DNA of 64,000 nucleotides from Acorus gramineus (lineage: Eukaryota > Streptophyta > Magnoliopsida > Acorales > Acoraceae). Below are positions 1 to 64,000 of the stretch, piece after piece. The notes beneath the pieces were generated by a model that did not search any database, was not told where the DNA came from, and saw only the letters and a program-made list of their open reading frames with translations. The translations under genes and the position numbers were made by a program. Every line of letters begins with the position of its first letter. Within the stretch, counting starts at the first letter, position 1. The DNA lies in contig CM060847.1 of NCBI GenBank assembly GCA_030737835.1, positions 17,445,979-17,509,978 on the forward strand, in the 5' to 3' direction.

Positions 1-1393
1 CTGAATTAGACCTCCTCAAGGCATCAACATATAGAGGCAACTCAGCATATGATTCCTCCCAATTTCCAAATATCCTCTCCATAGCCTTCCATTTGGCACG
101 GTTTGCCTTTGAATATGAAATTGTGTAGTGATGATCAGCACGTATCCTGTCCATTATCTCAGTAGCACTGATTCTCAAATTATGACGAATCGTTGGCATA
201 ATCAGCTGTGAGATATAATCAGAACTAAATTGTCTGTGATTTGAACTGAGAAGAGGATCCAAGCATGTATGAGGAACTCTCAGAGTGGAAATCTTGAACA
301 TTTCTGAACCACCGACCCTCCTCGCATATAATCTCCAATTACATTCATCATTTATGCACTTAACGGCGTATTTTTCTGCATTTGATTTCACCACATGACA
401 TTGTGCGCATTTCTTTATGCTCCAGGTTCGGACAGCATTAATGAGTGACTTCTTATTCGCGAAAAGCTGACCAACCTCAAGTTCATTACACGAAGAAGAT
501 CCGATTTCATAAATGCATGGATGGACATTTTCAGCCACCGCCTGCTCCATAAGCTCACGTGTAGGAAACATTTGAGGAACACCATATTCACTGATGGCAG
601 TTCTCCTCACATCATGGTCCTCCTCACTATCAGGTTCCTCTGCTTCTTCTTCTTCTTCGGAATCTTCTTCATAATCATCCTCTTCTTCTTCTTCCCCTTC
701 TTGATCTTCTTCTTCTCCCCAATCTTGATCTTCTTCTTCTCCCCCTTCTTGATCTTCTTCTCCTTCATTGTTCACTTCAATTCCTTCACGAATATCGTCC
801 CAACCCATGTCATGAAATGGGGACCTATAAATGCAAACACAATATACTTACATATATGAATACACCCACCAAAAACATCCTATAAATTCACAATACTTAC
901 AAATGTGGTATATTCACACTCCCATAGGCATTGGTCGGTGTTGCATCAATAATATTCTCTTGGGTGCACGGAACAAACGACGACGATGAAGGTTGATATG
1001 GTTCACGAACAATGGAAGGATATGAATCTTCTGCATCATAATTCATCGCGCCACGGACTCTTTGTATGATCTCTTCCTTCTCTAACCATATTTGAATGAT
1101 ATGCGCGTGCTTTGGGTACATCATTATCATTACTTTCACCCCCGTATCATCTTCGAGAGGGGCACCCAACACTTTCCGTCGTGAGTTGGATGCACAGCAG
1201 TCATGGACAATTTGTAAAGACTTGGATCGGTCCCCGTCAAATGGTACATCATTTGGAGTAAATCGACATAAGAGATCTTCTTATTTATGATGGTGGTTTT
1301 CATGGTACCACCTTCATAAAATGAACTATCTTCGCGTCGAACAATCCTCCCGTTAAAAGAGTACATTAACGGGACATCGGATTTCTTTACCAT
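1..1393 (-). CDS. MuDR-type (MULE) transposase, N-terminal part, cut by left window edge
   Basis: Reading the minus strand, an ATG at 1393 opens a MULE N-terminal domain containing SYVDLLQMMYHLTGTDP. An intron with good GT/AG ends appears to span 900-825, and a second exon is then open without stops from 824 to the window edge. Exon 2 encodes a long Glu/Asp-rich stretch, then the plant MuDR DNA-binding region with FANKKSLINAVRTWSIKK, CNWRLYARRV and HTC, then YSKANRAKWKA and EESYAELPLYVDALRRSNS, which in this family lie just before the DDE catalytic core (outside the window). Between GKCWVPL and EDDTGVKV near 1165 the frame changes by one base, so this copy may be disabled or the base may be a sequencing error. 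The product would be a nuclear cut-and-paste transposase. The family call is firm; activity cannot be judged. Confidence 0.88.
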
Positions 1394-1948
1394 CTAAACC
1401 ATAAATTATTCAACTTAGTAAATATATTTCTAAATTCATAATAATAAAATCCATCCAACACATACACATTAAACACAAAAAACATTCATGCAACACATAC
1501 AAAGCATATTTCCTAAAAATAGCCTTTAATTTTTTAAAAATGTTTACTAAGAGGCCATTGAATTATTTCCTAAGGCCATACAATTTTTAAAAAAAATTTC
1601 AAATTTTTTTAAGATTTAAAAGTTTATTTTGACAAATAAGACATTTTAAAATAACCAAAACCCTAAAAAAATTCGCATTTCACTTAACAAAACATCATAC
1701 AATCAACATTCCAATAATAAATAAATTCAACATTCAACATTTAGGATTTTTTATAAAAACCCTAATTTATTCAATAAAATCAAAACAATTGACAAATAAA
1801 TAATAAAATTCAAGAACATTTAGGGTTTTGATGTTTACCTTCGGATTCAAACTTGTTTTTGATGATTTTTCGGGGTTGGCAACGGGTGGGTGGGTGAAAG
1901 AGGGAGAAAAGGGGTGAAATTTTTGGTGTTTTAGGGCTTGGCAGCGGG

Positions 1949-1970
1949 GACGGCATATATATATGCCGTC
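1949..1970. repeat. 22-nt perfect palindrome with GACGGC arms
   Basis: The sequence gacggcatatatatatgccgtc-type arm pair reads the same on both strands over 22 nt. It carries the same GGAGACGG-type core as the second palindrome 58 bp downstream and lies just inside the MULE terminal region. Confidence 0.85.
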
Positions 1971-2028
1971 TCCAGTTGTTTTTTTTTAGGATTGCTATAT
2001 ATCCTTAGTTGTTTTTTTTAGGATTGCA

Positions 2029-2066
2029 ACACTGGAGACGGATTATATATAATCCGTCTCCAGTGT
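2029..2066. repeat. 38-nt perfect palindrome, core ACTGGAGACGG
   Basis: Arms ACACTGGAGACGGATTAT and their reverse complement meet around ATAT with no mismatch across 38 nt. The bases before it repeat a 'ttgttttttttaggattgc' unit also present at about 1975-1995, so the two palindromes appear to belong to one duplicated module. It could extrude as a cruciform or be a protein-binding subterminal repeat of the MULE. Confidence 0.88.
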
Positions 2067-2245
2067 AAAATGCCATCGGGGCTAGTTTTTGCAAATATTC
2101 GGGTGGGGGGGCTATTTTTGTAAATATTTATTTTTCCGGGGCTAAAAATGCTAATTTCCCTTAAAGAAAAATCACTGGTTAAAGTACATGCTATATAGAG
2201 AGTGAAGTATAGAAATACTAGTATATATTTCTTTAAAAAAATAGA

Positions 2246-3098
2246 AAAATTAATTAGAGGTCCCTGGGTATACCTCTATATTAACGAAAAGTCATTTGAC
2301 TTTTTTTACTTTTTTTTAAAGTCCCTATAATTTATGAGACATTATTTCTAAGTCATTGACAATAATTGCTAAGTTCCTAAAGTGATTGAGACATTATTTC
2401 TAGGTCCCTGTCAATAACTGTCCTTAGACTAGCCTTTAGACCCCCATTTAACAGTGTACCGAGATGACTTAACAGTGTACATATTCATATCATGAGGGTG
2501 TGATTTAGCAATTTGCACAAGTAACTTAACAGTTAGCAGTTTACCCAGATAATTTTATAGCATTCAAATTTACCTCATTTGCGAATACCCCAAAGGCGTC
2601 AACATTTTTCTCCCCCTTCTCATTGTCAGCTTCATGACCCACTTAAATAATCGTGGGGAGACATGAGTTGTCAACCTCCATCTACTAGTTCTTGTGTGCT
2701 CGTAAAACCAAACCTATAAAAATAATTTAATTAATTCTCATGATGAAATAATAATAAATTGAACAATAACATTCTTCAAATAATGAGAAACTTACATATT
2801 GGATCGTTGTACAACAAAAAAACGTATCCCATTGAAGACGAGTCCAAGATGAGGGTCTCCCCAAAAACCGGCAGCTCTATGGTCAGGGCAATGTCTTCGC
2901 CAGTCAATGAGATCGGTTTCTTATATGTACACTATTAAGTCATTTTTGTACACTGTTAAAGGGGAGTCTAAATGGCAAGTACTGTCAGGGACCCAGAAAT
3001 AATGTCTCAGCTACTTTAGGTACTAAAAAAAAAGAGTAAAAAAATCAAGGGATTTATCATTAATACGGTGGTATCCCCATGGACCTGTAATTAATTTT
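2246..3098. mobile_element. Long-TIR DNA element carrying gene-like fragments
   Basis: The left end (AAAATTAATTAGAGGTCCCT at 2246) and the right end read on the minus strand (AAAATTAATTACAGGTCCAT from 3098) align as imperfect inverted repeats of roughly 200 bp. Shared motifs include GAGACATTATTTCT and AACAGTGTAC. The centre is not repeat-like. On the minus strand it holds an open stretch at about 2920-2797 containing DWRRHCPDHRAAGFWGDPH, a GTAAGT donor, an AT-rich gap ending TATAG, and a second open stretch at about 2708-2570 containing WFYEHTRTSRWRLTTHVSP. I do not recognise the protein with certainty; the second part recalls plant transposon-associated mobile-domain proteins. I could not reconcile reading phase across the apparent intron. 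Confidence 0.65.
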
Positions 3099-3354
3099 CC
3101 CATAAAAAATTAAAAAAATTAATTTTTATATGCTATGATAATACATTACACATTGTGATAGCATAGTGTATGTTATACTATTGTAGTATAAGTGATGCGA
3201 AATACATTATGATAGGCAGCTGTGGACTATTTTTGAGCTATAGATAGGATGCAAAAGTGCAAAACTGACCGAGTCTATCAGTGTTTTTTTTTTTATAAAA
3301 TGATATGTTCAACTATGTGTAGTACTGTAATCTTGTTTGTCACCTTTATCAGGT
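3099..3354. other. AT-rich spacer, no gene seen
   Basis: This interval is AT-rich with short variants of 'tgtgatagtgcagtgtata'-type motifs that reappear inside the tandem array to the right. No coding potential was seen. Confidence 0.6.
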
Positions 3355-5310
3355 TATTTTACAAAAAATATACGTTCGTTTTTATAAAAAGTGAAATATA
3401 TACTAACATACACCAATTTATTTTTCTTTAACAAATTAATTTTTTTAATTTTTTTATACACTAAAATAGTGTAATATACACTGTGATAGTGCAGTGTATA
3501 TGTGGTTTAACTGGTTAGGGGATTTTTTTTTATTTGGAGATGGTACTGTAAAATGGAGTCTGTACATTAATGTACATTCATATATCATTCATTTTTAGCA
3601 TAATGGGGGGACTAAAATGCAGGGCTAAAAAGCAGGATAAATGCATTTTTAATGCAAGAAAATTTTGTAAATATAATGTATTCATTAAGGGGGCTATTTG
3701 TAAAAAATGAAAAAAAAAGAAAAAAAAACGAAGAAAAGAAAACTCGATATGATTAATAGATAGACATGCACTCAGTTTGTTTTATAATGCGGTCTGCCGT
3801 TATATTACAAAATCACACTGGTGTATGATCTCTATCACATAGTATGGTACAACAATTTTTATTTATATTTTAAAAATAAACTAGTGTGTTTTAATGTATA
3901 CTTCTATTCGGATAATAATATATATAAACAAAGCACATGGAGAAGGGAAGTACAGAGAGATTTTTATTCACTATTTGTGTTATAAAATACATTGCGAACT
4001 CCTCTATTTTATTTTACAAAAAATATACGTTCGTTTTTATAAAAAGTAAAATATATACTAAGATACACCAATTTTTTTTTCTTTAACAAATTAATTTTTT
4101 TAAGTTTTTTATACACTACAATAGTGTAATATATACTGTGATAGTGTATATGTGGTTTAATTGGTCGGGGGATTTTTTTTTATTTGGAGATGGTATTGCA
4201 AAATGGAGTCTGTACATTAATGTACATTCATATATCATTCATTTTTAGCATAATGGGGGGACTAAAATGCAGGGCTAAAAAGCAGGATAAATGCATTTTT
4301 AATGGAAGAAAAATTTGTACATATAATGTATTCATTAAGGGGGCTATTTGTAAAAAATGAAAAAAAAAACGAAGAAAAGAAAACTCCATATGATTAATAG
4401 ATAGACATGCACTCAGTTTGTTTTATAATGCGGTCTGCCGTTATATTACAAAATCACACTAGTGTATGATCTCTGTCACATAGTATGGTACAACAATTTT
4501 TATTTATATTTTAAAAATAAACTAGTGTGGTTTAATGTATACTACTATTCGGATAATAATATACATAAATAAAGCACACGGAGAAGCGAAGTAGAAATAG
4601 ATTTTTATTCACTATTTGTGTTATAAAATATATTGCGAACTCCTCTATTTTATTTTACAAAAAATATACGTTTGTTTTTATAAAAAGTGAAATATATACT
4701 AAGATACACCAATTTATTTTTCTTTAACAAATTAATTTTTTTAATTTTTTTATACACTACAATAGTGTAATATATACTGTGATAGTGCAGTGTATATGTG
4801 GTTTAACTGGTCGGGGGATTTTTTTTTATTTGGAGATGGTACTGCAAAATGGAGTCTGTACATTAATGTACATTCATATGTCATTCATTTTTAGCATAAT
4901 GGGGGGACTAAAATGCAGGGCTAAAAAGCAGGATAAATGCATTTTTAATGCAAGAAAATTTTGTAAATATAATGTATTCATTAAGGGGGCTATTTGTAAA
5001 AAATGAAAAAAAAAAAAAGGAAAAAAAACGAAGAAAAGAAAACTCGATATGATTAATAGATAGACATGCACTCAGTTTGTTTTATAATGCGGTCTGCCGT
5101 TATATTACAAAATCACACTAGTGTATGATCTCCATCACATAGTATGGTACAACAATTTTTATTTATATTTTAAAAATAAATTAGTGTGTTTTAATGTATA
5201 CTTCTTTTCGGATAATAATATATATAAACAAAGCACATGGAGAGGCGAAGTAGAAAGAGATTTTTATTCACTATTTGTGTTTTAAAATACATTGCGAACT
5301 CCTCTATTTA
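3355..5310. repeat. Three tandem copies of a ~650 bp unit
   Basis: The marker 'acaaaaaatatacg' recurs at 3361, 4016 and 4657, giving periods of 655 and 641 bp. Each unit also contains 'gcggtctgccgttatattac' and 'attgcgaactcctctatt'. The copies differ by scattered substitutions and small indels. Copies 1 and 2 join the next unit at 'ctcctctattttattttaca'; the third instead runs into unique sequence with a TATA box on the minus strand. No meaningful ORF is present; the short ORFs are repeat by-products. Confidence 0.9.
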
Positions 5311-5313
5311 TAG
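5301..5313 (-). promoter_or_regulatory. TATA box reading leftward into the tandem array
   Basis: On the minus strand this reads CTATAAATAGAGG, a textbook plant TATA box, and the tandem unit begins within a few bases of it. The array therefore lies where a transcript from this promoter would start. Whether it belongs to a host RNA or to a decayed transposon is not clear. Confidence 0.45.
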
Positions 5314-6118
5314 GCTTGAAGTCCACATATTGAAAGTTACAAATTATAAGAGGTGAGGGGCTAATTAGTGGGATGATTAAGACTGAGAGTTGTTAAGTTG
5401 AAAGGTGAGTGGGTTATAAAGTTGAAAAAGGAAAATGATTGACAAGCCTCATTTCGTAGGCCCCTCATAAGTCCCATAACGTGGCATAGTTTGGATTATC
5501 CTAAATACCCTTGAAGTATTTTGTTAATGTTGACCGTAATTAATAGGGCGATTAACAAAATGGGATGGTAATTAATTACTAGAATCACCCATAATGACAT
5601 TGAAATATGTTATTTCCTTTTTTTTTTTTGAATTTCAACTTTTGAATTGTCCATCCATTTATTAAAAAAAAAAAAAAATTGTTCAGGCCGTTCAGAAAAT
5701 GATTTATTCTGGTGAAAAATAGAATTTATTTTGTTCACGCCGTGTGAAAAATAAGATTTATTTTTCAATTTTATATGTTAATTATGGTTTTTTTTTTATA
5801 TGTGAAACGTGGTTCTCAACATGGTATATCAGTAGATTAACATTTTGAATGTCAATTACATATTTATCCCTTTTTTAGTCTTTTTTCCACTTATTTTTTT
5901 ATTTGGCATCATTGACAAATGTGACTAACTGTTAGAGCAACGTAATTGTGAAGCATAGCTTCATTACAAAATATGAATGACTCTTAATATGATCTTTACT
6001 GGAACTATGAGTGTTATTATTCCTTTTTTAGTTTTTTATGTTTGTTTTTTAGTAATTATAACTGTACATTATTTTTATTTAATAATTTTTTGCATTTCAA
6101 TATAGTAAATACAGTGGA
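5314..6118. other. AT-rich intergenic DNA, nothing recognised
   Basis: Mostly low-complexity A/T tracts with no coding potential on either strand and no clear repeat ends. Confidence 0.5.
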
Positions 6119-6330
6119 CTCAGTTACATTTTCTGAGGATGGTAATCCGCAAGAAAGATTTCATTGTTGAAGTTGAGAAACAATGTGTAGAAGCAATTGC
6201 TTTAACTGTTGGAATGACATTTGTTACAGAAAAAGATGTGCGATTGTTTTATAACAATTTTGCTCATAGTGAAGATTTTGGCATTGCAAAGATCCACAGG
6301 AAAAATGATGAAAATGGAGGAGGATAGTGA
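6119..6330 (+). pseudogene. FAR1/FRS-like DNA-binding domain fragment
   Basis: A 62-codon open frame contains VGMTFVTEKDVRLFYNNFAH followed by EDFGIAKIH. This matches the start of the FAR1 DNA-binding domain, a MULE-derived plant domain in which the pattern GM.F.....A..FYN.YA...GF.IRK is typical. A TATAG acceptor-like site lies just upstream near 6106. After GGG at 6327 the frame closes and the following sequence shows only weak hints of continuation, so this is a fragment rather than a working FRS gene. No FAR1 transposase or SWIM domain follows. Confidence 0.55.
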
Positions 6331-7392
6331 AAAATTCTGAAAGTTGTAACTTGTAGAGTGCTGGTGAAGCTGTTGGACATGCTGGCTTTTGATTTCTTGT
6401 TTATGTCCTTAAATTTTGTTATATTGAATTCCCTGCTTATGTAACCTTTCATGAATGCTTTTTAATATTTTTATCAATTACATTTATCATTTGTTAGTTA
6501 CATTTCCTAAAAATTGCTAAATCGAAAACAGTGTTTTACCAAATAATCAACCAATGTTTTTGGCTTGACATTTTTCAAGATTACAAAAAGTGATTGAATT
6601 TAAAAACACTTACATACACTTAAACTTGTCTTGTTTCATCTGTATACATGACAAAATTTTATCAGATAAAGTAGATAAAACACCCTAAGTCAGTCATCAT
6701 AATGCATTGTTAAAACTCTATGATCATCTTTTGTATATGATCTGGTTCATCGTTGAGGAATTTTTTGATGAGGTGTGATCTTATGAACTTCAACAAACTC
6801 CTGCTTATGGTAGCTAATATTTCTTCACGATGAACATGCAATCTCATATTTTGAATAATAACTGTACCACATTCCATCCTGTATTTTTAAATAAGATGCA
6901 TTACGTTAATGTTATGTTTTGAGTCCAATCTTGTCTGTAACAAGTTTTACCATTAATATAATTACGTAAAATTAAGTTTGTTGAGGTGAATCATCCACTG
7001 ATATGATGTTGCCCTCCTTGATCCAGTCAAAACACTTCAGGAATTCGATTCTCTATAAACATTTAAGTTACATTTATATAATGATAAATTACATTTTAAA
7101 AACATACAAACATTTTGCATAACAACAACAACAATCATGTAATGTAATGATTAAAAAAATATAAATCACGGGATACACAGTTACAAAATTAAATAAATGT
7201 GTAGGATAAAGTCACATTGTCAATCAAGTTATATTCAGGATGACATTATCATTAAACATCCTAATACACAATTTTTTTTCTAATACTTAGTTACATTTAC
7301 TGAAAAGTTATTCTCAAACTATTGCATTTCAAATAAAGTTACCTTCATCATAGCAGTAACATGAAACAAACTTAAAACAAAATTACATTCAG
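6331..7392. other. AT-rich intergenic DNA, nothing recognised
   Basis: No gene seen. The interval holds scattered 'agttacattt' motifs that become a tandem array to the right. Confidence 0.5.
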
Positions 7393-7670
7393 CAATGCAT
7401 TGTAATAGTTAGTTACATTTACTGATCATTTTATACACACCAGTACATTGTAATAGTTAGTTACATTTACTGATCATTTTATACATTGTAATAGTTAGTT
7501 ACATTTACTGATCATTTTATACGCACCAATAAAACCTGCAATACATTGTAATAGTTAGTTATATTTACTGATCATTTTATGTACACTAGTAAAAATTGTA
7601 ATATATTATAATAGTTAGTTACATTTACTGATTATTTTATGTACACCAATAAAAACTTAAAGTCAGTTAC
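7393..7670. repeat. Tandem array around 'aatagttagttacatttactga'
   Basis: At least five copies of a 40-70 bp unit built on 'tagttacatttactgat' plus 'cattttat' occur in succession. Unit length varies because 'acaccaataaaa' segments are present in only some copies. Minisatellite-like. Confidence 0.85.
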
Positions 7671-8529
7671 ATTTACTACAAGGTCACATTGCGCACAGTA
7701 GTACTATTAAGTAGAATAAAAATACATGATAACTGAAATCTGATGAAAATTATCTGATTTGTCAGCTACATTTTAATAACAAACATAATAAGAATTTAAT
7801 CATGCATTTCAATTTTCTAGAAAAAAAAATCAGTTACTTTTTGTTAATATTCGCAAAAAAAAAAAAAATAAATAAATAAATCGATGTAACCGTAAGATCT
7901 TCAAATACAACACAGACGTATTGTGGAATAGCAAAATATGGCCGCATACCCTTTTTTTTTTGTTGTAGTTGAAGATCTTAAGAAGAACTTCTTCGTTTCA
8001 AATCAATTCTTCAAGGTTATATTGGATCTTCTACGATGTTTTTGATAAAAGAGGGTTTTTTATTTTCACTGATTTTCGATTCAAATTTGATTTTCAAAAA
8101 CCAAAAAACTCTTTCAACTAGTTTGAATTGCAGGGAGGGATGGTCTTGAGTGGGAAAAAAAACAGAAAAATAGGACAAAACATGGAAACAATGAGTGAGT
8201 TTTAATGAGGGGTATTTTTGTATTTAATTTTTTTGCCTTTTTATCTAAAGCAACTACATCACCAATTAAATTATGACACATCAAGGGGTACGTGGAAAGG
8301 ACCTATTTACTGAGACTTGTGTGTAACAAAGCTCGTTAAAAAATAGGAGAATTTATAGGTTGGAGAGATGGTGGTTATCTACCGTATTTACAATAATATA
8401 TTTTAATATATGAGTATATATTTTTTTTAAAAAAAATTAGACAAACTACAAATGGAGGATATCATTTTGATATCAGCAGAACTCATGATACCATTGTAAG
8501 GTAACTTCAATCCATCGGATAAGAAATCG
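7671..8529. other. AT-rich region upstream of kinase gene, with one hairpin
   Basis: No gene seen. A 20 bp inverted repeat (taagatcttcaaatacaaca at 7893-7912 and its complement at 7961-7980, one mismatch) is present. The last 150 bp carry TATA-like 'atatattttaatata' near 8398, a possible promoter for the gene at 8530. Confidence 0.5.
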
Positions 8530-9135
8530 ATGGATCAATCCCAACCATTGCTAGTGGCGATGAAGGGCCACCCGGGAACCGGCAAGTCCACCCTCGCACG
8601 CGCCATCTCCTCCGCCCTCCACTACCCCCTCCTCGACAAGGACGACATCCGCGACTCCACCGACGCCGTCCAGCGCTCCCTCCCCCCCAACCTCGCCCAC
8701 TCCCTCCTCAACGACCTCTCCTACTCCGCCCTCTCCCGCCTCGCCGAGACCCAGCTCGGCCTCGGCCTCCCCGGGGTCGTCGTCGACTCCCCCCTTTCGA
8801 ACCGCGCGCGCCTCGACGACCTCCTCCGCGTCGCGCGCGCGCGGTGCGCGCGCGTCGCGGTCGTCGAGTGCAGGCCCGGGGATGAGGCCGAGTGGCGCAG
8901 ACGACTCGAGGCGCGCGGGGAGGGTGGCGGAGAGGGGAGGAGGGGGTGGCACAAGCCGAAGGACTGGGAGGAGCTGAGGAGGCTCGTGGAGGGGTACGGG
9001 GGGCGCGCGGACTATGATGCGGAGGGTGTGCCGTGGCTCGTTGTGGACACTACCGCGCGGGGGGTAGAGGGGGAGGGGGTCGCGGCGGAGGTGGTGGGGT
9101 TCCTCAGAGGGGTCGTTGGTGGTGAGCATGATTAG
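8530..9135 (+). CDS. P-loop nucleotide kinase-like protein (AAA_33 type)
   Basis: This 201-codon intronless gene starts at the only sensible ATG, at the exact point where base composition switches from AT-rich to very GC-rich. Residues 13-21 form a Walker A loop, GHPGTGKST. It is followed by LLDKDDIRDST (34-44), a position where kinase-like ATPases bind the second substrate; by VVVDSPLSNR (83-92), a Walker B-like strand; and by an Arg-rich EWRRRLEARG segment (121-130) that resembles a phosphate-binding lid. The C-terminal strand WLVVDTT is typical of plant members. The family is related to adenylylsulfate, gluconate and zeta-type kinases, and the plant substrate is not known to me. No transit peptide is evident, so it is probably cytosolic. 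The antisense strand is also open, but only because of GC bias. Confidence 0.85.
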   Translation: MDQSQPLLVAMKGHPGTGKSTLARAISSALHYPLLDKDDIRDSTDAVQRSLPPNLAHSLLNDLSYSALSRLAETQLGLGLPGVVVDSPLSNRARLDDLLRVARARCARVAVVECRPGDEAEWRRRLEARGEGGGEGRRGWHKPKDWEELRRLVEGYGGRADYDAEGVPWLVVDTTARGVEGEGVAAEVVGFLRGVVGGEHD

Positions 9136-9743
9136 AGGGTGGGAGGGGGCATCTTCCTTTGGTTTAATTGTGTTTTGCAGGTGAAAATAAGTATGTACAG
9201 AATAATGGTTTTTGTGGGATCCTGGTTTATAGTCTGTTCTGGAGTATTGTTGGTTCAAGATTTTTAATGTTAGTATTGGTTTATAACTATGAGGGCTGAT
9301 GCGTTCAATACGTTTTGTAGTCTCATCTATAACCCAAAAACAGTTCTAAATCGCTTTTAGACTATGATAGAAAAAAAAATATATTGCAATATTACAATAG
9401 AAGAAAATAAGAAAAAAAATATTTTTTTAAAGAAAAAAATATAGTAGTGTATTACAGTGTAAACTTCAGTTCGTATAACAATATATACTTCAATAGACAA
9501 GTATATATTTAAAAAATCAAAATAGTTGAGGATTGCGGACGAGCTAGGTTGCACATGAGACTGTGTATATCATGTTACTTGTAACTATATATGTGACTTT
9601 GTAGCCCATTATGAGTTTTTGTACCAAAACAATATGGATTACCTAAATTGCACAAAAAAATTATCAATATTTATTCTGGGTTTAAAAAAATTTAAATTCG
9701 AATATAGACATATAAATCTAAAAATATTAAAATATCTAATTTG
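9136..9743. other. 3' flank of kinase gene, AT-rich
   Basis: Likely holds the 3' UTR of the kinase gene in its first ~200 bp, then AT-rich DNA with poly-A/T runs. No further gene seen. Confidence 0.5.
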
Positions 9744-9751
9744 TTGATAGG

Positions 9752-10266
9752 TAGGGGTGGTAAACGAGTCGAACGAGCCGAGCTTTGACCTGTTCAGGCT
9801 TGGCTCATTTAGTATCAGGCTTTGCTCGGGCTCGGCTCGGCTCGGGACCGAGCTTCATTTTGTGTTCAAGCTTGGCTCGTTGGGCTCGTGAAAAGCTCGG
9901 TTAAAGCTCGGCTCGGCTCGTTTGTTAAACAAGCTAAGCTGAAGCTCGAATCAAGGCTCGGCTCAGGCTCGTTTAGCTAAAAAAAATCTTGTTTAACATT
10001 TGAGAAGTCACATTTCATAAATCACAACACCTTATACATGTGAAAGTAACATAAGTTCGGGCTCGGGCTCCGCTCGGGTTCGGCTCGTTAACCTTTTTTC
10101 AGTTAAGTAAACGAGCTCGTCTAGGCTCGGGCTCGGCTCGTTTACAAACCGAGCTTTAAAAATTGTTCAAACTCGACTCGTTTGTCTAATCGAATGAGCC
10201 TGAACGAGCTTTAATCGAGCCGAGCCCGAGCGGAGCCTGAGCTGCTCAGCTCGTTTATCAGCCCTA
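9752..10266. mobile_element. Non-autonomous hAT-like element with GGCTCG subrepeats
   Basis: The 515 bp element starts TAGGGGTGGTAAACGAG and ends in the inverted match CTCGTTTATCAGCCCTA (two mismatches in 17). It is flanked by the perfect 8 bp duplication ttgatagg at 9744-9751 and 10267-10274, the size expected for hAT. The interior consists of many short 'gagctcggctcg'-type subrepeats in both orientations and codes for nothing. Confidence 0.9.
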
Positions 10267-10274
10267 TTGATAGG

Positions 10275-10737
10275 CTTTTATTGGCGCTTGTGATTTCATT
10301 TAAAGGATCTATTCAACACAGTGAGGAAGTTGTAGGGTTGGTATAACAATCTTTATTATATATGTTCTTCTAAAAATGATGTTTTTTTTAAGGAATTGAT
10401 TCAATGAGATCTAACCTTATTGATCACTAATTGGTGATTGACACGTCGCACCTCTCGTGGGATCCAGAATTAGATATCTTTTTGAACCGGTCTTATTTCC
10501 AAATTGATTTTTGATCGACTAAAGGAAATAAAATTAATTACAATTCGCTTCAGGATCGATCATAGTCGATGGTTACAATATTATAACAATCGGCTACACT
10601 TGTTGAAGATCAATAACCCTAGTGCGTTAAGATTCTATCATTTTTTATTTCATTTATGAGATTTGGGGATATATATCTCTCTATTTGTGGAGGGGAGGGT
10701 TAGAGTCGCCTTTGTTGAGTGAGCGTTGTTACACTCA
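10275..10737. other. Intergenic DNA, nothing recognised
   Basis: Mixed AT-rich sequence with no ORF of note and no repeat ends seen. Confidence 0.45.
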
Positions 10738-11000
10738 TATATGTTTTCAGTTCCAATTTCATTCTTATATACATCGATGCAAAATTGACAGAGTATATGC
10801 TCATGTTAACAAAACATATATGTTTCCAGTTCCAATTTCATTCCTATATACATCGATACAAAATTGACAGAGTATATGCACATGTTAACAAAACATATGT
10901 TTTGAAAGAATTTTTTCACATTGTTTATAAAAACATGTATTTCGTTATATATTTTGATACATACATATGTTTTGAAATTATTTTTTTACGTTGTCTATAA
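10738..11000. repeat. Tandem duplications of ~79 bp and ~76 bp
   Basis: The block with 'ttccaatttcatt' and 'aaattgacagagtatatgc' occurs at 10751 and again at 10830 (period 79). It is followed by two copies of an 'acatatgttttgaaa...ataaaaacatgta' block. Predicted peptides here are by-products of the repeats. Confidence 0.85.
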
Positions 11001-11347
11001 AAACATGTACCCCGTTAGATGAGGTATACTATTTTTTAAAAATTCAAAACATATGTAGACTAAAATTAGGGCGGAAAATGAGATTGTATGTAACATTATC
11101 CTTGTTAAAAATCAACTTTGGGCTGTAAGTCGGCCCATGACCTTTTTGTCCAATGTGGCCCATTTTTGGTTTCTCCTTTCTTTTTTTGCTTTTTTTTTCT
11201 TTCAGCGGGAGAGTGAGATGGTGATTTTGGGATTTTTTTTTTATATATAATAATGAAAATGTCTTCGTAGGAATTTAATGTCTTAACGATGAACAAGATC
11301 CAAGTTACGTCAAATGAGTCACAATCCATTCCACAAAATTTCTCCGA

Positions 11348-12100
11348 GTTCCTCAAAAAATTTCAAGTTTTTTTTAAGTCATTTAGGTAGTGTAAAATTA
11401 TATTTAGATCCCTTCAGCAGATACTGTTCATAAATACTGAAAATGCTCCTTACACCCCCTCTCTCCGCTCTCCCTGATCGCTTGATATTTTCGAATTTGA
11501 CAAAATCAAACTAGCCATTTAGTTCAATGTATAGAATACAATACATAACATAAGAAAATTCATAAATCAAGCAGGAGAAAAAGTTATTCCTCATGTCCAG
11601 GATTAGGTCCTGGATCATTAGATATGAATATGAAGATAAATACCACTCTATTCCTAAACTCTTAAAAAATAAAAAGTAAATTGAAATTGTAATGGGAAAA
11701 TAAATAAAATGAGGATATGGATAGGTGAAAAATCCAAGATTTCCACTTTTCATTCAGAACATTAAAAGAATCTTTATTTATTTATTTACGAGTTCATTGA
11801 ATTAAAGAAATTCATTTTCTCAATAAATACTCACAACCACCCTTTGTCACTCCCTGTTACCACTCTCAAGTATATTATTAACATTTACATAAAATGCCCT
11901 CCGCCCAATTATTTCAATAACTGTAAACACTCTTCATTACATTGTTAAGTACATATATCCAGTGCCCAATACATTGTTAACCTTCTTATAACTGGATGAG
12001 GGCATTTTTAATATTTTTAACAACTTCCGGCTGTAGGGACTTAAAGATAATTGTACATCGCCTTAGAGATTTAAAAAAAAGTTAAAAATTTTCATGAACC
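11348..12100. mobile_element. Long-TIR non-autonomous DNA element
   Basis: The left ~95 bp (starting gttcctcaaaaaatttcaag) aligns with the reverse complement of the right ~95 bp (starting taggttcatgaaaattttta). Shared words include 'ttttttttaa', 'tttagatccctt/tttaagtcccta' and 'aaaatgc'. The interior is non-coding. The exact ends and target duplication are not clear. Confidence 0.5.
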
Positions 12101-14320
12101 TAAAAATAATAGATGAAGTGCATAAATAAGAAAGCGACAATCAAGCGATAGCGAAGCCATACCCGTTGTTGTAGATAGGTATCCTAACGGCCCGATGAAC
12201 TCATCTTGAGACTGTTATTCCTTCTAGTCTTGTGAAGGTAAGTCAGGGCTGATGCACGGACCACAGGACCCTAATTAATTTCCTCTAATTTCTTTTATAA
12301 AAAAAATGTATACATATAAACCTATAAAAGGAATATTTGAGCCAAAAGTACTTTTAATAATTTCTTTGCTGTTTCAATTATTGGAGCATATATTTTGTTT
12401 TTTTTTTTAAAATACATAATTCATATATACTGTAATTAATTTAATACAATTATTTATGCAAAGAACGAATGATGATTATATATTTTATCTAATGAAATAT
12501 ACATAACCTCGTCAAAAAAAATTATTGATAATTGGAGTTGCATATAAAAGTCGTTTGTAACAAAGGGCTTCTTTTTTAACGTTTTTCAGCTTTTTTAAAT
12601 AATAATGTTTGATTAACAATTAATTCTTATAAATACATCTAATTATCTAAAGAAAACGATGTTTCATGCAAAGAATGATTGACACTGAACGTATTACTTC
12701 TGTTCTTGATAATTATGTGAATTAACCACAAGTAATTTCTTTGGTTTAATGGAAATGAGTGGAGTTCTATTACAGTTTGTTATTCATTATGTTTGTTATT
12801 CATTAATGTATATTTGACTCTTATCTTTGATTTAGGAAAACTTTTAAGTAAGTCACTACAAACAATTAAAAGATTAATTTTGAAAGATTTCAATTAAAAA
12901 AAAAAATGAGGAGAAGAAGAAAAAGAACATACATGTTTGGCCTTGAAAAATTGTTAGCTGAGTGGGGCCCTAGTAGAGATCCTTTGATAAGACCTCTTAT
13001 CACAAATTTCGATTCGGTTATAATTACTTTTGAAAAAAAAAAATCGCATAAAATTTATTACAAAACAAATCCCAATAAAAATAGAAATACCAATAAACAA
13101 AGATAAAAGTTAACTCATATGTTTAAAAAGTAGAAATAAAACCAAATAAAAATATGAAAATTTAGTAAATTACACATCTTATAAGATAATCTTCTTTGTA
13201 AATCAAATAAAAAATAAAACATTAATAAAAATAAAAATAATATAAATAAATAAAAAAAAGACAAAAAAAGTAGTAACTTTTTTATGATTTGATAATATAG
13301 TAACTTTAAAATATAAATTTGAAGAAAACAATTGACCTCCACTCCATATCTAGAGGCCCTAGAACCTTGTTAGGCAAAAAGACATTATAAGAAGCGCATC
13401 AGTTTTAAATGCATATCCATATAATTAAATAGGCTAATAGTTTTTTTTTAAATCAAAATAGAAGAAATTACAAATTAGTCACACTGACATTTTATCCATA
13501 TCTTTCACACCCACTCCTTGTAAAAAGATAATAAAATATCTGACCTATACTGACAGAGAACTCTGGGCACCCAATTTTAAAAATGTACTCATGTAAAATG
13601 AGGTCTGCCACAATGTCTGCCAGTTCAAGTTGGTCCTTCGGTGGGTCCCACGTGATTCATGGTCCATACGCGTGGATGCCACGTCATGTCGTACCAAGTG
13701 GATTTGGTTGGATCAAATTTTTTTTTTTTTCTTTAAAAAGAAGGGGGACAATGGAGACCACGACTGACAAAGTTATTTTACCAGCAGCCTAATATTATTT
13801 AAAAATTTAATTTTTATTTTTATAAGTTCATTACTCCTCCTATCCAATTCGATAAAAATTTCAACGATAAAAGATCTGTCGTTTGTATGAGTAAGTATGT
13901 ACAGAAGTCTATCGAATGTGAAAGTCGATAGGATCATGTCAAGTAGATGATATGAAATTTGACATTAGCTTGTCGAACAGTTCAGAACATATAACTGCTA
14001 CCTTCTGAAAATCAATATCTTGTATAATTATTTAAGTCCATACAAAGACAAAAACACATTTTAAGTTATTTAAGTTTTTTTAAAAAGCATTTATCTATAT
14101 AATCATTTAAATACAAAGAACAAAAATATCAAATAAACAATCATTTAAGTCAAACAAGAAGCATTTCATATATCTTCTAAATTGTTAAACGACTCCATAG
14201 GCATAAACCTCATGTTCAGAAAGAAAAAAATAACCCGATTAGATGAGACATCTAATTGAGCGTGGTCGGCATAGACGGTCACTTGCCAACCTCACTCCTT
14301 GATGAACCTTCGTGTCTGAC
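12101..14320. other. AT-rich gene-free stretch
   Basis: Very AT-rich with poly-A/T tracts; the short ORFs have low-complexity translations. A slightly GC-richer patch at 13560-13790 shows no recognisable domain. I see no gene here. Confidence 0.5.
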
Positions 14321-14329
14321 CGCAGCTCT

Positions 14330-14740
14330 AAAAACATTGACCAAAACAACTCTCACATGTTTTCAAAGTAGACCCTGGTATCTCGAAAGATGGTCTCATT
14401 TCGACTTAACCATATCACCCACGCGCTTGTGAGAATGATCGATTGGAATATCCTCACCACAATGTACCTATCATCAACGCGTGCTAACCTCCTCCCTGCA
14501 TTCCAAAGCTCCTCCACCAAGAGGAAGGAAGATGTCTCTAAATCGGTGCATGGTTGGATCGCCCTCCATAAAATCTTGGTGGTTTGGACAACTAGAAAAG
14601 GTGTTGGACCGTCTCTGATTTTGCCAAACATAGAACGCATAGGGTTGAGGCATCGGGCACTAATTTGGTCCGATACACTTTGATGAGCAAACGTTCCCAG
14701 TTGAGGAGCCACAAATAATCCGAATTCAATCTGACTTCAT
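14330..14740 (-). pseudogene. LINE ORF2 C-terminal fragment (zf-RVT region)
   Basis: On the minus strand, one frame starts with a zf-RVT-like stretch including WERLLIKVYRTKLVPDAS and LCVLCLAKSETVQHLF. Another frame carries ILTSAWVIWLSRNETIFRDTR, the typical W.IW..RN..IF ending of plant L1 LINE ORF2 proteins. The two halves are in different frames, so at least one frameshift is present. No reverse transcriptase core, poly-A tail or target duplication was found, so this is a truncated relic. Confidence 0.75.
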
Positions 14741-15104
14741 AATATTCAGGTCCATACCTGCACACTCAAATTTCGAGTTTAACATCTTTAAATTATATAT
14801 GTGCCATCTCGTACTCCTAGCTTAGGGTGAATTACATCAATTCAGTTCCTAGAGATAATATAATAAAAAAATTACATAATAAATCAAATTTTTTCTATTA
14901 AATGTGAAATAGAATTACATTTAATTTACAATAACGTTAAATTTTTTTTAAAAAAAAATTAATTGTGGACATATCGATTTCAAAATGGATCAAAACAGTC
15001 CATTTCTGAATTGGGAAATAGGAAATAGACCAAATAAACAAAGGTGCAAGACAAAACAAGGTTAGCATTCACAAAAGAACTTGAGTTCGGGTAGGTAAGA
15101 TTTT
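14741..15104. other. Spacer, nothing recognised
   Basis: AT-rich sequence between the LINE relic and the LTR element; no features seen. Confidence 0.45.
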
Positions 15105-17119
15105 TGTTGGGAAACAAATACGCGGAAGCCCACAATAAAAAACGAGATCGAATACAAGAACGGAACACAATCACACGAAGAACAAAAAAATACATGGTTC
15201 GGCCTAGGCCTACATCCACGGGGTAAAAACAGAGAATCCACTATAATAGTTGAGATACAAAAAAGCCTTACAAACTCTCTTTCATGGAGTTACCCTCTCT
15301 TGAACCCTCTCAACCTCTCTCCTATGGATCTCTACATTTTATCTGTATGTGCCAAGCCAAGTTTTACCCTGAAATCCTAGAGGATATTTATATGAATAAA
15401 TAACTTCCTCTCTAAGTAATCTTCTAATAAACAAATCCGTTTCCCTTATTTTAGGAGATTCACCTTATATCTTAATTAAGATCAAATCTTAATTAATTAC
15501 CAATTAGGTGCACACTCTAATATGGTTTCATCATGACCATCCGATATTGATACACCGGATCGAGACATAATCCCAACAATTTTTACTTTGGCTCGAATTC
15601 GGTAAACTCCGACTTCCACGAACCCCTTGAAGATTTATGTTGATGTCTCCACCTCGCTCTGCAAACTCCACCTGGCTGAAGAACTTTTCTTCTTCCAGAA
15701 GTCTGCACTGCTGCATCTCCAAGTCAGTATCTTGACTTGGTAATCATGTGAATCTGTCGCATGCTCTATGTGCGTTTCTGAAGAAGGGTCATCTGAATTC
15801 CACCTTAAACAAGCTATACCACGCACTCGCGAGCTCCGAATACCTGGACTCGCTTTTTACATGAACCACCTGGGATGCCACCCTGGTTCAGAACGCCTTC
15901 TGTGTGTTGCGTCTCTGAAGAACGATTTGGACTCCACCTTGAACAAGTTACACCACACGTTTGCGATCTCCGAATACCTGGACTCGCTTTTTACCTGAAC
16001 CACTTAGGACGCCACCCGGGTTCAGAACGCCTTCTCTGTGTTGTGTCTTTGAAGAAAGATCTGGACTCCACCTTGAACAAACACACCACGCGATCGCAAG
16101 CTCTGAACCTGAACACGCTTTTTACTTGAACCACCTGGGACACCACCCGGGTTCAGAATGCCTTTTCTGTGTTGCATTGTTTCATCTTCTTCTTCTGCAC
16201 GAACTAAGCATCCACATCATGTGCCTCGCATAGGCCATTTCGCGCTCATCGTTGCATGCCGCCTCGCATCTTGCATCTTCGCACGTGCCTCCGCACGTGC
16301 TCTTGGCCTGCACCCGTGCGTCCCCTTTGGTACGTCTCTGCATGGAATTTCATGAGTGCTACATGGCCCTCTTTTTGTATTTTCATGAACTCAATCATAT
16401 ACCTTCATGCGAATCCAATGCAATTAGGATTACACGTCGGCCATCTTTCATCCACGGTCAGAAATTTTTTTTTTTTCTTCGCAGCCACAGTGACCGTGAT
16501 AATTTTTTTTTTCTTCTTCTTCATATAGAACCTCAATACGACATTGTTGAACTTCTTCAATCCATGTCGTTTCGTCATTCTTTAGATCTCGTTCTAGCTC
16601 CTAGGTCTTAATCTAGAGCTCTGATACAAGTTGTTGAAAAACAAATACGCGGAAGCCCATAATAAAACACGAGATCAAATACAAGAACGGAATACAATCA
16701 CACGAAGAACACAAAAATACGTGGTTCGGCCTAGGCCTACATCCACGGGACAAAAACAGATAATTCACTATAATAGTTGATATACAAAAAAGTCTTACAA
16801 ACTCTCTTTCATAGAGTTATCCTTTCTTGAAATCTCTCAACCTCTCTTATATGGATCTCTACATTTTATCTGTATGTGCCAAGCCAAGTTTTACCCTGAA
16901 ATCCTAGAGGATATTTATATGAATAAATAACTTTCTCTTTAAGTAATCTCCTAACAAACAAATCTGTAACAAACAAATATGTTCCCTGATTTTTAAAAAT
17001 TCACTTTATATCTTAATTAAGATTAAATCTTAATTAATTAACAATTAGGTGTCCACCCTAATATAATTTCATTATGACTATCCGATGTTGATATACTGGA
17101 CTAAGACATAATCCCAACA
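15105..17119 (-). mobile_element. Non-autonomous copia-like LTR element (fossil)
   Basis: Two direct repeats, 15105-15578 and 16632-17119, both begin TGTTG and end CCAACA. Just left of the right-hand repeat, the minus strand reads a diverged primer-binding site of the TGGTATCAGAGC class, so the element points left. The ~1.05 kb interior has no gag or pol sequence; instead it holds three ~135 bp tandem units. The LTRs differ by many substitutions and small indels by eye, so insertion is not recent. No matching target duplication is seen. Best classed as a defective, non-coding copia-derived element. Confidence 0.8.
15773..16180. repeat. ~135 bp tandem repeats inside the LTR element
   Basis: Units beginning near 15775, 15909 and 16044 share 'ctgaagaa', 'ctccaccttgaacaa', 'ctggactcgctttttac' and 'gggttcagaacgccttct'. 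The small ORFs they generate in several frames are not real genes. Confidence 0.85.
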
Positions 17120-17152
17120 GTATCTACCTGATCCCACAATGCCAACACTTAA

Positions 17153-17381
17153 GGGTGCGTTTGGTTGCGCGATTGCAAAACTGATTCTGCAGGAATCTGC
17201 GATTGCAAACTGATTCCGCAGGAAGCTCACTTTCTCAGCTTTCTGAAATCGCAGCTTTTGGGCACTATTTGCCTGAAATCTGTGTGCAGGAAGCTGCTAC
17301 AGTAAAACTGTTTGGTTGCACGATTGTAAACGCAGCTTTCTGCAATCGCAATCGCAGCGCAATCACGCAACCAAACGCACC
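17153..17381. mobile_element. Tourist/PIF-Harbinger-like MITE, copy 1
   Basis: Ends GGGTGCGTTTGGTTGCG and its inverted match CGCAACCAAACGCACC bound 229 bp. The left flank reads TTAA, consistent with a TTA/TAA target, but the right flank is altered. It is the same family as 22274-22498, there in the opposite orientation (shared 'gctcactttctcagctttct'). Confidence 0.85.
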
Positions 17382-19320
17382 AATAAGTGATGCGTTAAAC
17401 ATCGGCGCCACATGAATGCGAGCGACCCTCGCCAATCTCGAACCCCACTCCCTGGTGCTCACTTTCACCCTCTCCCAAAAATTTTCAAAGTAAAAAGTTA
17501 TCCCCTTGAATACTATTTCATTTCTCGCTCTTCATATAGCACAAGCACACGCTGGGAATACATAGAGTATTAAATTTCCCAATTTACTTTTTATGTCCTT
17601 TCTTATGTGATGACCCAATTACTAATATTCGTAGTGACTCAACCCAGATATGAAAGTCTTTACAACATGATAAGACCATTATATTAAAAAAAAAAAAAAC
17701 TACAGAATAGACATGTAGATCTTCAGATTCATATATGAATTTATTATTGAGTATTCAAACCCTAATTCATATCCCATGGATATTCACAACACAGTATCTA
17801 ATTATGAGTTTGAATGAAATATTGGAATTCAAATATATTATATTTTTAAAACTTTAACATGTATTTCTTTCATATTTATAATATATTATTACAAGTCAAA
17901 TAATATAATATTAGTCCAATATTTTTTCATAGTTGATATATAGTTACCTAATATACATGAATATGATTGGATGTAATATGATCTGAATCCATATTCGAAT
18001 TTGAAATTCCATATTTATCCGAACTTCTAGATTTGAACAATAATCACATGTGGATTTTTTCTGAATGATTGACAGGTCCAAGGGACACTAAAATATTCAA
18101 AGTAATGAAAGACACTAAAAAACAAAACATTCAAAGTATTGAAATCGTTTCCTGGATTTCTGAAACAATGCATACAGTACAGACAAACGTGTGACACGTT
18201 TTGTTCAAACTTTTAACTTCAGCTAGACCATGGCTTTGTATATAGTTATTTTAATAGTCCTATGCGTATATAAAATAATGAAAACAATACAAATTATAAA
18301 AACTAAATAATCATTATTTTAAGCAATAGTTACATAAAAATATAGAGGAGTTCACTTGTACAAGATAAAATTATTGTAATTTTGTCTGACGTTGGTTAGA
18401 TAACTCATGATTGAGGAGTAAACGTTGTTGTGTTTTGTTTTGATGCATGGGAGACTCATCATCTATCATTTTTTAATTATATTTTAGTCATGTTTCACTT
18501 TAATTTAAAAAAAAATGAGACATATATATGTCTACTATTTTATAAAAAAAACACTACCCATAAAAAATACTTAATATAACAAAATTGGAAGCATTAAAAA
18601 TATGAGATACCAAGAGATATTTATACTTTCTAAAATTGAATATGTGCACTCAAAAAAGTTGAAACATTTAAATTATTTTAGATTGGTGTACACATGTAGT
18701 TCGAATTTTTTTTTTCATTTGTAAAAGATTATTGAAGTCATTTTTTGGGTAGCAGAATAATTAGAGGATAAGATGAATATGGGTGAATAAATTGCGAAAC
18801 ATATTTGTTTAGAAGAAATAAGTAGATATAGCTATGTTACAATAGAGTTGGTCTGATAATAATACTTCATGTTTTCTGAAATTCCACTCAATCTATTTTA
18901 TTAACATTAAAAAAACGCATATGTTAAATCTCATGTGCCGCATCTTATGAATCACGAGTCCCACACGTCATTTTATTTTTCGTATTTTATAATTTTTTGT
19001 CTACAATTTATCTGTTGCCAATTAAACAATAAAAAATCACTATTATTATTTTTTTCAATGAAAATATTTAAAAATATAATTAAATTAAAAAATACTTATT
19101 TTTTTGTTTATATTAAATAATTATTAATCTCAAAATAACTTGTATCACAGGAGCTCGATCGGATGATCTCATAATGGTCGGCTTGATAATCTCCTCTTCA
19201 AAATTACCCGTGTAGATAAGGATCCACTTTTCATGTGTGTCCCTGACATTTGTCACAAGAAACATGAACACCAACATACTCACGTTTGCACTCAGACCCA
19301 AATTATATATTATATTATAA
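17382..19320. other. AT-rich gene-free stretch
   Basis: No gene or bounded element recognised. Many short A/T tracts; ORFs are low-complexity. Confidence 0.5.
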
Positions 19321-20092
19321 GAAAAATGACTAAAGAGTCTATCAAAAATTAAAAATACCCAAATCAATCACTTTTTAAAATTATATCTAAAAAAATCTCA
19401 TTTTATAATTTTGAAAACATAAAAGACTAATCTACCCTTATACAATTAGATCCTTAATACATTCTATATCTCTTAATTTTATTAAAATATTTCACCCTTT
19501 TAATTTTATTAATATATTTCACACATTTTCATGTAGCTCAATTTTTTTTATTGTAAATTCTTTGTGATTAGGTAGATTTTGTGAAATATGTACCAATATA
19601 ATTTGAGTTTTTGATGATGAACTCCATTAAATGTTGATGTTTTTTTTTTAAAAAAATGGATATGTACTAATGATATCATAAAAATTTGTAAATAGCCAAA
19701 AAATAAAAAAAAGTGAATAAAGATTTTAAATACTGAAATATCATCTGCTGCATTGGGACATAACACATATTTAAATTACATATTATGATTATACACAATG
19801 AAAAATGATAAACAATATCATGTAAGATATATATAAGAAACACACAGTATGATATATAATAACAAAACCTCTAAGAGGATTGATTTTCATTATGTATAGA
19901 GATATTGTTGTTTTGTAGGAAAAATAAATTTTTAGTGTGGAATAAAGAGGGATATTAAATATTTAATTACATAAGGGCAGATTAGTCTTTTGTGTTTTTC
20001 AAAACTGTGAAATGAGACTTTTTTAGATATAATTTTAAAAAATGACTGATTTGTATATTTCAAACTTTTAGGAGTTTTTTTGGGTCATTTTC
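19321..20092. mobile_element. Long-TIR (MULE-like) MITE
   Basis: The left ~150 bp aligns with the reverse complement of the right ~150 bp, sharing 'tttttaaaattatatctaaa' and 'aaaagactaatct'. Both flanks end with 'tattatattataa', which may be a target duplication or a local AT repeat. Non-coding. It abuts a second long-TIR element. Confidence 0.65.
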
Positions 20093-20110
20093 CCTATTAT
20101 TATATTATAA

Positions 20111-20652
20111 GGGAAAAATCTATATAACCCACAGTAAGCTAACTGAAATCCATATAACCTCTGACTATTTTTTTAAATCCATATAACCCCTTAAAAACAC
20201 ATAATAAATCCAAATAACCACCTGAATAAAATTTATGTTTACATATGATAAATATTTTGTGAATATTATGATTGATTAATCCTGATAGAAAACACAATAT
20301 ACAAAAAAAAAAACCCTATAATGTGTTAAAAATGTAAAATTTTTTCTATAAATGACGATTTTACTCATCCGAAAAAGGGTTTTATAATATATCTAGAGAG
20401 ATAAAATCATTATTTTTATAGGATTTTTTATATTTTTAACAAATTGTAGTGGTTTTTTTAGTATATTGTGTTTTCAGTCAGGGTTAACCAAATGAAATAT
20501 TCACAAAATATTCATCATCTATTGACGAAAATTTTATTGAGGGGGTTATTTGGATTTGCTAGATGTTTTTAGGGGGTTATATGAATTTTAAAAAAAGTTA
20601 AGGGATTACATGAAGTTCAATCAAGTTTAAAGGGGTTATATGGATTTTTCCC
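20111..20652. mobile_element. Foldback element, about 540 bp, almost all inverted repeat
   Basis: The left half starting GGGAAAAATCTATATAACCC pairs with the right half ending in its inverted match GGGAAAAATCCATATAACCC, over about 270 bp each. Shared words are 'aaatccaaataacc' and 'gaaaacacaatata'. A diverged relative occupies 23955-24435. The long TIRs and GGG start suggest a Mutator-type MITE. Confidence 0.75.
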
Positions 20653-22270
20653 AATGCTATTTATTATGTAAGGAAGACAAGCAAAGGACACAATGAACTG
20701 AAAGGCACATGAAAGCAAACCAAAGGTTGTATAAACAAAAAGGATTCTTGAAGGGTGCATTTGGTGGTGCCTGGTGGTGGGGGAGGGGGGAAGAGATTTC
20801 TCATCACATGTGACGTTTTAAAAGTTTGGCTTACATAGTTGATTGTCGGTGAGTACTGTTTATGTGTGTATGTGGTCCCTTTGTTTACTTATTATTACAT
20901 ATAAAAATAGGATAATTAATTTCATGTATTTTTTATTTTTTTAACATTTCAAAACACTTTTAAATTAATAGTTATATTTTATATATTTTTTTCTAAGTGC
21001 ATCGGTCTAAGTATAGTACGAGATTTAAAAGCGCGTAGATGTATAACAATATAAGAATGTACGTATTAATCACGTGCATAGAGTGCATAATAGTATATAG
21101 TATGAGATTTAGAAGCGTGTAGATGTATAACAATATAAGAATGTATGTAATAATCACGTTCATAAAGTGCATAACAGTGTATATAAATTGTGTAGGCAAT
21201 GGAAAAAAGAGAAAAATCAAGAAAAGTATAACAACTTTAGGGTGTTTAGTACGTAAGAAAATAAATCAAGGAACCTAAAAAATGAGGGCTTGAAAAAAGT
21301 ACTTAAGAATTAATTTTCCTTTTTTAAATTCAATAAATGAATATGCAGTGCACATAGGTATGTCATACATTAGCCTGCTAAGGGCTAGTTTGACAAAACA
21401 ATAAGATTTTTTAATATATAAGCATAATTTGAGTGGATAAAATTCTATTAATTTTGATATTAATTATATTTATTAAAATCAGAACAAGAAGTCAAAAAAT
21501 CAATGTTATTGTAGCCTTTTAAGTGTAATAAAAATATTCATTTTCATTTCAAATCAGGATAATTGTTATCCTAATTTTCTATAACAAATAGGTATGTACT
21601 TATCTATTTATTATCATTTATCCCATTATCAAACCAGGCATTTGGAATTAAAACTTAAATAAAAATTAATCCAAGGATTGGTGAAAAATATTTACAAGGA
21701 TATAGGTTTTTGGAGACAAATTATTATAATTTTATAAGATAAAGGTACGTTAATTTTAATGTTATTAATATTTGTTAAAATCTGGAACAAAAAAAATCTT
21801 TTAGTTTTCTATTCACGTTTATGATAATTATATTTATATGCTTTTAACAACAAGAATAAAATGTTATTTAATAATTTATTCCACTGATTATCTTACACTT
21901 GTTCCCTTGTCAAATGTGTCTTATTATTTTTTTTTTTTTTTTTTTAAGATTAATGGTGTCTCGTGATTTGATCTTACCTTTCTTTCAAGAGAGTTACCGA
22001 TTTTTGGTCTCTTAGGATTTGAATCTTGATCATGCTTTACGGAGAGAGGGTGCTAATGACTTTTTCAAAACTTGACCCGTAACGTGCATTGTTATTGTCA
22101 AATGAATTTTTATTTAAAATATAGAGTATTTTTAAACTTTAGATTTTAGTACCGGTTGATAAAAACTTTTTCAAAATCGATTAATTTAATCAATTTAGAG
22201 TAATTTGAAACTTGATAGGTTCCAAATGAAGTCTCAAAGGACCTTGATTGGTGAATAAATCCTCTAACAC
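20653..22270. other. AT-rich gene-free stretch with one tandem duplication
   Basis: Apart from the 84 bp duplication listed separately, I see only AT-rich sequence and homopolymer runs, including 20 or so T at about 21927. Confidence 0.5.
21012..21179. repeat. Two tandem copies of an 84 bp unit
   Basis: 'tatagtacgagattta' at 21012 recurs as 'tatagtatgagattta' at 21096. The units share 'gtagatgtataacaatataa' and 'gtgcataa'. Confidence 0.9.
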
Positions 22271-22273
22271 TTA

Positions 22274-22498
22274 GGGCGCGTTTGGTTGCGCGATTGCGCT
22301 ACGATTGTGATTGCAGGAAGCTGCGTTTACAATCGTGCAACTAAACAGTTTTATTGTGGCATCTTTATGCACACAGATTTTCAGACAAATAGTACCCAAA
22401 AGCTGCGATTTTAGAAAGCTGAGAAAGTGAGCTTCCTGCAGAATCAGTTTTGCATTTCCTGCAGAATCAGTTTTGCAATCGCGCAACCAAACGCACCC
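22274..22498. mobile_element. Tourist/PIF-Harbinger-like MITE, copy 2
   Basis: 225 bp bounded by GGGCGCGTTTGGTTGCG and CGCAACCAAACGCACCC, with a perfect TTA duplication at 22271-22273 and 22499-22501. It is the reverse-oriented sibling of 17153-17381. The intact TTA and near-perfect TIRs mark it as a PIF/Harbinger-type MITE. Confidence 0.92.
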
Positions 22499-22560
22499 TT
22501 ATTAAAAAACTATCCTCACCAATAATGCTGGCCGAACCCTTTTCAGTTGATTCACTTCGA

Positions 22561-22988
22561 CACTGTTTGGATATAGACATAAACTTACTCGGGGTTGATG
22601 ACTATGTTAGGGAATTACATGATTTTTTATTTGGTTATATTTTTAGTTATTATTGTTGAAAAACATAAAAATAAATTTTTTTGTGTTTGATTGACCACTG
22701 ATATGTTTTAAGATAAGATGCAAATAAGATGTGGATAATGATTTATAAAAGAAAAAAATTATTTGACTTGTGCGCCTCTTAATTTATAAAAGATGATAAC
22801 AGTTGATTTGACATGTAAACGCTTATGCCGGTATAATAAATTGGTTGTAATAACACAATTCCTAGAGAAACTGTAATAGAAATATTAATTTATTGTCACC
22901 CATTCTGACATAGCTATATCCATCAATTTCTTCCACCCCAATAGCTTTTGAGGCTTATTCTTCCTCTATTTCACTATCCAAACGGTAC
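22561..22988. mobile_element. GTTTGG-class MITE, diverged
   Basis: The ends CACTGTTTGGATA and TATCCAAACGGT are inverted. The interior shares 'gatttataaaa', 'gatgataacagttgattt' and 'acatagctatatcc' with the elements at 49354 and 50958. The target duplication is not clear. Confidence 0.6.
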
Positions 22989-23954
22989 CAGAGAGTTTAG
23001 ACATAATTTTTTTTATTTGGTATCACATATATGGATAGACTAATGCCCGCATGAGGGTTGCAAATTATGAATTAAGGAAGTGCTTCGATCCATCGTACTC
23101 GTGAACATTGAGTCCGAAAAATTTCGAGCAGTCAATCCAACCCTACCACCTCATTTTTGCATTGCAGGGTCTATTATGAGGGATCACTTGCTACGAAAAT
23201 GAGATTAGGATTTGTTTAGAATCTGAATTGAGAAACAATACTAATTCTGAAATTTTTGCGTCCCAAATCAATCTTTTTAAAAGATGTGGAACAATCACTT
23301 TTCAAACAAGAAAAAATTATGCATAAAAAATGGAGAGGTGGGTTTAAACGTGTTTGGATTTGTTTTTTGTGCCCAAAAAGACCCAAATGCAAATATGAAG
23401 ATGAGGACTATTAATGCATTCATTTTATTTTACAATCCCATATACAGTTATATACATTATGATAGTAGATTTTATTATAATGTATGAAATAATTTTTTTA
23501 TTTTTTATTTTTTTAAAAATTATGATATTATATATCAATATATATTTTATTTTTTATAATAATATATATTTTAATAAATAAGTGTATGATTTATATATAT
23601 AAAAAAAAACGGTTTGATGTGCCATTTTCGAATGTGAGTTAAGCGTGGGCCCATTAAGTTTAAGATATTTAAGTGCATGAAAAACATGACGTGGACACAC
23701 GGTATTAGCTATATTTTCTTGCTAATAACTCAGTCAAAACACAATAGAACATGATTGCCAAAGACAAAAATCCCCCAACAAAATAGAAAAGAGGACTTCC
23801 AAGGACGCAAGGAAAACAACCCCCACCAACCACAAAACATTCATATCAAGCAACGTATTAACGCCACCAAATCAAACTTCACATCAAATCCAACCAAACA
23901 AAAAAAAAAAAAAAAAAAAAAAAAAAATTCAAATCACCTGTCTGAAATCTATTG
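22989..23954. other. Intergenic DNA, nothing recognised
   Basis: No gene seen. Includes a run of 27 or so A at about 23900. Confidence 0.45.
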
Positions 23955-24435
23955 ACCCCTTGACTTTTCATATAAAGTCTATAATACGTTAAATCTTTTA
24001 TGTAAATTTAAATAGTCACTTAAATTAAATTTTTATTGATAGATTAAAATTATTATGTAAATATTTTGTTCGATTAATCCTGATTGAAAACATAATATAT
24101 CAAAACCTCCTAAAATATGTAAAAAAATGTGCAAATCATCTATAAATTACGATTTTATTCCTCGAGATAATGTTTTATAATCTATTCGAATTAATAAAAT
24201 AGTTATGTACAGAATGTTTTTTTACATTTTTAATAAATTGTATTAGGTTTTAGTATACTGTGTTTTCTTAACAAAATTGAATATTCACGGAATATTTCTT
24301 ATATGTCAATGGAAGTTTAATTCAGAGGTTTGAATTTATGGATATGTGTTTTTAAGGGGTTACATGGATTTTTGGAAAAGTCACGGGGTTACGTGTATTT
24401 CAAGTAATTTATAGGGGGTTATTTGAATGTTTCCC
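23955..24435. mobile_element. Diverged relative of the 20111-20652 foldback element
   Basis: Shares 'gattaatcctgat', 'gaaaacataatata', 'aaggggttacatggattttt' and the terminal 'tttccc' with the element at 20111. The left half is more decayed, so the left boundary is approximate. Confidence 0.55.
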
Positions 24436-24979
24436 AAAAAAAAAAAAAAAAAAAAACCCAACTTTAAATAAACAATGACGAACCAATGAAGCATCGCCGA
24501 AACTTCAACGAAACGCGTCTCTCTCTCTCTCTCTCTTAAGTCATTGCTTCCGTCACTTGCTCACATTCAATGGTGGCCGACGTCATCAGCTAGACTTCAT
24601 CAGCAATACTTCCATCATCAGTTCCCCCAAAAACCAATCCAAATCACGATTAGATTTTAGCAAAACCAAGCAATAAAAGTCGAAAAAAGGAAGCTTTTTT
24701 TGGTCCCTTCGATTCCTTTCACTCCCCTTTCAATTGGGTCTCCTTGGGATTCGTGATATTGTTTGGATTTCCCCTTCTGGGTTCTTTTAAAAAATGTGAT
24801 TTTTTTTACGAGGGTGGGAAAAATCGAAGATCTTCTGAGGGAGGTTTGTGTTTTTTTATCTGAATTTTAGCTGTTGTTGTTTGTTCTGATTTGATTTGTT
24901 TTGGGCATCTTTGATTCATTGTTTTTACGCCCAGTTTTCATTAATACATATGTCGTTCTGTTTTAATTGCAGTGCAGTT
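24436..24979 (+). promoter_or_regulatory. Probable promoter and 5' leader of the NPR gene
   Basis: Lies between a transposon relic and the leader repeats. It carries three TGACG cores: 24476-24480 on plus, and CGTCA (minus-strand TGACG) at 24551-24555 and 24581-24585, the last within GACGTCATC. TGACG is the binding core of TGA bZIP factors, known partners of NPR proteins. A CT run at about 24515-24536 resembles a plant pyrimidine patch near a start site. 'ttctgttttaattgcag' ending near 24972 looks like an intron acceptor, so a 5' UTR intron is possible. Confidence 0.45.
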
Positions 24980-25303
24980 GACCCAGCTAGGTTTTGATCA
25001 AAATAATGCAGTATCAAAACCCATTGAAAAGATCGATTTTTTTTGGGTGAGCCAGATAAGATCTGATCAAAATAGATGCAATAACACTCGAAACTTATGG
25101 AAAAATCGTTTTTTGGGGTGACCCAGAGAAGCACTGATAAAAAATAAATGCAATAACACTTGAAACAAATTGAAAAGTCTTTTTTTGGGGGGCGACCCAT
25201 ATAGATTTGGATCAGAATTGATGCTATAACACCCAAAAAATACTGAAAAAACAGTTTTCTGGGGTGACCCAGATAAAATCTGATCCCAATCCATGTGAAA
25301 AAC
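24980..25303 (+). repeat. ~72 bp tandem repeat with tiny upstream ORFs in the NPR leader
   Basis: The marker GACCCAG (or a variant) occurs at 24980, 25049, 25120, 25194 and 25266, giving spacings of 69-74 bp and about 4.5 copies that end at the main ATG. Upstream ORFs on plus: 25006-25050 (14 codons), 25076-25084 (ATG CAA TAA), 25097-25147 (16 codons), 25148-25156 (ATG CAA TAA), 25221-25229 (ATG CTA TAA) and 25293-25298 (ATG TGA). The ATGCAATAA ORFs sit at the same place in successive units. Antisense ORFs here only mirror the repeat. Confidence 0.88.
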
Positions 25304-28300
25304 ATGGCAAACCAGACTGAACCCTCCTCCTCATTGAGCTTCACCTCTTCTTCCTACCTTTCCAATGGCGCGAGCCGCAGCTACAAAATGACTACCCCAA
25401 CTGGTCCCGAACAGGGGACCAGCCTCGAAATCGTAAGCCTCAGCAAGCTCAGCTCCCACCTTGAGAAGCTCCTGATCGACACCGAACTCGACTGCTCTGA
25501 TGCGGAGGTGGTCATCGAAGGGACCTCCGTTGGGGTCCATCGGTGCATCTTGTCCGCGAGGTCCAAGTTTTTTCATGATCTCTTTGTGAGGGAGAATCAA
25601 TCGGTGGGCTCCAATGGGAAGCCAAAGTATTGCATGGAGGATTTGGTGCCGAATGGGAGGGTCAGTTACGAGGCGTTCATGGTGTTCTTGGGGTATTTGT
25701 ACACCGGGAAGCTCAAACAGTCACCTCCGGAGGTGTGCACGTGTGTTGACACGGCGTGCCCACACGATGCTTGCCGTCCAGCGGTCAATTTTGTCGTGGA
25801 GTTGTTGTATGCTTCTTCAGTGTTTCAGATTGCGGAGTTGGTCTCACTGTTTCAGGTAGATATGGTTTTGTTTCTATAAAGATAACTGTGTTTGTTTGTT
25901 TCCATATGTGCATGTATGATAGTGAGGAATTCAAAGCCTTTCAATTGAATGGATACATTATATATAGTTAGTTATATTATTTGGACTATGATCTTTCTTA
26001 AGAGACTATTTTTTATTATCTTTTATTGCTTCTTTCATCATGTGTCCCTTTTTGGAAATTCTTAGGTAATGACTTGATTAAGGTTTTTTTTATTTTTATT
26101 CCTGACTGAAGATGCAAATTAAGAAAGAGTAATTATTTTTACTAAATCAGTGGCTTTTCAAGGTGATTATGCAAATACTGATGAACAGATTTGGGAACAT
26201 GATGTCGGCATATCTTTTGATATAATATCTTTCTCAAGTCATAATGAGCCTGGTTATGCTAACAAAAATATATGAAAGCTCTTTGGATTAATCCCACATA
26301 TGCTCATTTAAGTTATACACACACACACACACTCTTTAAGACAAAGATAGCGGTCCCTTCATCTATAATGGGTGAAATGCAATATTGATTAGTGTGCTCA
26401 CTTTTACAATCATTCCATTGAAAGTTTTCTCTCTTCAAAAGTTGATTATTAATTGATTATATGAATTCTAACTATGAAAGCTCCAGGGGCATAGTAGTTT
26501 ATAATACTAATGCACACTAAAACAATGCCGTAATTCTCAATAATTTTTCATGTGGCATCAGCAGTTGTTCATTCTTCAATAATTTATTGTGGCTCCATTT
26601 TGTTCTCTTGAATAGCTATAAAATGAAGAAACTGAGTTTGATTCTGACATAAGAGTATTGTTTTTGTTTTTTTTTTCAGCGTCGCCTTCTCAACTTTGTT
26701 GAAAAGGCACTTGCGGAGGATGTAATCCCAATTCTCCAGGTTGCTTTCCATTCACAACTCAACCAGCTTCTAGCCCATTGCATCCAGAGAGTAGCACGAT
26801 CAGATCTTGACAGCATTTATCTGGAGAAAGAGCTTCCTCAAAAGGTTGTGGAAGAAATCAAATCTCTTCAGCTAAAATCTCTGCCAGAAGGATCTGAAGC
26901 CCCAATTGTGGACCCTGTGCATGAAAAAAGGGTCAGGAGGATCCACAGGGCGCTCGATTGTGATGATGTTGAGCTCGTAAAACTACTGCTAACTGAATCT
27001 AACATCACCTTGGACAATGCCAATGCACTACACTATGCAGCTGCCTATTGTGATTCAAAGGTTGTAGCTGAGGTACTGGATCTGGGATTGGCTGATGTTA
27101 ATCTTAAGAATCCAAGAGGATACACGCCTCTTCACGTGGCTGCCATGCGTAGGGAGCCGGCGGTGATTGTTTCGCTTTTGACTAAAGGTGCTAATGCATC
27201 AGAGACAACAGCGGATGGTCAAAGTGCCGTCAGTATATGCCGTAGACTGACAAGGACAAAGGATTATTATACAAAGACAGAACAGGGTCAGGAATCCAAT
27301 AAAGACAAGATATGTATAGATATTCTTGAGAGGGAGATGAGGAGAAACCCTATGGCTGGTGAAGAAACAACTTCCTCCCCGGTGATTGCCGATGATCTTC
27401 ACATGAAACTTCTGTATTTGGAAAATAGAGGTAATTTTCTGTCCATAACTTCTCTGATCCTTTCTGAATTTGATGATGGGTAGTCCTTAATTAAGATGGT
27501 CTTACATTTACTGGTGATGTCAAAGTTTGGCTTATGGTTGAAAATCTCCCATTTAAAAGTTGATTTCAGGGTTATTGGGTGTCAGCACATTCTACATATG
27601 TATAAGAATAGATCATATTATTTAAGCCGACCCCTTTTGCGGAGTTTGATGACACTTACAGGTTTGCCGCCTTGGGCGATGACATGGACTTCTTTTTTTC
27701 TCTGCGTCATTGTCCTTGGTCGAGTTGAAGAGGCTTCAACTTCAAACTCGGTAATCCCATGCATCACCCAGTGAAGTGAATCTTGATGAAGGAATAGTCT
27801 TTCCCTTTTGCTTTCATGCTCCATGTCGGCCTCACGCTCACCAAGAAAAATGCATGTCGAGGTGTTGGTGATGATTATTCATATATGACTGTATTTTGGT
27901 GATGGTGATATATATGAATTTGCATAGTTCATAAATTTGAAGTCATTGAAATAAGTCTTTTACATGGTCCAAGATTATGAAACGTCTCATGGGACCTTGT
28001 AAAGTCACCATTGTCATGTTAAATTTTAATGAATCCCAGTCTGGGATTCATTGAAATTTAACATGACAATGGTGACTAGGTAGACTATAGATGCACTTAT
28101 CTCGTTACCAGGTGGAACTGGTATAATCTGTTATGGTTGGCACATGGTAAGCCTGATTCTTATTTTTGATTTATTTTCGGGGATTCTAGCCTTCACCGTG
28201 GATGGGATGAATAACCTGAAACTGGAAAGCTGTTTGATTAGCACTGTAGCTATATGTCCAATTTTATATGGACAGCATCAATCTGCCATTCTGCCTGGAC

Positions 28301-31069
28301 AGTTGATATTCGTGAACAACATTCCAGCTGCACGCTATCTATAGTAAAGTGCCACTGGATAAACCTTACCAACTGAGGAATTATTCATTGCATTATCATA
28401 CTTGCATCCAACTGAACCCTGAATTAAATGTGGGTGATGGCACATGTGTGATGTTCTTTGCCCCTTAAAATAAATATGTGAAGATGGGTTTTCTAACTTT
28501 TATTTGTATAGTCTGTTTTTTTTTTTTTCTTTCTAACTTTCTAACTTTTTATTTGTATTGTTGTTATCTCTGGAACAACTTTAATCTAATTTGGTGCTTC
28601 TAACCTTCAATTATTCATTTTACCTACTAAATTTATCCTTGTGTTATTTGTGACTAAATTTACTCTGTTTTGTGTCTCCTTTTTATGTATAACTTTCTGA
28701 TGGCTAAGATTTTTCTTTGATTTCAGTTGCATTTGCTAGGTTGTTCTTTCCTGCTGAGGCCAAGCTCGCCATGGAAATTGCACAAGCAGAAACGACATCA
28801 GAATTTGCAGGTCTTTTGGCAAATAGAGGCTCATCTGGTAACCTGAGAGAGGTTGATTTAAACGAAACACCTTCTGTCCAAAAGAAAAGGCTTCGTTCAA
28901 GGATGGACGCACTGATGAGAACAGGTACCTTGACATTGTCAGATTCTTATTTCCTTTCAAGTACATATATATTCTATTATACAACTTCAAAATTTCAATT
29001 GTGGAAGAAAGATATGATAACAAGGAAAGGATTTGATGCTATATATTTCATGCACTATTTTAATTTATATCCGGACTCTGCTAATTGGGGCATCTACACA
29101 AAGTATGCATTTGACAACAAAAATATAGCAATGTCCAACGACCCTCGTATTGATTAATATTTGAATTCAAAGTCTCAATGGGATATGGATTTTGATTTCT
29201 ATTTTCTCCCGTAATCATATTCTAATGCCCCATACTTACGCAGCAAGTGTTCATATATAAACACAAACTATTCTCTCTTGATAAGCATTGTGGTTCTAAA
29301 CCACAGTATAGGTTCTCACCTCATCCTTTATCCCACAATCTATTGGGATCTTGAGTAGCCCAGTCTACCATGCCCATGATGGACACATGACAACCACCCT
29401 TCTCTATTCCCGTGCATCCCCATGTGACATCACATGCTCTGATACCAAATTTAACGCTGAATATTTGCATCATGGTTTTGTTTTTTGGAGCATCCACAGA
29501 CAGTAGTCACAGTACATATTTATTATTTAGTAAATCATTTCAAGGAATCTTTCATCTGTAACATGATTAATACACCATTGCATATTACTTTCCAACAGTG
29601 AAGAAAAAGGGCTCTGATTAGGCAGTAGTACAACATACATTATGCAGATGATATATCCACATCTTCTGTACCAATAAACATGCACCTAATGCCTCTTATT
29701 TCTCTGAAATCTGAAAGGAAGGCTATTAGAGCAGCTCCAATATGGAGATTTGAAGACCAATTCCCCTCGTCCAACTATAGGTCTTCATTTTCAAAATTAA
29801 TTCTATATTTGGAGACCCACTATTTAGGTCTCTATATGTCACATCAATGAGGATGTCACAAATGACTTTGTTAACTTATAACAACTTTTGATAAATGACA
29901 TTTAACTCCTACAAAATTATAAATTCCTAATTTTCCATTTGTATTTAATAAAAATATGGAATTTTGAAAAAAAAATTACAAAAAAATTTCATGTAAAGTT
30001 CAAAAGCAATGTTTCAAAAACCAAATCATTCATTGAACCGGAAAAATGAATGGGATAAAGAGTCACCGGTTCAATTGTCAAGTGATTCAAATTTCAAATG
30101 TGGGTGGTTTTAAAATTTCAAATTTCAAAATGAAAAATTTGAAATTCGAATTTCTAAAATTTTAAATTACACATCTCTCTCTCAAACTTTACTATAAAAC
30201 CTGTATATCATCACTATTATCCGTCATCTTAATAGTGATTTGAAGATCTACACCAAAAAATTAGGAATTTTAACAAATCAAAATAGTGATTTGAAGACCT
30301 ACATCAAAAAAATTGAAGATTCATCATTGGAATTGATGAGTTTTCAAAATAGCAAAATCTTCAAAATGAAGACCCCATTGGAGTTCAGGGGTCTTCAAAA
30401 GTTATAAATCTCCAAGGGGTCTTCAAAAGTTATAAATCTCCAATAGGAGTCTTCAAAATGAAGACCCCCATTGGAGATGCTCTTAGAGATGCAGTAGGTG
30501 CTTTTTTTTGCTGTGTCATGCACACTTATATATCGACCTCAGGTAGGTTTGGAGAGTAATACGTGAAATTTATTTGTGCCTACAAGTACAAAGTTCTGCA
30601 GGCACCAACTAATAAATTCTGTTGCATTTGAAATGAGTCTTTTCTCACTTGCATTTCACCAGACATGCGCTGCTAAATTTAACACAGTAGTGTACCCACA
30701 TTCGGCATAACATAGTAATCCATAAGAAAGTGCCAATGCATACTATATGTTATGATAGTTCACATGATTCTCTCTGAAATGGCTGAATGTTCAAATTAAA
30801 TTGCAGTGGAGATGGGCCGGCGTTACTTTCCCCACTGCTCTCTAGTGCTTGATAAGTTCATGGAGGACGACTTGCCCGACCTCTTTTACCTTGAAAGGGG
30901 CACACTCGATGAGCAGAACATAAAGCGTAAGCGCTTCGGCGAGCTCAAGGAGGACGTCAGGAAGGCATTTAGCAAAGACAAAGCTGAGAGCAACCGGTCT
31001 GGTTTGTCTTCCTCTTCATCCTCTTCTTCACAGAAGGAAGGTACAAGACAGAAAGGTGGGAGAAAGTAA
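25304..31069 (+). CDS. NPR3/4-like: NPR3/NPR4-type salicylic-acid receptor, four exons
   Basis: Exons 25304-25855, 26680-27430, 28727-28924 and 30807-31069, all with GT/AG introns, join in frame to 587 codons, the usual length for the family. The first ATG is 25304; the codons before it start with GTG. Domains: BTB/POZ (about 64-184) with VHRCILSARS; C2HC zinc finger C147-x4-C152-x-H154-x2-C157; ankyrin region (about 265-370, e.g. GYTPLHVAAMRREPAV); then LYLENRVAFARLFFPAEAK, the salicylate-binding core, whose Arg434 falls at the exon 2/3 junction. VDLNETP (477-483) is the EAR-like repression motif that marks NPR3/NPR4 rather than NPR1. KRKR (540-543) may be a nuclear signal. Known members bind salicylic acid, TGA factors and CUL3 adaptors to restrain defence genes. 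Expected site: nucleus. No disabling change seen. Confidence 0.96.
28003..28077. repeat. 37 bp near-perfect inverted repeat in NPR intron 2
   Basis: The arm 28003-28039 (starting AGTCACCATTGTCATG) pairs with 28041-28077 with one mismatch and a single-base spacer. The flank at 27961-28001 contains a shorter imperfect pair, 'acatggtcc' / 'gggaccttgt'. Transcribed as part of the intron, it would fold into a 37 bp hairpin. Confidence 0.9.
29729..30482. mobile_element. Harbinger-like element in NPR intron 3
   Basis: Bounded by GAGCAGCTCCAAT and the inverted ATTGGAGATGCTC, with TTA duplications at 29726-29728 and 30483-30485. 'tcaaaagttataaatctcca' is repeated twice near the right end. 754 bp, non-coding; it accounts for much of the length of intron 3. 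Confidence 0.85.
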
Positions 31070-31404
31070 AAAAGCAATATATATATTAGAATCTGAAGCT
31101 GTAGAAATGACTGTAGAGAAAATTTTGATTTTTGTGAATTTCCCTAACTGAAGTGGCCTAAACGTCGAAAATGTAGAGCTATTTTATGAAGCGTTGAACA
31201 TCTTTGTATTTCTGTTTGTGCCATTGTTTTAATAAGATATCGATTTCTGAACGTATTACCTCATCGATCAATCAATTCAATTTTAAAGGGTGGTTTTACT
31301 ATTATTTTTTTTTCTTCCAATTCAATGATGTGAAGCAACATATGATTGTTCACATTTTGGCGTACTTAGGGAGACAATGGACTTTGTGTGAGGGCTTACT
31401 TAGG
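31070..31404 (+). other. Likely 3' UTR of the NPR gene
   Basis: Sequence after the stop is unremarkable. 'aataaga' near 31232 could serve as a poly-A signal. Confidence 0.4.
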
Positions 31405-31538
31405 CTTGGATTGTCATTTAACAACAGATATCTTTTATTCTTCTTCAATCATAAGAAATCCTTATTTTAAGCTTGGATTGTCATTTAACAACAGATATCT
31501 TTTATTCTTCTTCAATCATAAGAAATCCTTATTTATAT
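31405..31538. repeat. Exact-looking tandem duplication, period 67
   Basis: 'cttggattgtcatttaacaa' at 31405 recurs at 31472 followed by the same 'cagatatcttttattcttct'. The two copies look identical by eye, so the duplication is recent. Confidence 0.92.
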
Positions 31539-31829
31539 TATACTTATATTGTAAAAATATGTGTGTACATTTTGTTCATTTTATCTAATCTGTACTCATA
31601 TTTTGATTTAATTATTAGTATAACATTGATTACAAGTAATGATGACATTTTATTAATCTATTATACATAAGGGTCTTGCAGCTCTGTTCATGTTCAAGCA
31701 TTATATTTTAGTGAAGGGTTGGGCTTCTGCTTCACTTTTAAAAGTCAACTTGGCAGGGTCCAATAAACTTGATGAAAAGGGAAATGTCAATACAAACAAT
31801 CAAACAAGGAACACTATGTCTCATTATAA
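31539..31829. other. Intergenic spacer
   Basis: AT-rich; nothing recognised. Confidence 0.4.
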
Positions 31830-32135
31830 TTTTTCACTATAACCATTCATACTAAAAAAAAAACAATAATAAATGAAATGATTTATAAAAAATTAAAAAA
31901 TGATTTGATATATGGATTCCATGATTTGATTAACATGTGATATCTCTGTATCAATGGAATGTATTTGAAGGAATAACACAATTCTAGAAGGACCTGTAAT
32001 ATAAATACCAGTTCATTCCCACGTATTCCAACATAACTATACCGATCTAATTATTCCAAACAAACAGCTTTTTAGACTTGTTCTCCTCCTATTCCCTTCT
32101 ATTCTCCCTCTATTCCATTACCCGCACAGCCCTAT
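31830..32135. mobile_element. Relic of the GTTTGG-class MITE
   Basis: Shares 'gatttataaaa', 'ataacacaattcta', 'ccaacataactatacc' and 'ctattcc' runs with 22561-22988 and 49354-49788. Ends are decayed and boundaries approximate. Confidence 0.4.
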
Positions 32136-32182
32136 ATATAAATTGTAATTTGTTGTTCTATCCATATTTATAAATGATTTTC

Positions 32183-32325
32183 TTAAGAACATATACAAGT
32201 CTACAGTGGATTTGGTGGACCTATTTAATATTCTGTTTAGATGACCAGGAGGTCTAGCAGGCATACACAGTATTTGTGATTTAAAGAAAATACAATTCGA
32301 ATTGTGTATTTTAAGATTTTCATCA
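32183..32325. repeat. Segment also present at 50481-50660
   Basis: 'acagtggattt', 'atattctgtttagatgacca' and 'cagtatttgtgatttaaaga' occur in the same order at both places. Unknown low-copy repeat. Confidence 0.75.
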
Positions 32326-32599
32326 TTATCTGACCAAAAGCAACACGGTTTAGCAAAGACTTTTATTCGCAATTACTTTTGTATTCTACACTCACAGGTT
32401 TGGTCTTAAAACACTGAAGAACATCTGTAACTCCCACTTTTGACAAACAAAGTAGAGTTTGAATAATTATTTAAGATTCTACTTCTGCAAGAATTATATT
32501 TGATCTAAATCTGTTCCCAAATACCACGGTGATCCCAATTGTTAAAAAAAAAGTTTTAATCATAAAAGAGCTTTTCAGAAATTTAATAAAGAAAAATGT

Positions 32600-32880
32600 T
32601 AGACTCAATCATTTTTACAGTCTAAAACTCGTATCACATGTGTTTTCATTTTAAAAAAAAATAAAAACATTATCTAATGAAATATATGCTTTAATAAAAA
32701 AAAGTATATCACTCTATTTCGAGTTGAATGAATGCATTTTAAGTGTAAGAAAAAAATTTAATGATTTATATATACATCGTCTAACGAGATATATGTTTCA
32801 CTGGATTTTTAACGAGGTTTATAGAATGGATAATGTTACATCCAGCCCCATTTCCAGCCTCAATTCTAATCTACATGAGT
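32600..32880. repeat. AT-rich foldback family with TCTAATGAA core
   Basis: Starts near 'catttttacagtctaaaact' and ends in a loosely inverted 'ccatttccagcctcaattct'. The middle has 'tatctaatgaaatatatgct'. Similar copies lie near 39951, 40430, 49810, 54045 and 54640. Probably a MITE family. Confidence 0.5.
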
Positions 32881-32904
32881 TTTGAATTTGTTAAAAATAG
32901 TATA

Positions 32905-33718
32905 TGTGGGGGATGGAATCCGGTTCTCCCCTCTCGGGCCGCATCTTCGATGATTCGGGGTTTGGATTTTAGACCCGAGATGGCGTGAGCTGGTTCTCCC
33001 TTTCACGTCAATTCATCACCGCCTGCAGCCTCCTTGATCGTCCGGCTCCTCCTTCCTTCCCCTGGGGCTTTGGGTACCTGAAACTCATACCAGTGTGGTG
33101 CCGGCTAACGCCCCTCTGACGCTCCAGTCCGTAAATCTCTCCCTTCCGGGAAGAAGAGGAATTTAGAGTCATTCCGTTTTCATAGGAGAGAGGGTCAGTG
33201 ATTGCATACTTCTAGAAGGAGGGGAAGTCTCACCTTTTATACTCCATAAGGGCGTGTCGAGCTTGGCCTTGCGGGGTGATCATATCATGATATGGAATCT
33301 CCACGTGGCCTCAGGATCCTTGAACACGTGGCTCCTAGGGATCATCATCATACTATAACCGTTCTTTTGGCGAACTGTCCTTTTCTAGTGTCAGGGAATA
33401 TTTTCTCCACTAACCGTTCTTCTGCAGAGGAGGGCCCTATGGCCGACCTGCCTTCTACTCGGGTATTGCCCTCTAGTCGGCTTAATCTTAAGGCCGGGCA
33501 ACGTGTGATTCCCGTCCTGCGACTTAACAGTGTATGGTTTCCTTTTTAGGTCGGGCTTAATCATCTGCCTGACTTTCGAAGGAAAGCAAATTCATCTGAG
33601 CCGTTGGTGAAATTTCGGGCCCATGGGTTCTCTTTCCTCCGGCCCATTTTTATCAACAGGGGCTGCTCCTAGTCCGGCCCTTGTGTTTATTCGGCACTGA
33701 CGAATTTGGTCACTTACA
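32905..33718 (-). repeat. Gypsy LTR, minus orientation, 814 bp
   Basis: Begins TGTGGGGGATGG on plus and ends CACTTACA. On the minus strand it contains GAGTATAAAAGG near 33240, a good TATA box. Its left 300 bp match the partial LTRs at about 37785-38092 and 39645-39949 in reverse orientation. Confidence 0.8.
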
Positions 33719-33908
33719 AATGCCCCCTTCTTTTAGGCTCTCGATTTCTTGGGGGCCCGGAAGAACTGTTCTGGGGAAGCCTGCCAGACTGAACGACTTG
33801 CTCACCAAGCCTTTCCTGGCGACTGGATTTGGGTGCTGGGCCCAATGGCTTGTGCCTACAACACTTGTCACTTTCTCGAGTTGCCCTCTTCATTTAGTAC
33901 CATTTACT

Positions 33909-33928
33909 GGGGGGGGGGGGGGGGGGGG
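33909..33928 (+). repeat. Run of 20 G
   Basis: A homopolymer inside the gypsy complex, capable of G-quadruplex formation and prone to length error in assemblies. Confidence 0.9.
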
Positions 33929-34072
33929 AATAACTACTCGATTTTAATTTTGCCGCCTCGTCTTCCTGAATCGACAGTGGCGATCAGGGTTCCGGTCCCG
34001 ATCCCTTTTATATGCTTTCTTGCTGTTGAGTTCTTAATTCAATAGGATTTTCTTTCTCGTAGGTTTTGTCTA

Positions 34073-35602
34073 GTGTGTCCTTCCACTCTTGTTCCTTGCT
34101 TAAAAATGGCCAACTTTCCCGAGAGCTTTGTTGTTGAGGAATATACCGAGGATATGCCCTCTCAACCAGATCCCGAAACCCTCCTACTCTACTCTGGCCA
34201 GATCGAGGCTGGCATGATTACCTTCCCATTATCTTTGCTGATAATGGAATTTTTGAGCTTCTTCAGCCTTCACCCTCTCCAGCTTGTCCCGAGCGCCTAT
34301 CGCATTTTGATGGCAGTTCCCGCCCTCAATCGTGCTTGCGACATCAACCTCTGCCTGAGCGAGGTGCGGAGCTTCTACGCATTGAAGTTCCTTAACGGAG
34401 AAGGCTGGATGTTCTACCTGGCGCGGAGGTGGGCTTCGCGGGAGCTGATCAAGGATGCGCAAGAGTTCATCTATGATTGGCAGTCCAAACTCTTCAAGAT
34501 TCAAGGCGCGTGGGCGCCCGAAGGTTGCATGTTTCGCGTTCCGCTCCATTGGAGGAACTCTTCCTTGGAATCTGGTTGGTCTTCTTCCTTGGTGTCAACC
34601 GTTTTGCCCTCTCTTTCCTTTTTAAAACATCCTCTTTTTGCAGGTGAATCGTCTCTCAATGCGTGTGCTCCTCAGGAGAGTCTCCGCATGGGGGACATCG
34701 GTCGTGCCCTAAGTTTTTGGGAGAGGAGCTGTAAATCTTTATTAGGTGGCACCTCTGTCAACCCCGGCGCGGCGCCTTCCCCGTCCCCTCTGCCATCTTC
34801 AAGCGGGGGTGTCTGTCCCAGAGTCTCTTCCTTGTCTCGGGGCAAGACGTCCAATCCTTCGTCCGTCGGCGGGGGCGCGTTGAAGAGGTCGAATCGCCGT
34901 CGTAAGGTGACGGTTAAGTTGGCGGTGCCTTACAACCTCCCGATCTAGATTGAGGAGGAGGACGAGGAGGAGGACTCTTTTCTCGGGGATGGCGGTCTCC
35001 TGAATCATCTAGCTCCCACACCTCTCATGAGTCATCAAGCTTCCTCATTCGCGGCCTCTGGAGAGCAAGCTTGGAGAAAGGAAGGAGCTCGTTGGGGTGA
35101 ATCTTCTAGAATAGAAGATCATGTCCGGCATTCCCGAGGCCTTCCGGAGGCTGCTGGAGAGCCCTGTGTGGCGGCCCCTGTTTCTTCTCCTCCAGCGTGG
35201 GCGCCCGGCCGTGCCCTCAGTCCCACCCTCCCTCAGTCTGCGGCTGGTGATCGATCTCTGACCGACGCTCAGTTCTTGGTGCCCCCTGCTCTTTCTTGCA
35301 AGGCTAGTCTTACAGCATGGGGGCACGTCACTGCCGCTGAGAGGGAGCTCGATAGGCTAAGGCGCCTTGTCAAAGAGGAGGAGGAAGAGCGATTTGGCGA
35401 CTTCTCTACTGGTTTTCACGCCGGCTTCATGGCCGCTCGAGGTGGTGAAGCCTTTCCCTCCTCGGTCCAGTTGAAAGGTGTGTACGATCTCTCTCTCCAT
35501 GAGAGACGTCATGGCCGCTTCGCGGAGGATGCTTCGAGCACCTCGGCTCAGGCTGACCCTTCTGCTTCTCGCCCTCATCGGTGGGAAGATGTCACTACGT
35601 GA
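34073..35602 (+). pseudogene. Gypsy-associated extra ORF region, copy 1 (fossil)
   Basis: Contains LLLYSGQIEAGMITFPLSLL and a RILMAVPALNRACDINLCLS segment typical of the plant 'putative gypsy type transposon' domain (PF04195 family, from memory). It runs opposite to the adjacent LTR, as antisense extra ORFs of Tat-type elements do. A downstream open stretch (35027-35602) is Ser/Pro/Glu-rich like the C-terminal parts of these proteins. Treated as part of the fossil. Confidence 0.6.
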
Positions 35603-36412
35603 CTCCTTGCGCCTCACCGTTCTCGTTCCAATAGATGTTTCAATCTCGCTTCTATTTTTGTTTTTGTAAAAGTTTTTCCCGGGCTGCGTCCCGCACACAA
35701 CTTGTCTTTTTGTCGTGACTTTGTACTTCAAACTTTCTTTTATGTCAAATGTTTTCGCTTATCGTATTCGATTGTATTTCTACCATATATTTGGATTGCA
35801 TTGTTGCGCCTTGTCCTTGCATTCTTCTTTCTTCTGTATCTTAACCCTGCAGGTTGTTTTCTGGATAGATCAGAGCTGTTGAGTTGGGCTAAAGTGTGTT
35901 CGCCCCCTCCTGGTCAGGCATCGTCAACTTTATTTTTGCTTTGGGCCGATTTTTAAAGGTCACACTTTTTTCTATGTTAGGTTAACAAGCTAGTGACAGT
36001 CGCAGCAGTTTGATTCTCCAGCTCATCAGCCTGAACGTGGTCATGCAGGGTCTGGTCCTCACGATCCTTTGTATCTTCTGGTGTTAGAGGCCTGTGAGCT
36101 TTCTCACAAGTGGCGCTTGAGCGGGATATTTAAGGCATTTTAAAATCGATCTCATGATTAGGGTTGCCGTCTCTCCCTCCCGAGGCGCCAAGCGTCGTAT
36201 CTCGGGTAACCGAAAGGGTGCGCCGTTTCTACGACGCGGCTAGCGTCTTTTAAATAGGGATCTATCATCCGAACGGAGAGGTAACCGAGTCCTTCATCTT
36301 CGAATCGAGGTATCGTCCTTTCTCTCCCCTACTAGGCTTGTTCTTCATTCATTTTTTCTCTCTTTAGGAAGGATACTTCATCCCGTCTTTCTCCTTTATC
36401 TGCCTTTCCATT

Positions 36413-36919
36413 ATGAGAACGTCAGTCGCTAAATCCCTACATGGCCTTAGGAGCATATTTGAAATCCCTGAGTCGGTAGGCATGGCGTGGTCAGATTTCG
36501 ACTCGTTTCCTATTCCTCTAGATAGCATGAACCACTCGTGTATGTACGTGTATCCTTCCCACATAGCTAGGGGTGCCCTAACGGTGCCGTTTCCTCCGCT
36601 TGTGAGGAAGTTCTTATCGACTTTCGATCTCCACCCGACACAGTGCAATCCCAACTTTTTCAGGGTCTTGATATGCTATGTGGCGCTAAATCGGGAGCTT
36701 AACTTAGATTTAGGCGTCCCCGAAATTATGTATACTTATGAGCTTAGGAAATCCGGTAAGGGCTATCACTTCAGGGCTAGAAATTCTAAAGAGAAATTGA
36801 TAGATGACCTGCCGGACTCCGATAAGGGTTTGTCCGAGAGCAAGCTGATTGTTCTGTCTGACAATTGGAGTTTGGTGGTGCTCCTAAAGATATATCGAGA
36901 GTACCCCGGATCGGCTTGA
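36413..36919 (+). pseudogene. Gypsy-associated extra ORF region, copy 2 (fossil)
   Basis: Contains MYVYPSHIARGALTVPFPPL and FFRVLICYVALNRELNLDLG, the same domain type as copy 1 but clearly diverged, so it comes from a different element or an old duplication. A TTTTAAATAGGG promoter-like site lies near 36250. It runs directly into gag-like sequence. Confidence 0.6.
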
Positions 36920-36963
36920 TAGGTTCTCTAGGTCGGGCTGTGTTATTTGGTCGGGTTGTGTAC

Positions 36964-37784
36964 GAGCAGCATGTCTTGCACAACACCCCACCTAAGAAGT
37001 TTGTCCAACCCAAGTTCCAATTATACAATGGGACCACCGACCCATTTGATCATGTGTTGGGTTTTCGGCATGCAATAGCCTTGTACGAACAATATGACGA
37101 GCTCATGTGCAGAATGTTTCCTTCAAGCCTGGAAGGAGTAGCACTCAGTTGGTTCCATCAGATTCCTAGAGGATCAATCCGGTGTTTTGAAGAACTCGGT
37201 ACCCTTTTCGCCGAGCACTTCATATGCAGCAGAAAGCAGAGGAAGGATCTCGGCGACCTCATGAAGGTTCACATGCAACCTGGAGAACCTATTCGGTGTT
37301 ATGTGGCCGCTTCCGCCTCCTCATGTTCGAAGTCGACTGATGCGATCCGAACGCGGCCATCATGGCATTCAAGAACGGTTTACCCCCAAAGCACGAACTG
37401 CGAAACTCTCTGGTGAAGAAGGTCCCGGAGTCGCTAAGCGAGTTGATGTGCCGCGCAGAGAAATACACGAAGGTCGAAGACGAGGCTGCACCTTCCCGAC
37501 CGCAGGCAGTCGTGGCAGTCTCCAAGAACCCTCGACAAAGGAAAACAAGGGATGGAGAACGCGAACCGACATCAAGGGCAACCCGACGACCAACGAAGTC
37601 AGAGAGCACCCATACACCAAGTTCACCTTGCCTTTTTCTCTAATTTTGGAAAGGATAAAAAACGCCCCATTCTTCCAATGGGCACCCCCGATGAAGAGCG
37701 ATCCTGCCACTCGGGATAAGGGTCTCAAGTGTGACTATCATAGAGACTATGGGCAGCAGACGGAAAGTTGTCGAACACTGAAAG
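36964..37784 (+). pseudogene. Gag region, copy 1 (fossil)
   Basis: Matches retrotransposon gag (PF03732 type) with KFVQPKFQLYNGTTDPFDHV and a terminal CDYHRDYG zinc-finger-like motif. It is directly repeated at 38820-39645. Confidence 0.75.
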
Positions 37785-38092
37785 GATTCATGCAAACACT
37801 GACCCTCTCTTCTATGAAAATGGAATGACTCTAAATTCCTCTTAATCCCAGAAGGGAGAGATTTACTGACTGGAGCGTCGGAGGGGTGTTAGCCGGCACC
37901 ACACTGGTGTGAGTTTCAGGTACCCAAAGCCCCAGAGGAAGGAAGGAGGAGCCGGACGATCAAGGAGGCTGCAGGCGTTGATGAATTGATGCGAAAGGGA
38001 AAACCAGCCCACACCATCTCGGGTCTACAATCCAAAGCCCGGATCATCAAAGATCTGGCCCGATAGGGGAGAACCGAATTCCATCCCCCACA
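37785..38092 (+). repeat. Partial gypsy LTR, plus orientation (first)
   Basis: Corresponds to the 3' ~300 bp of the 814 bp LTR and ends CCCCCACA. It joins directly onto gag sequence at its left side. Confidence 0.75.
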
Positions 38093-38095
38093 AAT

Positions 38096-38112
38096 TGGCG
38101 CCGTCTGTGGGA
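38096..38112 (+). other. Gypsy primer-binding site
   Basis: TGGCGCCGTCTGTGGGA, a primer-binding site form common in plant Ty3/gypsy elements, a few bases after the LTR end. Confidence 0.8.
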
Positions 38113-38149
38113 CCGAGCAAAAAGCTGTCCTAAACTACGACCAAAGAAG

Positions 38150-39645
38150 ATGGTGTTGACAAGGACTCAATCGACAGTTCATGAGCAAGGTGGAGAAGGA
38201 GAGCGCGTGATGCCCAACGACCCATCCCCGTCGAAGGGCAAGGAGACAATCGACGGATCCACCTCACGAAACCCGACCCCGGAGGCGGGCCGCGACTTCG
38301 TCAAGGAGCTCGAAGTGATGAATCAACGATACCACCATCTGGAGAGCTTGATGGAAGAATTCTTGAAGCGGAAGGAGGTCACACCACCACCTCCTCCTGC
38401 AGCACGAAACCAGCAAAACCCGATGAGGGCGGGAGTCGAATCACGAGATCGCGACTGCCAAAGCCGGCAAGCCAACGGAAGGAGCCATGAATCGGTGTAC
38501 TCCTCCGGCTGGGGTCACAAGCAACAGGAAGACGAACAAGAACCCCCAGACTTTCCCGCCACGGAGAATCGGGCCAGACACAAAAACAAGGAGCACCGTG
38601 ACAACTCCCCGCGTCCGGAACAGCAGGACAAGCATACCACTTCCCATCACCAGGCACGGCGAGGTCGGCTCCGAAGCCCCAGTAAATACTCGGCATCGGA
38701 CGACGATTACAAGGAGGACCGTCCTGAATGGACAAAGTGAACCTATAGGACTGAAGTGACGAACACCCGAGATTGAGAGTTCATTTCTAGAGCGCTGAGG
38801 GGATTTGAGTCCCCTTTCGTGCAGCATGTCTTGCATAGCACCCCACCTAAGAAGTTTGTCCAACCCAAGTTTCGATTATACAATGGGACCAATGACCCAT
38901 TTGATCATGTGTTGGGTTTCCGGCATGTAATGGCCTTGTACGAACAATATGACGAGCTCATGCGCAGGATGTTTCCTTCAAGCCTGGAAGGAGCAGCACT
39001 CAACTGGTTCCATCAGATTCTCGAAGGATCAATCCGGTATTTTGATGAACTCGGTACCCTTTTCGCCGAGCACTTCATATGCAGCAGAAATCAGAGGAAG
39101 GATCTCGGCGACCTCATGAAGGTTCACATGCAACCTGGAGAATCTATTCGGTGTTATGTGGACCGTTTTCGCCTCCTCATGTTCGAAGTCGAGCGATGCG
39201 ATCCGAAAGATGCCATCATGGCATTTAGGAACGGTTTACCCCCAAAGCACGAACTGCGAAACTCTCTGGTGAAGAAGGTCCCGGAGTCGCTAAGCGAGTT
39301 GATGTGCTGCGCAGAGAAATACGTGAAGGTCGAAGACGAGGCCGCACCTTCTCGACCGCAAGCAGTCGTGGTAGTCTCCAAGAACCCCCCGACAAAGGAA
39401 GACAAGGGACGGAGAACGCGAATCGACATCAAGGGCAACGCGACGACCAACGAAGTCAGAGAGCGCCCATACACCAAGTTCACCTTGCCTTTTTCTCAAA
39501 TTCTGGAAAGGATAAAAAACGCCCTATTCTTCTAATGGGCACCCCCGATGAAGAGCGATCCTGCCACTCGGGATAAGGGTCTCAAGTGTGACTATCACAT
39601 AGACTGTGGGCATCAGATGGAAAGTTGTCGAACACTCAAAGGATT
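38150..39645 (+). pseudogene. Gag N-terminal region and gag copy 2 (fossil)
   Basis: 38150-38740 opens with MVLTRTQ and is rich in charged and Pro residues, as gypsy gag N-termini are. The second part from 38820 repeats gag copy 1 closely. No protease or polymerase follows before the last LTR, so this is a gag-only arrangement. Confidence 0.7.
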
Positions 39646-39949
39646 CATGCAAACACTGACCCTCTCTCCTATGAAAACGAAATGACTCTAAATTCCTCTT
39701 CTTCCCGGAAGGGAGAGATTTATTGACTGGAGCGTCGGAGGGGCGTTAGTCGGCACCACACTGGTGTGAGTTTCAGGTACCCAAAGCCCTAGGGGAAGGA
39801 AGGAGGAGCCGGACGATCAAGGAGGCTGCAGACGGTGATGAATTGGCGCGAAAGGGAGAACCAGCCCACGCCATCTCGGGTCTACAATCCAAAGCCCGGA
39901 TCATCGAAGATCCAGCCCGAGAGGGGAGAAGCGGATTCCATCCCCCACA
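39645..39949 (+). repeat. Partial gypsy LTR, plus orientation (second)
   Basis: Near-identical to 37785-38092 and ends CCCCCACA. Right boundary of the complex. Confidence 0.75.
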
Positions 39950-41040
39950 GTGGACATCATCTAATGAAGTATATGCTTTTATAAAAAATGAAGCATGTAC
40001 TCCAATAAATTGTATGGATGCATTTATAGAAAATGTAAAAAAATTCTTTCAAAGTATACGTCTTGTTAACGTGAACATATGCGTCGTTAATTTTCTATTG
40101 ACGCATATAAGGCTGAAATTGGGGCTGAAAAGGGATTTGGGTGTAACAGCGCCCTTATAGAATTATATTTTAGACCATAAAAAAAACTAAGTATAACAAT
40201 GCCCTTTAACAAAAGTATATTTTCTGAAAAGGTAGTATCAAATCTAAGCTTCTGATTTACGTTTTATCACCTTTTTTGCCCAAGTCCATCCACGGAACAA
40301 TAAGTTGAGTTCTATTATATTCAATATTTTTTTACAATGCCACCTCATTATCCCCCCCCCCTCCCCCTCCAAGATATATACTTCGTTAAATTTTTTTTCA
40401 CATTTTATAAATGATACCATTTGATTTAATAAAATATACACTTCACATTTTATAAAAATATATACTTCATTAGATTGAGTATATGATATTTTAAAAAAAA
40501 ATGGCGGATTGGACTGAGACTGGAATTGGGACAGTGTGTAACATTTTTTAAAATTATTCTTATTCTTATTATTATTTTAAAATAATTTTTTAAAATTATT
40601 TACGTAATGATATTTTCTTAAAATAATTTTCTTAAACTATTTGATGTACCAAATAATGAAATAAGTTGGAGATATCCAGCCCAAGATCACTTATTACACA
40701 CAATAATTTATACACATGATTTCTATGGTACATATACATAAGCCTGCATACAACGTATATGTCAATCTTTTTTTTTGAGTTGAATATAGGCATATCTATT
40801 TCAAGAAACAGACAATATCTGAAATTGGGGTTAAAGGGAGATGATGAAAATGAACAAAACACAAAGGAAAAAAAAAATTAAGGAGGGGGGGGTGGGTTGG
40901 ATGACCCTGATCAACACCCTAAAGAAAAATATCGCATCCTATCTTTGTATTTCATGATTCTCAAGATAATTTCGCCCATGTGAACGCGAGCAACGTATAT
41001 GTCAATCTTATGCGTCCTTCAGTAGTGTTTGGTATTAAAC
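39950..41040. other. AT-rich spacer with foldback-family pieces
   Basis: 39951-40150 and 40430-40550 carry the 'catctaatgaagtatatgct' family. The remainder is AT-rich with a C-run near 40350. No gene seen. Confidence 0.45.
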
Positions 41041-41172
41041 TGTAAATTATATATGTCATGTCATTATATGTGTAACGTATTACACGTGTAACTCCTGTGT
41101 ACTTGTATATAAATGGATTAAACCCTAAGTGGAATACAGGGATTCTTATTATTTCATTCTTTGATTCTAACA
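41041..41172 (+). repeat. Copia 5' LTR, 132 bp
   Basis: TGTAAATTAT...TTCTAACA, followed at once by the primer-binding site. It shares 'atgtcattatatgtgtaac' and 'gtatataaa' with the 3' copy; the latter is a likely TATA box. Confidence 0.85.
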
Positions 41173-41183
41173 TGGTATCAGAG
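41173..41183 (+). other. Copia primer-binding site
   Basis: TGGTATCAGAG, the usual initiator tRNA-Met site of copia elements, adjacent to the LTR end. Confidence 0.88.
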
Positions 41184-43604
41184 TCACCACTTCAAATACC
41201 CTATATGTTTTTTGGAATCCTTTATCTCTGTGGTCGTTATCGCCGTCGTGCCCCTGCCGCTGCGTGCGCCGCCCCTACCGCCACGGGCCCCGCCCCTACC
41301 GCGCGCCCTGCCCCTGCAGCGCGTCCTGCCTTGCCACGGCCCTGCCCTGCCCCGGCCTTGCCCTGCAGCGCCAAGCCCTGCCGTGCGCCCGTGATCTGCT
41401 GAGGCCCTGCCCTGCCTTGCCCTGCCGCGTGCCCCAGCCCTGCCACGCTCACGGGCTGATCTGGCCCGGATTTCCTGGGATTTGCTGTGTCTGACAAATC
41501 TGCCTGGGCACCACTGCGCTGATCCTGCCCGGATTTCTCAGGATCTGCTAGGCCAGCTCGTGCCAGCCTGTTCACCCATCCCGGATCCACTCGCGCGCAC
41601 GACTCACCCGTCCGTGCGCCCATCCTAGCACTCGTCCACGCCTGACCTGTCCGGCTCAGCCTTGCCAGCGACCCGGCCTAGCGATTGACCCAGATCCGCA
41701 ACCAGGCCTAGAACCCGACCCGAATCTGCGAGTCCAACCCAGATCCGTGACCAGGCCTAGAACCTAACCCAGATCCGTGAACTGGCCCAACACCCGATCC
41801 GGCCTGTATCCGCCCTCAAGTCTCCTCTGGCCGCCCTCTACCACCACCGGACGCTCTCCAGCGCCTCCTCGAGACTTTGAATCACTAAATCGTTCATAAC
41901 TTCCTCTCTGGAGGTCCGATTAAGGTGTTCCAGGGGTACATTTTGATTGAATTTTCATCCTCGACATTATCGTTTGGTTTTCAACCTCAAAAAAAAAGAA
42001 AAAAGAAAAAAAAAGAAAGGAAGTCAGATATAAATCCTCTTCCGACACGCAATTATTCTATGGTGTCTTGTCAGTCTACTTCGTTGTCGTTTATCTATGA
42101 GGGCATCCTGGGGCTGCTCCTGCTATAAAGCGCCATAGACCAAAAAGATGAAGACCAGCTCAGAAACATCATCTTACTCCTATTGCCGCTACGACTACTA
42201 AGCCACATTCAGATACACTTGGCCAGATCAGTCAATGCCTATACCACCTGATTTTACAACAGTCTCTTTCTGGTTCTTCTTGCCTTGTCTTCTACTACGG
42301 GTACTCCTGCTTATTCGATCTTTGATCCGGGTGTCTCACATCACATGACGCCTGATAGTTCTATTCTCATTGCATGCTCACCTGCACCCTCACACCTACC
42401 TTCGATTCATACTGCTAATGGCTCTCCTTTAGTCATCACGCAGTGTGGATCGATCACCACCACATCTCATCCCACTGGACGCCTTTCATTACCATTTGTT
42501 TTGCATGCTCTTGACGTTTGCATGAATCTTGTGTCTATTAGTCGATTGTGTGATTCTGGATTCATTGTTACCTTTACCTCTTCTAGGTGTTTTGTGCAGG
42601 ATCCAGTTCAGGGCAGAGGATTGGTGTTGGTCGTAGGATTGGCGGACTATATTATGTGGAGTATCTTCATCTTCCTGTACTCGATCCCTCATTTTTTTGT
42701 GGCATTGTCACCTCTGATTTTGACTTGTGGTATAAAATGTCACGCCCCAGGGCGGCCGTCCCCGAGACGTGGCAATGGTAAAATATCAGCTATCAATACC
42801 TGAGGTCAATAAAGACTCCAACAACAATACACAAGGTGGCAAAGCAAGATAATGATAACTGACTGAAAAGCGGAAGCATAATATATAAACAATGTATGTA
42901 AATAAAAAACATTATTACAGACTCGAATACACAATCACTGTCCTGTGAGAGCCAAGTCTAGACCAAAGAAAATACAACCTGTGCCACATGCACGAATTAC
43001 AATACATACAATGACTCTAGGACTGCTGACAGCCTCGCACTCGCCATCCGCCGGAAGAACGCTCCACGCCCATAAGACCACGCCACAGGAAAGCTCCAGC
43101 TCCACGCCCAACACTGCCCCTGAAAAGAAACAGTATGCGAGGGGTGAGCTACAAGCTCAGTGAGTGGGTGGAAACCAATCACCATACTACAGTTCAATGC
43201 TAACATAATTTCCTTTCAAGGAAAAACATGGGTAGAAACCCAATGGATAACAGGGTCACGCGGCGGCGCGACCAACCTCACCCTCACTCCCGGAGGGAGA
43301 CTCTTGGGACTTTTGAGGAGAGACCATACCGTCGGTCGAAGAGACCCGGAATTACTGGTCTACACAACACTACTGGATCATCTACATCTAGATAATTGCT
43401 CAAACGATGCCTTTAAACATCGATACAAGACCGGACCCAACAACTATGGGAACGGTCGAACAACGAATGGGTCACGCGGCGATATTCTTCACCTCATCCT
43501 CACCCTCACCCTCACCCTTTAGGGGTGACATAGGACTTTTGGAAGAGATTTAGACTGCTCTACACCCTTGGTCCACCGGTAGCCTCTCCCACACTCCGTA
43601 GCCT

Positions 43605-44421
43605 CTACCTGGTATACTCCCACGATCAGCACCCTCCGACGCATCGGAGGTACCTACAGATGGGAGCCCTCTGTCAGGACAGCTTTCCAACGCCAGGGAG
43701 TCCCTACTCGGATCCAACGAAGGGGAGAACGATTCCCACGCTCGCAACATCATTCGTTAACCCTCTCCCGAGTAGTATCTACCTGGTATACTCCCACGAT
43801 CAGTACGCTTCCGAATGCATCGGTGGTACCTACGGATGGGAGCCCTCTGTCAGGACAGCTACAACCCGATCTCCTCAACTCACCGCTCTACACCCTTGGT
43901 CCATCGGTAGCCCTTTCCCCGGGTAGCCTCTACCTGGTATACTCCCACGATCAGTACTCTTCCGAATGCATCGGTGGTACCTACGGATGGGAGCCCTCTG
44001 TCAGGACAGCTAAACCCAAGAAGTTCCTACATCGGATCCAACGAAGGGGAGAACGATCCCATGTTCGCAAAGCGAACCCAATGAAAAACAACTACTCTCG
44101 ATAATCACTTATCGAGATATCAAAACACAGGCATAACAACAATCTATGCAACACACTCCTATTAACCTTAAAATAATTAAAGTCCCTAAACGGGAGTAAC
44201 TACACAAGCTAGTGGGTCGTAACATCGCTGACCCACCTCACCCTCACCCTCACCCTTTAGGGGTGACATGGGCCTTTTGGGACAGACTAGACTGCTCTCC
44301 ACCCTTGGTCCACCGGTAGCCTCTCCCACACTCCGTAGCCTCTACCTGGTATACTCCCACGATCAGCACCCTCCGACGCATCGGAGGTACCTACAGATGG
44401 GAGCCCTCTGTCAGGACAGCT
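43605..44421. repeat. Four dispersed copies of an ~80 bp block
   Basis: 'ctggtatactcccacgatca' followed by 'gatgggagccctctgtcagg' occurs at about 43605, 43779, 43930 and 44341. The first and last copies also share a longer ~200 bp upstream context beginning 'accctcaccctcaccctt'. They lie inside the unclassified insertion. Confidence 0.88.
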
Positions 44422-45059
44422 TTCCAACGCCGGGGAGTCCCTACTCGGATCCAACGAAGGGGAGAAAACAGCCTACTCACGCGGATACGATCCTCTTGGA
44501 TCCGTCGACAACGATTCCTAACATCTCTAATGTCATGAATTCTCAAGAATTCCTCCAGGGCGCATAACTAAGATGCGGGGAAACATATATTATAACAACA
44601 AGGTTATAATAATCTCTAAGGCATGCTTATACCAATATAATCCCATTTTGATTTAAACAAATTAAACTAAATGAGAAACACGCGTAGATCGAGGCTTTTC
44701 AAGCATGGGACATGGTGTCTAGGCATGTATGGGCCTCTATGCATGATACATGGATGTATATCCCTAGCATACAATGTCTAACGTGGCATGGTTACATCAT
44801 AGCAAAACATGCATTATCAAGATATCTACATATTATAGCTAGGGGGCCCCATCGATGTGCGACGCGCGTCTATGCGCGTCGAGCGCATCCCTAGAGAGGG
44901 GGGGGGGGATTGGAATCGAACCACTCACCTTACAACCCGGGACCTCGCGCATCCCTTCCGACGAGATCTGCAAGGTAGGGGCATCCAATTTGGTGAGTAA
45001 CAACACAATTTACACATAGAAATCATTAGAAATACCAAATACTCGGACAATCATGCATA

Positions 45060-45545
45060 CGGACTTGCACGCATGCGAGCATGCACGTACGCACGTGAGT
45101 CCGAGTGCCCCAACACCTACCCGAACCCTCAGGCAGCCACACGCATGGCCCTTCGCACGCGCACACACGCATACGCACGCACGCACGCGCCCCTGCTCGC
45201 GCGCCCATACGCGCTGCCACGCGTGCGCCCGCGCGTCCAGCCCGCGCTCCCTCGCGCGCACTGCGCGCCCGTGCAGAACCCCGCGCATGCCCCAGCACGC
45301 GCACGCACGCGCACTGGCCCCCAGCCCCGCTCCCAGGCGCATGCCCAGGGGCACTACCCCGCGCGCACCCCCGTTCGCGCCAGCGCTCGCGCGCACCCGC
45401 GCGCCCACTCCCGCGCCGGCACTCCGCGCGCACCTGCGCGCCCACTCCACGCGCACCCGCGCTCTCACGCGCACGCGCCCGCGCGAGTCTACGAGCCCGC
45501 CTGCGTCTGTCAGAGCGCTCCTGCGCGCGCACGCGCGAGACTGCC
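45060..45545. repeat. CG/CA-rich alternating low-complexity segment
   Basis: Dense 'gcgcgc', 'cgcacg' and 'acgcgc' runs make this the most CpG-rich part of the window. Long ORFs appear in nearly every frame with Arg/Ala/His-only composition, so none is taken as a gene. Confidence 0.85.
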
Positions 45546-48500
45546 CCCAACGCGCGCCCAGCCTCTCCCAACCTCTTTTTAACCCTCCCCAACCCCTCAC
45601 ACACACTCTAACCCATATGCATAGCATGCATGACCTCCCCAACCATCCCAATAGCCCTAAAAATAAAAAAGAAGGGGAAGAGGACTTACCAAAAGAGGGA
45701 AACGGAAAGGGGGAGATGCGGGGCTCTCGACGCGCCCACGACCACCTCAACCACCACCTCTTCAGCCTCTCCTCAGCCTCCTTCTTGGCTGAAAATCAGG
45801 GGGGGGGGGGAAGGATCATGAAAAGGGAGCTTGAGAGAGGAGGATCAACAACAACACATGAACAAACCCTTCTCTTCTTCCTTCACCTTCTCCTTCTCTT
45901 CTCTTTGGGGAATAAACACAAACACTTGGGGGCTTTGAAAGAGAGAAAGAGAGACAAGAAGTTGACGTGAGAGTGGGAGGGAGAGAGAGAGAGACAGAGA
46001 AGATATTTTGTTTGGGAAAATAAATATCTTAAAGAGGGGTACAAAATGACCAATTCATCCTTGACTAGAAATTCAGGACATGGTTCACTAGAACAGCCAT
46101 AACTTCCTCAATATAGCTCCGAATTCCACAATTCCAATTCCGTTGGAAAGACAAGAAGATTATCTACAACTTTCATGTTTATGCCAAGATCAAATAATCT
46201 CTCCAGCTATTCCTAAATTAGAGCTAAACATAAAGTAGGGCTGCTGCCAGAATTTTCCTCCCCGGGGTATACTTGGTAAAATACCCATAACTTTTACTAC
46301 ATGAATCCAGTTGATCTGATTCCACTTTTGTACGAAAGCTAACTCAAAACTGGACATCTCATAATAAAATCATATTTAAACCTCTTCATCTTGGATTTTA
46401 ACAAAATCAAATCCAAATACCAAATTGGAAATACATAACTTCTAGGAGAAAAAATTATGTAACCAAATTTTAAATCAGAGCGCTCCAAATGACACAGGCA
46501 CAACATAAAAGGTTAGGTCATGTTTCTGAGTCTCGACTTAAAGACCTTATTCAGCCAGGTGATTTAGGTCGTGTTTCCTTTTCTCCTCTTTCTATTTGTG
46601 AGGGCTGTAAATTGGCTAAACCTGTTGCTACTCCATTCCATTCTAGTAGTCATCAGTCCTCTAGTCCGTTTGAGCTTGTTCATTCTGATATCTGGGGTCC
46701 TTCTCATATCACATCGAAGAGTGGTTTTTCATATTATATCAGTTTTATTGATGACTATTCTCATTTTACTTGGATTTATTTATTGCGTCATCGATATGAG
46801 ATTCCAAAGATATATGAGGTCTTTACCACTATGATTCACACCCAGTTTCAGACTCGTATCAAGACCTTCAAATCTGATTGTGTTCGTGAATATATCTCCT
46901 CCACGATGCGTTTTCTTCTTCATTCTCATGGTACTCTCTTTCAGCAATCCTGCTCCTATACTCATGAGTAAAATGGTGTTGCTGAAAAAAAACATCGCCA
47001 TATTCTTGAGACCGCTCGTTCCCTCTTACTTTCTTTTTCAGTTTCTAGCACATTCTGGGCTGAGGCTGCTCTTCTATCTGTTCATCTTATTAATATTACT
47101 CCCTCATCTGTCCTCTCTAGTATGACTCCACATGAGCGTCTTTACTCCTCCAAACCTGATTATAGCAGACTTTGCACTTTTGGATGCACTTGTTTCGTGC
47201 TTCTCCTTGCTCATCAACGCACCAAATTGACCGCTCGGTCAGTCAAGTGTGTATTCTTAGGGATTAGTTTCAAACACAAGGGATATCGCTGCTACGATCC
47301 TGTTGGAGATCGTTTTTGGCTCGCTCGTCATGTGTCATTTGTCGAGGATGTTCTTTATTTTTCTTCTACACTCACTGCCACCTCTCCTCCTGTGGCTTCT
47401 CCTATTCATGTCTCTCCTATTGAGTCTCTAACTCTTCTCGGGCTATCTGTTGTGCTTGAGTCCGCTCCTAGCTCTACTCTTCCTGGGTCTCCTCTTGGCA
47501 CTCCTACTGCTAACTCTCCTGGTTCTTTGTCTCCTCTTAGCACTCCTGCAGTCAACTCCCATGGTCCTCCTTGTTCTCCTCCCATTGTGCCTCCTCTTGC
47601 TCCTCTCGCAGATGACTCCACTAGTACTCCGTCTTCCACGGCTGACGCACCTCTCTCTGATGTGGATCCTCGTCCCTCGACTCGCTACCCTCAGCGTGAC
47701 AGGCCTATCTCACCACTATACATTCTCATCGTGAGCCCCGATCTTATCAAGAGGCAGTCGAGTACCTTGAGTGGCAGCAGACCATGGCAGAGGAGTTTCA
47801 GGCATTTGCGCAAACACAAACTTGGGATGTTGTTCCCTTTCCAGATGGTGTCACTCCTATCAGCTGCAAATGGATTTTCAAGATCAAGCATCGCCCTGAT
47901 GATTCCATTGAACGACATAAGGCTCGTCTTGTTGCGAGAGGTTTTACACAGAAATATGGTATTGACTATGAGGAGACCTTTGCTCCCGTTGCTCAGATGA
48001 CTACTGTTCGCACTCTTCTCGCTGTTGCTGCTGTTCGTCGCTAGCCTCTCTTTCAAATGGACGTGAATGATGCTTTTCTTCACGGTGATTTATCTGAGGT
48101 TGTTTATATGCAGCCATCTCCAGGTCTTAGCACTCCTCCTCAGCATGTTTGTCATCTTCGACGGGCTATATATTGTCTCAAACAGGCATCTTGTGCCTGG
48201 TTTGAGCGTTTTTGCAGCGTTATTCTGGCAGCTGGCTTTGTTTAGAGTCTCTAGGACCACTCTATGTTTGTGCGATCCTCATCGCAGGGCCGTGTTATCC
48301 TTCTTCTATATGTTGATGACATGATTATCACTGGCGATGACTCCGCCGGTATTACTCTGGTCAAGAATCACCTCTGCCGACAATTTCAGATGAAAGATTT
48401 CGGAACGCTTCGCTACTTCCTTGGTCTCGAGATTGCACAGAGTGATCGTGGGATTCTGCTTTCTCAACAGAAGTATACGGCTGACATTCTCGAGCGAGCT

Positions 48501-49267
48501 GCCCTCTCAAATACTCGCAGTGCAGATACCCCTCTTGAGCTCCATGTGAAGCTTCGTCTTACAGATGGTGAGCTCCTCCCAGACCCAACTCGATATAGAC
48601 AGATCGTTGGTTAGCTTGTGTATCTCTGCATCACCAGACCTGACGTTGCTCATGCTGTCAGTATTGTTAGTCAGTTTGTCTCGGCTCCTCGATCAGTGCA
48701 TTATGGTGCTCTTGTGCGTATTCTCAGATATTTACGCGGTATTATTACCAGATTGATCTATATGTCGTCCTCTTTGCCTCTGGTTCTCAAGGCCTACACT
48801 GATGCCTATTGAGCTGGAGATCCGATGACTAGACGCTCCACCACTGGTTCTGCATATTTCTTGGAGATTCCATTATTTCTTGGCGCAGCAAGAAATAGGA
48901 GGTTGTTTCACTATCCAGCACTGAGGCTGAGTATCGAGTCATGGTCATCACCACCAAGGAGATTATTCATTTTAGACGTCTTTTGGTGAATCTAGGAGTT
49001 ACTATGACTGGTCCTACTCCTCTTCATTGTGATAACCGCTCTATTATTCAGATTGCCAGCAATCCGATTTTTCACAAAAGGATCAAACACATTGAGATCG
49101 ATTGTCACTTCGTTCGTCAGCACTTTCTTACAGAGACACTATCGCTTTTGCATATTTCCTCTGCCGAACAACTTGCTGATTTCTTCACGAAGTCACATCC
49201 AGTTCCTCGATTTCAGTTTCTCGTTCGCAAACTCACTTTGTGTGATCCACCGTGAGTTTGAGGGGGC

Positions 49268-49353
49268 CGTTAAATTATGTGTTATGTCATTATATGTGTA
49301 ACATATTACACGTGTAACTCCTGTATACTTGTATATAAAGAGATTAAACCCTA
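49268..49353 (+). repeat. Copia 3' LTR remnant
   Basis: Matches the first part of the 5' LTR up to 'attaaaccctaag', where a MITE begins. The rest is not found beyond the MITE. Confidence 0.75.
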
Positions 49354-49788
49354 AGCCCATGTTTGGTTCAAGAATATAATTATTCTGAGATTTATGACTA
49401 TTATAGTATAAATAAGGATAAAATGATTTTGTGTTTGGTTGTGTTTTGAATTATTTACATTGGGAAACGTAATAATAAAGTTTTTGTTGTTTGGATAAAA
49501 TATGAATAAAGTGTGGATAAAAATTTATAAAAGTTAAAAAAATGATGATAGTTGATTTCACAGTTGATTTATAAGAGATGATGACAGTTGATTTGATAGT
49601 GGACTCACATATTCTTTTAGTTTGAATAACTTAATTCCTTGGGTGGATTTGAAATACAAATATCAGCTTATTCTCTCCTTATTCCATATAGCTATACCCT
49701 CTTATTCCCTCTACCCAAACACCTTTTTTTGTCTTATTCTCCTTTATTCCTCCCCTATTCCACCCTTATTCCTCTAGCCAAACAGCTC
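49354..49788. mobile_element. GTTTGG-class MITE with CTA duplication
   Basis: 435 bp with ends AGCCCATGTTTGG and CCAAACAGCTC, flanked by CTA at 49351-49353 and 49789-49791. The interior matches 50958-51416 closely ('taaggataaaatgattttgt'). Confidence 0.82.
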
Positions 49789-49809
49789 CTACATGTTTTA
49801 ATTTATTTT

Positions 49810-50035
49810 TAAAATAGTAAACACATATATATATATATATATATATATTTTTTAGAAAATATATCCATTTTATTTTAAATTGAATGAATCATTTTTTAAT
49901 AAATGTAAAAGAAAATTATCGATGTATATATCTCATCTAAGGAGATATATACTTCAATAGATGACTAACAAGATATATAAGACTACATTTGAGGTTGTAA
50001 ATAAAATTGTGTATTTGTGTGTAACATTGCTCTAC
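49810..50035. repeat. AT dinucleotide run and foldback-family copy
   Basis: A (TA)n run at about 49826-49848 is followed by 'tatatctcatctaaggagat' and ends 'gtgtgtaacattgctc', as in other copies of the TCTAATGAA family. Confidence 0.5.
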
Positions 50036-50957
50036 TTTTTATAGGAAGTCCAAGGACAACACAAATGCATATAGATATAATATTATGAGAATATTTCCTC
50101 AGTTTGGATGAAATATTTAACATAAGGATGATATTTGAGTTTTTTTTTTTAGTTTTTTTTATTTAACTTTGACATGAACTTATGCGAGATTACTTTCCCT
50201 AGCGTTGACCAGCTCTCTTAAAAAGTTCCCTGAAAGTGAAATACTCCATTCGTTGCTTTCGGTTTTGGGTCTCTCTATTTGAAGTGTTGGAGTGGGGAGG
50301 GACACCAAATCATTCGGATCCATTTGTCTATTATATACTCAGGTATATATTTGCAAATTAATCTTCTTTGTTTTTTTTTCTTCTTGTGGTGTGTATTTTT
50401 TGGTCTTTATATCTATGTTCAGTTGTTAATCTTTCACAAATGGATCTATGGTTTGATGAGTTTGATTTGATTTGATTAGGAATAAGAACATGCATACTTA
50501 TACCCACAGTGGATTTGATGGACCTGTTTGATATTCTGTTTAGATGACCAGCGAGAATTTATCAATGGAAGCCATCTGAGAAGGTCAAACAGCCAAATCC
50601 ACAGTATTTGTGATTTAAAGAAACTATAATTTGAATTCTCTATTTCGAGATTTTCATATTCTAATAAGTGTTTCCAATGCACTATAGATATTTATAGATC
50701 ATGCAGCTCTGTTCCTTCTCATCTCCCCATCTATGCTTTACACTGTTTCTAATACAAGAATGTTTTGTACAAAGTCCCAACTACGCTTTTTTTTTTTTTT
50801 TGGTAACAAGGCTTTGAAGGTTACTATTCATTATCTTTCACAAAGAAAATGTACATGGAAGACCACACAGCCCCATCTTGGGACTGACTTTGTACAAAAC
50901 ATTCTTGTAAAGTATGAAATACAGGATGTATAAGTTTCAGGATCCCGAGATCCTCTA
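50036..50957. other. Intergenic DNA with one duplicated segment
   Basis: 50481-50660 repeats 32183-32325. A T-run at about 50789 and no gene otherwise. Confidence 0.45.
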
Positions 50958-51416
50958 GCCCCCGTTTGGAACGGGAATATGATTTATTATTGGGTATACA
51001 TTTATTCATGCATAAGTGAGTATAAATAAGGATAAAATGATTTTGTATTTGGTTGTGTTTTGAATTATTCTCGTTGGTAAACGTAAGAATAAATAATAAA
51101 TGTTTGTTGTTTGGGTAAAATGTGAATAAAGTATGGATAAAGATTTATAAAATGTAAAATATAATGATAGTTGATTTGACATGTGATTCATAAGAGGTGA
51201 TGACAGTTGATTTGACAGTGGACCCACATATTCTTTGAGTAGAATAACCTAAAATAATTTTAATTCCAGAGGTTGGTTGGAATCGATATACCAATTTAGA
51301 CCAGTTTATTCTGGTATACTTTATTAGAGGTTATCCAGGGTTTCTAAACACCCTTTATTCCTTATCCGAGGTTATCCGGAGTTATCTAGGAGCTTATTCC
51401 CAAAACAAACGGGGGC
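50958..51416. mobile_element. GTTTGG-class MITE, intact ends
   Basis: 459 bp with ends GCCCCCGTTTG and the exact inverted CAAACGGGGGC, plus CTA duplications at 50955-50957 and 51417-51419. It shares most of its interior with 49354-49788. Non-coding. Confidence 0.9.
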
Positions 51417-51494
51417 CTAAAGTCCTACCAAAAAAGGACCTTTGCACGTACATACCTTTTTTTTTTATGCCCAATGCACATTGAGAAAGCAGTC

Positions 51495-51719
51495 TCAATG
51501 AGTAGAGGAGAAGTCCAAGGCCAAGCTGCAAAGTCCCACTATCTTTGTTGGGCTATGATGACTGATAACAAAAGCAGCACCAGCCTCTCTTGAATTAATA
51601 ATAATATCTTTAGATTTGTCCATTGCTAAATACACCATACATTCCATTAAATATGCCATAGCACTACTAGCAAATTGTAGACTGAGTTCTCTGAAAGTTT
51701 TAGAATAGGAAGAAGCCAT
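51495..51719 (-). CDS. Unrecognised 74-codon ORF, possible exon
   Basis: The minus-strand ORF starts MASSYSKTFRELSLQF and has a balanced composition unlike the AT-rich noise around it. Upstream of its ATG on the minus strand, 'tttctccttttcag' resembles an intron acceptor, so it could be one exon of a small gene. The C-terminal EAGAAFVISHHSPTKIVG faintly recalls an RNase H-like strand, but I cannot assign it. Low confidence. Confidence 0.25.
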   Translation of the reverse strand: MASSYSKTFRELSLQFASSAMAYLMECMVYLAMDKSKDIIINSREAGAAFVISHHSPTKIVGLCSLALDFSSTH

Positions 51720-53550
51720 TAGATAGACAATGCCTGAAAAGGAGAAAGAGAAAATAGACAGAACATGAAAGCAAAAGTAGTTGAAAAAAGAGAAAACTTA
51801 ACGTAGAAAGGGTTTCTACACCACCTCCCTGCGCAAATGACCAGGAGAGGTTAACGTAGTTAGGAGACCATGTTTATAATTACTAAGATTGGCATTCTTG
51901 AAAAAGAAATGGGTAAGAACCATGATTCTCTCATGAAATCCACATCACCCAATTCGCCCGGTATCCTTAGAATATATCATATTGAATGGATAAAAATATG
52001 TTTTGAATATTTACATTATAATTTTATTTATAGTGAAATAAAAATTTATAAAAGTTCAAAAAAATGGATATAATTTTTTTCCCATATTTTGGAGACACCT
52101 CTTGTGGTGGGGGCCTTATGCGATTGCCTTCTCTGCCTGTATTCAGGGCCAACGTGATAAAAATAGTTTATATTTTACAATTTATACATTTTATACATAT
52201 ATATTATATGTGCGGAATATTTCCTTAAATGTTTGATCATGCTCTTCAATGAATTGTCAATATTTATGGACTTCGAAAAACATTCTTCCTTTTGGGAAAT
52301 ATTTTATATATATTATTATTTGTTGTGAATAATGTACTTTATGGTTAATGTTTTGTTTAAGCAGGGATATATAAGAGCGGATCATATATACTCGTGCAAA
52401 GGGAAGAATAATTCACTACAATGGAAAATGAATCATCAATGCGTTGTGGATATCATCATTCTTCTAAGAGTTTTGATATATTTGAAGGTCAGTAATATAT
52501 CAATCATATTTTTGATACAAAGCTTCTATGGGTACTCTGATATTCAATGGAATATGAGATCATAACTATTCTAGAGTACTTATTGATATTAGGAATTTCT
52601 TAAAGTGGTCTGGATGTACATTCTTCATGGCTATCATATTATTCTGGGTTATACAGGAACTTTTGATATGATCATATATTGGGACTTCTCATCGATGTTT
52701 CAAGTGGTGTAGTATTATCTAGTTTTCATATTATTTGATCATCAGTGACAAGCAAGCGCTTCAAGGTATGTGACAAAAAAACCATTTTATTTTAATGGTA
52801 CATGCTTACATGCAAATGACCTGGTGAATGGCATATTTTTATATATTCATGTCAATGTGGGGGTCTTTATAATCTATATGTGAATGTGATAAGTTATGAG
52901 AACTAAAATTATGTAACTTTTAGAGATTATGTAAATTAGATTTTATATATAATTGATTTATATAACATCTAAAATTATGTAACTTCTTCAATGAGTTCGA
53001 GGGTCTATCTTGGCGCACACTAAGAGAAGTTGTTGTATTGTAGTAACGAAACATCATTAAAATCCTATGCGCGTAGGGAAGTTTTCATTTGAACAATAAT
53101 ATCTCCTATGTGTTCGACTAGGCGAATCCAATATTATTACTCTAAATCCTATTGTTTTTTATTTGATGATTTCTATCATATATGAGTTCTTCAAAATTAT
53201 TGTTGGATGAGATATAATATTTTTCATAGAAATATGAAAAATTATTTCAATACATGCTTTAACTTAAAAATTGAATTACATACACAAATATGTTAAATCA
53301 CAATTTTCATATACATTTTCTTAAATAAATTATATGCATATGTATATTATATTTATTAGGGTGTTTGTATACTTAAGACTGTATAAAGGGCCTGTTTATT
53401 TCATTTATTTAATTTAATATCATTGTTTTAATGCTTTTTTATCTTTGTTTGAATTTTAATGAAATAATTATATGATTGATCTCTGCATGTATTGACCAAC
53501 TCCCCTTCGCCCGATGGACTGTCAACAGGCAGGCTAGAATCTTCAGAGCA
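51720..53550. other. AT-rich gene-free stretch
   Basis: No gene or bounded repeat recognised on either strand. Confidence 0.45.
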
Positions 53551-53564
53551 AGTGTTACCCTGTG

Positions 53565-53823
53565 GTCCCCACGGCTATAAGGACGACGGCCCCTTGTTGG
53601 GCTTTCCGGGTTCAATTCTCGCCGCTGTCGAGGATGACCAACAAAAAGTAACAGCCCTGTTGGGGTCGGGTTAGTTGGACTCCACCCCACTGTTGTCACA
53701 TACACAGCCCTTTGGGTTGTGTGTTCTGGTGGACTCTGTCCACCCAGTTTATAGTCTCGCCCTCCGGGACCTCTATGTAGCTCTCTGCTCTGGTCACAGA
53801 GCCTGCCTACCCAAAAAAAAAAA
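53565..53823 (+). mobile_element. SINE with poly-A tail and 14 bp target duplication
   Basis: 259 bp starting GTCCCCACGGCTATAAGG and ending in about 13 A. It is flanked by the perfect duplication agtgttaccctgtg (53551-53564 and 53824-53837). GGTTCAATTC at 53609-53618 fits the internal Pol III B box. It has no coding capacity. The perfect duplication indicates a fairly young insertion. Confidence 0.92.
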
Positions 53824-53837
53824 AGTGTTACCCTGTG

Positions 53838-55190
53838 AATTTATTCACATTGATCTTCATTCACTCCCTACTTTGGCTTTTGCCTATAGCTTACGGGATA
53901 TTATATAATTGGATCCAAACATACACATTCAAGGTAGTTACAACTCTTTTGATCCTCATATCTTAATTTTATTTGTCTTTGCTGCATTTCTTTTGAGACT
54001 ATCACACACTAGACTACCAACAATTCTAAGGAGTAAAATATTGCGGTCCCTTTACAGTCCGTCCATATTTTAATTTTTTTTTTTTAAATCATATATCTCA
54101 TCTAATGAAATAAATATTTTTATAAAAGGTGATGTGTCTATTTCAATAATTCAAATATATCATTTATAAAAAAATGAGAAAAATTTAGAACAAATTATAT
54201 ATATATATCTAGTTACAATAAGTGGATGTGATATACTATATTTGTGATTGCATTTGAGACTGTAAAAATGATATAGTATAAAAGCGCTCTGCCGCTCTTT
54301 CTTTCCCAACAATTGACAATTCAGACTTATTTTCTTGTTGTACTATGTTTTTCTCGTCCCCATTTAAGACTTATAATCTCTTTTCGACATTTAAAAAACA
54401 GAAAACAATTGACCATTCAACTCACTCTTGGAAGCCAGATTTCTCTGTGAAGAGGGCACTCAAACAGATATTCACTACTACTTTTGGCTCTGTATCTATC
54501 TTTTTTGCCTGTGTATCTCTAAGTGGATCCATATATATATATAGACACACCACACACACACACACACACACTCGGTTTATGCAAATATATATGTTTAATG
54601 TCTTTCTTTTATGGATAACGTTAGAAACAACCACAAATGAACTTGTTTTAATTATTTTTAAATAGTAAACCTCGTCTAAAGAAGTATATATGCTTATCGC
54701 TTCTTTTTAAATTGAATAGATTCATTTTTAACAAATGTAATTTTTTTTAATGAGATATATACCTTTTTAGAGTATATGACATTGCATTTAAGATTGTAAA
54801 AATGACTGTGTGCCCTTCTTTTATATGTGTGTATATAGTCTTTACATTTATTTATTCTTTTAATGTGTGGATCCATTGTTTTTCCTTTTGAGGCCATCCT
54901 ATATTATTCCTATCATGCGATTAATGGATGTTTTTATTTATTAGATGGATGCTATTATCTATTATAGGGAGATCATATTGGTCAAGTCATTTCCCACCTC
55001 TTTAAAAAATTAGGTTGATTTTACTCGTCAACCCCGTTATATATTATTTTGATGTACAAATCATCATACGACATGTCGACACATATTACACTTCGATTGC
55101 TTGTCAGGTTTTATATCTCAATCCCTTCTGTGATTGTAAAATGTATCAGAGATTCAAGACAGTTTTATGATCTCTTCTGCAACTTATGAA
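53838..55190. other. Intergenic DNA with two foldback-family copies
   Basis: 54045-54290 and 54640-54820 carry the TCTAATGAA family with 'gactgtaaaaatga' ends. A (CA)n run lies at about 54549-54571. No gene seen. Confidence 0.45.
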
Positions 55191-55830
55191 TCTTTTTTTT
55201 TTGCTTGGTAAATAAATTCATTCATATCAACTAAACGAGGGATTTACAGAGTGTCCATCAGAATAAGTCACAAAAAGCTTACATAGATGGGGAGAAAGAG
55301 TCCCCCCCTAAGAGTTATAACTGATTTAACACTGAGAAGAGAGTATACGACTACCACGCTACAGTCCTTTTAGAATACGAGTCTGGGTTACACCTTTTTC
55401 TTCTACAAGGAGGAGCTTAATTTATGAGTTAAGCTGTTCTTGGGAGAAGTCAGAAGTACCCATTTGCGTCTGCAAAGCAGCGAGCGCATTAGCTACACAG
55501 TTTGCCTTCCATTCCCTTAGAGAAGATACAATGCTTTTGATTTGGCGAATATCACGTAGAGCAGTCCAGGGGGACAATCCCCTTCCCTTGAACCCATGCT
55601 ACAGCAGTGGTGGAGTCTGATTCAGACCACACTGTGATATTGTCCATGCACATTTGGAGACCTGCTAAGACACCCTTCAGTTCAAGGATGTTAAATGATG
55701 CGGCCCTAACTCTTGCTGCCATTGCTTGTAAGCACTCCCCCTTATGGTTTCGAATTACAGCACCAATCCCATATCTATCATCTGCAAGAGAGCCATCCGA
55801 ATTCGCCTTGATCTAGCCCTCTGGTGGATA
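55191..55830 (-). pseudogene. 3' end of a LINE with RNase H domain
   Basis: On the minus strand, about 55818-55422 encodes an RVT_3 RNase H-like domain: NSDGSLADDRYGIGAVIRN, ELKGVLAGLQMC and WSESDSTTAVAW, with the acidic residues Asp, Glu and Asp in place. A frameshift lies near 55578, after which WTALRDIRQIKSIVSSLREW continues to a stop at 55422. About 220 bp of 3' UTR ends in a poly-A (poly-T at 55193-55202 on plus). No reverse transcriptase core is present, so this is a 5'-truncated LINE copy. No target duplication was recognised. Confidence 0.8.
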
Positions 55831-55849
55831 TTCTGAATGTCATCATAAT

Positions 55850-55956
55850 TATATTCTTGTTACATTTTAACTTTTACAAATTTATTATATATTCAACTTA
55901 TTTTATTATTCTTGTTTCATTTTAACTTTTACAAATTTATTATATATTCAACTTAT
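55850..55956. repeat. Two tandem ~57 bp units
   Basis: 'cattttaacttttacaaatt' followed by 'tattatatattcaactta' occurs twice in a row. The second copy abuts the solo LTR. Confidence 0.85.
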
Positions 55957-56292
55957 TGATGTAAATCGTTTAAGATTTTAGTATTTGTTTAATTTTGAAT
56001 TTTAAAATAAGTTTGTAAGGAAGTTGGTTAGGATTTGTTGGTTGAAATTTGTTGGTTAGATATGCATTCTTAACAACTTTTAGGCCTATAAATAGGACCC
56101 CTTGGTAAAGGGAAAAGACATCAAATTTTATTATTTATTTTGTAAGTCTCAAAGAGGCTCTTCAAAGCCTTGACTTTTATCTTTGGCTTTTGTTTAATAA
56201 CAAAGCTTTTAGTTTACTCTATATTTCTCTCATTCGAGGGTTTCTCTCTTTTCGAGCTTTTCGTATTTTGATGCATACCCGGGTTTGCATCA
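55957..56292 (+). mobile_element. Solo LTR, 336 bp (fossil)
   Basis: TGATGTAAATCG...TTTGCATCA with a perfect 5 bp duplication CTTAT at 55952-55956 and 56293-56297. TATAAATAG at 56087-56095 is a strong TATA box pointing right. No internal region remains, so it is the product of LTR recombination. It lies about 0.7 kb before the NLR start, in the same direction. Confidence 0.88.
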
Positions 56293-56297
56293 CTTAT

Positions 56298-56995
56298 TTT
56301 ATTATTCTTGTTCTTGTTAGAGGACGGTCATAAACAAGTTTTGATATGTTTATGTTTATATCAAATCTATCATGTATTTGAATTGTATTTTTATGCTTAT
56401 TGATCAATTTGATGCGAGGAATGTAATATGATGTTTTTTTGGTACATTGCATTTGAGATTTTAACCATCGACACGGTGATTGCACTATTCTAAAGGTTGA
56501 AATTGTCGAAGGTGTACCATATTTGGCCATCTCTTCTTCTCAAGGTCATCATTAACTGGGTAGCCTAAAATGATGAGAACTTGTGTCTCCTCATGAATGA
56601 GAGTTACTGACATTCATCTTGATTCACTGTTTTGACGTTTATCTTATTCTTGCTAAGGGGAGGGACACTGCGATCAGATTCACTCATACTAAAGGTAGTT
56701 CCAAGTCTTTCAAATGCATACATTGCCTACTTGTGCTATTTGATCTTGTTTCACTTGTCTAGTTAGTTTTCCACATATTTATCCATGCATCTAGTGGCTT
56801 CATTACTGCATTTCTGAGGTTGTCACATCCTTTACATCTAGTTACTAGTAGACTTTACATATTTAATACCAACCTTTCTAATAAGAAACTGTTATTTTCA
56901 GACTTATTAATGGAATCCAATACTAATTTCACTCTCTATTCCATGACACAGTGTCCCATATCTGCTGGACGAAGGACATCATGTGGCCTTGTATC
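56298..56995 (+). promoter_or_regulatory. Upstream region of the NLR gene
   Basis: 'ctattccatgacacag' ending at about 56951 is a plausible intron acceptor, which would make a 5' UTR intron likely. Sequence around 56690-56710 ('aaggtagttccaagtctttt') resembles 53931-53950 ('aaggtagttacaactctttt'), hinting at an older duplication of leader sequence. Confidence 0.4.
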
Positions 56996-59900
56996 ATGGA
57001 TATTGCAAAAGGAGCTGGGAAGATGTTATGGGAGCCCATAAAACTCCATGCGAGCTACTTCATTTGTTGTGAGAGATATGTCGATGATCTGAATGTCCAT
57101 GTCAAGAAGTTGGATCCAAAGAAGAAGGACCGCGAAAAAATGGCCAATGAAATCGGGAAAGAACCATCAGAAGAACTATTGGACTGGCTGAAAAAAGTCG
57201 AAGAAGTCAATGATGATGCAAAAAGAATGACTGATAAGGTTGGAGAACACCAGCATTGCTTCACTTGGCTCTCTGACTTGGGCTCACGTCATAGCCTGGG
57301 CAAGGAAGCAGTGGAGAAGAAAGCCTTGGTAGATCAGCTCCAAGAGCAGAACATGGAACATATAGCAGTGCCTGTACATGTTCAAGTGATCGAATCATTG
57401 ATCAATAAGGATTTTAAGCTTTATCAATCCACAGATTTAGCCTTGCAGAAGGTTATGGATGCATTGCAGAATGGAGTGCACAGCATCGGTTTGTATGGAA
57501 TGGGTGGTGTTGGTAAGACTACTCTAGCAAAAGAGATCGAGAGACGAGCATTGGAACAGAACATGTTCAAAAAGGCTATCATGGTGGCAATTTCTCAAAA
57601 ACCAAATTTTGATATCATACGTGAAAAAATGGCAGAGCAACTAGGAATCAATATCAAGCAAGAGAGCGTATCATCAGCGAAGCTTTTCAGTCTAATAAAA
57701 CAACAAGTAGGCCAGATTCTTATAATATTGGACGATATGTGGAGGAGATTGGACTTATTAGAGATCGGGATCCCCCATGATTGCTGCAAGATCATCATGA
57801 CATCTCGCGATGTAGAAGTATGTACATCCATGGGAATCAAAGAAAATATAGAGTTAGGAGTCTTATCTCCAAAAGATTCATGGGAACTGTTCAAAGCATA
57901 CTCTGATGTGGTTGAATCCTCCTCCGAATTGCAATGTCGTGTGGCACAAGATGTCGCCTCTGAATGCAAAGGATTGCCATTGGCTATAGTGACAGTTGGA
58001 AGGGCATTGAGAGGAAAAAGCTTGCCTGAATGGAAGGATGCGCTGGTTCAACTGAGAGCATCTGTTCCTGATAATATTTCCGAATTGAAAGATGTGTATA
58101 TGCAACTTAAATTGAGTTATGATCATTTAAGCAAAGAAGCCCAATCATGCTTCTTATTGTGCAGTCTGTTTCCGGAAGATGATGAAATTTCCGTTGAACT
58201 GTTGACTTGGTATGCAATGGGGGAGGGTTTTTTGCAATGTGTCAACACACTTGAAGAATCAAAAAATAGAGTATTGTCTTTGGTTAATAAACTAAAGGCA
58301 TCCTGCTTATTATTGGAGGAAGGAGAAGAAGGAAAAATGGTGAAAATGCATGACGTCGTTAGAGATGTCGCTATATACATCGGATCAAATGAAAACCATG
58401 AAGGCTGTCTTTCAAAATCTTATCAAAATGAGCCAGATTGGGACAAATGGGAAACTGTGAAAGAATGTAAGAGGCTTTCTGTGATGAATAAGAGCATTTG
58501 TACCCTTCCAGAGAAACCTCCCGAGTGCTCGTACGTCCAAACTTTGTTGTTACAATGGAATTCAAAATTGATAAAGATTCCTGATAAATTTTTTGAGAAG
58601 ATGACATCGCTCAGAGTGTTGGATCTCAGCTGTACCTCCATATCATCGCTTCCTGCATCCATGAGTTACCTCACAAATCTACAGGTGATCCTTCTAGATT
58701 ACTGTAGAAATCTAGAAGATATATCTGCGCTGGGGAGCCAAAATAAACTTCAGGTGCTTAGCTTAAGATCTACTAAAGTGGAGGAGATGTCAGAGGTTGT
58801 TGGTAAATTTACTGGTTTGAAGTATTTAGATTTGAGAAATATTTACGAACTGAGAATACCGCCAAAAGTGATATCAAATCTGTGCCAGTTGGAAGAACTC
58901 CACGTGGGAGATAGTTTCACTGAATGGGAAGTTGAGGGAGAGGAAACCGAAGAAAATGCTCCTTTACATGAAATCCAGTCATTGATAAAATTGAAAGTAC
59001 TATCAATCAAAGTGGACAAATATTGGGAAGACATGCTAGACAGGGTCTTCATAAAAAGACTTGAAAGATTTCATATCGTAGTCGGCCCAAATTGGCAAAC
59101 TTGGCGTGATTATATTAATACGTTGGATTGGACTTATCTGAACGTTAATTTGGCAAACTTGGGTCTCCCTGGTTGGGCATGTGCGTTGTTGCATAAAACA
59201 GAATTATTGAAGCTAGTGAAATCCAGCTGCCGTCAGTTGGATGCCACGGGTGGCGGTGGTTTGCAGTGTATGAAGATTCTTACATTAAAGGAGTGCAATG
59301 AAATGGAATTCATTGTTATCGGCCAAAATAGGTCGAGCATCCCCTGCATTATACTCCCTCGTCTAGAAAGGTTGCATTTAAAAGACATGGAGAAATTGAG
59401 AGGTATATGCAGCAGTCCACTTCCTAATGGCTCCCTGGAGGAACTGGAGTTTCTGGAATTAGAGAAGTGCAAGGAAATGGAATTCATCGTTATCGGTCAA
59501 AATAGCTCGAGCATCCCCTGCATTATACTCCCTCGTCTGAAAAGGTTGTATTTAAAAGACATGGAGAAATTGAGAGGTATATGCAGCAGTCCACTTCCTA
59601 ATGGCTCCCTGAAGGAATTGAGGTCCCTGAAGGTCTATAATTGCTCTAAACTAAATATTCACCAAATTCTTCAGCAGTCCACTTCCCTGGAGGAATTTTA
59701 TATCTGGAGGCAAGACTCCATGAGAGAGGAATTCAGCCCTTGTTCGGCCAGCAGAGCATTGCTTCCGAGGTTGAGACGTATGAATCTCAGTGGTTTTTTA
59801 CCTGAGTTGATGAGCATATGGAAGGGGGATTCCGTGCCTCCATTGGGAAGTTTCTCCAACCTTATTGAACTCAAACTGATCGAATGCAATGAATTGAAAT

Positions 59901-60499
59901 ACGCTCTATCACCCAATCTGGCTCAGAGGCTTGAATCCCTTGAGGATCTTCATGTTCAAGATTGCAATATGATGAAGGGACTGATTTCACCATCCTTTCA
60001 TGGCTTCTGCAACCTCCGGATTTTGACGATTCTGAACTGTTCGGGATTTATCCATCTCTTTCTATTGCGAGTTGCTCAAAGCCTTGTAGAATTGGAGAGC
60101 CTTTATATAGAAGGCTGTGAACATATGGAGGTTATTGTGAGAGGGGAAGAAGGGGAGGCTGGAAGTGAAAGAATATTCCCTCGTTTGCAAGAAGTTCGGC
60201 TGACATGGCTACCAAATCTTACAAGTTTTTGCTCTGTTGTTGGAGCAGGACAGGCATTCGCTCCGGTCCTACTCTTACCCTCACTTTCGAAAGTCTACGT
60301 GTTTGATTGTCCACGCCTGACAAGACTCCCTCTAGGATCCCATAGTTCACCCAACCTGGAAAAGATAGAGGGAGAAAAGGAATGGTTAGAAGGGTTGGTT
60401 TGGGATGATGAAGAAAGCAAGACCCGTTTCATTCCCCTTTTTGAAGCACAAGAAGTAGACAAAGAAGAAGAAGATGATGGTGAAGATGATGAAATATGA
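56996..60499 (+). CDS. CC-NBS-LRR disease resistance protein (At4g27190-like)
   Basis: A single exon of 1167 codons from the ATG at 56996 (MDIAKGAG, the usual MDI start); an ATG at 56981 would add five residues. An N-terminal coiled coil lacks the EDVID motif, as in the RPS2/RPS5/At4g27190 group. The NB-ARC is complete: P-loop GMGGVGKTT (168-176), kinase-2 LIILDDMW (242-249), RNBS-B KIIMTSR (265-271), GLPLAIV (326-332), RNBS-D CFLLCSLFPED (385-395) and MHDVVRD (451-457). The Trp after kinase-2 marks the CNL class. LRRs run from about 490 to about 1140 and the protein ends in an acidic tail (EEEDDGEDDEI). Two 58-residue LRR blocks are near-identical. NLRs of this class sense pathogen effectors or guarded host proteins in the cytoplasm or at membranes. 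It appears intact. Confidence 0.95.
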   Translation: MDIAKGAGKMLWEPIKLHASYFICCERYVDDLNVHVKKLDPKKKDREKMANEIGKEPSEELLDWLKKVEEVNDDAKRMTDKVGEHQHCFTWLSDLGSRHSLGKEAVEKKALVDQLQEQNMEHIAVPVHVQVIESLINKDFKLYQSTDLALQKVMDALQNGVHSIGLYGMGGVGKTTLAKEIERRALEQNMFKKAIMVAISQKPNFDIIREKMAEQLGINIKQESVSSAKLFSLIKQQVGQILIILDDMWRRLDLLEIGIPHDCCKIIMTSRDVEVCTSMGIKENIELGVLSPKDSWELFKAYSDVVESSSELQCRVAQDVASECKGLPLAIVTVGRALRGKSLPEWKDALVQLRASVPDNISELKDVYMQLKLSYDHLSKEAQSCFLLCSLFPEDDEISVELLTWYAMGEGFLQCVNTLEESKNRVLSLVNKLKASCLLLEEGEEGKMVKMHDVVRDVAIYIGSNENHEGCLSKSYQNEPDWDKWETVKECKRLSVMNKSICTLPEKPPECSYVQTLLLQWNSKLIKIPDKFFEKMTSLRVLDLSCTSISSLPASMSYLTNLQVILLDYCRNLEDISALGSQNKLQVLSLRSTKVEEMSEVVGKFTGLKYLDLRNIYELRIPPKVISNLCQLEELHVGDSFTEWEVEGEETEENAPLHEIQSLIKLKVLSIKVDKYWEDMLDRVFIKRLERFHIVVGPNWQTWRDYINTLDWTYLNVNLANLGLPGWACALLHKTELLKLVKSSCRQLDATGGGGLQCMKILTLKECNEMEFIVIGQNRSSIPCIILPRLERLHLKDMEKLRGICSSPLPNGSLEELEFLELEKCKEMEFIVIGQNSSSIPCIILPRLKRLYLKDMEKLRGICSSPLPNGSLKELRSLKVYNCSKLNIHQILQQSTSLEEFYIWRQDSMREEFSPCSASRALLPRLRRMNLSGFLPELMSIWKGDSVPPLGSFSNLIELKLIECNELKYALSPNLAQRLESLEDLHVQDCNMMKGLISPSFHGFCNLRILTILNCSGFIHLFLLRVAQSLVELESLYIEGCEHMEVIVRGEEGEAGSERIFPRLQEVRLTWLPNLTSFCSVVGAGQAFAPVLLLPSLSKVYVFDCPRLTRLPLGSHSSPNLEKIEGEKEWLEGLVWDDEESKTRFIPLFEAQEVDKEEEDDGEDDEI
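59300..59647 (+). repeat. In-frame 174 bp duplication in the LRR region
   Basis: 'gaaatggaattcat' at 59300 recurs at 59474. The units encode MEFIVIGQN, SSIPCIILPRL and DMEKLRGICSSPLPNGSL twice with only a few replacements (residues about 768-825 and 826-883). Confidence 0.93.
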
Positions 60500-63400
60500 T
60501 GCTATTTGATTGAGGTAATAAATTATCCATCAATTCTTTTTATTACTTATAAATTATGATGGCATTCACTGTTTTCTATTGTTATATATTGGTGATGCCA
60601 GGACAAAATGTTTTCCAGTTCACTTTGTCTGACTTCCTCATCATGTATTTGATGTCAAATTATTTGCATCGATTATCTATATTTGTTAGGTTCAGCTTTT
60701 GAGTTCAGTAGTATCTTTCTGATAACAATCCAGCTTCTGATATTTATTCTTCTCTTCAAAAAAAAAATATCCAAATTAATAATCTTTTGGTTATGGTATT
60801 AGGCCTCTTTATTTTCTTAATCTCGGTTCTTTGTAACTACTAGAAAGTTGGTTGAATTCTCTGTTTAATTTTTTTTTGTTGTGTTGTTGATTTTCAATCT
60901 ACATGTAATATAGAAAGTCATCTATTTATTTTGTTGAATATCGACCATGAATATTTAATACAAATGTTGCTCAACATGAATGATTTGATTTTGAAAAAAT
61001 CATCATTTCTATAAGAGAAACAAATAGAAAAAATCATGCACATCCATGACAGAGACGTAGAGTTGAACACGTTTCCTTTTTGTACCCTCCATTTTATTTA
61101 GGTTTCTATTACTCCTTTTTTTTTTTTTTTTGTGAATTGCCTCTTTCCAGGCTCAAGTATATATATACCTCCATTTTATTCTAATAATGATATCTACAAG
61201 TTGTTCTTTTTCTTGTTTATCATGTTTTACCCTATAACTTTATTCATTCACCCTCTTTAATTGAGGTATATAATTTGTCGCATTTGTCCATCACTTTTTT
61301 TTTATTAAATCTATTCATTTCTGGAGTCATTAACTATAAATATTAAAGAGATTGATTTAATTTCTATCATGAGAAACAATGTGATTTGATACTTTTTGAA
61401 ATTTATTTGTGACATTTGGCAAAGATGACCAGCTAAACAAAGCTATTCTATTCAATGTTGTAGGTCTCTATCAAATGATACTGAAGCAAAGTCATGAAAC
61501 GCCGAAGAACTATTCTTCTTAATTCTCTTGTGATGTTTAAAAGTGGCGTTTTGATGGGGACTAGAACGCTTTAGAGTTTTTTGTGGATTTGTTTTTTTTT
61601 TTTTCATGTATTTTGTGTGAATGAAATGAGAGAAAAAATAAAAATAAAAAACAAAAAAAAAAAAAAAAAATTTAAAAAAAAGGAAAAAGGAAAAAAATAG
61701 GAGAAAAATAGTGAGATTTGTGGGCATTTAGAGGATGCTATCTACAAGAAAATATTTCTTTAACCCATATCTCTATGGGGTAGGACTCTTCTGAGTTTCA
61801 TGCTGATTTCTATCTTTTGTTTCTTATGTATTGTGTGAGTGAAGTGAATATAAAAAAACCAAAAAAAAATGAAAAATGAAAAAAAAAAGAGAGATTTGTG
61901 TGTGTTTACTTTAGAGAATGGTATCAACAATCATCATGGTGATGGCGAAGAAGAAGAAGATCTATTAGATGACCTTTTGATTGCTGTAATAAATTATTTA
62001 TCTCATCTTTTTGTTACTTGAATTTTGGTGGCACTTACTATTATGTTGTTGTTTCTTTTAGGATGATACATTTACTGATTACTTAGTCTACCTTCATCTG
62101 CATATATTTGATTTTGAATTAGGGATTTGCATTGCTTTTCTATTTGTTATGTTCTACTTGTGAGTTCAGTAATACCATTCTGGTAATATCAATTATTCAA
62201 ACTTAGTAGATATTTTAATTGGGGAATTAAGTTTATATATTTGGCCTTTATTTTCTCTGTCACAGTTCTTCATTATTGTTCTGTTGTTTAATGTTCTGCT
62301 ATTGTTGCTTTCCAACCTGCCTGTAATATAGAAATTCGTGTGTTTATTTTAATATATATCAATAATGAATACTTACTCAATATGACAATTGACATGAATG
62401 ATTTGATTATATCAAAAGCCTCATACACAATAAGAAGAAACAATTAATTTGAACCTGTTCATGAATTAAAAATAGGTTTTAGCTCCTTGGCTTCACATTA
62501 ACAGAGTTGAGGATTCTTGTTTAAGGACTGATTGATAGATTTGGTCTTCAACTTCATTAATCTAGCATGCTAACCAAATAAAGTGGGAGAGGGATCTAGA
62601 GAACATTTGTCATATTTTCTTCATTTGGCCACAATTTTTGTTCAAGTTTTAATTATTTAATTACTTTTTAATATCATTTTAGATTCATTGAGTTGAGTAA
62701 TGTCTGGATTAATTAAGGCATACTTTAAAATACCAGACCTCCATTTGGTTTTATGGGGAACATGCAAGTGAAGCATTCTTTGTGATGTTTGATGTTATCT
62801 AGTTTCATTTGTTGTTTTAGTACAGAAAAATTATATCTGTTTGTGGAACAATCTAATATCAAAAATGCAAAAATAAAATTGTGGTATTTAACAAGAGTAA
62901 TTCATTTACATGTAAAACTGTTTTATTGTTGTATTGTTAATTGTAAAACATATATAACTTAAGTCGCAGAAAACATGAATGAAATTTTTGTAAATATATG
63001 AAAAGTTGCATAAGAAAAGGGAGTCCAAGACTTGTATAGTTTATGATAAATGTACAGATTATGCAATTTGAAAATCTCTGAATTTACTATAATAGTTCTT
63101 GTTTATGCTACTTTTTCCCCTTTAATTGTCATTTATTCATCCTCTTATTAAAGATTGAGGTATAATTTGTCATATATTGCTCCTTTTGTTGCTAAATCTC
63201 TCCATATCTATGATCCCTCACATGCTACAATAATTAAGGAGAATGATTTGATTACTCCTATTGCATGAAATCAATGTAATTTAGTTCTCTACTTGAATTA
63301 TTTTGTGACATTTGACAAAAGATGACCAGCTAAATAAAGTTAATGAAGTTATACTATTCTATTTTGTAGGTGAATTGATGATACATCTATCAAATGGGAA

Positions 63401-63780
63401 GTCATGAAGAGATGAAAAACTATTATTCTTATTTGTCTTGTAATGTTTTGTGTTGATTTGTATCATTGTTATTTATGTATTGTGCAAAAAGAGAAAAACA
63501 AAAAAAGGAAAAAAAGAAAAAAGAAAGAAAGAAGAGATTTGTGTGTGTTTAGAGGATGTTGTCAACAAGAAAATGTTCCTAAGACTCTTATAGAGTTTTG
63601 TATGGATTTGTATTTTTGTTCTTTATTTATTATGTCCGACTGAAGCTGTGACTGAAGCGTGTGAAAGAAAAGTTTTTTTTAAAAAGGAAGAGAGAATTGT
63701 GTGTATTTAGAGGATGGTTTAAACAAGAAAATGCTTATTCAATCCATCTCTCTGTTGCTTGTATATGTTTATTATAGTTA
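60500..63780 (+). repeat. NLR 3' UTR and flank with partial tandem copies
   Basis: The end of the NLR coding region and its 3' flank reappear downstream. The acidic 'gaagaagaagat' codons and 'gtaataaattat' (60463-60530) match 61943-62000; 'ctgtaatatagaaa' (about 60905) matches about 62322; 'gatgaccagctaaa' (61424) matches 63322. Smaller ~190 bp subrepeats with 'gagatttgtgtgtgttta' occur at 61711, 61893, 63533 and 63692. No intact LRR is present in the downstream copies and no other gene is seen. Confidence 0.75.
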
Positions 63781-64000
63781 GTGAAGTTTTGCCATTATCT
63801 AGTCATTTTATTTTTCTATATAACTATTTTATCTGATTAGACATTTTACGGTTATATAGTTTTTAAACCTTGGATTATAGGTCAGGTGTTACAATGGAGT
63901 GGCGTATGCATTTGCACTCATGGATTGAATTTTTTCTTGAGAATTTAAGTTTGGCATATGTGTACTGGGTCTGTTTAATGCAGACATCATAAATTTTTAC

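Follow-up and report, generated by a model that had tools for sequence, protein, structure and literature searches.

The NPR3/4-type gene described here starts directly behind a tandem repeat that carries several upstream ATGs, and this raises the question whether the repeat belongs to the messenger RNA and, if so, what it does to the synthesis of a salicylate receptor. The gene lies on the forward strand of a 64,000-nucleotide stretch of Acorus gramineus DNA, which was analyzed as a whole and is referred to as the window. Our gene model comprises four coding exons on the + strand (25304..25855, with an AxxATGG start; 26680..27430; 28727..28924; and 30807..31069, including the stop codon), which encode 587 residues in an unbroken frame. 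Domains of the BTB, ankyrin, and NPR1_like_C type match above the Pfam cut-offs. NPR1 leads among the solved relatives of the full-length protein (391.7 bits), since no full-length NPR4 appeared among the matches listed. Within the C-terminal 157 residues NPR4 reaches 118.5 bits (114 residues) versus 88.9 bits for NPR1 (146 residues), and by sequence comparison this part of the protein is closer to NPR4 than to NPR1. An earlier interpretation of this DNA, hereafter the sequence-only reading, had proposed an NPR3/4 gene behind a repeat-built leader with upstream open reading frames (uORFs); the sequence supports this, and the coding frame is intact. If exon 1 is searched against the genome, five places are found, namely two identical copies, the other NPR-like gene of this genome on C8 with only 43% identity, and two matches on C2 with 33-34%.

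Five tandem units fill 24979-25303 (+), and the end of this array abuts the start codon at 25304 (325 nt, ~4.55 copies). Based on core alignment, the units comprise 24979..25047, 25048..25118, 25119..25192, 25193..25264, and 25265..25303 (all +), the last one being truncated after 39 nt at the start codon. Their 27-nt cores, the best-kept part of all five units, start at 24979, 25048, 25119, 25193, and 25265 with a spacing of 69, 71, 74, and 72 nt. The claim of a ~72 bp repeat in 4.5 copies directly before the NPR start was consequently borne out. As a repeat the array exceeds chance: unit 1 aligned to units 2-3 scores 53, while 1000 mononucleotide shuffles average 20 and never exceed 38, and unit 5 aligned to units 2-3 scores 50 (shuffle average 17, maximum 31). 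The array is nevertheless decayed, since inter-unit identity is now 62-83%, which corresponds to 17-38% difference (10 pairs, leader part only), and the extent of this decay is evident from Tandem Repeats Finder detecting just 2.1 copies (25038-25190). The main ATG, which had been placed within the next repeat unit, in fact follows the truncated unit 5. From 25304 on, resemblance to the units is at chance level, with a score of 16 compared to 15.8 on average in shuffles (P 0.53), and 27 out of 67 further segments of coding exon 1 score at least as high; an extension of the repeat into coding sequence or intron was rejected, as the scores are at shuffle level. In the genome (398.6 Mb, 137 contigs), a search that skips simple repeats and very common words found the array at two places, this locus and one identical second locus copy. 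Since both matches represent this locus, a dispersed element was rejected. Tandem repeats occur elsewhere in the window too (86 entries listed), for example at 15791-16175 (134 bp units), 7398-7657 (about 60 bp), and 59284-59617 (174 bp).

Splice signals and base composition suggest that the array would be retained in the mRNA. A T-rich 5'-UTR intron (24842..24972, +), predicted from its composition (T 53%), its GT start, and the acceptor TTTTAATTGCAG, probably ends just before the array, which begins 6 nt after it. With a T content of 26% compared to 53% in the predicted intron, the array is not intron-like in base composition. The acceptor at 24972 shares the form GCAG/T with the gene's third intron and is first in line, just upstream of the array. 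On the other side of the predicted intron we place a presumed first leader exon (24520..24841, +; 5' limit arbitrary), which rests on the donor-like GGGAG/GTTTGT at 24842 and holds upstream ATGs (uATGs) at 24570 and 24794. If a start at 24520 is assumed, the spliced leader would measure 653 nt and contain eight uATGs, two of them being start-stops.

All six array ATGs named by the sequence-only reading are present, each with its ORF as given (all +): a uORF of 14 codons (25006..25050, AxxATGC), ATG CAA TAA (25076..25084, TxxATGC), a uORF of 16 codons whose stop abuts the next uATG (25097..25147, CxxATGG), a second ATG CAA TAA (25148..25156, TxxATGC), ATG CTA TAA (25221..25229, TxxATGC), and the start-stop ATGTGA, which ends 5 nt before the main ATG (25293..25298, TxxATGT). 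Every one of these six uORFs terminates upstream of the main ATG. Two elements of the presumed first leader exon had not been mentioned before: another start-stop ATGTGA (24794..24799, +, AxxATGT), which is kept in the second locus copy, and a uORF of 7 codons encoding MVADVIS (24570..24593, +, TxxATGG), which would be relevant only if transcription starts upstream of it. The leader had been described as packed with uORFs. However, the 6 ATGs of the array fall below the average of 9.9 found in 2000 dinucleotide shuffles, and 98.5% of the shuffled sequences contain at least 6. In excess are ORFs of at most two codons (4 versus 0.96 in dinucleotide shuffles, P 0.014), although these four do not represent independent events, since the units are copies of each other. 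The aligned unit ATG is invariant in all five units, as counted on unit rows copied by hand from the alignment, but 3 other column triples of 42 possible are equally invariant, and special retention of the ATG is thus unsupported. Counted over the 331 bases before their presumed starts (splicing ignored), BOP-like and NPR1-like genes of this genome contain 1, 2, and 5 ATGs, and the array count of 6 is unexceptional beside the NPR1-like gene. Moreover, uORFs alone are ordinary, since according to the review PMC12857212 54.6% of Arabidopsis transcripts hold upstream AUGs (uAUGs).

Four of the six uATGs in the array have T at position -3, and none combines a purine at -3 with G at +4, whereas the main ATG (AxxATGG) has both. 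Leaky scanning is therefore to be expected, and strong gating by the array uORFs appears doubtful. As stated in the review PMC7503886, uORFs depress translation of the main ORF cumulatively, and more so if their stop is nearer to the main AUG.

Besides uORFs, the leader is predicted to contain RNA structure. The region 24973-25330 folds at -86.1 kcal/mol (z -3.2), and 0 of 100 dinucleotide shuffles are as stable. Windows of 30 nt at or below -7 kcal/mol, a threshold chosen post hoc with the hairpins already seen, amount to 16.5% versus 3.2% in shuffles (0 of 100 reach the observed value). Since the units share one founder, the whole-leader z partly repeats the contribution of a single hairpin. 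In the predicted folds hairpins stand out in units 2, 3, and 5: one at the junction of units 1 and 2 (25035..25063, +, about -10.0 kcal/mol), a 9-bp hairpin with a GUGA loop in unit 3 (25109..25130, +), and a further one with a GUGA loop in unit 5 (25252..25282, +, about -11.8 kcal/mol), for which 24, 18, and 5 of 1000 mononucleotide shuffles, respectively, are as stable. Units 1 and 4 gave no notable hairpin by the same measure (413 and 252 of 1000). If single units are compared to their own dinucleotide shuffles, 11, 46, 18, 14, and 4 of 200 are as stable for units 1-5 (unit 2 taken as 25034-25100), and only unit 5 is remarkable. Compensatory pairing in the unit hairpin was looked for and not found, as its pairs show no covariation among 4 units (135 of 500 shuffles score as high). 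Downstream of the array uAUGs, predicted pairing is clearly above the leader mean (0.52) for one of six at +4..+15, and above it for three of six at +13..+30. The last start-stop AUG is predicted to pair with the main AUG in a 6-bp stem, CCAUGU-GAAAA-ACAUGG (25291..25307, +), with inner pairs 0.62-0.64 probable and the outer pair 0.25; 17 of 1285 window ATGs sit in a comparable stem, which is a post hoc observation. The single match of an Rfam search, MIR845_2 with 21.1 bits against a cut-off of 80, was taken as chance.

Our preferred reading, to which we assign a probability of about 0.5, is that the leader acts as a fixed, mild brake of uORFs and hairpins which goes back to an old tandem duplication; that the array is transcribed and affects translation is what we infer from its position and content. 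The array would be the second 5'-leader exon of a single-copy gene of the NPR3/4 type, and it would have originated from tandem duplication of a leader segment of ~72 nt, followed by decay. Scanning ribosomes would then encounter six upstream AUGs, four of which open ORFs of one or two codons, together with small hairpins. Most of these AUGs would be bypassed by leaky scanning owing to their weak context, while part of the ribosomes would be consumed or obliged to reinitiate. A further share might be diverted by the last start-stop AUG, which lies 5 nt away from the main AUG and could base-pair with it. The outcome would be a constant, mild to moderate decrease in translation and no copy-number dial. 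This reading is favored because the array is bounded by a predicted T-rich intron and the start codon and has a non-intron composition, and because the frame is intact, the uORFs stop before the main ATG, the uATG contexts are weak, and the leader folds with a z of -3.2. It is weakened by a uATG count below that of shuffles, by the modest folding of the units, by the lack of covariation, and by possible acceptors within the array.

A serious rival is neutral debris, which we rate as distinctly less probable than the mild brake but well ahead of the other alternatives. According to it, the duplication was fixed in a tolerant leader and has been decaying freely ever since, and on balance its uATGs would hardly alter the protein level. 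An ATG number below shuffles, a unit ATG conserved no better than 3 other column triples, weak uATG contexts, hairpins without covariation, units of merely 62-83% identity, and a window rich in other tandem repeats (86 entries) all speak for such debris. The leader folding (z -3.2) speaks against it. A second objection comes from the second copy of the locus (C1:17336700-17337030, 134 kb away), which is identical over 331 bp that include the array. However, these 0 differences are notable only at the regional rate, at which 6.4 would be expected in 331 bp, and are to be expected at the local rate (0.85; 4 differences in 1553 bp). Coding exon 1 is identical in the second copy too, while 3 mismatches fall into coding exons 2-3 and 4 into the presumed first leader exon. 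Since no differences between the two locus copies were found over 24725-26014, the array merely shares its identity with a wider quiet region, and this identity therefore does not point to selection on the array. The idea that repeat copy number tunes the synthesis of the receptor found no support, since the units are decayed (62-83% identical) and both compared copies are identical over the 331 bp (n=2).

These two locus copies are probably alleles from an unmerged or unpurged haplotype overlap. The window starts directly after a gap of 10,000 N (C1:17435979-17445978), its first 34 kb align at 96.6% to the contig left of this gap, about 134 kb upstream, and, within a 5.9 kb piece close to the end of the left contig, positions 755-5900 match 17627828-17632986 right of the gap at 96%. 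Based on the gap, the overlap, and the match beyond the gap, we favor the other haplotype over two tandem genes or a true duplication, which is less likely. A second probe gave no match right of the gap among 40 candidates scored; it was swamped by a dispersed repeat and is regarded as neutral. A near-perfect inverted repeat within NPR intron 2 (28004-28076; -56.5 kcal/mol over 27995-28085) lacks an exact counterpart in the piece from the other haplotype.

It is unlikely, though conceivable, that the array is partly or wholly absent from the mRNA, in which case alternative 3' splice sites within the units or a downstream transcription start would set the number of uORFs. T-runs followed by CCAG are indeed found in units 2, 3, and 5 (25055, 25126, 25272), and the T content upstream of 25055 is 0.45. 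For the AGs at 25126 and 25272 it is 0.36 and 0.27, compared to 0.36 for the gene's third predicted acceptor, and owing to this resemblance a splice acceptor inside the array has to be considered. However, G-runs stand between T-run and AG, the array contains only 26% T, and the acceptor at 24972 comes first in line with the GCAG/T form of the third intron.

One might speculate in another direction, namely that each unit represents a module of hairpin plus uAUG, that duplication of such modules built a graded brake releasable by helicases, and that the terminal hairpin is a switch which exposes or hides both start codons together. To us, this elaboration is rather improbable. Least probable of all is that the unit acts as DNA, with repeated transcription factor sites (TGACCCAG, TGATCA) in a transcribed enhancer: the 27-nt core is best kept across the five units and 3 of the 5 occurrences of GGGNGACCC in the window lie within the array (0.43 expected for the whole window), but recurrence alone is no evidence, the copies being non-independent, and the array holds a single W-box-type TTGACY (24978). 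With 44 TTGACY in the window versus 75.9 expected, a W-box array was rejected. A pattern search with ATGCAATAA delivered thousands of matches and was uninformative, and a bacterial-type promoter scan was disregarded as meaningless for a plant gene.

The mild brake that we prefer shares features with several known systems. In uAUG-ds elements, a double-stranded RNA segment closely follows an upstream AUG (Xiang et al., 2023, PMC10499604). Likewise, the leader of the plant immune regulator described here has uAUGs followed by predicted hairpins, and RNA structure might conceivably help to choose between uAUG and main AUG. However, the published structures described in PMC10499604 mostly range from -19.9 to -34.1 kcal/mol, comprise 12-20 pairs, and start within 25 nt, whereas the array hairpins reach only about -10 to -11.8 kcal/mol with 9-12 pairs and start 26-30 nt downstream of the aligned uAUGs, with 25097 as the sole case of 9 nt. 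Furthermore, they are part of a tandem repeat, unlike uAUG-ds. The AUG-stop of Arabidopsis NIP5;1, which is boron-dependent (PMC7503886, PMC11915504), also consists of a start codon and an immediate stop in a plant leader. Two such elements, 24794 and 25293, are known here from the DNA; they read AUGUGA, while that of NIP5;1 is AUGUAA. We know of no link between this NPR3/4-type gene and boron.

The TBF1 leader with its two uORFs (PMC12857212) is similar in that uORFs precede a plant immune regulator, but the account in PMC12857212 does not describe them as tandem repeats. Purine runs of at least 8 nt are absent from the array and the longest run of the presumed first exon has 12 nt, which does not amount to an R-motif, the purine-only element of leaders. 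A leader tandem repeat that ends near the start codon is known from human TYMS, where a 28-bp repeat ends 13 bp from it (PMC3320636). The copy number is polymorphic there, whereas the decayed Acorus array shows no difference between the two copies compared (n=2), and no mention of uORFs was found in the TYMS account of PMC3320636. No case of tandem duplication multiplying uORFs ahead of an NPR3/4 gene was found in the open-licence literature searched; in PMC9229442, the sole mention of uORFs stands in the reference list.

If the leader is part of the mRNA, it would represent regulatory uORFs that were multiplied by tandem duplication before a salicylate receptor, and it would provide a natural setting for testing whether minimal uORFs in series have additive effects. 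Otherwise, the locus would be a reminder that leaders which look rich in ATGs can hold fewer of them than chance. The wider surroundings of the gene contain a palindromic element (20111-20652) that is 75% self-complementary over 550 bp and recurs many times in the genome (of 11211 candidates, 40 were scored). Another copy, ~70% alike, is located at about 23957-24437, just upstream of the NPR leader.
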